Source of the DNA: Halanaerobiales bacterium
GTDB taxonomy: Bacteria > Bacillota > Halanaerobiia > Halanaerobiales > Halanaerobiaceae
NCBI GenBank assembly: GCA_016278485.1
Contig: JADQBT010000029.1
Coordinates: forward strand, 1 to 43,587
Direction: 5' to 3'
Length of the DNA: 43,587 bases
Shown: positions 1 to 43,587 of the stretch, one piece after another
How positions within the stretch are numbered: the first letter of the stretch is position 1
How the letters are laid out: each line of letters begins with the position of its first letter
Translations under genes and position numbers: made by a program
The notes under the pieces: model-generated
What the model was told of the DNA's origin: nothing
Databases searched by the model: none
The model's input: the letters and a program-made list of their open reading frames with translations, nothing else

Positions 1-146
1 CTATTTCTATTTTTATTCCCTGATTTCCTGCTTCCTACTGAAATTTTACACTATCTGAAAATCTATTGTCTTTTTGAAAATACATTTACCATGTATATTT
101 GTTTTTTCTAAAAACTAACTCTTTAATAATATCAAACAAAAAATTA

Positions 147-893
147 TTACATGCCGATTGGTAGTTCATATGGTATTACTCTTTGAAAAAATTTAAATAC
201 CACACTTATTCTATTTGTAACCATTAAAATTCCGATTAACAATAAGATCAATCCTGTCAATGATCTAATTATGACCTGGTATTTAGACAGTCTTCTCAAA
301 ATATTAACAAATCGATTCATAAAAATCGCCAGTAATAGGTAAGGTAGAGCTAGGCCTATTGAAAAGACCGCCATCACATAAACTCCAAAAAGAGCTGACC
401 CGTTATTACCAGCCAGGATTAAAAACGAATAAAGAGTTGCTCCAATACAGTGAGAACATACGATAGCAAAAAATATCCCAACTAAAAATGCTGTAAGTGA
501 CTGGTTGTTAGTTTTATCCGTAAATCTATCTGCATCTGGGTGTATTGAAATATGCTGCATAAATGAAAGTTTGAGCAAACCGAGCTGTTTTAATGCTAAA
601 ACTATAATAAAAATGCCCCCAAATATGTTAAAATAAGACATATTTATGTTTAAAACTTTGCCTAAACTTCCTGCTAAAGCACCAGCCAATGTAAAAACAA
701 ATATAAACGCACTGACAAAAGCAAGAGTATTGACAATGATATTCCTTCTTACCATGCTGTCTTGTTTAATTTTTTCTACATCAGCAAGCGATAACCCAGT
801 AATTAGACTGAAATATACTGAAATCATTGGTAAAATACAGGGTGATAAAAAAGATATCATTCCCGCCACAAAAATTAAAAAAGTAAATTCCAT
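147..893 (-). CDS. ccdA: CcdA-type thiol-disulfide transporter (cytochrome c biogenesis protein)
   Basis: A 248-residue polytopic membrane protein of the CcdA/DsbD-beta family, which passes electrons from cytoplasmic thioredoxin across the membrane to extracytoplasmic thiol proteins. What is seen: an N-terminal SPCILP motif with Cys19, a second Cys pair in CSHCIG (Cys146, Cys149), and about six hydrophobic helices, the normal length for a minimal CcdA. The second site is usually written with a Pro (CxPCIG), so CSHCIG is slightly unusual. The ATG has a good GGAGG site about seven bases upstream. It is the last gene of the minus-strand copper/redox group and lies 89 bp after the RseC-like gene. 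That gap holds a palindrome, so it may also be expressed on its own. Family assignment is firm; the partner protein is not visible here. Confidence 0.9.
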   Translation of the reverse strand: MEFTFLIFVAGMISFLSPCILPMISVYFSLITGLSLADVEKIKQDSMVRRNIIVNTLAFVSAFIFVFTLAGALAGSLGKVLNINMSYFNIFGGIFIIVLALKQLGLLKLSFMQHISIHPDADRFTDKTNNQSLTAFLVGIFFAIVCSHCIGATLYSFLILAGNNGSALFGVYVMAVFSIGLALPYLLLAIFMNRFVNILRRLSKYQVIIRSLTGLILLLIGILMVTNRISVVFKFFQRVIPYELPIGM

Positions 894-905
894 AAAAACC
901 TCCTC

Positions 906-930
906 TATTTTATACCTAGTACCGGTACAG
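906..930. promoter_or_regulatory. possible operator ahead of ccdA (GTACCGGTAC palindrome)
   Basis: The intergenic stretch upstream of ccdA contains the perfect 10-bp palindrome GTACCGGTAC flanked by TATAC and GTATA. It differs from the CsoR-like boxes elsewhere in the window but shares their TATAC and GGTAT-like ends. No confident -35/-10 pair was found beside it. Its role as a metal- or redox-responsive operator is inference. Confidence 0.3.
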
Positions 931-982
931 TATATTCAAATAGAGGAGTAATTATGAAATCTACCAAGTTACACCATCTAGT

Positions 983-1414
983 TCATCTGTTAATTCTTTT
1001 TATAACTGGTTTGAAATTTGAACTTCTTCCCATGAGTCGATCAATTATTTTAATTACTAAAAATGATAATAATAAAAATGTTATCGTACCTATAATGCCC
1101 ACTACTTCGGTTGATTGAAAACCCCATTTAACAGCAAACCAATTTCCAACAAAATAACCAATTATCATAGCCAGCATCGGTAATAAATATACAATCAGAG
1201 AAGCAAATACCATACTTCTTTCCTGCATCTTTAAAACTACCTGTTGGCCTTCTTCCCAACCTGCTTTGTTTTCAATTTCTACCACTAATTCATCCTGTTC
1301 ATGACTTTCGTTTAATCCACATTTCTTTTCGCATTTACTGCAGGCAGAATGGCGCACAATCTTAACCCACGCTTTATTACCTTTTGTTTCTACAACAGTC
1401 GCTATTTCTTCCAC
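983..1414 (-). CDS. RseC/MucC-family membrane protein (SoxR-reducing system component)
   Basis: A 143-residue protein with an N-terminal soluble part carrying the cysteine cluster SACSKCEKKCG (near residues 18-32), a small beta domain, and two hydrophobic helices in the second half. This is the layout of the RseC/MucC family (PF04246), linked elsewhere to the Rnf-like SoxR-reducing complex and to thiol or iron-sulfur redox. It lies between the short CC-motif gene and ccdA on the same strand, which suggests a membrane redox role tied to copper or thiol stress. The ATG overlaps a GGGAGGG ribosome site at good spacing. Family call from domain pattern; the exact function is not known. Confidence 0.82.
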   Translation of the reverse strand: MEEIATVVETKGNKAWVKIVRHSACSKCEKKCGLNESHEQDELVVEIENKAGWEEGQQVVLKMQERSMVFASLIVYLLPMLAMIIGYFVGNWFAVKWGFQSTEVVGIIGTITFLLLSFLVIKIIDRLMGRSSNFKPVIKRINR

Positions 1415-1432
1415 AGCATAACCCTCCCGCCA

Positions 1433-1558
1433 TTAATCATGTCTCGACTGCTTTTTAGTTTTTCCGTCACCACAGCAATCAGGCACATCATTACCATACT
1501 CTTTTTCATTAGCAGAAGCTAATTTGTCAATAAATTTCTGCCACCAACTTTTAGCCAT
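1433..1558 (-). CDS. small CC-motif putative metal-binding protein (41 aa)
   Basis: A short gene between copA and the RseC-like gene. It starts at ATG 1558 with GAGGTG about seven bases upstream and encodes 41 residues beginning MAKSWWQKFIDKLASANEKE, with a PDCCGDGK motif near residues 27-34 and a basic tail. The layout (about 40 residues, amphipathic start, adjacent cysteines) resembles the tiny putative metal-binding proteins of anaerobes described by an LDCC motif; here the first position is Pro rather than Leu. The position, 18 bp before the next gene, and its own ribosome site make it a real operon member. Copper binding by the CC pair is inferred from context only. Confidence 0.7.
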   Translation of the reverse strand: MAKSWWQKFIDKLASANEKEYGNDVPDCCGDGKTKKQSRHD

Positions 1559-1635
1559 TTTAATCACCTCAAAATAATTATTTTTTACCCCTTCCCTTGT
1601 AGGGATCTAACGTTAGGGAGGAAGAGAATTAATTA

Positions 1636-4107
1636 TTATTTGTCATAACTGGGTTTAACATCAACTCTGCGTAACATATTAGCATTTGTAATAACACTGA
1701 TTGAACTTGTTGCCATTGCTATTTCAGCAATAACAGGATGTAGTAATCCTAAGATTGCGAATGGAATTGCTATTGTATTATAAATAAAAGCCCAAAATAG
1801 ATTCTGTTTTATCTTTCTAAATGTCGCCCGTGATAGTTTCACAGCTGTAATAACTGCAGAGAGATCTCCACGTACTAGTGTAATATCTGATGATTCAATC
1901 GCAATATCTGTACCTGTACCAATGGCAATACCAACATTGGCCTGAGTTAAAGCTGGGGCATCATTAATACCATCACCAACCATCGCTATTACTCCAAATT
2001 TATCTTGAAGTTTTTTAATTTCATCTACTTTACCATCTGGTAAGACTTCTGCAACTACATGATCTATACCTACTTGTTCAGCTATAGCTTTTGCAGTTCT
2101 TTCATTATCACCAGTAATCATCGCTGACTGAAGTCCTAACTTGTGTAATTCCTTAATGGCATTCACTGAATCTTCTTTAAGAGCATCTGCTACAGCAACG
2201 ATACCGAGAAGTTTTCCCTCAGTTGCTACCAGCATTGCCGTCTTGGCTTCTTTTTCAAGTCTAATCATTTCTTCTTCCAGTCCACTTGAGTCGATGTCAG
2301 ATTCATTCATTAACCGGCGGCTTCCTACCAGTACCTCTTTTCCATCTATTTTAGCTTTAACACCTTTACCAGTGATAGATCCAAAATCAATTATTTCTTT
2401 AATTTCAAGACCTCTATCTTTAGCATCATTGACTATTGATACACCCAGTGGATGTTCTGAACCTGCTTCAACACTAGCCGCTAACTGTAAGAGCTCTTCT
2501 TCACCTGTGCCATTTGCTGTAACCAGGTCTGTTACTTCCGGCTGGCCTTTGGTAATTGTTCCCGTCTTGTCAAAAACAATTGTATGAACATCCTTCATCG
2601 TCTGAATTGCTTCACCTTTACGAATTAAGACACCATTTTCTGCACCAATACCACTACCTACCATTAATGCAGTTGGAGTGGCCAGACCTAATGCACATGG
2701 ACAAGCAATAACTAAGACTGCTATTGTAGCAAAAAATGCCAGCGTTATTGTGCCAAGTGTTGGATTAACCCAGGGTAAAAAGCTCTGTGCCCAGAAACCA
2801 ACACTACGTAAAGTATCAGGAAAGACTAACCATAAGACGAATGTTAAGGCTGCAACTATTAAAACGGTTGGTACAAAAATGCTGGTTATTCTATCAGCGA
2901 ACTCTTGAATTGGTACTTTTGTTCCCTGAGCTTCTTCAACCATTTTGACAACCTGGGAAAGAAAAGTATCTTTACCAACTTTTGTGGCCTTTATTTTAAT
3001 TAAACCATTCTGATTGACAGTTGCACCAATCACTTCATCCCCAATAGTTCTTTCAACAGGCATTGATTCTCCTGTTGCCATTGATTCATCTACTGTTGTT
3101 TTACCTTCAACTATTTCACCATCTGTCGGAATCTTTTCACCAGGTCTAACTAACATCACATCACCTGGTTGAACATCTTCAATAGGTATCTCTTTTTCTT
3201 CTCCATCTACAATTACCGTAGCTGTTTTAGCTCCCAGTTCCAGTAATTTTTTTATTGCCTGTGATGCGCGACCTTTAGCAGTTTCTTCAATATATCTACC
3301 TGTTAAGTGAAAAGCCATAATCATAGCAGCTACTCCAGCATAGTTGGCGATCGGTGTAAAGAATACTGCTGGACCTGTAATAAAAGCTGCTCCAGTACCA
3401 ATAGCAATTAAGACATCCATATTGGCTCCACCATGGCTGACCGCTCTGTATGCTGTCACAAATGTTTTTCTACCATAAATGAATAATGGAGGAATTGCCA
3501 GTACAACCATACCCAGATTAAAGACTGTCATATTAGGCCAGGCTATCCCAAATACCATTTCCGGTATCATCCATAAAATTATTGGTATAGTAAATACCCA
3601 GGTTCCCCACATCTTTCGCTTCGCTTCTGCAACTTTCTTTAAATCTTTATCTTCTTCAGATTCAGTTTTTTCATCACCTTCAAAACTAATTACCTCATAG
3701 CCTGTGTTTTTAACAATTTCTTTAAAATCTTCTCTAGAAAGCTTTGTAGGATCATATTCAACTCTACCTTTTTCTGAGGCGATATTTACATTTGCCTCAT
3801 AAACACCATCTGTTTTATTTAATGCTTTTTCTACGGCAGCTGAGCAACTGGCACATGTCATTCCACCAATTTCCATTGTTAGTTTTTCTCTTTCATCTCT
3901 GACATCATAACCTGTACTGCGTACAACCTCAGCTAATTTTTCTTCATCAATTTCTGCTGGATCAAATTCTATATAAGCTTTTTCCGCTGCAAAATTAACC
4001 CTGGCTTCTGCAACCCCATCTGCTTTATTTAGAGCTTTTTCAACTGTTTGTGCACAACTTGCACAACTCATTCCTTCTAACTGTAATGTTGCTTTCTTTT
4101 TTGTCAT
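1636..4107 (-). CDS. copA: Copper-exporting P1B-type ATPase
   Basis: An 823-residue P-type ATPase that pumps Cu(I) out of the cytoplasm. Two N-terminal heavy-metal-associated domains carry GMSCASC (Cys15, Cys18) and GMTCASC (Cys85, Cys88). Eight membrane helices follow, with the copper-type CPC motif in [13 protein letters not shown] (about residue 470). Then come the phosphorylation site DKTGT (about 512), the HP dipeptide in SEHPLG, and the hinge motif GDGINDAP. All catalytic motifs are intact. The gene lies 58 bp downstream of csoR on the same strand, so copper relief of CsoR should induce it. Residues and length match bacterial CopA with two metal-binding domains. Confidence 0.97.
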
Positions 4108-4165
4108 TTAACACACCCCTTTTCAGCTAACTGCTACTCTGATAGACAAATACCTAAAATTGCAA

Positions 4166-4456
4166 TCAAGCAGAAAACTTAGCTAGTAAATTCATTAATT
4201 CATTAATAATTTCATCATTTTCTTCAGTCTCGTCACCCTCTATTGCTCGCTGTACACAACCATGCATATGGTCATCCAGAATTTTTAACCCAACTTTGTG
4301 TAAAGCGCCTTTGGCAGCAACAATTTGATTTAAAATATCTACACAATATTTATCTTCATCTACCATACGCTGTAGACCCCTGATCTGACCCTCCAGTCTC
4401 CTTAATCTCATATTAAGCTTCTTTTTTTCATGCTCACATTCACATCTTGCGTTCAA
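4166..4456 (-). CDS. csoR: CsoR-family copper-sensing transcriptional repressor
   Basis: A 96-residue all-helical repressor of the CsoR/RcnR (DUF156) family. The RLRRLEGQIRGLQRMV block is the family signature. Cys38, His63 and Cys67 have the spacing (25 and 4) of the Cu(I) ligands of known CsoR proteins, which favours copper over nickel or formaldehyde sensing. Extra cysteines occur in the N-terminal MNARCECEHE. It is the first gene of the copA operon. A promoter and a matching operator lie within 90 bp upstream, so it should repress itself and copA until Cu(I) binds. Function is established for the family; the operator match is direct sequence evidence. Confidence 0.93.
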   Translation of the reverse strand: MNARCECEHEKKKLNMRLRRLEGQIRGLQRMVDEDKYCVDILNQIVAAKGALHKVGLKILDDHMHGCVQRAIEGDETEENDEIINELMNLLAKFSA

Positions 4457-4487
4457 TTAGTTCATCTCCTTTTTTATGATATACCCT

Positions 4488-4505
4488 TATACCCGTATAT
4501 GGTAT
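4488..4505. promoter_or_regulatory. CsoR-like operator upstream of csoR-copA
   Basis: The plus-strand sequence is TATACCCGTATATGGTAT, an imperfect inverted repeat with TACCC and GGTAT arms like known CsoR sites. It begins about nine bases downstream of the -10 box, over the expected transcription start. A near-identical copy is at 7104-7121. Confidence 0.7.
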
Positions 4506-4514
4506 TATAAATAT

Positions 4515-4543
4515 AATTTAACACTATTTTATTGATTTGTCAA
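4515..4543 (-). promoter_or_regulatory. sigma-A-type promoter of the csoR operon
   Basis: On the minus strand TTGACA (4543-4538) and TAAATT (4520-4515) are separated by exactly 17 bases. The predicted start falls at the edge of the CsoR-like box, so bound repressor would block initiation. Confidence 0.7.
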
Positions 4544-4560
4544 GGAAAAAATATACACTT

Positions 4561-4606
4561 AAAAAAAATAACCACCTCTCAAGCTAAAAGATAGCTGAAA
4601 GATGGT
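4561..4606 (-). terminator. intrinsic terminator after the beta-propeller gene
   Basis: On the minus strand a long hairpin (arms around ACCATCTTTCAGCT and AGCTTGAGAGGTGGT, with one or two imperfections) is followed by a run of T. It separates the beta-propeller unit from the csoR operon. Confidence 0.75.
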
Positions 4607-4649
4607 TTATGGCATCTTTTTATTATTATTTTTATATTTAGGTAAATAC

Positions 4650-6041
4650 TTAGTCAATCTTTAAAAAAGTAATCTCATGTGGTTCCTCATCAACTTTAAC
4701 TCGGGCAATAATTTCGTAAGTTTTTGTATCAATGATAATTGCCTCATTATCTCTCGCATTTGTGACTACCACTTTTTCACCATCTGGTGTAAATTCTAAA
4801 TGATTGGTATATTCACCTGCTGCAATATATTGATCAATTTGCCGTGTTTCAGCATCAATAATAGCTACATTATTTGTCTTTCGATTTGAAGTCCAGATTT
4901 TTTTACTATCAGGTGAAACAATTACCCCATGTGTTCCTTCGCCAACTTTTATCTCATCTACAACCGTAAATTTTCTTAAGTCAATTACGGAAATACTGTT
5001 TGATTCCCAATTAGCAGTATAAGCAAACTCACCATCAGGAGCTACTCTACCTTCATTAGGGCCATTGCCAACAGGAATTCTAACTGTTACTTCAAATTCT
5101 GGTATTGAGATAATTGAAACATCATCTGATTCCAAATTTGTCAAAAAAGCGAATCTGCCGGCTGGATCAAAATCTATATGACTAGGACTCTTTCCTATAC
5201 CTTCTCTTATTACTTTAATGATTTCTTGTTTAGCAGTATCTATGACTGATACTTCACTGGCTTCACCAGATGCTATCAATATATATTTGCCATCAGGACT
5301 CATATCAATACCGTGAGCGGTGCTATTAACTTTTAACGTTTTGACCAGATTATTGTTTGCAAGATCGTATATTTTTACTAAACCATTTTGAAAATCACCT
5401 GTATATAAATACTTACCATCTGGGGTAATTTCAATCCCATGTGAAGCTTCTTCTCCAACTTTTATTGTCTCAATAACTTTTTCCGCTGACATATCAATTA
5501 CAGAAACTGTACCACTAGCTGCATTAGGTATATATGCTAATAATCTATTACTCTGTTTAAAATTCCATTTCAGATGGTGATCTACCCCTCGAATATCATT
5601 TATAATTAACTCTAGATATTTAGTTTCTTTTTTAAAAAACCTTTCTCCATTTACTAATGAATTTTCTACTTTGATTAACCCAATTGGATGGTGGCTTGAT
5701 TCTCTCTCCCATTCCCAGATGATTTTATCCCCACTTAATTGATTATCCTCAATTTTAATTTGAATTTTTTTATTAAATTCATTATCTAACAAATTGCCAC
5801 TATGTGTTGTCAGGTAGACTCTAAACAATAAATACTGAGCATCATATTCAGTTGGATTAACTAATTCTACATCCAAAGCCACTCCAGCTGCATCTGAACT
5901 CCTTAACCATTCATTATCCGTATTAGCTGCTGCCGCCACCATTGAGATTAGAAACAAACTGACAATTAAAATACCAAAATTAAAGAAAAACTTTTTCCTG
6001 ATTTTTGACATAAAACTCACCTTTTTCTTTTTATTAGCCAT
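4650..6041 (-). CDS. Exported YVTN-family beta-propeller protein
   Basis: A 463-residue protein. A basic start (MANKKKKVSF) and one hydrophobic segment (about residues 19-39, ending AAA) form a signal peptide or anchor. Residues of about 45-165 form a non-repeat domain. The rest is a series of roughly 42-residue repeats of the pattern VSVID..KVIETIKVGEEPHGI..TPDGKYLY, the YVTN/surface-layer beta-propeller signature. Such propellers serve as extracytoplasmic scaffolds and in some cases sit beside copper enzymes; its ligand is unknown. The start overlaps the preceding gene's end by eight bases, so the two are translationally coupled. The upstream CsoR-like box suggests copper-linked expression, which is inference. 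Confidence 0.85.
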   Translation of the reverse strand: MANKKKKVSFMSKIRKKFFFNFGILIVSLFLISMVAAAANTDNEWLRSSDAAGVALDVELVNPTEYDAQYLLFRVYLTTHSGNLLDNEFNKKIQIKIEDNQLSGDKIIWEWERESSHHPIGLIKVENSLVNGERFFKKETKYLELIINDIRGVDHHLKWNFKQSNRLLAYIPNAASGTVSVIDMSAEKVIETIKVGEEASHGIEITPDGKYLYTGDFQNGLVKIYDLANNNLVKTLKVNSTAHGIDMSPDGKYILIASGEASEVSVIDTAKQEIIKVIREGIGKSPSHIDFDPAGRFAFLTNLESDDVSIISIPEFEVTVRIPVGNGPNEGRVAPDGEFAYTANWESNSISVIDLRKFTVVDEIKVGEGTHGVIVSPDSKKIWTSNRKTNNVAIIDAETRQIDQYIAAGEYTNHLEFTPDGEKVVVTNARDNEAIIIDTKTYEIIARVKVDEEPHEITFLKID

Positions 6042-7073
6042 TTTTATTACCTTCCATTCTATAGTTAATTTTTATCAATAAACCAAGCAGAGAATATAAG
6101 ATTATACCAACTATAAAACTTACATTAAAGCCAAATTTTAAAGCTATTATCAATGTTAGTCCAGATCCAAGAACAGAACCTACCCCATTAATACCCCAAA
6201 AGTATGGGACTAAACTATCTTTTTGCTTATCTTTCAACATTTTTAAAACCATAGGAAAGGGTATTCCCATGAAAAAACCGAGTGGTAACAATAACAGACT
6301 AACTAATATTACTTTTTGCCAGAGTAAATTAATGCCCTGCCAGTAAATTATTTGATTAATGATGATTAAAACTATGCTACTTACAAAGACTAAATAAATC
6401 AATGCTTTGTAATCTTGAAAAAATTCTTTCTTCGCCTGCATAAAGTTACCTATACCAGCCCCCAGCAGAAGTGCGGTTATTATAGTAACAAAAGACGTAG
6501 TTGGATGCTCAAGGAAAACAGTCATTTTCTGAATTAAAGTAATCTCAATAAACATAAATGCCATGCCCAACATTATAAAAAAATGGTTAATTATCACTAA
6601 CAGGCTCTAAATTTACATCTGCATCAATGCATCTGTTTTTACCCTGGGATCCGCATATATTTTTCCACTAAAAGACGCTAACTCTTTAGTAGCAGTAATA
6701 GTTTCTGCATTTATTTCAACTGCAGTAATCTCATTGATACCAGCTAAAAATGAATACAAAATTTCTTCTCCACCACCACTGCCAATAATAGCAACTTTAT
6801 TCTGTTCACCAACTGCAAAGGGGAAATAGCCTATTTTATCTTTTAAATAATTTACCTCATGCAGATCTCCATCAAAACGTATGATACGAGAAAATGATCC
6901 TCCATTTAAACCAACATTCCACCTATCCCCAGACCCAATATTGCAAAAGATATAACCAAATAGGAAAACTGATTTGGCAGAAGTACTGAAAATAATCTGC
7001 TAACTAATAGTTCATAAAAGAAAAGCGATAAGGATGTTAAAAACAATCCAGATAGAGTTTTGTAGTTTGTCAT
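6034..7073 (-). pseudogene. Decayed membrane spermidine-synthase-like protein gene
   Basis: Three pieces of one family lie in order but in different frames. First, a start at ATG 7073 (good GGGGAG ribosome site) gives 54 residues with YELLVSRLFSVLL and LGLGIGG, then a TAA at 6909-6911. Second, a shifted frame encodes a SAM/spermidine-synthase fold, VAIIGSGGGEEILYSFL then TAVEIN, ending in TAA near 6611. Third, a GTG-started 187-residue frame (6597-6034) holds the C-terminal membrane half with AFMFIEITLIQKM and LPLGFFMGIPFPM. Compared with the intact family (membrane helices plus a central aminopropyltransferase-like domain), long stretches are missing at both joins. The last piece keeps an open frame and overlaps the beta-propeller gene, so it may still be translated as a five- to six-helix protein. 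Confidence 0.8.
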
Positions 7074-7103
7074 CTAATCTCTCCCCAAGAATATTTACTA
7101 CAC

Positions 7104-7121
7104 TATACCCGTAGATGGTAT
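7104..7121. promoter_or_regulatory. second CsoR-like operator
   Basis: TATACCCGTAGATGGTAT on the plus strand differs at one of 18 positions from the site ahead of csoR. It lies 14 bases downstream of a -10 box, the same arrangement as at csoR, and 31 bases upstream of the decayed spermidine-synthase-like gene. Confidence 0.65.
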
Positions 7122-7135
7122 ATATTATTATATTT

Positions 7136-7164
7136 AAAATACCATTGATTATACATAAAGTCAA
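7136..7164 (-). promoter_or_regulatory. promoter of the spermidine-synthase-like/beta-propeller unit
   Basis: Minus-strand TTGACT (7164-7159) and TATTTT (7141-7136) are spaced by 17 bases, with the CsoR-like box immediately downstream. Confidence 0.55.
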
Positions 7165-7188
7165 GTAATTTCTTTTCCCTATATATGC

Positions 7189-7225
7189 AAAAAACTACTT
7201 CCCACAGCCCAGGAAGCAGTTTTTT
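7189..7225. terminator. intrinsic terminator after nhaC (bidirectional form)
   Basis: Arms AAAAAACTACTTCC and GGAAGCAGTTTTTT pair with one mismatch around a nine-base loop, giving T-runs in both directions. It sits 14 bp after the NhaC stop codon. Confidence 0.85.
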
Positions 7226-7238
7226 CTACCATTTAAAA

Positions 7239-8690
7239 TTATATTAAGAAAGGAAAAATAAGAAACAAGATAACCGCCAGCACAAATGCAGTTAGATTAT
7301 AAGGCATCTGTGCTTCAACATATTTCATATGATCTGCTTCTGCTGCCCCGGCTGCCATGACAGTCATACCGGATAAAGGTGACGTCACATCTCCAAAGGT
7401 TCCACCAGCAAAAACAGCCCCAATGGCCATGTTTACTGAACCACCTGTAATAGCTGCCAACGGTATAGTTATTGGCATTAACAATGCAAATGTACCCCAG
7501 GATGAGCCAATAAAATAGGCTACTAATGAGGTTAGCAAAAATATGATAACTGGTACAAACAAACCTGGTAAATTATTGCCCAGAGTTCTTGTTATCAACT
7601 GAGGTAAACCTAAATCATTTGTAACATCTGCGATTGGCCAAGCAACTGCCAGAATAGCAATAGTATGGATAATCTTATTAGCCTGTTTAAAGAAGTTATC
7701 AGTTAGCTCACTTAAAGAAAACCCTTGCAATAGATAGATAACGGCAGCAGTGAAAGTCGTAATAACTAACGCCAAAAACATTGCCCGGGATGAATCAGCA
7801 TTTATAAGAGCCTTACTAAATGATTCAGCCCCATCCTTGCCTGTCCACCACATCATGTAAAGACTTAATGGTAAAAGCAATAAAATTGGTATAATGAGAT
7901 TGTAAATCCTGCCTTCCCTTTTTTGTGAACTTTTTTGGCCCATATCACCCATTTCCATATCAACTAGAGGCTGTTGATTAATTTGGCCAAAGGTTTCATT
8001 ATTCTTGCTAAATTCTTCTCCCTCTAATTCACGCATTTTTTTAAAATTAAAGTTGAAAATAATAGATAAAATAACTACTAATATTGACGTGATACTAAAA
8101 AAGTTGAAAGGAATACTTTGTAGAAAAGTTATATATGGTGACCTGTTTAAGCCAGCAATATTTAAGCCTGCCGCCACAGTTCCTACCATAAAACCGACAA
8201 AGGTAGTAGCAATTGGTACTAATGCCACCACAGGACTAGCGGAATTATTTAACATGAAGGCAAGTTTTTCCCGGGAAATACCTCTTTTGTCAACCAGAGG
8301 TCTAAAAATCATACCTGTAGCTACTACACGATAAGCACAGTCTAGAAAAGTTACTAACTCAGTTGCCCAAAGTGCAAGTAAGGTTCCCTTTTTGCTTTCT
8401 GTAATTTTCTCTATCCAACGAGCAAAACCCTTAATACCTCCCGACATTTTTAATAAACCAACAAATCCACTAAAAACATAAAGAAATAAGAGAACATCTA
8501 AATTAGCTTGATCTAGAAATGTAGCTTCAATATATTCAACCATCTTTGCAATTCCTGTAATAAATCCAGGATCTACCAGAAATGAGCCAACCAGTAATCC
8601 AGTTAATAAAGCTGGTATAATCTGTTTGGTGGCCCAGGCAATAATAATAGCAATTAATGGTGGTAAAACTGAAACTATTCCTGTAGGCAT
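7239..8690 (-). CDS. NhaC-family Na+/H+ antiporter
   Basis: A 483-residue polytopic membrane protein with about a dozen helices and the NhaC/ion-transporter superfamily motifs: a conserved TFLDCAYRVVATG block (about residue 113), NNSASPVVALVPI, and the C-terminal GSSWGTFALLMPI and GGTFGDVTSPLSG segments. Members exchange cytoplasmic sodium for protons, or exchange organic acids such as malate and lactate; substrate cannot be fixed from sequence. A hydrophilic loop lies at about residues 218-260. The ATG has GGAGTG at good spacing. It is a single gene ended by a strong terminator. In a halophile it would serve sodium and pH balance. Confidence 0.88.
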   Translation of the reverse strand: MPTGIVSVLPPLIAIIIAWATKQIIPALLTGLLVGSFLVDPGFITGIAKMVEYIEATFLDQANLDVLLFLYVFSGFVGLLKMSGGIKGFARWIEKITESKKGTLLALWATELVTFLDCAYRVVATGMIFRPLVDKRGISREKLAFMLNNSASPVVALVPIATTFVGFMVGTVAAGLNIAGLNRSPYITFLQSIPFNFFSITSILVVILSIIFNFNFKKMRELEGEEFSKNNETFGQINQQPLVDMEMGDMGQKSSQKREGRIYNLIIPILLLLPLSLYMMWWTGKDGAESFSKALINADSSRAMFLALVITTFTAAVIYLLQGFSLSELTDNFFKQANKIIHTIAILAVAWPIADVTNDLGLPQLITRTLGNNLPGLFVPVIIFLLTSLVAYFIGSSWGTFALLMPITIPLAAITGGSVNMAIGAVFAGGTFGDVTSPLSGMTVMAAGAAEADHMKYVEAQMPYNLTAFVLAVILFLIFPFLI

Positions 8691-8752
8691 AATTTCACTC
8701 CCAAAACTATCTAATATTTACTTAATCTCAACAATAAGCAGGGTACGGTTAT

Positions 8753-9457
8753 TTAAAAAACTTTAATATTATCTGTCTCATCATCAAACTTATCAATAAA
8801 TAGTTTACCCTGTGGGTCTATTGCCCCATACATTACTTCTTTAATATTAGAAATACCAAGTTTTTTAAGTTTCTGATATAACTGTTCTTCCGTCAGATCA
8901 ATTCCTTTCAGGTTCTTCTCAATTATTTTTCCCTGAAAGATAATCCTCCTTGGTAAACCGGCATAATCAGGATTAAGATTCATATCCTCTCTCGTCACAG
9001 TCTGTTTCTCTGCTTTTTTCTGAACACTTAGCTCACCACTTGTTTCTAAAATAGCATATTCAACATCTCCTAGACTAAACACACTCTTGTCTCTTAGTTG
9101 AGATCTTAAATCTTCAATCTTGTAATTAGGCAATTTACCTATGTTTTGTTCCAATATCTTGCCATTTTGTATAACAATCGTTGGTTTACCATGAAATAAT
9201 TTACTCATTATTCTTGATTTAAGTGAAATAAAGCCAATAACTAAACTCCAAAAAAACCAAGTCAAGAGCCCTGCCAGAGATGGTCCAAACGTTTCTATTT
9301 TAATAATAGTCATCGAACTTGCAATTGATCCTACTGTAATGGCCAAAACATAATCTAAAAATGTTAATTGCGCAATTTGTTGTTTGCCTGTAAGTCTTGC
9401 TAAAAAGAGTATGACAAAAAATGAAATTGTTCCCTGTAAGAAAGCGCGTAAATACAA
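8753..9457 (-). CDS. DUF421 (YetF/YcaP-like) membrane protein
   Basis: A 234-residue protein with three N-terminal membrane helices (FLQGTISFFVILFLARLTGK, then LDYVLAITVGSIASSM) and a soluble C-terminal part containing NYKIEDLRSQLRDKSVFSLGDVEYAILETSGELSV, the DUF421/YetF signature. The start is a TTG with AAAGGGTG eight bases upstream. It stands alone between NhaC and the PRPP synthetase. The biochemical role of the family is unsettled. Confidence 0.85.
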   Translation of the reverse strand: MYLRAFLQGTISFFVILFLARLTGKQQIAQLTFLDYVLAITVGSIASSMTIIKIETFGPSLAGLLTWFFWSLVIGFISLKSRIMSKLFHGKPTIVIQNGKILEQNIGKLPNYKIEDLRSQLRDKSVFSLGDVEYAILETSGELSVQKKAEKQTVTREDMNLNPDYAGLPRRIIFQGKIIEKNLKGIDLTEEQLYQKLKKLGISNIKEVMYGAIDPQGKLFIDKFDDETDNIKVF

Positions 9458-9550
9458 AAAATACTCACCCTTTCTAAACCTTTTCCTTTAGGATGAGTAA
9501 ATTAGGCAAAATAATTCAATTTTATTTAAAAATTACTGAGTTAATAAGTT

Positions 9551-10702
9551 CTATTTGGCTAATAACTTCTTTATTTTATCTGTAGCATCAAGCAGAGAAC
9601 TAACTGAATCATCATAATTTACATTATCAATTAATAATGATATCAAGTGTGCCATATCAACTTCCTTAAACCATTCTGCTTTTCTAAAGGCCTCTGGTAT
9701 ATAGGTTAAATTGGTGGAAAATAATTTTGTGATATAGCCTTTTTGATAATATTCATCCATTTTTTTTATCCCTTCAGTAAACAAAGAAAATGATACTGCT
9801 ACATAAATATTTTGAGCACCTTTTTTCTTTAACTCTCTGGCAATATCAAAAACTGACTCACCTGATGCAATCATATCATCAACAATTAATACATCCTTGC
9901 CTGCTACTTTTGAACCCATATATTCATGCTGAATGATTGGGTTTCTACCATTAACTATTTTTTTATAATCTCTTCTTTTATAAAAAAGCCCTACATCTAG
10001 GCCCATTACACTGGCATAATAAATGGCTCGGTCCATCGCCCCAGTATCAGGACTAATAACCAGTAGCTTAGATTTATCTACTTGCAAATTCTCCTCGGTT
10101 TCAATCATTGTCTTGATGATTTCATAAGTGGAATGAAAACTTTCAAATCCGATCAGTGGAATAGCGTTTTGCACACGGGTTTCATGAGCATCAAAAGTAA
10201 AAATATTTTCTACACCTAAACTTTCAAGTTCCTGTAAGGCCATCGCACAGTCTAATGATTCTCTACTATTTCTTTTATCCTGTCTACCTGCATAGAGCAT
10301 AGGCATAATCACTGATATCCGGCGAGCTTTACCAGCTATTGCAGAAATTAATCTTTTTATATCTTGAAAATGATCATCAGGGCTCATATGATTTTCTATA
10401 CCAAACATATTATAGGTTAAACTATAGTTACCAACATCGGCCAAAATATAAATATCTTTACCTCTAACTGTTTCTCTTAATAAACCTTTGCCTTCTCCGT
10501 TGGAAAACCTGATTATATCATTTTCAATTAAATATGAACTTTTAAATTCTTCCAGGTAATATTTGCTATTATTCTCTTTGTATATATCATTTCTTCTTTC
10601 AACGATATATTGATCCACTTTTTTTCCTAGTTCCTTACAACTATCATGCAGAATAATGCCTAACTGACCAAAGGGTATTTTTGAAAGCTTTTTTTCTGCC
10701 AT
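9551..10702 (-). CDS. Ribose-phosphate pyrophosphokinase family protein
   Basis: A 383-residue phosphoribosyltransferase-fold enzyme resembling PRPP synthetase, which makes 5-phosphoribosyl 1-pyrophosphate from ribose 5-phosphate and ATP. Seen are RISVIMPMLYAGRQDKRNSRESLDCAMAL (ATP/ribose-phosphate binding region), TFDAHETRVQNAIP, and the PRPP loop VLIVDDMIASGESV. It is longer than the usual 310-320 residues, with an N-terminal extension of about 60 residues, so it is a divergent paralogue rather than the standard Prs. A clear promoter lies upstream. Neighbours do not point to a pathway. Confidence 0.82.
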   Translation of the reverse strand: MAEKKLSKIPFGQLGIILHDSCKELGKKVDQYIVERRNDIYKENNSKYYLEEFKSSYLIENDIIRFSNGEGKGLLRETVRGKDIYILADVGNYSLTYNMFGIENHMSPDDHFQDIKRLISAIAGKARRISVIMPMLYAGRQDKRNSRESLDCAMALQELESLGVENIFTFDAHETRVQNAIPLIGFESFHSTYEIIKTMIETEENLQVDKSKLLVISPDTGAMDRAIYYASVMGLDVGLFYKRRDYKKIVNGRNPIIQHEYMGSKVAGKDVLIVDDMIASGESVFDIARELKKKGAQNIYVAVSFSLFTEGIKKMDEYYQKGYITKLFSTNLTYIPEAFRKAEWFKEVDMAHLISLLIDNVNYDDSVSSLLDATDKIKKLLAK

Positions 10703-10758
10703 TTCCTGAAATCATCCTTTGCATATTTTAGATTATTGACTAAAAGTGTTTTAATTGT

Positions 10759-10787
10759 ATTATACCAATGGGGCTCATTTTTGTCTA
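10759..10787 (-). promoter_or_regulatory. promoter of the PRPP synthetase-like gene
   Basis: Minus-strand TAGACA (10787-10782) and a perfect TATAAT (10764-10759) are separated by 17 bases. Confidence 0.7.
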
Positions 10788-10822
10788 ACTTAACTTTCTC
10801 CTTGGCTAACAATTATTGTTAA

Positions 10823-11167
10823 CTAAAATGTCATAACCTTTCTATCACTTTTAAGATAATCAGTTAAAGGCTCTCCCATATATTTAACCTCGATTCCCAG
10901 CTCTGCTAAATCATCTGCAACACCATACTGATCAGCACAGGCTTTACAGGCTTCAACTTTAATACCTGCTTCGATAAATTCTTTAATCTGTGTCTGCAGT
11001 TCCTGGTCCTTACTTAATAGTTTTGAGGAAGGCCCCCAGACTACAAATTTAATCTCCTGCCACCATCCTCTTTTTTTAGCATTAATCGTGTACATGAAAA
11101 CCATTTTTTCTGCTACTTCCTTATCTCCACTTGTCCATAATATAACCAGACTATCTTCTGCTGCCAT
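10823..11167 (-). CDS. DsrE-family sulfur-relay-like protein
   Basis: A small protein of the DsrE/DsrF-like fold, with VILWTSGDKEVAEKMVFMYTINAKK at the N-terminus and a CKACADQYGV segment. That segment holds the cysteines expected for persulfide chemistry in the family. ATG 11167 is preferred over the TTG nine bases earlier because AAGGAG lies nine bases upstream of the ATG and abuts the TTG; this gives 114 residues. It follows the flavoprotein gene by 26-35 bp on the same strand. Its role, perhaps sulfur transfer or redox signalling with the neighbouring redox proteins, is inferred. Confidence 0.78.
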   Translation of the reverse strand: MAAEDSLVILWTSGDKEVAEKMVFMYTINAKKRGWWQEIKFVVWGPSSKLLSKDQELQTQIKEFIEAGIKVEACKACADQYGVADDLAELGIEVKYMGEPLTDYLKSDRKVMTF

Positions 11168-11202
11168 TTTATTCAACTCCTTATAGTGATAATAATTTAA
11201 TT

Positions 11203-11835
11203 TTAACGTTCTTCTAAAATCGAACCCAAAGTTTTAGCAATTTTGTAGGCTTTTAATTTTATATCTTTCTGTTCTTCAAATTTTAAAGGAAAATGTTCAT
11301 CCTCTATCTTATCTAAAAAGCCATGTCGAGCTACTACCGTCCCAGCTGCACAGTCAATCCCATAACCACAGGTAAAACATTGAGAATAGCCTTCCACCCA
11401 GAGAGTATCAAGTACTGCCATTTTATTTGAATCCATTACTCTTTTAATATATTTAATTACTCCTGAATTAATTTCTGGACCATCAACAGCAATTCCTACT
11501 CCTAATTTACCAGCCAATTTATATTTTTCCAGGTGTCTAAAACAATATGTTCGTTCCAGACAAGCATGTGCAAGAGCATTTAAAGTATCGTAATAATCAG
11601 GTGCCCCAAATATAATGGCATCTGCCTTTAGCATTTTTCGACCTATTTCCTGCCAGTCATCTTCTACTTTACAGAAGCTGTCAGTTGCACATCTGGTACA
11701 GCCAATACAGCCATTAATTTCTTTGCCGGCCAGAGAAACATATTCATATTTCTGACCTGTCTGTTCTAGAATATATTTAACTACATCTGAAGTTGTCCCG
11801 TTAGCTCTACCGCTGCCGCTTATTCCCAGAATCAA
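11203..11835 (-). CDS. Iron-sulfur flavoprotein (NADPH-dependent FMN reductase family)
   Basis: A 210-residue flavodoxin-fold protein. The FMN-binding loop is GISGSGRANGTTS at the N-terminus. A cysteine cluster GCIGCTRCATDSFC (about residues 42-55) is the compact motif of iron-sulfur flavoproteins of anaerobes, which move electrons between ferredoxin and FMN. More cysteines occur at CFTCGYGIDC. The start is TTG with GAGGTG five bases upstream. It lies 72 bp downstream of the selenoprotein gene and just before the DsrE-like gene, forming a redox cluster. The electron donor and acceptor cannot be named. Confidence 0.87.
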   Translation of the reverse strand: MILGISGSGRANGTTSDVVKYILEQTGQKYEYVSLAGKEINGCIGCTRCATDSFCKVEDDWQEIGRKMLKADAIIFGAPDYYDTLNALAHACLERTYCFRHLEKYKLAGKLGVGIAVDGPEINSGVIKYIKRVMDSNKMAVLDTLWVEGYSQCFTCGYGIDCAAGTVVARHGFLDKIEDEHFPLKFEEQKDIKLKAYKIAKTLGSILEER

Positions 11836-11907
11836 TTTTGCACCTCAATTTCTCCAGTTACTTCACTGGCGCATAATAAGTTTCCTCCATTTTTTTAATT
11901 AAGAATT

Positions 11908-12465
11908 CTATTTATGTTCAACTTCCAGTTCTATTCCAAGACCATCAGCTGTTCTATTAACATAATTAAAATAGGCAACAACCTGATTTAAATCCAGGAT
12001 ATCTCTGTCACACAGCTCAACTTCTCTTAATCTATCCAGATCATCTTTTTTTACTGCTGCTGGCTTTTTAGTCAGTTTAACTGCATAATCCAGCATTGCT
12101 TTTTCTTTCTTGCTGATTGGTGCTGATTTATTATCATCTAAAATACCACTTAATACTTTATCTGCATGCTCATCATCCCTAATCAACTTTTGGAGCGCCG
12201 CTCCATGATGTGTTATTCAGTAATGGCATTCATTGACATCAGACACTACAGTTGCTATCATTTCTCTCTGCTTGCGAGAAATATTTGATCTGGCAAACAT
12301 AATAGTTTTATAGATCTTGAGATGATCCTCTAAAAGATTAGGATTTAAAGATTGAACTTTTAAAACATGTGCAACCTCATTTTTACCTGACTGGGTTAAT
12401 TTATCATAAAGTTTAGCTAATTTACCCTCTGCTTTGTCTTCATCCACCATATCTATCCAGGCCAT
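11908..12465 (-). CDS. Selenocysteine-containing peroxidase-related/AhpD-like protein (UGA at residue 83)
   Basis: An uncharacterised peroxidase-related protein of the carboxymuconolactone decarboxylase/AhpD family (TIGR01926-like), read through an in-frame TGA at 12219-12217. Upstream residues include AHVLKVQSLNP and RKQREMIATVVSDVNECHY; downstream ITHHGAALQKL continues the family alignment without a shift, then DRDILDLNQVVAYFNYVNRTADGLGIELE. The family site is CxxC followed by HH: here it is Cys80-His-Tyr-UGA83-Ile-Thr-His-His, so TGA replaces exactly the second catalytic Cys. A perfect hairpin follows 11 bases later. ATG 12465 (GGAGG eight bases upstream) is preferred over the GTG at 12474. 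The full product is 185 residues, normal for the family. Expected role: thiol/selenol-dependent peroxide reduction. Requires Sec machinery elsewhere in the genome. Confidence 0.85.
12191..12205 (-). promoter_or_regulatory. Bacterial SECIS-like hairpin
   Basis: On the minus strand TGGAGCGGCGCTCCA forms a six-base-pair stem with a GGC loop. It starts 11 bases after the in-frame TGA and lies inside the coding frame, which is where bacterial SECIS elements sit. The exposed G in the apical loop also fits them. Confidence 0.75.
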
Positions 12466-12497
12466 TATTTTCACCTCCTTTTTAACTCAGATTAATT

Positions 12498-12509
12498 TTA
12501 TCCGAGTTT
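12498..12509. promoter_or_regulatory. shared motif, candidate Rrf2 operator (selenoprotein unit)
   Basis: AAACTCGGATAA on the minus strand, within a TTAA-flanked AT-rich setting 33 bp upstream of the selenoprotein start. The identical 12-mer occurs at 19088-19099 upstream of the opp operon head. Binding by the adjacent Rrf2 protein is inference. Confidence 0.5.
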
Positions 12510-12574
12510 TGATTAAAATAAAAATACTTTAAAACCTTCTGCTGCATAAATTAATATCAGAAGAAACCCTTTCT

Positions 12575-12982
12575 CTATTTGATTTCAGGATCAATAATAT
12601 CTTTAATAGTTGTCCGCTCAAGTTCAGCCAGCATTTTTTGATAGCCCTTCCCAAATACACGATGGATTTTACATCTATCCTTAATTCTACAGTTATGAAC
12701 ATCATCTACACATTCAAAGATATTTTCCTTAGCTTCAAAAAGTTGCATTATCTGAGCCAGGTTGATCTCTTCTGCATCTCTACTTAAAGTATATCCTCCT
12801 TTTTTTCCTTCAGCAGAACTTACAATTCCAGCTGCTGATAACTTCTGCATTACCTTTGCCAGATAAGATGAAGACACATTTTCTCTATCTGCTAACTCTT
12901 TTAATGGAAGTTCTTGCTTTTTATTTCTGGCCAAAATCATTAAAGCATGGACTGCATAATCTGTTTTTCTTGAAGTTTTCAT
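12575..12982 (-). CDS. Rrf2-family transcriptional regulator with cysteine motif
   Basis: A 135-residue winged-helix regulator. The N-terminal SRKTDYAVHALMILARNK and SSSYLAKVMQKLSAAGIVSSAEGKKGGYTLSR blocks are the Rrf2 signature. The C-terminal part has three cysteines in FECVDDVHNCRIKDRCKIH, as in iron-sulfur-binding members such as IscR and NsrR, so an oxygen-, NO- or cluster-sensing role is likely. It lies 32 bp after oppF and just upstream of the selenoprotein unit. The repeated AAACTCGGATAA element at both units makes local regulation plausible. The effector is not known. Confidence 0.88.
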   Translation of the reverse strand: MKTSRKTDYAVHALMILARNKKQELPLKELADRENVSSSYLAKVMQKLSAAGIVSSAEGKKGGYTLSRDAEEINLAQIMQLFEAKENIFECVDDVHNCRIKDRCKIHRVFGKGYQKMLAELERTTIKDIIDPEIK

Positions 12983-13014
12983 AAACTTAAAATATCTCCT
13001 TTTTAACTTTAATT

Positions 13015-13995
13015 CTAATTATATAAATGACAGGAAGCTAAATGACCTGCTTCTACTGTTTTAAGCTCCGGTTCTACTTTTTTACATTTAGCAAAACTAT
13101 ATTTACAACGAGGATGAAAACTGCAGCCTGAAGGTGGATTAATTGGACTTGGTACTTCTCCTTCAATAATTTCACGTTCTTTATAATTCCAGTCATCATT
13201 TATTCCTCTTAAAGAAGAAAATAAGGCTTCTGTATAGGGATGAACAGAATTATTGAAAATCGTATTAGTATCTGTAATTTCTACTATTTTTCCGAGATAC
13301 ATTACTGCCACCTTATTACTAATATATCTTACTTCATGTAGATTATGAGAAATCCAGAGGTAAGTCAAATGATATTCCTGCTGAAGCTTTTTCATTAAAT
13401 TCAAGACTGCCGACATTATTGAAATATCAAGACCTGAAGTTGGTTCATCACAAACAATAAATTCGGGCTGTAAGGCAAGGGCCCTGGCAATTCCAACTCT
13501 TCGGGCCTGGCCTCCACTTAACTCATGCGGAAAAAGCTCGGAATATCTTTTAGAAAGCCCCACTAAATCCAGCAGCTCCCAGACTCGATCAAGTAAATTA
13601 AAGTCATCCTTAATTTGATTATGTATATATAAAGGTTCAGAAACAATCTCTTCTACAATAAAGCGTGGATTTAAAGAAGAGCGGGGATCCTGCAAAATCA
13701 TTTGGGCATCTGCTCTAAAGGCTTTAAGTTCCTGTTTATTAAAATTATTGATTGACCTACCTTTATACAGAATTTCCCCTGCTGTCGGTTCAATCAACCT
13801 CAAAACAGAGCGTGCGACAGTTGTCTTACCACAGCCGCTTTCTCCAACTACAGCCAGAGTATCTTCTTTTTCTATCTCAAAACTTAGATCATCAACTGCC
13901 TTAACATTAATCGGACCTTTGTTGGCTAGTTTATAAAGCAGGCTGTCATTATTTACATAATATTTTTTTAAATTTTTAACTTCAACTAAAGCCAT
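13015..13995 (-). CDS. oppF: Oligopeptide ABC transporter ATP-binding protein OppF
   Basis: A 326-residue ATPase with Walker [11 protein letters not shown], signature [15 protein letters not shown], Walker [13 protein letters not shown] and the H-loop WISHNLHEV. The C-terminal oligopeptide-transporter domain ends with the cysteine motif [15 protein letters not shown]. It pairs with the OppD subunit 12 bp upstream to power peptide (or nickel-type) import. GGAG lies nine bases before the ATG. Last transporter gene of a five-gene set. Confidence 0.93.
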
Positions 13996-14007
13996 ATTTA
14001 TATCTCC

Positions 14008-14982
14008 TTAAGGGTCATTTAAAAAACAAGCTGAAAAATGTTCTGAATCTATTTCTTCAAGCCGGGGTTCCTCTTGCCGACAGCGGGCAAAACTGTAACT
14101 GCAGCGAGGATGAAAATTACAACCAGTAGGATAGTTATTAAGATCAGGAACCTGTCCGGGAATTGTCTGCAATTCTTCCGTTTTCTGATAATCCGGCAGA
14201 CAATTTAAAAGTGCCTCTGTATAGGGATGATTGGGCTCAGCAAATAATTCCCTGGTCTGAGCAACCTCAACTATACGTCCAGCATACATAACTGCAATTC
14301 TGTCACTTAAACCGGCAACAACTCCCAAATCATGACTGATATAGAGAATCGATGTTTGATACTCTTCAACCAAATTTGATAAAAGATTTAAAATTTGTGC
14401 TTCAACTGTCAGATCAAGAGCTGTTGTCGGTTCATCTGCAATCAACAGAGAAGGATTGGAAATAAAGGCCATAGCCAGCATCACCCGCTGTTTCATACCT
14501 CCACTAAACTGATGTGGGTATTCTCCAAATCTATATTCTGGATCTGAAATCCCAACCTTTTTTAAAATTTCAACTGCTTCTTTTTTCAGCTCTTTCCGAC
14601 TCTTTTGTTTTTTAGACTTAAAATATAGAACATCAAGGATTTGAGTTCCCACTTTAAAGACTGGATTTAGAGCATTCTGGGGATTCTGAATAACCATTGC
14701 CATTTCCTGGCCTCGAATCTGATCATTAAAATCTTTTTCGGATAAACTGCAAATATCTTGATCCTTAAATATTATTTTACCCTGTTTTATTCGAGCTGAA
14801 TCAGGTAATAATCTTAAAATTGTTTTACCCAGAGTAGATTTCCCTGAGCCGCTTTCTCCAACTAGAGCCAGGATTTCTTCTTTTTTAAGTTCCAGATTTA
14901 TACCCTGCAGCACTCTTAAATATTTACCCTTATTTTTATATTCAACTGCTAAATCATCTATCTTTAAGATTTTTTCTGGCAT
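14008..14982 (-). CDS. oppD: Oligopeptide ABC transporter ATP-binding protein OppD
   Basis: A 324-residue ATPase. Walker A is VGESGSGKST, the signature is FSGGMKQRVMLAMAF, Walker B is LLIADEPTTALD, and YISHDLGVV is the H-loop. The C-terminal GCNFHPRCSYSFARC matches the Opp/Dpp family. GGAGGT precedes the ATG by ten bases. It sits six bases after oppC, indicating one transcript. Confidence 0.93.
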   Translation of the reverse strand: MPEKILKIDDLAVEYKNKGKYLRVLQGINLELKKEEILALVGESGSGKSTLGKTILRLLPDSARIKQGKIIFKDQDICSLSEKDFNDQIRGQEMAMVIQNPQNALNPVFKVGTQILDVLYFKSKKQKSRKELKKEAVEILKKVGISDPEYRFGEYPHQFSGGMKQRVMLAMAFISNPSLLIADEPTTALDLTVEAQILNLLSNLVEEYQTSILYISHDLGVVAGLSDRIAVMYAGRIVEVAQTRELFAEPNHPYTEALLNCLPDYQKTEELQTIPGQVPDLNNYPTGCNFHPRCSYSFARCRQEEPRLEEIDSEHFSACFLNDP

Positions 14983-14988
14983 AAGAAC

Positions 14989-15864
14989 TTATACCTCCTG
15001 GTTTAATTTTGGATTTAAAGCAACTCTCAAGCTCTCAGCAAAAGTCGAAAAGCCGAGCATAGTCAGCATTATTGCCAGAGCTGGCCAGAGGATCATTAAG
15101 GGTGCAGTCTGAATATACTGATAAGACTCCTGTAGCATTACTCCCCAGCTGCTTAAAGGTGGCTGCAAGCCCAACCCCAGAAAAGAAAGACCTGCTTCCC
15201 ACATAATCATTGAGGCCATATCCATTCCACTTAAGACAAGAACGGAAGCAAATATATTGGGCAGAATATGTTTAAAAATTATGCGGGAATTATCTGCTCC
15301 CAGTGATCTTGCTGCCTCAACAAAGTCCTCTTCTTTTTCAGAGAGAGTTTCTGCCCTGACCACTCTCCCATAGCGGGGCATAATTGTCACACCAAGAATA
15401 ACTATTACACTTAATAATGAGGGACCAATTATAGAAAGCAAAACTAAAATTAAAATTATAGGTGGAAAAGCCCTGACTACATCAAAGATAAATAAAATTA
15501 TACTCTCCATTATTCCTCCAACATAGGCTGCTAAAAGCCCCAAAATTATCCCAATTATTACTGATATAATAATACCTCCAAAAGAAACTAATACTGCAGG
15601 ACGGGCTGCATAGATTAAACGGCTTAAAATATCTCTACCCAGGCTGTCAGTACCCAGTAAATTTTCCAGACTGGGACCTTCCAATCTTTTAATCACATTG
15701 GTTTTATACGGATCAGCAGGTGCAATCAGAGGTGCAAAAATAGCTGAAATCAAAATCAGCATGATTATTGAGCCGCCGAGATAGGCTTTATAATCTTTTT
15801 TCATTATGTTAATTACTCTAGTGCTCTTCTTTTTAAAACGAAAAAATTTCTGACTCTTAAACAT
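14989..15864 (-). CDS. oppC: Oligopeptide ABC transporter permease OppC
   Basis: A 291-residue permease with an N-terminal helix after a basic start, followed by GTDSLGRDILSRLIYAARPA, five further helices, and the EAA-type loop VEAARSLGADNSRIIFKHILPN that contacts the ATPases. Length and motifs are standard for the DppC/OppC subunit. GGAGG lies five bases upstream of ATG. Forms the channel with OppB. Confidence 0.92.
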   Translation of the reverse strand: MFKSQKFFRFKKKSTRVINIMKKDYKAYLGGSIIMLILISAIFAPLIAPADPYKTNVIKRLEGPSLENLLGTDSLGRDILSRLIYAARPAVLVSFGGIIISVIIGIILGLLAAYVGGIMESIILFIFDVVRAFPPIILILVLLSIIGPSLLSVIVILGVTIMPRYGRVVRAETLSEKEEDFVEAARSLGADNSRIIFKHILPNIFASVLVLSGMDMASMIMWEAGLSFLGLGLQPPLSSWGVMLQESYQYIQTAPLMILWPALAIMLTMLGFSTFAESLRVALNPKLNQEV

Positions 15865-15881
15865 GTCTAACCTCCAGCAGT

Positions 15882-16820
15882 TTATTTTTGTCTTATTCTG
15901 GGATCAAAATAGGCATATGAGATATCGGCAATTAGATTTGCAATTATAAATAAAAGAGCAGCTACTAAAACTCCCCCCCTTACCATAGGAAGATCTCGCT
16001 CATTTACTGAATCAACAATCAATCTGCCCAGACCAGGGCGATTAAAAATAACTTCCACAAAAACTGCTCCGCCAAGCAGTCTGCCTATACCAAGACCAAT
16101 AACCGTGATAATTGGTTTGATTGCCTTTTTTAAAGCATATTTATAAAGAATATAATAACGGGGGATACCAAAAGATTTTTCAGTCTGAATAAACTCCTGA
16201 TCTAAGGTTTCGAGCATTGAACTTCTGGTTAAACGGGCAATATAACCGGTCCAGCCAACCGAAAGTGCCAGAGCCGGTCCAATTAAGTGGTGAATGGTCT
16301 CTAATAAGCCACCATCACCAATTCCAATTGAAGGTAATAGATTAAAATTAACTGAAAAAATTACAATTAATAATACTCCAGCAATATAGGTTGGCGTTGA
16401 AGCAGTAATAAATGAAATCATAGTTAAGAATTTTTCAAAATAACTGTTATTGTAATTTGCGGCCAGCAGACCAATGGAAATCCCATTAAAAACAGCCAGC
16501 CCCATCCCGGCCAGAGTTAAAATAACTGTATAGGGCAGAACATTTAAGATAACCTTTAAAACTGAGCGGTCTTTAAAAATTGAGCTTCCCAGATCACCTT
16601 TAATAATATTCTGCAAGTAGATAAGATAACTCTGATACCAGGGTTTATCAAGCCCAAGTCGGCTTTCGAGTTCTGCAGCCATTTCTGGGGTAGCTCTCGG
16701 GCCAAGAATAATATCAGCTGGGTCTCCCGGCAGTAAATAACTGAGACTGAATAAAACTAATAAGACTGTAAGAATAGTTGGAATCACCCATAAGAGGCGT
16801 TTTGTGATATAGATAAACAT
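15882..16820 (-). CDS. oppB: Oligopeptide ABC transporter permease OppB
   Basis: A 312-residue permease of the DppB/OppB family. It begins MFIYITKRLLWVIPTILTVL, has the family loop GLDKPWYQSYLIYL, six helices, and the EAA loop with EFIQTEKSFGIPRYYILYKYALKKA. It follows oppA after 92 bp containing a hairpin, a layout that usually lets the binding protein be made in excess. GGAGG precedes the ATG. Confidence 0.92.
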   Translation of the reverse strand: MFIYITKRLLWVIPTILTVLLVLFSLSYLLPGDPADIILGPRATPEMAAELESRLGLDKPWYQSYLIYLQNIIKGDLGSSIFKDRSVLKVILNVLPYTVILTLAGMGLAVFNGISIGLLAANYNNSYFEKFLTMISFITASTPTYIAGVLLIVIFSVNFNLLPSIGIGDGGLLETIHHLIGPALALSVGWTGYIARLTRSSMLETLDQEFIQTEKSFGIPRYYILYKYALKKAIKPIITVIGLGIGRLLGGAVFVEVIFNRPGLGRLIVDSVNERDLPMVRGGVLVAALLFIIANLIADISYAYFDPRIRQK

Positions 16821-16864
16821 ATGCTAATCCTCCAGCTTCCAAATTTTAAGAAAGAAATTTGAAT

Positions 16865-16904
16865 AAAACCTGAACCCAAATATTTTAATTCAGATTCAGG
16901 TTTT
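16865..16904 (-). terminator. oppA-oppB intercistronic hairpin
   Basis: Minus-strand arms AAAACCTGAA and TTCAGGTTTT form a perfect ten-pair stem in the gap between oppA and oppB. The T-run is short, so it is more likely an attenuator or a 3'-stabilising hairpin for oppA mRNA than a full stop. Confidence 0.6.
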
Positions 16905-16912
16905 GTTAATTT

Positions 16913-18451
16913 TTAGTTTTCGCTACTGGTGATTAACCAGGGTAAAATTACTCCATCTGGAGAAAAAACTGGCTCTACTTCAGTAGTCCAGACAGGTGTT
17001 TTAACTCCATGGGTAACCCAGATTCCTATCGAATCATCATTCATCAGTTGCTGCATTTTTCGATAGTTTTTAGCCCGTTTGTTATTATTGAGAGTTGTTT
17101 CTGCTTCCTGCCAGAGTCTATCATATTCCTTATTTGACCAGTGGAAGAGATTCCATTTTCCAAGCTGTTCACTCAAATTCCACTGGAAATTATAACCCGG
17201 ATCAACAGTATTGGTAAATCTGGCATAAGTAATATCATAACTACCTTCCTGCCAGCGTTCTATTTTTGGACCGACTTCCATGGCTTTAACATTTAATTTA
17301 ATGTTAAATTGAGACAGTTGATCCTGAATTAAAGCTCCAATCAATCTTCTTTCCTCTGTTGCATCAGTAACATATTCCAGCTCAAGACCTTCTCCTTCTG
17401 GATAACCAGCCTCTGCCAGCAGATTCCAGACATAATCTTCTCCTACTTCTTCCAGCTTAAAATCAGGAGCCTTCCAGTAACCGGTCATATCTTCAAGCAA
17501 AATAGAATAGGCTCTTTCTGCCTTGCCGGCAAAGGCACCAATTAAAATTTCTTCTGGATTAATTATATACCTTAAGGCCTCTCTTAATTTTTTATTATTT
17601 AATGGCTCCTTGCTAGTATTGAAAGCAACATATTGAATTGCCAGATCTGGATAAATTTCAGCTGCAAACTCCTCCATCTGACTTATCTGATCAAAATTAT
17701 CAAGGGTAAGCTGTCCAATATCAATCTCTCCTGACTGTAAAGCCAGCTCCTGTGATGTAGGATCAGACATCGGCATAAATACTATTTCTCCATATTCCGC
17801 CTCCGCCTCAAAATAATTTTCATTTTTCTGCAGGGTTATATTATTATTGACATCCCATTCTTTAAATAGATAAGGTCCCGTACCAATCGGGTTGCTGGCA
17901 AATTCTTCTCGCCCCATCTCTTCAACTGCTTTTTTGCTGACAATCAAGCCGGCATTAAAAGGTAAGGTGGAGGTGAAAAGCCTTCCCATTGGCTGACTTA
18001 AAATCAATTTAACTGTATATTGATCAATAATCTCAACTCGTTCTAAATTGCTGAATGACTGAGCTTCTGGAGATTTTGCATCTTCGGCGATTATTCTCTC
18101 AAAAGAGAATTTAACATCCTCAGCAGTAAATTCTCCGTAATCTTTATGGAACTCTATTCCTTTTTTTAGCTGAAAAGTGATTTCTGTGTCATCTTCCGAA
18201 ATTTCCCAATCTTCCGCGAGATCAGGTACTACCTTAAATGTTCCCGGCTTATATTTAACCAGCCCATTAAAAATTGAATTCATTACAGGCCAATCAGATA
18301 AAACCCGCTGCAGATATGCTGGATCAAGTGTCTGAGCTCTACCAGGAATGGCAATCTTAAGGCTCTCATTTTGAGCAGCTGCCGGATTGGTTAAAAGTCC
18401 TAAAAACAAAACAGTGATTATGAATAAGTATATATATTTATTTTTTAACAT
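16913..18451 (-). CDS. oppA: Extracellular solute-binding protein, family 5 (OppA-like)
   Basis: A 512-residue periplasmic-type binding protein that captures peptide (or nickel-chelate) ligand for the OppBCDF channel. After a signal peptide (basic start, hydrophobic core, NPAAAQ cleavage site) come the family 5 features LDPAYLQ, FQLKKGIEFHKDYGEFTAEDVKFSFERI, SNPIGTGPYLFKEW and AYNTSK-like VAFNTSKEPL. ATG 18451 is chosen because GGAGG lies six bases upstream; an in-frame ATG at 18475 lacks one. There is no lipobox cysteine, unlike most monoderm Firmicute homologues. That fits release into a true periplasm. The ligand is not predictable. Confidence 0.92.
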   Translation of the reverse strand: MLKNKYIYLFIITVLFLGLLTNPAAAQNESLKIAIPGRAQTLDPAYLQRVLSDWPVMNSIFNGLVKYKPGTFKVVPDLAEDWEISEDDTEITFQLKKGIEFHKDYGEFTAEDVKFSFERIIAEDAKSPEAQSFSNLERVEIIDQYTVKLILSQPMGRLFTSTLPFNAGLIVSKKAVEEMGREEFASNPIGTGPYLFKEWDVNNNITLQKNENYFEAEAEYGEIVFMPMSDPTSQELALQSGEIDIGQLTLDNFDQISQMEEFAAEIYPDLAIQYVAFNTSKEPLNNKKLREALRYIINPEEILIGAFAGKAERAYSILLEDMTGYWKAPDFKLEEVGEDYVWNLLAEAGYPEGEGLELEYVTDATEERRLIGALIQDQLSQFNIKLNVKAMEVGPKIERWQEGSYDITYARFTNTVDPGYNFQWNLSEQLGKWNLFHWSNKEYDRLWQEAETTLNNNKRAKNYRKMQQLMNDDSIGIWVTHGVKTPVWTTEVEPVFSPDGVILPWLITSSEN

Positions 18452-18480
18452 TTTGACCTCCTTTGATTCTCTCATCTTCC

Positions 18481-19056
18481 CTATCTATATTCTGGATTTG
18501 GATGATCAAAGCTGCAGCCTGCATCCCAGGCACTGCGCTGATTTCCGTAGGCAGTAATTCCATCATTTTCTTTAAGCATTTTGGCCAGATGCATTAAATT
18601 CCAGGTCATAAAGGTTGTATTTCTCTGGGTAAAATCATTTTCCGGTCCACCTGAATTTTCATCTAAATAGGAAGGCCCTGGTCCAACTGCACCAATCCAG
18701 CCTGCATCTACCTAAGGTGGGATAGTAAAACCAAGATGCTGCAGAGAATAGAGAATCTCCATTCCACAGTGTTTAATTCCATCTTCATTTCCAGTAACTA
18801 TACAGCCTCCTGCTCGTCCATAATAAGCATACTGACCTTTATCATTGAGTTCTCCTGATTGTCCATATAATCTCTCAATTACCCGCTGGCAGACTGAAGT
18901 TATTTCCATAATTGCCTTTGCTACATCCATTAAACCTCTTGTATTTGAGGTCTGTGGTGATTTTTTTAAAGTACAGTTGATAAATAAAGCCTTTAAATCA
19001 GAAAAATCTTCGCTATTTTCTTCACATAGCCTAATTTGTTTTTCATTTAACTCCAT
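18481..19056 (-). pseudogene. Decayed NAD(P)H-dependent FMN reductase/flavodoxin-family gene
   Basis: The frame starts at ATG 19056 with GGAGG upstream and reads LKALFINCTLKKSPQTSNTR, a typical FMN-reductase N-terminus. About 50 family residues (the loop through the ADI..GTPIWLG region) are missing between AIMEITSV and CQRVIERLYG. The frame then meets TAG at 18714-18712, right after LGFTIPP. Reading on in the same frame gives VDAGWIGAVGPGPSYLDE and ends AWDAGCSFDHPNPEYR with its own stop at 18483-18481, exactly the family C-terminus. One nonsense change plus one in-frame deletion therefore mark a pseudogene. It is the former first gene of the opp operon, 29 bp ahead of oppA. Confidence 0.8.
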
Positions 19057-19087
19057 TTTTCAGCCTCCTCATTAACATAGACATTTA

Positions 19088-19099
19088 TTATCCGAGTTT
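19088..19099. promoter_or_regulatory. shared motif, candidate Rrf2 operator (opp operon)
   Basis: AAACTCGGATAA on the minus strand, 32 bp upstream of the decayed flavoprotein gene that heads the opp operon. Identical to the 12-mer at 12498-12509, and both have TTAA six or seven bases before it. Confidence 0.5.
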
Positions 19100-19210
19100 A
19101 TGTTAAATTAATTATAATATACTGATAAGAAATTTACAAGGATAACTCTAAATGATAAATTAATTACCCAATTTTAATTAATATAGGGACTAGTTAAAAT
19201 AGCGCAGTAT

Positions 19211-19600
19211 TTACAGCATATATGAAATATCAGAAGCTAGAGTTGGATAGGAAAATATCAACTTCTTAATTTCTGTCACCGATAGATCCGTTTTTATAAA
19301 CATCGCAAATAGGTTAATAATCTCTTGAGCACCACAGCGAGCAGCTATATGAGCAAATTCAAATGCTATATAACCTGTCTCGATCCTGGATAGCATTTCA
19401 TCTACAAATTTCTGTTAAATGTCATCACTTCTTTTCGATTTATTCTGGGAGTTCAAACAATTCCTTTACCCTGTAGATGATTAGCATGATAGAGAACCTC
19501 GGTTGGGCCAATTAACATCTTTTTGAGATCACAACCTCGAAGAGAGCTGGTTCCACCATATAATCAGACTCAATCACCGTTAAATACCTCAGTGATATAT
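19211..19600 (-). pseudogene. Remnant of a pyridine nucleotide-disulfide oxidoreductase gene
   Basis: Pieces of a glutathione/mercuric-reductase-like enzyme remain in order on the minus strand. VIESDY is followed after a one-base frameshift by GGTSSLRGCDLKKMLIGPTEV and LQGKGIV. In intact proteins this is the redox-active CxxxxC; the first Cys is Ser here. A later frame joins the NAD-binding start GYIAFEFAHIAARCGA directly to the C-terminal EIINLFAMFIKTDLSVTEIKKLIFSYPTLASDISYML-type dimerisation end, losing roughly 200 residues at a shared GA dipeptide. Stops and shifts make it non-functional. The left end of the CRISPR array begins about 100 bp further on. Confidence 0.75.
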
Positions 19601-19700
19601 ACAGTATTTTACAATTATATAGGATGTTTCTAGCTGAAAATTGTCGTTATGACACGGATTATAGAGAAAGCTATAAATATAAAGCGCTTCGATATAACTC

Positions 19701-19736
19701 CTTTAGTCTCCTAGTTAACGGAGTGGTAATTGTAAG
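19701..19736 (-). repeat. degenerate leader-distal terminal repeat
   Basis: Reads CTTTAGTCTCC instead of CTTTCAGTCTCC, so one base of the tag region is lost (36 bp). Degeneration of the last repeat is normal at the end furthest from the leader. Confidence 0.9.
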
Positions 19737-20436
19737 AATTCAATAGCTTGCTTTTTGTAGTCTGAAATTGGACTTTCAGTCTCCTAGTTAACGGAGTGGT
19801 AATTGTAAGAGCACCTCCTGGCACCCAGCACCACCTTGTGCAGTTCCTTTCAGTCTCCTAGTTAACGGAGTGGTAATTGTAAGGTTATGGAACAAAACGC
19901 ATAAATACAAATTTGATAAATACTTTCAGTCTCCTAGTTAACGGAGTGGTAATTGTAAGGTGATAAAGCCGATGATCCCGGACGTGAAGAGAGACTTTCA
20001 GTCTCCTAGTTAACGGAGTGGTAATTGTAAGATTAATTTTTTTCGATTCATTGTCAGCAACTGACTTCCTTTCAGTCTCCTAGTTAACGGAGTGGTAATT
20101 GTAAGAGAGTTCCTGAAGAGATACTCTGGAACATTCACCAGCTTTCAGTCTCCTAGTTAACGGAGTGGTAATTGTAAGTTCTGGAAGTTCTGGCTTCCCC
20201 GGAACATTTCCATCGCTTTCAGTCTCCTAGTTAACGGAGTGGTAATTGTAAGGACATTTTTTTATTTACTCGCTAAAAATCAATATTTACTTTCAGTCTC
20301 CTAGTTAACGGAGTGGTAATTGTAAGTAGAGGCTGGTTGCATGTATATGAGACACCTTTTCGGCCTTTCAGTCTCCTAGTTAACGGAGTGGTAATTGTAA
20401 GGAAGATGAAAACTTTATATTGGCTGGCAAGTCAAT

Positions 20437-20479
20437 CTTTCAGTCTCCTAGTTAACGGAGTGGTAGTGGTAATTGTAAG
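20437..20479 (-). repeat. expanded 43-bp CRISPR repeat
   Basis: This eleventh repeat from the left carries a tandem duplication of GTGGTA, making GGAGTGGTAGTGGTAATT. The stem and the ACTGAAAG tag are untouched; the extra six bases fall in the repeat part that becomes the 3' side of the neighbouring crRNA. Confidence 0.95.
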
Positions 20480-23400
20480 AATATGACTAAAGAAATTAAT
20501 AATTGGGCAGAGGCAGCCTTTCAGTCTCCTAGTTAACGGAGTGGTAATTGTAAGAGGCAATATGTGATATTTTCTATATATATAATAAGGTCTTTCAGTC
20601 TCCTAGTTAACGGAGTGGTAATTGTAAGTTGAAAATTATTGCGAACGACGCGGTGATTATTATGTCTTTCAGTCTCCTAGTTAACGGAGTGGTAATTGTA
20701 AGCTTTGGATCTCCATTAATGTGGTGGACTATCTCATCCTTTCAGTCTCCTAGTTAACGGAGTGGTAATTGTAAGTGTAAATTGCTTGACAATGACTAAA
20801 ACGTCATATATAACTTTCAGTCTCCTAGTTAACGGAGTGGTAATTGTAAGTTACTCTGTCATCATGATAACCAGTAGGAGCACCTGCTTTCAGTCTCCTA
20901 GTTAACGGAGTGGTAATTGTAAGTGCATATTATATCTAGTTTATAGCTGATTTTATATCCTTTCAGTCTCCTAGTTAACGGAGTGGTAATTGTAAGAAAA
21001 CCCCGTCATATCAGACGTTAACAGAACATAGAGATAGCTTTCAGTCTCCTAGTTAACGGAGTGGTAATTGTAAGGTTAGAGGAAATGATGGACCCGATTA
21101 GCGAGAAAGCGCTTTCAGTCTCCTAGTTAACGGAGTGGTAATTGTAAGGCTGTACCTAATGTTGGATGGATTGCAAGAAGGTTACCTTTCAGTCTCCTAG
21201 TTAACGGAGTGGTAATTGTAAGTAAAGAAATTAAATTAATTATGTTTGACAAAAAACAACTTTCAGTCTCCTAGTTAACGGAGTGGTAATTGTAAGCCTG
21301 GTCAGTTAAGGATGAAGCTTCTGGTGAATTGAGAATCTTTCAGTCTCCTAGTTAACGGAGTGGTAATTGTAAGGAGAGACTAAATGCTGACATTACTCGG
21401 AATACTTCTAGCTTTCAGTCTCCTAGTTAACGGAGTGGTAATTGTAAGGGAACGTTATGTTTCGTGTTAGGAGCAATCATGAGCAGCTTTCAGTCTCCTA
21501 GTTAACGGAGTGGTAATTGTAAGGTTATTAGAGAATTGACAAGTGATAAAGCAAGTTGTAGCCTTTCAGTCTCCTAGTTAACGGAGTGGTAATTGTAAGT
21601 ACCTGCTGGGCTAATGTCCAGCAGGTTTTTGTATAACTTTCAGTCTCCTAGTTAACGGAGTGGTAATTGTAAGTCCAAGATTTTTTACCTCTCTTTCCCA
21701 AATTCTTGACCTTTCAGTCTCCTAGTTAACGGAGTGGTAATTGTAAGGCAGTTTACAAACTGCTGTTCATAGTAAGAAGAAAACTTTCAGTCTCCTAGTT
21801 AACGGAGTGGTAATTGTAAGCTTTGCAAGCATAGGATATAAGCTCCTGAGTCATGTATCTTTCAGTCTCCTAGTTAACGGAGTGGTAATTGTAAGTCTCT
21901 GAGACCTTCTCCCAGCATACCATAGTTTTCTCTTTCAGTCTCCTAGTTAACGGAGTGGTAATTGTAAGATTCTTTGAGGGTGTTCTCTTGAGATGGAACA
22001 CCCTACTTTCAGTCTCCTAGTTAACGGAGTGGTAATTGTAAGATTAGAAAAAATCGATAATTTAGAAAGAAAACAGGACACTTTCAGTCTCCTAGTTAAC
22101 GGAGTGGTAATTGTAAGTGGAGATAATGATGGAACCTTTGCCAGTTTTACACTTGGCTTTCAGTCTCCTAGTTAACGGAGTGGTAATTGTAAGAGAACAT
22201 GCAGAGAACATGGAATTAGAACAGTTTGTGCCTTTCAGTCTCCTAGTTAACGGAGTGGTAATTGTAAGTTTCCCCATTTTTTATATACTTCATCAACACT
22301 TACAAACTTTCAGTCTCCTAGTTAACGGAGTGGTAATTGTAAGATTGATAGTATTAATCAAGGAAGTGTATTTTTTCCAAACTTTCAGTCTCCTAGTTAA
22401 CGGAGTGGTAATTGTAAGCTGGGGCCCTTGCGACAGGAAAATTAAAATCAATGGGCTTTCAGTCTCCTAGTTAACGGAGTGGTAATTGTAAGGTTATGGG
22501 AATTTGGGTTCAAGAATGTAGTTGCTTTCTTTCAGTCTCCTAGTTAACGGAGTGGTAATTGTAAGATACTTTTGATGGTGAGAAAGTAATAGTCAATCAT
22601 AACTTTCAGTCTCCTAGTTAACGGAGTGGTAATTGTAAGAACTTCTGGATCAATGGGTTTCACTTATGCAAATGCTTTCAGTCTCCTAGTTAACGGAGTG
22701 GTAATTGTAAGTTAAAAAAGATTTTTGATGTATCAGAACAAGCGATGGCTTTCAGTCTCCTAGTTAACGGAGTGGTAATTGTAAGCCAAAATATTCATCT
22801 ACTAATCCTTCATCAAAATTCTTTCAGTCTCCTAGTTAACGGAGTGGTAATTGTAAGGAGAGAACTACTGGCGGAGTTAGAGGAAATGGGTGCTTTCAGT
22901 CTCCTAGTTAACGGAGTGGTAATTGTAAGGTAACAGTCTTGGTTTCAATTATGACGACGGTGGACTTTCAGTCTCCTAGTTAACGGAGTGGTAATTGTAA
23001 GCTGACAACAAAAAAGAAAAACTAATTAAAGAGATCACCTTTCAGTCTCCTAGTTAACGGAGTGGTAATTGTAAGGTATTAAGTCATGTTTTTCCATTGT
23101 TTTTTAACTTCCTTTCAGTCTCCTAGTTAACGGAGTGGTAATTGTAAGGTGATAACAGATTCCTGGAAGATATCAGGAATACCTTCTTTCAGTCTCCTAG
23201 TTAACGGAGTGGTAATTGTAAGTCATAATTGAAGCCCAGACTGTTACCCAGTACTGCCCTTTCAGTCTCCTAGTTAACGGAGTGGTAATTGTAAGTCATC
23301 ATCAGTTATGTCTGGCCTTTGCATTGAATCATCCTTTCAGTCTCCTAGTTAACGGAGTGGTAATTGTAAGCTCGATAATCAGCTATAGGAATGCCTGTTA

Positions 23401-26023
23401 CTAGCTTCTTTCAGTCTCCTAGTTAACGGAGTGGTAATTGTAAGTGCTGACTGACAAACTCAAAGAAGGTGACATTGTTGACTTTCAGTCTCCTAGTTAA
23501 CGGAGTGGTAATTGTAAGCTGCAGAAGCGTGCCATATATCTTGTGTTCTTTTGAGCTTTCAGTCTCCTAGTTAACGGAGTGGTAATTGTAAGATGAGCAA
23601 GCATTCCGCCAAGTGTATTCCACTCGATCTTTCAGTCTCCTAGTTAACGGAGTGGTAATTGTAAGGATGCACAAAAAGGCAATACCGATACAATTATTTA
23701 TAGCTTTCAGTCTCCTAGTTAACGGAGTGGTAATTGTAAGAACTCCTGGCGAAACAAAGTATTTTGATGATAATGGCTTTCAGTCTCCTAGTTAACGGAG
23801 TGGTAATTGTAAGCTGGCAAGATTATATTGCTAACCAGTTGCAATCAACACTTTCAGTCTCCTAGTTAACGGAGTGGTAATTGTAAGATGATGATGGTGG
23901 CCGAGTTAAAGTTTATTACGTTGCTTTCAGTCTCCTAGTTAACGGAGTGGTAATTGTAAGTATTGAAACTATCGCGGATGATCTGAAAGAAAATCTCTTT
24001 CAGTCTCCTAGTTAACGGAGTGGTAATTGTAAGTTTGCAAACAACGCCGGCGCTCATAACAGCATTTACAGCTTTCAGTCTCCTAGTTAACGGAGTGGTA
24101 ATTGTAAGAACTTAAAGAACACTGGCAGAATTCATTTGTAAGGTCCTTTCAGTCTCCTAGTTAACGGAGTGGTAATTGTAAGTCTTTACCGGACTCTGAG
24201 TCAATATTTCCAGAATTCTTTCAGTCTCCTAGTTAACGGAGTGGTAATTGTAAGATAAGTCATATAATGGTGGCCATGGCTGCACTTTCTGCTTTCAGTC
24301 TCCTAGTTAACGGAGTGGTAATTGTAAGCTTGCCGTCTCTAATATCAATCATTCTATTCCACTCGTGACTTTCAGTCTCCTAGTTAACGGAGTGGTAATT
24401 GTAAGAATAAATTATCCGGAGGGAAGCAGTGATGCAGCTGATCTTTCAGTCTCCTAGTTAACGGAGTGGTAATTGTAAGTAAAGACAAGTTCAAAAGATT
24501 CTTCGAGGCTGAGAACTTTCAGTCTCCTAGTTAACGGAGTGGTAATTGTAAGAGTTGGCAGTAGATGGCCTGATCAAGAAAGGTGTTACTTTCAGTCTCC
24601 TAGTTAACGGAGTGGTAATTGTAAGTCAATACTCTTTGGCAAAACTGGTCCGTTTAGATTTCTTTCAGTCTCCTAGTTAACGGAGTGGTAATTGTAAGTT
24701 TACATAGATACCAAAGATACAATTTTAGGTTGCTACTTTCAGTCTCCTAGTTAACGGAGTGGTAATTGTAAGAGAGCAAGTTGCCCCTTGCCCTGCTCAT
24801 ATTTACTTCTTTCAGTCTCCTAGTTAACGGAGTGGTAATTGTAAGGTGAAAAAAGTCGAACATTTATGTTGGAGCCAGATGACACTTTCAGTCTCCTAGT
24901 TAACGGAGTGGTAATTGTAAGTTAATGCTTTGTCTCTGTTTTCTTTAACGGTATAAACTTTCAGTCTCCTAGTTAACGGAGTGGTAATTGTAAGGTGGTG
25001 GAATTTGTTATATTTGTAGTTCTGACGAAATCTTTCAGTCTCCTAGTTAACGGAGTGGTAATTGTAAGAGGCGTTTTTGATGTGATAGACACTGATCAAG
25101 GAAGTCTTTCAGTCTCCTAGTTAACGGAGTGGTAATTGTAAGATAACATCATAAGTATAACCTCCAGCAATGTTGCTCTTTCAGTCTCCTAGTTAACGGA
25201 GTGGTAATTGTAAGGGCGGATGGAAAAGTGCAACTGGTTGATAACAAAACCTTTCAGTCTCCTAGTTAACGGAGTGGTAATTGTAAGTCAATAGGAACAT
25301 CATAGCCAAAGCCTTCAAATAGTCTTTCAGTCTCCTAGTTAACGGAGTGGTAATTGTAAGCTCTACATCTTCAATTAATTCGTTCTTAATATCCCAACTT
25401 TCAGTCTCCTAGTTAACGGAGTGGTAATTGTAAGTTTAGCAACTCTTCAATCTTTTCTTTATCAGTCATCTTTCAGTCTCCTAGTTAACGGAGTGGTAAT
25501 TGTAAGATAAGGTTGCTGACTGGGATGATGCTAAGGAATATGACTTTCAGTCTCCTAGTTAACGGAGTGGTAATTGTAAGAGGAGAAATATTATATGCAG
25601 CTGTCACTCAGCTTGACTTTCAGTCTCCTAGTTAACGGAGTGGTAATTGTAAGAAACGCAAGATACATTAGGCACAGCTAAGCCAGCATTTCTTTCAGTC
25701 TCCTAGTTAACGGAGTGGTAATTGTAAGCTACTTATAATAGTGGTTACAATGTGGCAACGAGTAACTTTCAGTCTCCTAGTTAACGGAGTGGTAATTGTA
25801 AGACCAGGATAAAAAAAGGTGATGCTAGTTTCAAAAAATCTTTCAGTCTCCTAGTTAACGGAGTGGTAATTGTAAGCAGCAAAAAAAGCACTGGAAGAAG
25901 TGGTGGAGGACCCTTTCAGTCTCCTAGTTAACGGAGTGGTAATTGTAAGAGAAAATGAAGGCTACAGTAATAGAAAGCGTTAACCTCTTTCAGTCTCCTA
26001 GTTAACGGAGTGGTAATTGTAAG

Positions 26024-26201
26024 AGCAATTTAACTCTAGTATAAACCCCAACAAAACAGGAATCTTCACATGCCAGCACATTGAATTTAATAAAAGAACT
26101 TCGCAATAGTATTTTCTGCACAATACCCCCTGCTATTTTCGAAATATAATTTATAACTACATATTTTTAATTCAATAATAAACATAAAAATCCTTTAATT
26201 T
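26024..26201 (-). promoter_or_regulatory. presumed CRISPR leader
   Basis: A 178-bp AT-rich non-coding stretch between the end of the csa1-like gene and the first perfect repeat. It is on the side expected for the leader from repeat orientation and from the decayed repeat at the other end. No strong -35/-10 pair stands out; a TTGAAT followed after 16 bases by TAAATT on the minus strand is the best weak candidate. Confidence 0.65.
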
Positions 26202-27119
26202 CTAATGACATTCTTCATAATAAGGACAATCATTATAACATTCTTCATATGTTCCAGGGTCATTCTCTTCATATATCATTCTCATCTTATCATCTCTTCT
26301 TTCAATAAATTTTTGCCTTAACTCATCATTGATAATAAATAGCTCTCTGTCAATCAATATACGATTTTCTTTGAATGTAGGATATACAACACAACCTAAA
26401 TTAACAGGAAATGAATACAAAGCTTCCATAACAATCGCATAACCTGTAATACTTAATTTATGAAATTCATTTTTTCTTCCAAATTTAGTATCAACAATCA
26501 TTGGTTCAGAAAAATTAATAGCATCTGTGCTTAAATATGGACTCAAACCAAGAAAAGAACCATTTAATTTTTGTTCAACAACAACTGGCAAAACTTGATA
26601 CACCAATGCATCTATGCCAACATAAGGTTGTGAAGCTAACACTTCCTGAATCCTATAATTAACCCTTTGCTTCTCGAACTCCCAAAGACTAATAATCTTT
26701 TCTTTTGCTTTTTGCTCATTACATTTATCTAGTTTGCAAGAATTTAATAATCTTAAGACAATTGTTTCTTCTAATGAAAACAACTTATTTTTCCCTATTT
26801 CATCAATTTTATGATGATATAATTCTTTCTTGCAATAAGTAATAAACTCCTTAATAGTTTTATGCATTATCCCTCCAACAAGCATTTTGCAATTAGCTGA
26901 AAAATATTTATTCATTACTTTTTTTAAATATAGGTCTCTGTCTGTCAAACAATAGTTATTTGCTATTTCAGCTACACCAAGTTTGAAACTATAAATTGGC
27001 TCTAAAGGAGGCTTATGCCAATTCCATCCTCGTAAATCATAATCAATATAAGTATCTCTTGATTGGGGTATTAAATATTTATGTAGATATAATTTTTCTT
27101 CTTCATTTAAAAAATACAT
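26202..27119 (-). CDS. csa1: Csa1-like Cas4-family nuclease (second Cas4 type)
   Basis: A 305-residue protein resembling Csa1/Cas4-like iron-sulfur nucleases of adaptation modules, best known from type I-A loci. Seen are Cys57 and the C-terminal CYNDCPYYEECH (Cys294, Cys298, Cys304) as four candidate cluster ligands, His86 in GGIMHKTIKEF, and a RecB-type core LSTDAINF (Asp200), IVDTKFG (Asp210-x-Lys212) and KLSITGYA. It overlaps the cas4 stop codon by one base (TAATG), so it is coupled to cas4, and it is the cas gene next to the leader. Likely role: trimming and orienting prespacers with Cas4. Subfamily call is moderately certain; nuclease-family membership is firmer. Confidence 0.75.
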   Translation of the reverse strand: MYFLNEEEKLYLHKYLIPQSRDTYIDYDLRGWNWHKPPLEPIYSFKLGVAEIANNYCLTDRDLYLKKVMNKYFSANCKMLVGGIMHKTIKEFITYCKKELYHHKIDEIGKNKLFSLEETIVLRLLNSCKLDKCNEQKAKEKIISLWEFEKQRVNYRIQEVLASQPYVGIDALVYQVLPVVVEQKLNGSFLGLSPYLSTDAINFSEPMIVDTKFGRKNEFHKLSITGYAIVMEALYSFPVNLGCVVYPTFKENRILIDRELFIINDELRQKFIERRDDKMRMIYEENDPGTYEECYNDCPYYEECH

Positions 27120-27700
27120 TATATATCACCACAATAATTTTGATATTCACAATCTTTACATTTTTTCCATCCTAAAACTTTTTTAGGATAACGTTCATCA
27201 CTAATCATTTGCCTTATGTTAAAAATTATCTCTTTTACTTTCTCTCTAAGGCTATCTGTGTTTTTATATGAATAACTGTCCTTTTTGGGTATAATATGTA
27301 TAATCCCTTTTCGTACAGGCATCTGATAAACATCTTCCAAAATAATCATATAAGCTGCCAATTGGTATTTATGATTTAAACCAGGCCTGGATAATGTATA
27401 TTTCATTTCAATAGGAATCAACTCTCTTTCCTTCTTTACTAACATATCTAATTTTCCACTCAAAGCATATTTTTTCGAAAAAACTCTATGTTTAAATAAT
27501 TTTTCTCCATGGTCTAAGTCATATCTTTTTAAAGTTCGTCTCTTTTCTAACTGGTCTACTATATCATGTTGCTCTTTCCCAAAATTCATTTTAAAAGTAT
27601 TTTTCTTTTTTACAGGTTGACAATATGTATAAAAAATTATTCGGGGGCAATATATATATTGTTTAATATCAGTTACATTAATTGTTAATTTACTAGACAT
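27119..27700 (-). CDS. cas4: CRISPR-associated exonuclease Cas4
   Basis: A 193-residue PD-(D/E)xK exonuclease with an iron-sulfur cluster that helps select PAM-bearing prespacers. Cys18 in QYIYCPR and the C-terminal CKDCEYQNYC (Cys181, Cys184, Cys190) are the four cluster ligands. Catalytic residues are His45 in GKEQH, Asp85 in SGKLDML, Glu98-x-Lys100 in PIEMKYT and Gln113. The ATG overlaps the end of cas2 by eight bases. Confidence 0.95.
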   Translation of the reverse strand: MSSKLTINVTDIKQYIYCPRIIFYTYCQPVKKKNTFKMNFGKEQHDIVDQLEKRRTLKRYDLDHGEKLFKHRVFSKKYALSGKLDMLVKKERELIPIEMKYTLSRPGLNHKYQLAAYMIILEDVYQMPVRKGIIHIIPKKDSYSYKNTDSLREKVKEIIFNIRQMISDERYPKKVLGWKKCKDCEYQNYCGDI

Positions 27701-27938
27701 TTATAATTTCCTTTTTTAAGTTCATATCTTTAGAGCAAATTGGATAAAGCTGAATATCTCCATCATTATCTTTAAGCGTCTTTACCAATTTCAAATGAAG
27801 CTCCTCCCTAAGATTTACACTTAATTTGCCTAAAAATGCACTCCATTGAATTCTACGCAAACCATAATCTTTACAGACCTCTGCTATCCTATTTCTTATT
27901 TTATCTTCAGTAATATCATAAATTACAAGTGTATGCAT
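27693..27938 (-). CDS. cas2: CRISPR-associated endoribonuclease-fold protein Cas2
   Basis: An 81-residue ferredoxin-fold protein. It begins MHTLVIYDITEDKIRNRI with the conserved Asp after the first strand, and has LRRIQWSAFLGKLS in the middle. It bridges two Cas1 dimers during spacer integration. ATG 27938 is chosen because it has GGGAG upstream at eight bases and matches the usual Cas2 start. It begins one base after the cas1 stop codon. Confidence 0.95.
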   Translation of the reverse strand: MHTLVIYDITEDKIRNRIAEVCKDYGLRRIQWSAFLGKLSVNLREELHLKLVKTLKDNDGDIQLYPICSKDMNLKKEIINV

Positions 27939-27939
27939 C

Positions 27940-28950
27940 TTACCAACTCCCAACAAATGGTTGATATTCTCTCTCTTCTCTCAAATGGGTAGCAACATGC
28001 CTTGCTTGCCGCTGAATAATTGTTTTAATTTTTTCTTTTTTACCCTCATACTTCTGATAACTAGACAATTTCTTTTTGAGTTTATTTCTTAATTTATATT
28101 TTGTATCTTTACTCAACCTATCTTCTTTAATTATTAATTTGCTACCTCTATTAACAAGGGCAAAGACAGTTTTATCCACAACTTGTTGCCGAAATTCTTC
28201 AATGAAATCTAATACTAGTGACGCTCTTCCAGCCCGATCAACATGCATAAAACCTGCAAATGGATCCAATCCAGCCAAAATAATTGCTCCCTGAACATGG
28301 GAATATAGTATTGCATAACCGTAATTAAGCATTGAATTAACTAAATCAGTTGCCCCTCTAGTTTTTCTACCAGAAAACTTAGTTTCTTCTGGTAATACTT
28401 TCATTATTGTCTGCCAATATTTTTTAGCTGCTTGAGCTTCTAAATTCATTATATCTTGCCTTATCTCATCAATATTATTTCCAATTATGGTTTGCATATC
28501 AGCAGCGATTTTTTCAACATCCTCAATTCGTTCGCACATGAAGTTATATATTTCTGGCTCTCTCTTTTTACGATATTTACTCATATATTTTAATAAATTA
28601 ATTTGATTTTGTACTTTGCCAGAAACAAATGATCTAGCTAATTTTACCCCAATTTGATTTTCATATGCTATGAGTTGTGCTCTTCTGGTTTTTACAGTTC
28701 CTTGCAAAAATGGAGAACTAATTTTTGCATAAGGTTCATTTCTAAAGTTTAAAAAATCAATTTGAATTCCTCTCTTCATACACTCTTCAATTGCATCTGT
28801 TGAAAGGCTTATTCCTCTGGAAGATATAATTACTCTTTTCACTTTAAATAAAGGTTCTTCTTTAATAGTTTTTTTCTTCTCTTTAATGACTAACCTTTCG
28901 CTTTTTTTACCCAGAAACTGCCCATATTTAGTTAAGTGTAATTCTGTCAT
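27940..28950 (-). CDS. cas1: CRISPR integrase Cas1
   Basis: The spacer integrase, 336 residues from ATG 28950 (GGAGGG seven bases upstream; the TTG at 28965 overlaps that site and is rejected). The metal site is complete: Glu171 in NLEAQAAKKYW, His236 in GFMHVDRAGR and acidic residues in LVLDFIEEFR. N-terminal beta domain and C-terminal helical domain are both of normal size, followed by a basic tail. It is followed directly by cas2. Confidence 0.97.
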   Translation of the reverse strand: MTELHLTKYGQFLGKKSERLVIKEKKKTIKEEPLFKVKRVIISSRGISLSTDAIEECMKRGIQIDFLNFRNEPYAKISSPFLQGTVKTRRAQLIAYENQIGVKLARSFVSGKVQNQINLLKYMSKYRKKREPEIYNFMCERIEDVEKIAADMQTIIGNNIDEIRQDIMNLEAQAAKKYWQTIMKVLPEETKFSGRKTRGATDLVNSMLNYGYAILYSHVQGAIILAGLDPFAGFMHVDRAGRASLVLDFIEEFRQQVVDKTVFALVNRGSKLIIKEDRLSKDTKYKLRNKLKKKLSSYQKYEGKKEKIKTIIQRQARHVATHLREEREYQPFVGSW

Positions 28951-28977
28951 CAACAGACCCTCCAACAGTATATTTTA

Positions 28978-29931
28978 TTAACTTAATACTTGAAAATTAC
29001 CCTGGCCAAATACTGTGTTTTTTCCAATGTGAATATATTGAGCTATAATTAAATAAGGCAAAAATTGTTTTATATCACCTTGATATGTAATCATTCCTGT
29101 AAATCCCTGCATATCAATTTTTTGTTGTTGTTTGTTTGAGTATCTAAACCACTGTTTCCACTCTAAATTTTCATTAACAATCACTATTTCAGTTGCTTTA
29201 TCAAGATAATCTTTAAAATATATATCCATTTCTTCTCCATAGAAAGCAGCTAAAGTTGATAGTCTTCTAAATAAGTTTCTCATTAAAATATTAAATTCTA
29301 AGCTTTTTTTGATATATTGACCTTTATACTTAAGCAAAGTTGGAGACTTAAAAATAAATGTAACTTTATCTTCTTTATATAAATTAACTTGCTTATTTAT
29401 ATCATCAACACTTATGCTTAATTCTTTATTAACCACTAATTCATCTTTATAATCGTATATTTTAATACTTTTTCCTAAAATGTCATTTATTATCCAAATA
29501 TTACCTAATAAAAATTTGCCGCGATTTGCCCCAATCCCTTTACCTTGTAGATTCCTCCAACTTTCTATTATATAAGGAATAAATTGTTTCATCTCACCAA
29601 ATACATTAATTGTAAACTTAATATTTTCCCCTTGCAAATACTCTGTTTTACCACTTATAGCAGGTTCAATTATAAAAGGTCTTAACTTATTATGAAACCT
29701 TCCTGAAGTTTTCAATTTATCTTTTTCTGTAAGGAAAGGATTAAAAAACAGTGAATATGGACATTTTGAATTAAGGTTACATTTCTCACACTTCATATTA
29801 GCGAAATTACATGATAATTCTCTTAAAGCCTGTCCAAATGCACCCCGGAAAGTCGATCCGGGGTGTTCTGGTAGATTAATATTTTCTAAAGCAACAATAT
29901 TGAATTCAATTGTTGTGATATTTAATTTCAT
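28978..29931 (-). CDS. cas6: Cas6-family pre-crRNA endoribonuclease
   Basis: A RAMP-fold protein, 317 residues from ATG 29931 (AGGA about nine bases upstream; an ATG nine bases earlier abuts the site). The N-terminal part has HPGSTFRGAFGQALRELSC and a cysteine cluster KCEKCNLNSKC, typical of the PF10040-type Cas6. The C-terminal QYIHIGKNTVFGQGNFQV is the glycine-rich RNA-binding loop. It should cut at the base of the repeat stem, leaving ACTGAAAG tags. It lies 14-15 bp after cas5 in the operon. Confidence 0.85.
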   Translation of the reverse strand: MKLNITTIEFNIVALENINLPEHPGSTFRGAFGQALRELSCNFANMKCEKCNLNSKCPYSLFFNPFLTEKDKLKTSGRFHNKLRPFIIEPAISGKTEYLQGENIKFTINVFGEMKQFIPYIIESWRNLQGKGIGANRGKFLLGNIWIINDILGKSIKIYDYKDELVVNKELSISVDDINKQVNLYKEDKVTFIFKSPTLLKYKGQYIKKSLEFNILMRNLFRRLSTLAAFYGEEMDIYFKDYLDKATEIVIVNENLEWKQWFRYSNKQQQKIDMQGFTGMITYQGDIKQFLPYLIIAQYIHIGKNTVFGQGNFQVLS

Positions 29932-29945
29932 ATTTATCATCCTAA

Positions 29946-30623
29946 TTAATTGACAATTTTATAATACTGATATCCATCTCCTGATAAAGTTCTTTCTATA
30001 TTAACGAGAAACAAATTCTTATTATAATCTCTTTTTAAACTTTCTGTACTATTATAAATATTAATAGCTGCAAAAGTAGCTTTAGGAGGAATATCTTCAG
30101 TAAATTGAATAATTGATTTATATTCAAAACTAATTTCATCTTCATCCATTAGTTTTAAATAATTTGGATTTAATTCATCTGTTATATTAAATGATTTAAA
30201 TTGCATAAAAGATCCCTTTTTTCCAAAATAGTTTATTCCTATAAATAATTTTTTTAATAATTTAATTTCCGCTTTACTTTGCTCTTTAATATTTATAGAG
30301 ATTTTTAAACTGCCTTTTAAAAAAACATATTCTCTGTAGGCAGGTTTCGAACGACCAACTTTATTTCTTAAATCATTTATTCTTCCAAAAGTCTTATTTA
30401 CTACAGCCTCCTGTGGTAAATAATATTTAATTTTTTTATTTTTAATAAGATTAAATATCATTTTACCTTTTTCTAAATCAAATTTTTGTATGGCTTCAGA
30501 TATCAAAGCCATTTTTACACCAAATGGAGTTGGAAATAACAAAGAAGTAGCCGCTGTATTTGTTGCTTTTATATCTTTAAATGAAAATAATGAAGTTGGT
30601 ATATACTCAGTTTCTAGCCACAT
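29946..30623 (-). CDS. cas5: Cas5-family Cascade subunit
   Basis: A 225-residue RAMP protein. The N-terminal LFSFKDIKATNTAATSLLFPTPFGVKMAL is the Cas5 signature region; a Gly-rich end GDGYQYY closes the domain. It should cap the 5' tag of the crRNA in the surveillance complex. GGGGG precedes the ATG and the gene lies 12 bp after cas7. Sequence is divergent, so the subtype letter is left open. Confidence 0.82.
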   Translation of the reverse strand: MWLETEYIPTSLFSFKDIKATNTAATSLLFPTPFGVKMALISEAIQKFDLEKGKMIFNLIKNKKIKYYLPQEAVVNKTFGRINDLRNKVGRSKPAYREYVFLKGSLKISINIKEQSKAEIKLLKKLFIGINYFGKKGSFMQFKSFNITDELNPNYLKLMDEDEISFEYKSIIQFTEDIPPKATFAAINIYNSTESLKRDYNKNLFLVNIERTLSGDGYQYYKIVN

Positions 30624-30635
30624 TATAACTACCCC

Positions 30636-31592
30636 CTAACCTTCTTTAACACCGTAAGGAACAGTATTATTAATTAAATTTTTAATAATTTCAGCAAACT
30701 CACCCATTGATTTAAATTCTTTTAATTCAACATTCTCTCCAATATCATTTAATGTATTACAAATAGAGTCAATTTCATTTTTATAATTCGGATTTAAAGC
30801 ACTTATTGTAGGGGCTGGAACTGAACTATAACTAACACTTACTACACCTTCAAAACTTGTCATATGTGGAGCCTGAGTGTTCCGCATTGCCCCTTCTGGA
30901 GAGTAATATGTTAACATAATTGATTTAAGAAGTGCCTTGTATCTATTAATTGCTTTCTCTCTATCCAATACATACTCCTTTGAAATATCATTATAAGAAA
31001 TTCTAGCAATCTCTAAGTTGTTTACTACTGCATATTGACCAGAATTCAAAGGCCGATAGAAAATATTCTGTCCTTCATTTTTACCAGTTCCTTCTGTTTT
31101 TTCTAAATTAGAATATTTAACATGGAATAAGTTTTCCGAATTAAATTCTTCAGGTATAGCCACCAACCAACCAAATTCTACTATTGAGTCTCTACCAATG
31201 TTTTTGTTATTATTTGTGATTAGGATTCCTTCCATATCATCAATAACGCACATTTCAATCATTTTATTTACTATATCTGATTTGCTATCAGCATCTTTAG
31301 TAAAACTATCAAAGTCATCATCGATAGTAATTCTATTTGCATCAAATTTTTGACATCCCTTACACATTGGCAGTTTTTCATTTCCTTCAGCTACCTTGAA
31401 TAAGTGACTAGCCTGAATATGTTTCAACATATCACCAGATACAGCATTAACCGTTGCTAGTTTTCCGGCTCCATCTGTAATAGTGACATTTCTTGTTGTC
31501 AATTGATTTCCTTCTGACTTTTCATTATTTAAGTCGTGAAGATTCAAACCGACTTTTCCATTAATTGAAATAGAATATACTCTTTTATTCAT
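30636..31592 (-). CDS. cas7: Cas7 backbone subunit, DevR/Csa2 family
   Basis: A 318-residue RAMP protein of the DevR/Cst2/Csa2 group: MNKRVYSISINGKVGLNLHDLN, then RNVTITDGAGK and AVSGDMLKHIQASHL. A CKGC pair (Cys77, Cys80) may bind zinc with nearby residues. Several copies would coat the crRNA. The strong GGAGGAG ribosome site lies inside the end of the preceding gene, fitting the high copy number needed. Confidence 0.93.
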   Translation of the reverse strand: MNKRVYSISINGKVGLNLHDLNNEKSEGNQLTTRNVTITDGAGKLATVNAVSGDMLKHIQASHLFKVAEGNEKLPMCKGCQKFDANRITIDDDFDSFTKDADSKSDIVNKMIEMCVIDDMEGILITNNNKNIGRDSIVEFGWLVAIPEEFNSENLFHVKYSNLEKTEGTGKNEGQNIFYRPLNSGQYAVVNNLEIARISYNDISKEYVLDREKAINRYKALLKSIMLTYYSPEGAMRNTQAPHMTSFEGVVSVSYSSVPAPTISALNPNYKNEIDSICNTLNDIGENVELKEFKSMGEFAEIIKNLINNTVPYGVKEG

Positions 31593-31593
31593 T

Positions 31594-33450
31594 TTATTCT
31601 CCTCCTTTTATTTCTTCTACTTTTTCATCTTTACCAAATCCATAAGCAAGTAACATATTTCCAATAATCTTGGAATCATACCCATCAATTAAAGTAACTA
31701 AATCCTCCATATCTTTAGTAGATAAATTTGAGCGCATAGGATTTTTATTATGAAAATTATCTAATCCATTTTCATTATTATAATTTGCCATAAACTCTGA
31801 TAGTTTTGTAATTAGGGTATCTTTATTTAAAGATGATCTTCTAATGCTCTGTAGTAAACCAAACTTGATTTTTTTCTTTTTATTTAGGTATATTGGTACC
31901 AATGTACTATTTCTAATCGCTTTAGCAAAATTTTTAAATCCTTCATTAGCAAGGATTACTGAATAACTACCTCCACTAACATTTTCTAATTTACCCATAA
32001 TAAATTCAACACTCCTTTTCGAATAAATTTTGACTCCATCATTATTTCCAAGCCTTTTCATAGCCAGCAATGCATGTTGATAATAAAAGTTTAATAGGTA
32101 ATCAACTCTTTCAGTTGTTAAAAAATTATATAACTCCTGAAAAATTTTTATATCTTCATTTTTATCGTCGATAGGTGTAATTAAATCCTTAATTTCCTGG
32201 AATACCTTAGTAAATTCCACTTTATCTTCTTTCGTATCTAACATAATCCAATTGGGAACATTTAGATCAAAAATATTTTTAATAATATGATTCTGTCCCA
32301 TATCAACTAAATAAACATTTTTTAATCCTACAATATAATTATTAAGAACCGTTCTTCTTCTCTTTCTTGTGTTTTGATTGAATTCTTCCAATTTATTAAG
32401 TAAATTAATTATAAAATCACTCAAAAAAAGAATATTTTGCTTTTCTAGAGTGTTACCCGGATTATAGTTATTAATCAAATTAACATGTAAATTATCGAAC
32501 TTATCCAATCGAACTTGATTTGGAGAAATTACTGAGTATAATTTATTACCTGATTGCATTCCTTGTAGAATTAAAGATTTATAAAAACCAATTAAAATAA
32601 GGAATAATTTTATCCAATTTTCAGAAGTATTTTTAGGAGAGATGTTGGAATCAGAAGACACATCGTCAATATTAATTCCCTTAACTCTTTTGGGCAATAA
32701 ACTACTTAATGCATTATGGCTTGAAGTAAAATCTAATTTTGCATCACTATAAATTTGCTTTATAACTTTATTTTCTTCAAGATTATTCTCTGATTTTCCA
32801 AGCTCATGTTTAATTAATTTTTTAACTTTATTCCTTTTACTCCAGTGAAAATTTTCAAATTTTAAAAATAAATTATCCAACATAGGTTCTATTTTTAATA
32901 GTTCCTGTCTGGTCAAATTAATTTTTATAATTTCTTTGAATTTTTCAAGTTGTATTTTTTCAAATAATTTGTCCATTTTTTTATTTAATTCTAAATAATC
33001 TACTCCAGCTTTATTGAAATGTTCTAGTATAGTATAAACAAGCTCACCAAAATGATCTTTGATACTATATAAATCATTCATTATTTTATTACTTAATGGT
33101 ATGCCTGTTGACTGCCTTATTAAAGCTGATTTTCTTTTATTATCTGACCATTCTTTATATTTCTCTTCAACTGTAAAATCTATAACATCTCCAGTGTAAT
33201 TTGGTCTTTGATCCATTTTTTTATAATAAATTAATGGATATAAAGTTTTAAAATTTATTTTTTTAAAATATGATTTCTTCAATTCCTTTTCATTTTCCAC
33301 AACATAAAAAGATCCCTTATTCTTTATCCAAATGTTCACATCCTCGATAGAATTTTGATGGAATACCTCTTTCGCTATTTCTGCAACTCCTCTAGCCATT
33401 AGAATATCACTATAATCTCCTTCAACTTTTTTCACAAAAAAACTTTTCAT
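31594..33450 (-). CDS. Cas8-like large subunit of the type I effector
   Basis: A large protein of about 618 residues between cas3 and cas7, the standard place for the Cas8 subunit that reads the PAM and recruits Cas3. The N-terminal region (about 1-110) is followed by mostly helical, lysine-rich sequence; the C-terminal 150 residues could supply the small-subunit role since no separate cas11-like gene is present. No cysteine occurs anywhere, so the CxxC zinc fingers of many Cas8a/b proteins are missing. ATG 33450 has GGGTGA five bases upstream; an ATG at 33462 is possible. Identification is by position and composition; the family is not recognised from motifs. Confidence 0.7.
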   Translation of the reverse strand: MKSFFVKKVEGDYSDILMARGVAEIAKEVFHQNSIEDVNIWIKNKGSFYVVENEKELKKSYFKKINFKTLYPLIYYKKMDQRPNYTGDVIDFTVEEKYKEWSDNKRKSALIRQSTGIPLSNKIMNDLYSIKDHFGELVYTILEHFNKAGVDYLELNKKMDKLFEKIQLEKFKEIIKINLTRQELLKIEPMLDNLFLKFENFHWSKRNKVKKLIKHELGKSENNLEENKVIKQIYSDAKLDFTSSHNALSSLLPKRVKGINIDDVSSDSNISPKNTSENWIKLFLILIGFYKSLILQGMQSGNKLYSVISPNQVRLDKFDNLHVNLINNYNPGNTLEKQNILFLSDFIINLLNKLEEFNQNTRKRRRTVLNNYIVGLKNVYLVDMGQNHIIKNIFDLNVPNWIMLDTKEDKVEFTKVFQEIKDLITPIDDKNEDIKIFQELYNFLTTERVDYLLNFYYQHALLAMKRLGNNDGVKIYSKRSVEFIMGKLENVSGGSYSVILANEGFKNFAKAIRNSTLVPIYLNKKKKIKFGLLQSIRRSSLNKDTLITKLSEFMANYNNENGLDNFHNKNPMRSNLSTKDMEDLVTLIDGYDSKIIGNMLLAYGFGKDEKVEEIKGGE

Positions 33451-33463
33451 TTTGTCACCCATT

Positions 33464-35824
33464 TCATTGATTTAACTTTTTAGTAGCTCTTTGGTCAGCC
33501 AATCTCAAAACTCTTATTAATAAAAAATAAAACAAATATTCTTCCGTAGTTCTTATATTTATTTGTTCAGATAAATCATTTATTTCCTCGCCTAAATTTA
33601 ATTTCAAAAACAACTTATCCATTTTTTGACCTAAATATTTTTTTAACTTAATGTTACTAAAAAACTTATCATTTATTTCTTCTAAATATTTTTTTGCATC
33701 ATCTGAAATCTCATATGAATTTACTTTATTAAGTTTAATTGAGTGATGAGAAATTAAACTTTTAGCAATAATATCAATAATAACATCTTTCTTTTTAATA
33801 AAATCAAATACATAATCCTCTATAACCGATAAAGCTATCCAAAAACTTTCTCCAGCATGTCCTGGTGGCTTTTTTATTCTTTCTCCATGAGCAATAAAAC
33901 GATACTCACTTTTTTTATGAGCTGACTGCCAATTATCTTGCAATTTACCAAGATCATGTGCCCAGATAGTTAATTCAACAATATCATTCAATTGCTGATC
34001 ATCTAATTCGAAACTAATCTTTATAAAATCAATTAAATAACATATTTCTTCAATTAATTTTGGAATTTCCTTTTTTATACTATTAATATGTTGTAAAAAA
34101 CTTTCCTCTTTATAAATATTGTCGAAATCATTTTCTTGTAAATTCTTTGGGAGTCTTTCGAACACACTGCCGGTTTCATTAAATAATAAACCAATTTCTT
34201 TATTATAAGCAAAAAATTGCGAGTTGAGAAGATACAATTCATTTGCATAAATATCTACTGCGCTAATTGTCCTATAAGTATATTTATATTCACTTTCATC
34301 ACTTCTTTCTATTACCTGTTTAACCAGCCAAGATTCAGTCTTATTAGCAATTTTTTTAATTTTGCTCCTTAATGTCCAAGGTGAAATATTTAGGCTTTGA
34401 AAATTATACGGTGAATCCCCATCTTTAATCCAATTTTTAATAATTATATTACAACCAACTATATCTCTAATTAAATCTTTAAACCTATTCTTATCAGGTG
34501 ATTTCCAACTCTCATTTATGAAAGATGATGATGTTATTTCAGTTATCTCTTTTATTTGAGAGTCAATATTTGTTTCCTCACTATAAATTTTATCAATAAT
34601 TTCCTGTGATTTTTCTGGAGTCAAAAAATTATTATTAATATTTTTTAAATATTCAAATGTTTTTAAAGTAACTTCTTCATCATAAGGCAAATATTTATTT
34701 TCACCTTCATTTAAAACATCATAAACATAAACTTCTCCTTTTTCATTCTGATATCGTGCACATCGGCCAATTCTCTGCAAAAATGAATCTATAGATGATA
34801 TTTCAGTATGCATAATATCAGATGTTATATCAATTCCAACTTCAATAACTTGAGTACTTACTAAAATTACATTACTTTCATTATTGCTTTTTGATAATAA
34901 TTTCTTTATTATTTCTTCTTTCTCAAAACGGTCTTTGTCTAAAAATCTGGAATGAATCAAAATTAATTTAATATCATTATTTTTTTTGCTTAATATATTT
35001 TTTAAATCTTTATATATTTTTTGAGCATTATCTACTCGATTACACATTACAATTGATTTTTTTGATCTACTCTCGTTATCTATTTTATTATGTAAATAGA
35101 CAATTTTTTCAGCATTAAGAGAATTAATATCCACATGTATTTTTCTTTCTTTTCCTTTTTGACTAATAATGTCTTTTAAATAGTATTTATCGTCCGCCCT
35201 AATAACTCTAGCATCCAACTTATCAGCCAAATCTCTAGTTCTTTTTTTAGAAAGTGTTGCAGTCATGATACAAAAAGGAACTATTTCTTTTAGTTTCTCC
35301 AATAATAATACTGTTGTTGTATAAGAGCCTTGTAAATCAAATAAATGAAATTCATCAAATATTAAGTATGAAGATAAAATTGCTGCAACATTAATATTTC
35401 CTAGTCGATTAGATAAAGATATTGGCATACTCAAAGCAGATGATAAACTCTGATCAAAAGTTGTAAAAACTAAATCTCCATTAAAATATTTATCTTCTTT
35501 TCTTTCACCAGTTTGAATAGTAATGTCAAATTCATTATTAAAATTACCTTCAGTAATTTCTTCAACTATATCTTTATATAAACTGTTTACAAGAGTCCTG
35601 CGAGGTGTAGAATAAATTAATTTATTAGGAAAAGCAAGTTTTTCTTCTTTAGCAATTATAAAAGGCATAATCGACCCTAGGGTTTTACCTGCTCCTGTAG
35701 GAGCTTGTAGAATGATATTTTCACCATTTAAAATTACTTCAGCAACTTCTTTTTGATAACTGTAAGGCTTAAAAAGATTAATGTTTAAGCCACTTTTAGT
35801 TTTTGAATAATAGTCATAAATCAT
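33464..35824 (-). CDS. cas3: Cas3 helicase-nuclease with C-terminal HD domain
   Basis: A 786-residue protein that would unwind and degrade target DNA after Cascade binding. The superfamily 2 helicase is N-terminal: APTGAGKT (41-48), DEFH (157-160), TAT (188-190) and QRIGRCAR. The HD nuclease is C-terminal: WAHDLGK (His623-Asp624), PPGHAGESFW (His656), SHHS (693-694) and a late Asp (RLAD, 777). This order is opposite to most Cas3 proteins. The ATG at 35824 has no ribosome site. A good AAAGGAG lies further up, eight bases from an in-frame ATT (35842-35840) and closer to a two-codon ATG-AAT-TAA frame, so the true start or coupling is uncertain. Confidence 0.92.
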   Translation of the reverse strand: MIYDYYSKTKSGLNINLFKPYSYQKEVAEVILNGENIILQAPTGAGKTLGSIMPFIIAKEEKLAFPNKLIYSTPRRTLVNSLYKDIVEEITEGNFNNEFDITIQTGERKEDKYFNGDLVFTTFDQSLSSALSMPISLSNRLGNINVAAILSSYLIFDEFHLFDLQGSYTTTVLLLEKLKEIVPFCIMTATLSKKRTRDLADKLDARVIRADDKYYLKDIISQKGKERKIHVDINSLNAEKIVYLHNKIDNESRSKKSIVMCNRVDNAQKIYKDLKNILSKKNNDIKLILIHSRFLDKDRFEKEEIIKKLLSKSNNESNVILVSTQVIEVGIDITSDIMHTEISSIDSFLQRIGRCARYQNEKGEVYVYDVLNEGENKYLPYDEEVTLKTFEYLKNINNNFLTPEKSQEIIDKIYSEETNIDSQIKEITEITSSSFINESWKSPDKNRFKDLIRDIVGCNIIIKNWIKDGDSPYNFQSLNISPWTLRSKIKKIANKTESWLVKQVIERSDESEYKYTYRTISAVDIYANELYLLNSQFFAYNKEIGLLFNETGSVFERLPKNLQENDFDNIYKEESFLQHINSIKKEIPKLIEEICYLIDFIKISFELDDQQLNDIVELTIWAHDLGKLQDNWQSAHKKSEYRFIAHGERIKKPPGHAGESFWIALSVIEDYVFDFIKKKDVIIDIIAKSLISHHSIKLNKVNSYEISDDAKKYLEEINDKFFSNIKLKKYLGQKMDKLFLKLNLGEEINDLSEQINIRTTEEYLFYFLLIRVLRLADQRATKKLNQ

Positions 35825-35956
35825 ATTAATGTAATTATTAATTCATATCACTCCTTTCGAACAATCACTTTATGTTTTATTCTAATTACTAGTAAACCAT
35901 CTAAATACATCATAACAGATCCCAGTGACACCATTATGTCTCGAACACCAGTTTTT

Positions 35957-36919
35957 TTAATAATTATTTAACATTTTTCCAATTTCAACCCTTATTTCTT
36001 CTCTTAAATCAGTCGGTGCCAGAACTTGAGCACTAGCTCCATAGCTTAAGATCCAGCTTTTTATCTCCTCACGACTGCTTGTCCAAACAGAAAAAATAAT
36101 CTCCTTATCAGATATTTCATTTATATGCTGGCGTTCATTCCAATGATATTCCTTTACCAATCTGGCAGCTTTACCTATGAACCTTACTTTTACATAAATA
36201 TTCTCACCCTGTTCAATTCCCCAGGCATCTGCCAGGTTGTCCTCTAAGGAATAATCATCAGGAATCTGATACTTTTCATTTGTTAGAGTAATTTCATTAA
36301 TCCGGTCTATTCTAAAATATCGAATTTCATCTCTCAAATGACAGTATCCAGCTAGATAAGGTGCCCCATCATTAAAAAATATATTATATGGTTCAACTTT
36401 CCTCTTACTTTTCCGATCTTTACTTAAAGCATAGTAATCAATTACTATGCTTTCTTGCTCTTCCATTGCCTGATTAATCTTATTTAAGGTATCTTCATGA
36501 ACACCTAAATCTACATAACGTTTATCAATAATTTTATACTGCTTAATATATTTACTAATACTGTTTTTAATAAAATCGGGTAGGGTATTATGAATTTTTG
36601 CCATTGCTGTCTCCAGTTCAGCTGAAAAAGGGACATTCTTGTTATGATATTCTTTCGCAGCAAACATTAAAGACTCTGTTTCCTCTTTTGTAAGATTTGG
36701 TGCCTCAAAGTTAAAAGTATCTAAGATTTTATAGGAATGGCACTGATTATCATAATATATTGGAACACCCAACTCTTCCATTAATCCTTTATCCCGATGA
36801 AAAGTCCTGACAGATACATTAAAATAATCAGCAAATTTTTGCGCATTCCAACCAACATAGGTTTCTCGCATTAACAAAATCATCTTAATTATTCTAAATA
36901 TTCTATTATTTTTCGACAT
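35957..36919 (-). CDS. WYL-domain transcriptional regulator of the cas operon
   Basis: A 320-residue regulator. An N-terminal helix-turn-helix (FADYFNVSVRTFHRDKGLMEELGVPI) is followed by a WYL domain with YNIFFNDGAPYLAGYCHLRDEIRYFRIDRI (about 175-215) and a C-terminal extension. WYL regulators often sit with CRISPR and other defence loci and are thought to bind nucleic-acid or nucleotide ligands. It lies 132 bp ahead of cas3 on the same strand. AAGGA precedes the ATG. Regulation of cas genes is inferred from position. Confidence 0.85.
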   Translation of the reverse strand: MSKNNRIFRIIKMILLMRETYVGWNAQKFADYFNVSVRTFHRDKGLMEELGVPIYYDNQCHSYKILDTFNFEAPNLTKEETESLMFAAKEYHNKNVPFSAELETAMAKIHNTLPDFIKNSISKYIKQYKIIDKRYVDLGVHEDTLNKINQAMEEQESIVIDYYALSKDRKSKRKVEPYNIFFNDGAPYLAGYCHLRDEIRYFRIDRINEITLTNEKYQIPDDYSLEDNLADAWGIEQGENIYVKVRFIGKAARLVKEYHWNERQHINEISDKEIIFSVWTSSREEIKSWILSYGASAQVLAPTDLREEIRVEIGKMLNNY

Positions 36920-37041
36920 AATTTGACATCCTTTATTAAAAATTACATTTATTAATACTATAATTATACAAAATTATTAACTCTCCTTTATTAAACTAAC
37001 ATTAATTATTAAATAGTGCCATTTTATATACTTATTACAAG

Positions 37042-37073
37042 AAAAAAAGGATCCCATAAATAACAGGATCCTT
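37042..37073 (-). terminator. intrinsic terminator after the GNAT-DsdA gene
   Basis: Minus-strand arms AAGGATCC and GGATCCTT pair perfectly around an 11-base loop and are followed by a T-run. It separates the radical SAM/GNAT-DsdA pair from the WYL-cas unit. Confidence 0.85.
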
Positions 37074-37098
37074 GTCAGATTATTTTTTAATCATTAAA

Positions 37099-38823
37099 TT
37101 ATAAATAACTTTGGAAGACTTTATCTGGAACCATACTTCCACCTGTTGCCCAGAGCAAATGTGTTGCCTGATCATTTTGATACTTTTTATTCTTAGATAA
37201 TCTAGCTGGACCGGGAAAACCAGCCAAAGCAGATGGTTCCAATTTAATATTTTTTTCTTTATATAATTTTTCTAATAACTTAAATAGGATATCATCCTGA
37301 ACCGTATAGATCCCAGTCAACATTGGCTCCATCAATTTACCAACTAATTTGGAAGGTCTACCCACTGCTAAACCATCGGCAGCAGTTTTATTATCAATTC
37401 CAAATTGTTGTACAGATATTTTATCATGTTCTCCGGTCAGCATACCAATCAACATGGCAGGGGAGTGAGTTGGTTCTGCAAAAAAACATTCTACACTTTC
37501 ATTAAAAACCATTTTGAGACCAAATGTTATTCCTCCTGGTCCTCCCCCAACACCACAGGGTAGATAGACATATAAAGGGTGATTCTTATCTACTATGATA
37601 TTCATCTCTACAAATTGTTCTTTTAATCTTAAAGCTGCTACAGCATAACCTAAAAATAGGTTTTTTGAATTCTCATCATCAATAAAATATGACTTGGCAT
37701 CTTTTTCAGATTCTTTTCTACCAGCTTTTACAGCCTCACTATAGTCAGAACTATATTCTTTAACGATTGCTCCTTTTTCTCTTAGTAGTTCTTTCTTCCA
37801 TGCTTTCGCATCAGCCGACATATGAACCGTGGTCTTAAAACCTAAGGTTGTCCCCATAATGCCAATACTTAATCCTAAATTACCGGTTGAACCAACAGCC
37901 AATGAGTATTCAGAAAAAAAGTTTTTAAATCTTTGACTGGCAAAAACCGTATAATTATCTTTTTCAGAAAGAAGTCCTGCCTGTAGAGCTAGATCTTCTG
38001 CATGTTTTAAGACTTCGTAAATACCACCTCGCGCCTTGATAGAGCCAGCGATGGGCAAGCTATCATCTCTTTTGATAAGCAGATTACCTTTTATTTCTGA
38101 AGCAAAAATATTATTTAATGTATCCTTAAAATCATTAATATTTTCTAAATCTGATTCAATCAGACCATCTTTTTTCCTGGTTTCTGCAAATAATTTTTTA
38201 ATATATGGCGCAAACCTTTTTAATCTTTTTTCGGCTTCATAAATATCAGTAAGGGAAATATCCAAAGGCTGTTCACTTTTGCTATCATTATAATTGGGAT
38301 TAAACCAAAATACTTCCTTAGTCTTGATAATATCCTTTAAAAGCGGATACTCTTCTTGCCATTTTCTTACAGTCTTTCTCATTTCTAATTTATCGCCATC
38401 TTGAGAAGCCAGGGCAAAACCAGCCTGTCTGTATGCTTTGACAGCCGGTACATTATTAGTATTTACATGTAATTTAACATAATCTCCAGCATAATCAAAA
38501 TAATTTACTCCAAATTCTACCCCTTTTAATACAAAATTTTTGGCCAGACCTTTCCCTATTAAAGCTGGGTTAAGTGCTAGACCAATTTCCATGCTATCAT
38601 CATTAAAATAATATTCAAAAAGGCCAACAAGTTGACTCTTTTCCAGGTCAATAGCAACAAATCCATAACAACCACCTGGACCACGCATTTGATCAGTTTC
38701 TTTTTCATTATTCTTAAGATAAGGGTCGACATAAATCTTTTTAACATACCCATCATATTGCCAGTTGCCTAGTATTTTAGCATACTTAATAGACATTGGC
38801 TTAAATTCGATATTTAAGGACAC
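37099..38823 (-). CDS. GNAT acetyltransferase fused to D-serine dehydratase
   Basis: A 574-residue two-domain protein. Residues 1-150 are a GNAT acetyltransferase, with acetyl-CoA loop LIGKGLA (89-95) and VNTNNVPAVKAYRQAGF. Residues of about 155-574 match D-serine ammonia-lyase (DsdA) along its length: KEVFWFNPN, PIAGSIKARGGIYEV with the PLP lysine at 263, GSTGNLGLSIGIMG (311-324), VHMSADAKAWKK, CGVGGGPGG and EPSALAGFPGP. DsdA turns D-serine into pyruvate and ammonia. GTG 38823 is chosen: a GGGGG site lies seven bases upstream, and it overlaps the preceding gene's stop by ten bases. All PLP motifs are intact. The acetyltransferase substrate is unknown; an amino acid or peptide is plausible. 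Confidence 0.88.
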   Translation of the reverse strand: MSLNIEFKPMSIKYAKILGNWQYDGYVKKIYVDPYLKNNEKETDQMRGPGGCYGFVAIDLEKSQLVGLFEYYFNDDSMEIGLALNPALIGKGLAKNFVLKGVEFGVNYFDYAGDYVKLHVNTNNVPAVKAYRQAGFALASQDGDKLEMRKTVRKWQEEYPLLKDIIKTKEVFWFNPNYNDSKSEQPLDISLTDIYEAEKRLKRFAPYIKKLFAETRKKDGLIESDLENINDFKDTLNNIFASEIKGNLLIKRDDSLPIAGSIKARGGIYEVLKHAEDLALQAGLLSEKDNYTVFASQRFKNFFSEYSLAVGSTGNLGLSIGIMGTTLGFKTTVHMSADAKAWKKELLREKGAIVKEYSSDYSEAVKAGRKESEKDAKSYFIDDENSKNLFLGYAVAALRLKEQFVEMNIIVDKNHPLYVYLPCGVGGGPGGITFGLKMVFNESVECFFAEPTHSPAMLIGMLTGEHDKISVQQFGIDNKTAADGLAVGRPSKLVGKLMEPMLTGIYTVQDDILFKLLEKLYKEKNIKLEPSALAGFPGPARLSKNKKYQNDQATHLLWATGGSMVPDKVFQSYL

Positions 38824-40130
38824 TGAACAACCCCCTTTGCCCAGAGGCAATCACCACAGACTGGAAAATCATTACCGTGACAATCCTCTTCATTTGTTTT
38901 TGACATTTCACAGCCTGCACATTGTGTACAATCAGAAAAAGCAAATTCTTTTACTTTTTTTCTGAAATTTTCAAACTCATCATTAGCCCAGATATCATTC
39001 ACTGAATTTTTTTCTAAATCTCCTACTGTATATCTTTTAATTCGTTTAATTCGTTTTTGACGATCTCTAATATAACAAGTGTAAGAATGCATCAAGGCAA
39101 TACAGGGACTTATCTTACCATCATTAGCCACCGAGATTGATCCTTCTTCAATAAACTTACAATACCCTCTATTCTGATCAAAAGGTACTTGGGGAGTACT
39201 AATAGAACTTGCATGGCCTGACACTTTAATTAGATTATTGATTGTATCCTGACGCAGATCTGTTGGTGGTAAATATATTTCTGGTCTATGCTCTGTTCTC
39301 TCCTCAGGTTTTGAACGACTAATACTAAACGAATATAAAACCTCATCAATCATCTCTTTTGTATATGGTAATAAATTTGTTAGAAAAATAAAACTAGCTC
39401 CCATTTCAAAAGCTAATTTTCTCAAATTCTTTAATTCATGAACATTTTGCTTCATAATAACAAATTCTAATCCTATTTCAGGATTTTTTAAGCCTTTTCT
39501 ATCTCTTAACTCTCTTAAGCGTTTAACATTATCCTTAATTAACTCAAGCTCTGCTCCCGAACGAATATCAGCTTGGGTTGCTGCAGAAGTACCATCTATT
39601 GAAATAACAATACTACTTAAACCAGCTGCAAGGAGATCTTCTGCCATTTTTTCATCAAGTAGCAAGGCATTAGTAATCATCTGAGTCTGGACTCCCAACT
39701 GACTAGCTTTTTTTATCATCTCAGCTATATTGGGATGAACAAGTGGTTCACCAATCCCCCAAAAACTCATTTTCTTAAGTGAAGGAAATTGTTCTAAACC
39801 AGCAATTAATTTATCATAGACTTCCATTGACATTCTACCTGTTTCTTCTTCCCAGGAATTACGAACACAGGTCCTACAACTAAGATTACATTCACTAGTA
39901 GGTTCAACATAAACCTTTTGTAAAAGCGGATCAGCCCTCTCTAATAAAAGACCGTCTTCACCTAATTTTAGTTTTAACTCTGTCCCCTGCTTTAACTGTA
40001 GTTTTTCAATAATTTCATCTGATAAAGAGAGTTTGCCATCATTACCCATCTTTACTTCTATTTGTTGGCTATCTTTTTCTCTCATACCTGAACTTCGCCA
40101 AAACTGAGGATTATTGATATTAAAAAGCAT
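38814..40130 (-). CDS. Radical SAM/SPASM protein of the tungsten-cofactor oxidoreductase maturase type
   Basis: A 438-residue protein. Residues of about 20-66 form an AbrB-like swapped-hairpin segment (GKLSLSDEIIEKLQLKQGTELKL). The radical SAM core has CNLSCRTC (Cys81, Cys85, Cys88) and GIGEP. The C-terminal SPASM-like region has many cysteines: CTQCAGCEMSKTNEEDC and CGDCLWAKGVVQCP. The last motif and CRTCVRNSW resemble the family linked to maturation of tungsten-containing aldehyde oxidoreductases (TIGR04317-like). No such oxidoreductase is in the window; the gene instead overlaps the GNAT-DsdA gene. AAGGTGG lies seven bases before ATG. The two iron-sulfur sites look complete. Confidence 0.82.
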   Translation of the reverse strand: MLFNINNPQFWRSSGMREKDSQQIEVKMGNDGKLSLSDEIIEKLQLKQGTELKLKLGEDGLLLERADPLLQKVYVEPTSECNLSCRTCVRNSWEEETGRMSMEVYDKLIAGLEQFPSLKKMSFWGIGEPLVHPNIAEMIKKASQLGVQTQMITNALLLDEKMAEDLLAAGLSSIVISIDGTSAATQADIRSGAELELIKDNVKRLRELRDRKGLKNPEIGLEFVIMKQNVHELKNLRKLAFEMGASFIFLTNLLPYTKEMIDEVLYSFSISRSKPEERTEHRPEIYLPPTDLRQDTINNLIKVSGHASSISTPQVPFDQNRGYCKFIEEGSISVANDGKISPCIALMHSYTCYIRDRQKRIKRIKRYTVGDLEKNSVNDIWANDEFENFRKKVKEFAFSDCTQCAGCEMSKTNEEDCHGNDFPVCGDCLWAKGVVQCP

Positions 40131-40196
40131 AGTATAACCACCTTTTCTTATTATCTTTAGCTAAAATACCGTACAAACATTAGTCATTAATTTTAT

Positions 40197-40263
40197 TAAA
40201 AAAAGCATAGTTTAAACATAAGTAAAACATTTAATTTATATATATAATTGAATAAACTATGCT
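40197..40263 (-). terminator. intrinsic terminator after the CAP-domain gene
   Basis: Minus-strand arms AGCATAGTTTA and TAAACTATGCT pair perfectly over 11 bases with a long 38-base AT-rich loop, followed by a T-run. Confidence 0.75.
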
Positions 40264-40292
40264 AATTACCTTTATTTTAATTTAAGTTAGAA

Positions 40293-41141
40293 CTATTTTT
40301 TAATAAACAATTGAACAAAGATGTAACGATATCTAGAACTTTCAACAGCCCCAATACCAATATGTGTGAAACTTTCTTTCAAAATGTTTGCACGATGCCC
40401 ACTAGATTGCATAAGAGATTGATGTGCTGTCTCTACTGATGAATTTCCTGACAAGTTTTCACCTGCCATAATATATTCCACATCAAATCTATCCAACATA
40501 TCAAATGGACTACCATAGGTAGGAGAATAATGGCTAAAATAATTATTTCTTTCCATATCATTCGCTTTGATGCGTGCTACTCTTGTTAACTCTGAATCTC
40601 TTCTTAAAGGAGCTAAACCTTCTTTTTGTCTTTCCTTATTAATCAATTCAATCATCTGATTTTCTAAATTACTAATACCTGAATCATTTGCCTCATTATT
40701 TTGGTTGGCTGGCGCTGACTCATCTTGATTAGCTGGGCCTTCCGGCTCAGGTGTATCTGCTAAATCATTATCACCTGCACTAGGAGGCTCTGGATCAATT
40801 ACTACTTCATCATCAGGTTGGTCTTCAACAGTAATTGGTTCAACATCTTTATTATTTAAACTGCCAATACGTTTATCTCTCATCCTTATAACATAAAAAT
40901 TATCAGACTCACCCAAAACCCTAGCTCTTTCTCCCTTATTTAAAGAAGCAATTGTAGGAGATTGTTCACTTAAACCTGATTTTACATCAGCTTTATTTCT
41001 AACAATTCGAACATTCTTTACCTCACCTAATTTGAAAATTGAAGACTCATCTGTTTCATAATTACCTAATTGATAATCATCGCAAGCAGCAAATATAAAT
41101 AAACCTAAAATTAACATTAATATTAGAATAATTTTTTTCAC
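40293..41141 (-). CDS. CAP-domain (SCP/YkwD-like) lipoprotein
   Basis: A 282-residue secreted lipoprotein. The signal peptide ends in a lipobox FAAC with Cys20. Residues of about 35-105 form an SH3-like segment (VRIVRNKADVKSGLSEQSPTI, LNKGERARVLGES). An acidic Pro/Asn-rich linker (about 105-155) follows. The C-terminal CAP domain has MIELINKERQKEGLAPL, MERNNYFSHYSP, AGENLSG and SSGHRANIL, the usual SCP/YkwD core. Bacterial CAP proteins are surface or spore-coat linked; activity is unknown. The start is GTG with GGAGGG seven bases upstream. The lipobox here contrasts with its absence in OppA. Confidence 0.9.
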   Translation of the reverse strand: MKKIILILMLILGLFIFAACDDYQLGNYETDESSIFKLGEVKNVRIVRNKADVKSGLSEQSPTIASLNKGERARVLGESDNFYVIRMRDKRIGSLNNKDVEPITVEDQPDDEVVIDPEPPSAGDNDLADTPEPEGPANQDESAPANQNNEANDSGISNLENQMIELINKERQKEGLAPLRRDSELTRVARIKANDMERNNYFSHYSPTYGSPFDMLDRFDVEYIMAGENLSGNSSVETAHQSLMQSSGHRANILKESFTHIGIGAVESSRYRYIFVQLFIKK

Positions 41142-41224
41142 ACTTAAATCCCTCCTTGCTAATTATCATTTCCTGCAATATTATCTTTATACTGTAAAAT
41201 TTCTTCATAATTTGTTATTATCTT

Positions 41225-41539
41225 TTAATTAATGTCTAATATATTATTTATTTGTAAAGTCTTAGAAGAAGATTTTACTCTTATTAAAATAGTCTTTTGA
41301 GAGAAATCATTTATTAAGCCATGTAATTTTTTAATTCTTTTGTCCTTATAATATGTAATCTCTACCTTTTCACCTGTTTCAATTACTTCTCTTATTTTTT
41401 TATTTAAATATTCAAGTTGCTGCTCATCAAGTATAGGCTTTTCCACATCATCAAAGCTCTTTTTTAACTCTTGCAATCGTTTTTTATGTTCAACCAAAAA
41501 CATGCCTTGCCATTTTTTATTACCACGATCTTTAATCAT
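41225..41539 (-). CDS. YolD-like protein
   Basis: A 104-residue protein beginning MIKDRGNKKWQGMFLVEHKKRL, the YolD-like (PF08863) signature, with a small beta-rich C-terminal half (VEITYYKDKRIKKLHGLIN). In Bacilli yolD-like genes often sit with Y-family polymerases and are SOS-induced. Here a LexA-like box lies inside its promoter, which supports damage control. No polymerase gene is next to it. GAGGTGG precedes ATG. Confidence 0.85.
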   Translation of the reverse strand: MIKDRGNKKWQGMFLVEHKKRLQELKKSFDDVEKPILDEQQLEYLNKKIREVIETGEKVEITYYKDKRIKKLHGLINDFSQKTILIRVKSSSKTLQINNILDIN

Positions 41540-41572
41540 TTTTCCACCTCATTATATTATGTGTTAATGCTA

Positions 41573-41602
41573 ATTTTAACATACATTTGTTCGCTTTGTA
41601 AA
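41573..41602 (-). promoter_or_regulatory. yolD promoter with LexA-like box
   Basis: Minus-strand TTTACA (41602-41597) and TAAAAT (41578-41573) are 18 bases apart. Between them lies CGAACAAATGTATG (41593-41580), matching the Gram-positive SOS box CGAACN4GTTCG at its left half and with GT in the right half. Confidence 0.6.
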
Positions 41603-41672
41603 TATAAATTAAGTGGTAAACACAACCAAAACTGGCTATCTCCTTCTTAAATCAACTATTTTAATCACTTTT

Positions 41673-41701
41673 TTGACTACAAGTCAGTTTTATGATAAAA
41701 T
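41673..41701 (+). promoter_or_regulatory. promoter of the Spo0E-like gene
   Basis: TTGACT and TAAAAT are exactly 17 bases apart. The -35 region overlaps the 13-bp inverted repeat TGACTACAAGTCA, a possible operator. Confidence 0.65.
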
Positions 41702-41742
41702 ATGAGTAATTTACTATACTATTAATTAAGGATGTGTTAGTC

Positions 41743-41889
41743 GTGGATAAAAATCCTATTGAAAATACAAGAAATGAGCTTATTAAATTAGGAACTCTTA
41801 ATGGATTGAAAAATAAAAAAGTAATTGCAAAGAGTCAAGAATTAGATAAATTAATTTATCAATATCTTAAAAAGCAATGTTGTAGATAA
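41743..41889 (+). CDS. Spo0E-like sporulation regulator (48 aa)
   Basis: A short GTG-started frame with AAGGA ten bases upstream and a strong promoter. It encodes 48 residues: an N-terminal helix IENTRNELIKLG and a second helix SQELDKLIYQYLKKQ. The SQELDxLI motif is the mark of the Spo0E/YnzD aspartyl-phosphate phosphatases, which dephosphorylate Spo0A and delay sporulation. The length is typical of the short members. The C-terminal CCR is unusual. Confidence 0.78.
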   Translation: MDKNPIENTRNELIKLGTLNGLKNKKVIAKSQELDKLIYQYLKKQCCR

Positions 41890-42065
41890 TAATCTATAAT
41901 TATAATTTTATGGCGAAAAAGGTTTTTATGTATGAAGATAGAACTTATATTATATGAACTATTTAGAATTATGTTATATGATAGTTAGCCAAGCAGTCTA
42001 GTAACATGGAAAGCAAGCCAGTTAATTTACTTCAAAGACAGTTTCTATTTTTTTTGCATGAATAA

Positions 42066-42079
42066 CGAACATTTGTTCC
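42066..42079 (+). promoter_or_regulatory. LexA-like SOS box upstream of the nuclease gene
   Basis: CGAACATTTGTTCC matches CGAACN4GTTCG at all but the last base. It is 91 bases before the start codon of the HsdR-N nuclease. The core promoter is not clear; a weak TTGTTC/TATTCG pair overlaps the box. Confidence 0.6.
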
Positions 42080-42170
42080 GACAAAATATCAGAATATTCG
42101 ACAAGTTTATTTAAGTGATTCCGATGGGAAATGAAGGTTGTTACCGTAAAAATCAAAGGAGGAATAAAAA

Positions 42171-43250
42171 ATGGATTTAACTGATGGATTAAATGAATTG
42201 TCAACAAAGATTTTGGAAATTAAAGATCAGATACACACTGAAGAAGCAACAAAAAATGCATTCATTATGCCGTTTTTTGATTTACTTGGCTATGATACCC
42301 GCAACCCAATTGAGTTTGTTCCAGAATTCACTGCAGATGTTGGAACCAAAAAAGGCGAAAAAGTTGATTATGCTATTGTAATTGATGGAAAAACACAAAT
42401 ATTAATTGAAGCTAAATGGTGTGATGTGGACAAGTTAGATCCACATAATGATCAATTGACAAGGTACTTTACTGTTACTAATGCTAAAATAGGTATCTTA
42501 ACCAACGGTATAGTATATAAATTCTATACTGATTTAGAAATAGAAAATAAAATGGACCGCAAACCATTTTTGGAAATTGATATGCTTAATTTAAAAGATC
42601 AAGAAATTGCGGAATTAAAAAAGTTTTATAAAGATGCTTTCAACATTGATAACATATTATCTACTGCTGAAATATTAAAATATTCAAATTCAATTAAAAG
42701 ACTTATTACAACACAATTTGAAAATCCAGATGACAGTTTTATTACATATGTTTTAGGAGAAGTTTATGAAGGAAGAAAAACCCAAAATGTAAAAGATAAA
42801 TTTAAAGACATTATTAAAAAATCAATATCCCAAATTGTTAACGGTATGGTAAGAGATAAACTTGAAAGTGCCCTTGATACTAAAGAAGAACAAGATGCAG
42901 AAGAAGTAGCAGCTGCAATAGAAGATATCGATGATACTCCTGATTATGAAACAACTGAAGAAGAATTAGCTGGGTATTATACGATTAAATCCATATTTTC
43001 CGATTTCTCTGATCCTGAAAGAATAACTTATAAAGATACGCTTAGATATTTCAGCATTCTTCTTGATGATAATACTCGCAAATGGATATGTCGCTTATAT
43101 TTAAATTACACTAATTATTATATTGAATTTCCCATCTATAATGAAGATGGTCATAGAGAATCCGAGGAAAAAGTCTATATAGAATCTGTAAATGATTTAT
43201 ATAACTATAAAGATAAGTTCAAATTAGTTTTTGATAAGTTAAATTCATAA
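42171..43250 (+). CDS. Stand-alone HsdR-N-type PD-(D/E)xK nuclease domain protein
   Basis: A 359-residue protein. Residues of about 20-140 are the N-terminal nuclease fold of type I restriction R subunits: Glu25 in HTEEATKNAF, Asp66 in EKVDYAI, and Glu80-Ala-Lys82 in LIEAKW, the full PD-(D/E)xK set. The middle is helical, with an acidic stretch at about 240-265. There is no helicase motif and no hsdM/hsdS neighbour, so it is not a type I restriction R subunit. It is of a widespread stand-alone family of unknown role, perhaps DNA repair or defence. GGAGG precedes ATG. The SOS-like box upstream favours damage-induced expression. Confidence 0.82.
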   Translation: MDLTDGLNELSTKILEIKDQIHTEEATKNAFIMPFFDLLGYDTRNPIEFVPEFTADVGTKKGEKVDYAIVIDGKTQILIEAKWCDVDKLDPHNDQLTRYFTVTNAKIGILTNGIVYKFYTDLEIENKMDRKPFLEIDMLNLKDQEIAELKKFYKDAFNIDNILSTAEILKYSNSIKRLITTQFENPDDSFITYVLGEVYEGRKTQNVKDKFKDIIKKSISQIVNGMVRDKLESALDTKEEQDAEEVAAAIEDIDDTPDYETTEEELAGYYTIKSIFSDFSDPERITYKDTLRYFSILLDDNTRKWICRLYLNYTNYYIEFPIYNEDGHRESEEKVYIESVNDLYNYKDKFKLVFDKLNS

Positions 43251-43587
43251 TAGTGGAATTAATATTATCGCATCTGTTCTTGCTGATTTGGCTACAAGCT
43301 TCTTAACTAAAGGTAATATAAATTATAAATAAAAAAATATGGTTTCACTATTAGTTATACTTCTATCTATTCTCCTCATTGGTTATAGACAAGGTACTGA
43401 AACTCGTTCTGTTGAATACTTGCCCGGTATTAAAGCTCAAAATATGTTTAATGTACTACGCTGTTATTACTTTTTGGAATGAATAGGTTTAACTAAGTAC
43501 ATATTACCGAAGTTAGTTTCGTATATACTTTAGTTATCTAAAATCTTGCGTGAGATAGTTTACTATGTATGTTATAATAAAACCATA
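43251..43587. other. non-coding or decayed right flank
   Basis: No firm gene. A short unstarted frame ending near 43332 reads NIIASVLADLATSFLTKGN. A 47-residue ATG frame (43339-43482) begins MVSLLVILLSILLIGYRQG but lacks a ribosome site. Imperfect inverted repeats (around AACTAAGTACATAT and ATATACTTTAGTT) occupy about 43489-43534. A TATAAT at 43572-43577 may belong to a promoter running out of the window. Confidence 0.4.

Follow-up and report, generated by a model that had tools for sequence, protein, structure and literature searches.

A study of the Sargasso Sea described AhpD-like selenoproteins with a CxxU motif in 2005 (PMC1088965), and Table 1 of a 2026 review has the entry "AhpD-like protein, TIGR01926, CxxU" (PMC13188914). 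The proton relay of AhpD itself runs Glu118-Cys130-His132-Cys133-His137 in M. tuberculosis, and that of P. aeruginosa PA0269 runs Glu36-Cys48-Tyr50-Cys51-His55. The window of 43,587 nucleotides analysed here, a single contig from a Halanaerobiales genome of 2.86 Mb, contains an AhpD-like gene with an in-frame TGA (Table 1).

Table 1. Features of the AhpD-like locus (coordinates within the window)
Feature	Coordinates	Strand	Remarks
Predicted AhpD-like peroxidase-related selenoprotein gene (TIGR01926)	11908..12465	-	185 codons, Sec at codon 83; ATG at 12465, TAG at 11910-11908
TGA predicted to be read as selenocysteine	12217..12219	-	codon 83, second Cys position of CxxC (C80-H-Y-U83)
Putative bSECIS hairpin core, TGGAGC-GGC-GCTCCA	12191..12205	-	loop begins 17 nt past TGA
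Inverted repeat, AACTCGGAT-AAAATTA-ATCTGAGTT	12484..12508	-	directly 5' of selenoprotein gene
Rrf2-family regulator	12575..12982	-	upstream neighbour
ISF-type flavoprotein (FMN_red with C-x2-C-x2-C cluster)	11203..11835	-	downstream neighbour
DsrE-family protein	10823..11176	-	downstream neighbour

Standard translation (table 11) yields two open reading frames in the same frame, 12474-12217 and 12186-11908, of 85 and 92 residues, with nothing but the TGA and ten sense codons between them. An earlier note on this DNA had located this split exactly, had foreseen that automatic annotation would report two pieces, and had read them as one selenoprotein. The motif CHY-TGA-ITHHGAAL does continue across the junction in the read-through frame, and alignment with Cys homologues places the TGA, the only one in frame within the gene, at the second Cys of CxxC, as had been claimed. 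The read-through protein matches the Pfam CMD domain and scored 151.1 bits against TIGR01926 over residues 5-181 (curated cut-off 81.8), in agreement with the family assignment. This match, the Sec machinery of the genome, the bSECIS fit of the hairpin and the TGA kept in sister species all bear out the reading of the earlier note, and the gene is almost certainly a single intact selenoprotein gene with Sec at the UGA. Pyrrolysine or another double recoding was considered for three orthologues with an extra TAG; on reading, these were ordinary gene-end stop codons.

The window protein belongs to the same family as the known AhpD-like CxxU selenoproteins (TIGR01926/COG2128) and shares with them the CxxU motif, Sec in the second position and a similar hairpin after the UGA; only the organism and the gene neighbourhood differ. 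No report of an AhpD-like CxxU selenoprotein in Halanaerobiales was found in the literature searched. NF041238, the AhpD_rel_CFYUT alkylhydroperoxidase-related (seleno)protein, has a related CxxU AhpD domain; the window protein scored 71.7 bits against that model, whose cut-off is 175 bits and whose 357 positions make it roughly double the length, and matches to the related NCBIfam "(seleno)protein" models fell below cut-off.

Like M. tuberculosis AhpD and PA0269, the window protein has an AhpD core with a Glu/Cys/Cys/His relay, with E68, C80, Y82, U83 and H87 in sequence register with the AhpD proton relay. Sec stands where AhpD has Cys133 and PA0269 has Cys51, and the Tyr between the Cys positions is common to PA0269 and the window protein. 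In both described proteins the chain as a whole is arranged differently, and PA0269 is also the shorter protein; solved relatives of matching length are 3c1l, 2pfx, 6k40 and 2oyo (E 1e-26 to 7e-23). From the relay register and these relatives, C80 and U83 are expected to form a selenenyl-sulfide centre for peroxide reduction or electron relay. In the mechanism we propose, SelB with Sec-tRNA would bind the hairpin just past the UGA and selenocysteine would be inserted at position 83 of the 185-residue protein. Cys80 and Sec83, together with Glu68, Tyr82 and His87, would then form a CxxU selenenyl-sulfide redox centre, most likely for reducing organic peroxides or for passing electrons to a peroxiredoxin or other oxidised partner. 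Family knowledge makes such a peroxidase or adaptor role probable.

The genes run in the order Rrf2, AhpD(Sec), ISF-type flavoprotein, DsrE on the minus strand. We infer that AhpD(Sec) is under Rrf2 control, and that it most likely forms a small oxidative-stress operon with the genes for the iron-sulfur flavoprotein and DsrE. The Rrf2 protein has a C-x6-C-x5-C arrangement followed by x2-H, which we take to resemble the cluster ligands of IscR. In three Halanaerobium relatives (G008, G010, G011), Rrf2 and AhpD are separated by a glutaredoxin-AhpF/thioredoxin-reductase fusion. Downstream of AhpD, G010 has an intact AhpC/TSA protein and G011 a remnant of one. The clustering of ISF, Rrf2 and AhpD(Sec), at times joined by DsrE, extends to other families of the order, with the Rrf2, ISF and DsrE genes at 43-77% identity. 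Thus, the ISF/Rrf2/AhpD(Sec) core looks older than the AhpF-like and peroxiredoxin insertions in Halanaerobium. Decayed copies of the locus also occur among the relatives: a truncated AhpD in G007 (L039), a broken second copy in G010 (L044/L147), and, in G011 (L131), an intact AhpD whose neighbouring ISF and peroxiredoxin genes are broken.

This neighbourhood bears on whether the Sec protein is a peroxide reducer or a thiol/persulfide redox partner of DsrE and the iron-sulfur flavoprotein. The latter is a tentative reading that we consider unlikely. Consistent with it, Rrf2, ISF and DsrE recur in the other families where neither the AhpF-like reductase nor the peroxiredoxin has a close homologue nearby, and the window genome itself lacks close homologues of the glutaredoxin-AhpF fusion and of AhpC/TSA (best 38% and 33-34% identity). 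However, the AhpF fusion directly upstream in the three Halanaerobium relatives and AhpC/TSA downstream in two of them point to peroxide metabolism. A stronger version, in which Sec-AhpD, ISF and DsrE would make up a dedicated Rrf2-controlled module, with the CxxU protein shuttling electrons between the flavoprotein and DsrE instead of serving as a general peroxidase, is more doubtful still. We retain peroxide reduction, or electron transfer to a peroxiredoxin or other oxidised partner, as the preferred role.

The inverted repeat directly upstream of the selenoprotein gene reads AACTCGGATaaaattaATCTGAGTT (= AACTCGGATAAAATTAATCTGAGTT) when written whole. With up to 3 mismatches to the symmetric pattern allowed, it was itself the sole match genome-wide. 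It is identical in G011 and altered in G010, and in G024 a similar repeat lies 5' of the gene that opens the cluster. We propose it, as a lead, as a candidate Rrf2 operator. A weaker copy of the repeat (3 mismatches) is present at 19074-19098 (-), just 5' of a short ORF at 18712-19056 (-) that has no Pfam match and looks like a decayed flavoprotein gene. Elsewhere in the window, 58 or more CRISPR-type repeats (CTTTCAGTCTCCTAGTTAACGGAGTGGTAATTGTAAG) form a long array with a spacing of about 74 nt, extending from about 19699 to at least 23887 (+), with a small internal duplication in one repeat near 20430-20490.

If the UGA is decoded as Sec, the genome should carry the corresponding machinery, and the search for selA, selB, selC and selD that the earlier note had proposed recovered all four: selA (591 bits), selB (377 bits), tRNA-Sec (61.7 bits, also called by ARAGORN) and selD (L045, 377 bits), the last with an in-frame TGA of its own. 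Judged by gene content, the Sec-decoding trait of the genome is complete. Glycine reductase-type genes occur in the vicinity of tRNA-Sec, selB and selA; one of them (L018 14780-15985 (-), near selAB) also has an in-frame TGA, and this gene and selD are probable further selenoproteins of the genome. Among the 20 genomes with the UGA form, a full selB was undetected in G026 (95% complete) and G051 (57% complete), and only a fragment was found in G043. The resulting co-occurrence with selB (17/20 UGA-form genomes vs 24/41 others, Fisher p = 0.046) carries little information, since selB is present in most of the 61 genomes.

The hairpin that the earlier note had reported 11 bases past the TGA, with six pairs and a G-containing loop, is present at that distance, at 12205-12191, as a perfect 6-bp stem closing a GGC loop. 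An Rfam scan of the gene returned only chance matches below gathering scores and no match to a SECIS family, so the comparison with published bSECIS constraints was made by hand. These constraints are a stem of 4-16 bp, a loop of 3-9 nt with G in the first two positions, a distance of 16-37 nt from the UGA and an MFE of -7.5 kcal/mol or lower, and the hairpin agrees with all four (6 bp, GGC, 17 nt, -8.2 kcal/mol). The hairpin exceeds chance expectation. When the region was recoded 200,000 times for an unchanged protein, with codons drawn as in the neighbouring genes, only 0.076% of trials gave a 6-bp Watson-Crick stem at exactly this position, and 0.64% gave a SECIS-like hairpin anywhere within the permitted range. 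Both Ala codons of the hairpin are GCG, the rarest Ala codon in the neighbouring genes (13/272). The overall fold of the 66-nt region was unremarkable (z = -1.1), and since this stability was not significant it was left out of the evidence.

What speaks for the hairpin as a bSECIS is instead its position, its conservation and its covariation. At the SECIS place, 55/63 UGA forms vs 6/34 Cys forms had a stem of five or more pairs; a few distant UGA forms had no clear stem there. Across 49 distinct UGA sequences, a 7-pair stem was paired in 84.5% of cells, vs 32-51% in a slid control, and 28 cells carried double changes. Prominent among the compensatory changes were C-G to A-U next to the loop and C-G to T-A at the base. 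None of 2000 shuffles reached the observed pairing (0/2000), which is not a strict probability because the 49 sequences are related; the slid control, which preserves relatedness, agrees with it.

We identified 20 orthologues in 61 related genomes (the window's own included), the others being 46-91% identical, and the TGA is at the same codon in 20/20. The nearest named relative in the searches was Halanaerobium saccharolyticum, with a 91% identical protein. In a wider tree of 98 homologues there were 65 UGA and 33 Cys forms (the stem counts above differ slightly because two scripts applied different motif filters), and the two classes were strongly clustered, with 5 changes on the tree vs 27.7 expected. 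Further UGA forms came from scanning GTDB contigs and spread over many phyla, in groups that include Bacillaceae, Planctomycetota, Gemmatimonadota, Acidobacteriota, Chloroflexota and Neomarinimicrobiota. Plasmid records held only distant homologues, all below 60% identity. Two relatives carry a UGA form together with a Cys paralogue (L042 in G020, L043 in G026), and the fold can thus do without Sec. Past the TGA, dN/dS was 0.07-0.12, much like the 0.03-0.10 ahead of it; between the window gene and three Halanaerobium orthologues it was 0.04-0.06 before and 0.09-0.11 after. These low values indicate that the downstream part is translated and constrained.

The decoding of UGA inherently pits Sec insertion against termination, and the codon might accordingly serve as a selenium- or growth-dependent switch, with an 82-residue product made regularly and the full-length protein only in part. 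Such a switch is very improbable, however: the cut falls between two catalytic residues, which would leave the 82-residue product without a CxxU centre, and residues downstream of the TGA are conserved throughout. The idea of an ordinary AhpD-like gene cut by a nonsense mutation, as a pseudogene or through sequencing error, accords with the two pieces of standard annotation and with the decayed copies in G007 and G010, but the same TGA in every orthologue and in 65 of 98 homologues from many phyla, with persisting purifying selection past it (dN/dS about 0.1) and a compensatory hairpin, refutes it, and on the sequences compared we regard pseudogene, frameshift and sequencing error as excluded for practical purposes. 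Unrelated lesions in sister species, which the earlier note had named as grounds for refutation, were not seen among the orthologues.

The earlier note had considered this peroxidase-related branch worth recording. As the TIGR01926 CxxU form is already catalogued (PMC13188914), that view is weaker than the selenoprotein reading, and the finding amounts to the correct annotation of a further member of a known family. No mention of selenoprotein, AhpD and Rrf2 together was found in our literature search, with most subscription journals lying outside it, and the neighbourhood may thus be previously unreported. What is added is modest: the recurring neighbourhood, the insertion of an AhpF-like reductase and a peroxiredoxin in Halanaerobium relatives, and the single-occurrence inverted repeat.

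The general picture of Sec biology is unchanged by this finding. An annotation of two truncated proteins is corrected to one predicted selenoprotein gene, which extends the selenoprotein set of an anaerobic halophile lineage whose genome also uses a TGA inside selD and probably in a glycine reductase gene. This CxxU AhpD-like selenoprotein is conserved across several families of the order, in part together with Rrf2, ISF and DsrE, and the neighbourhood offers a concrete place for testing the function of uncharacterised CxxU selenoproteins.
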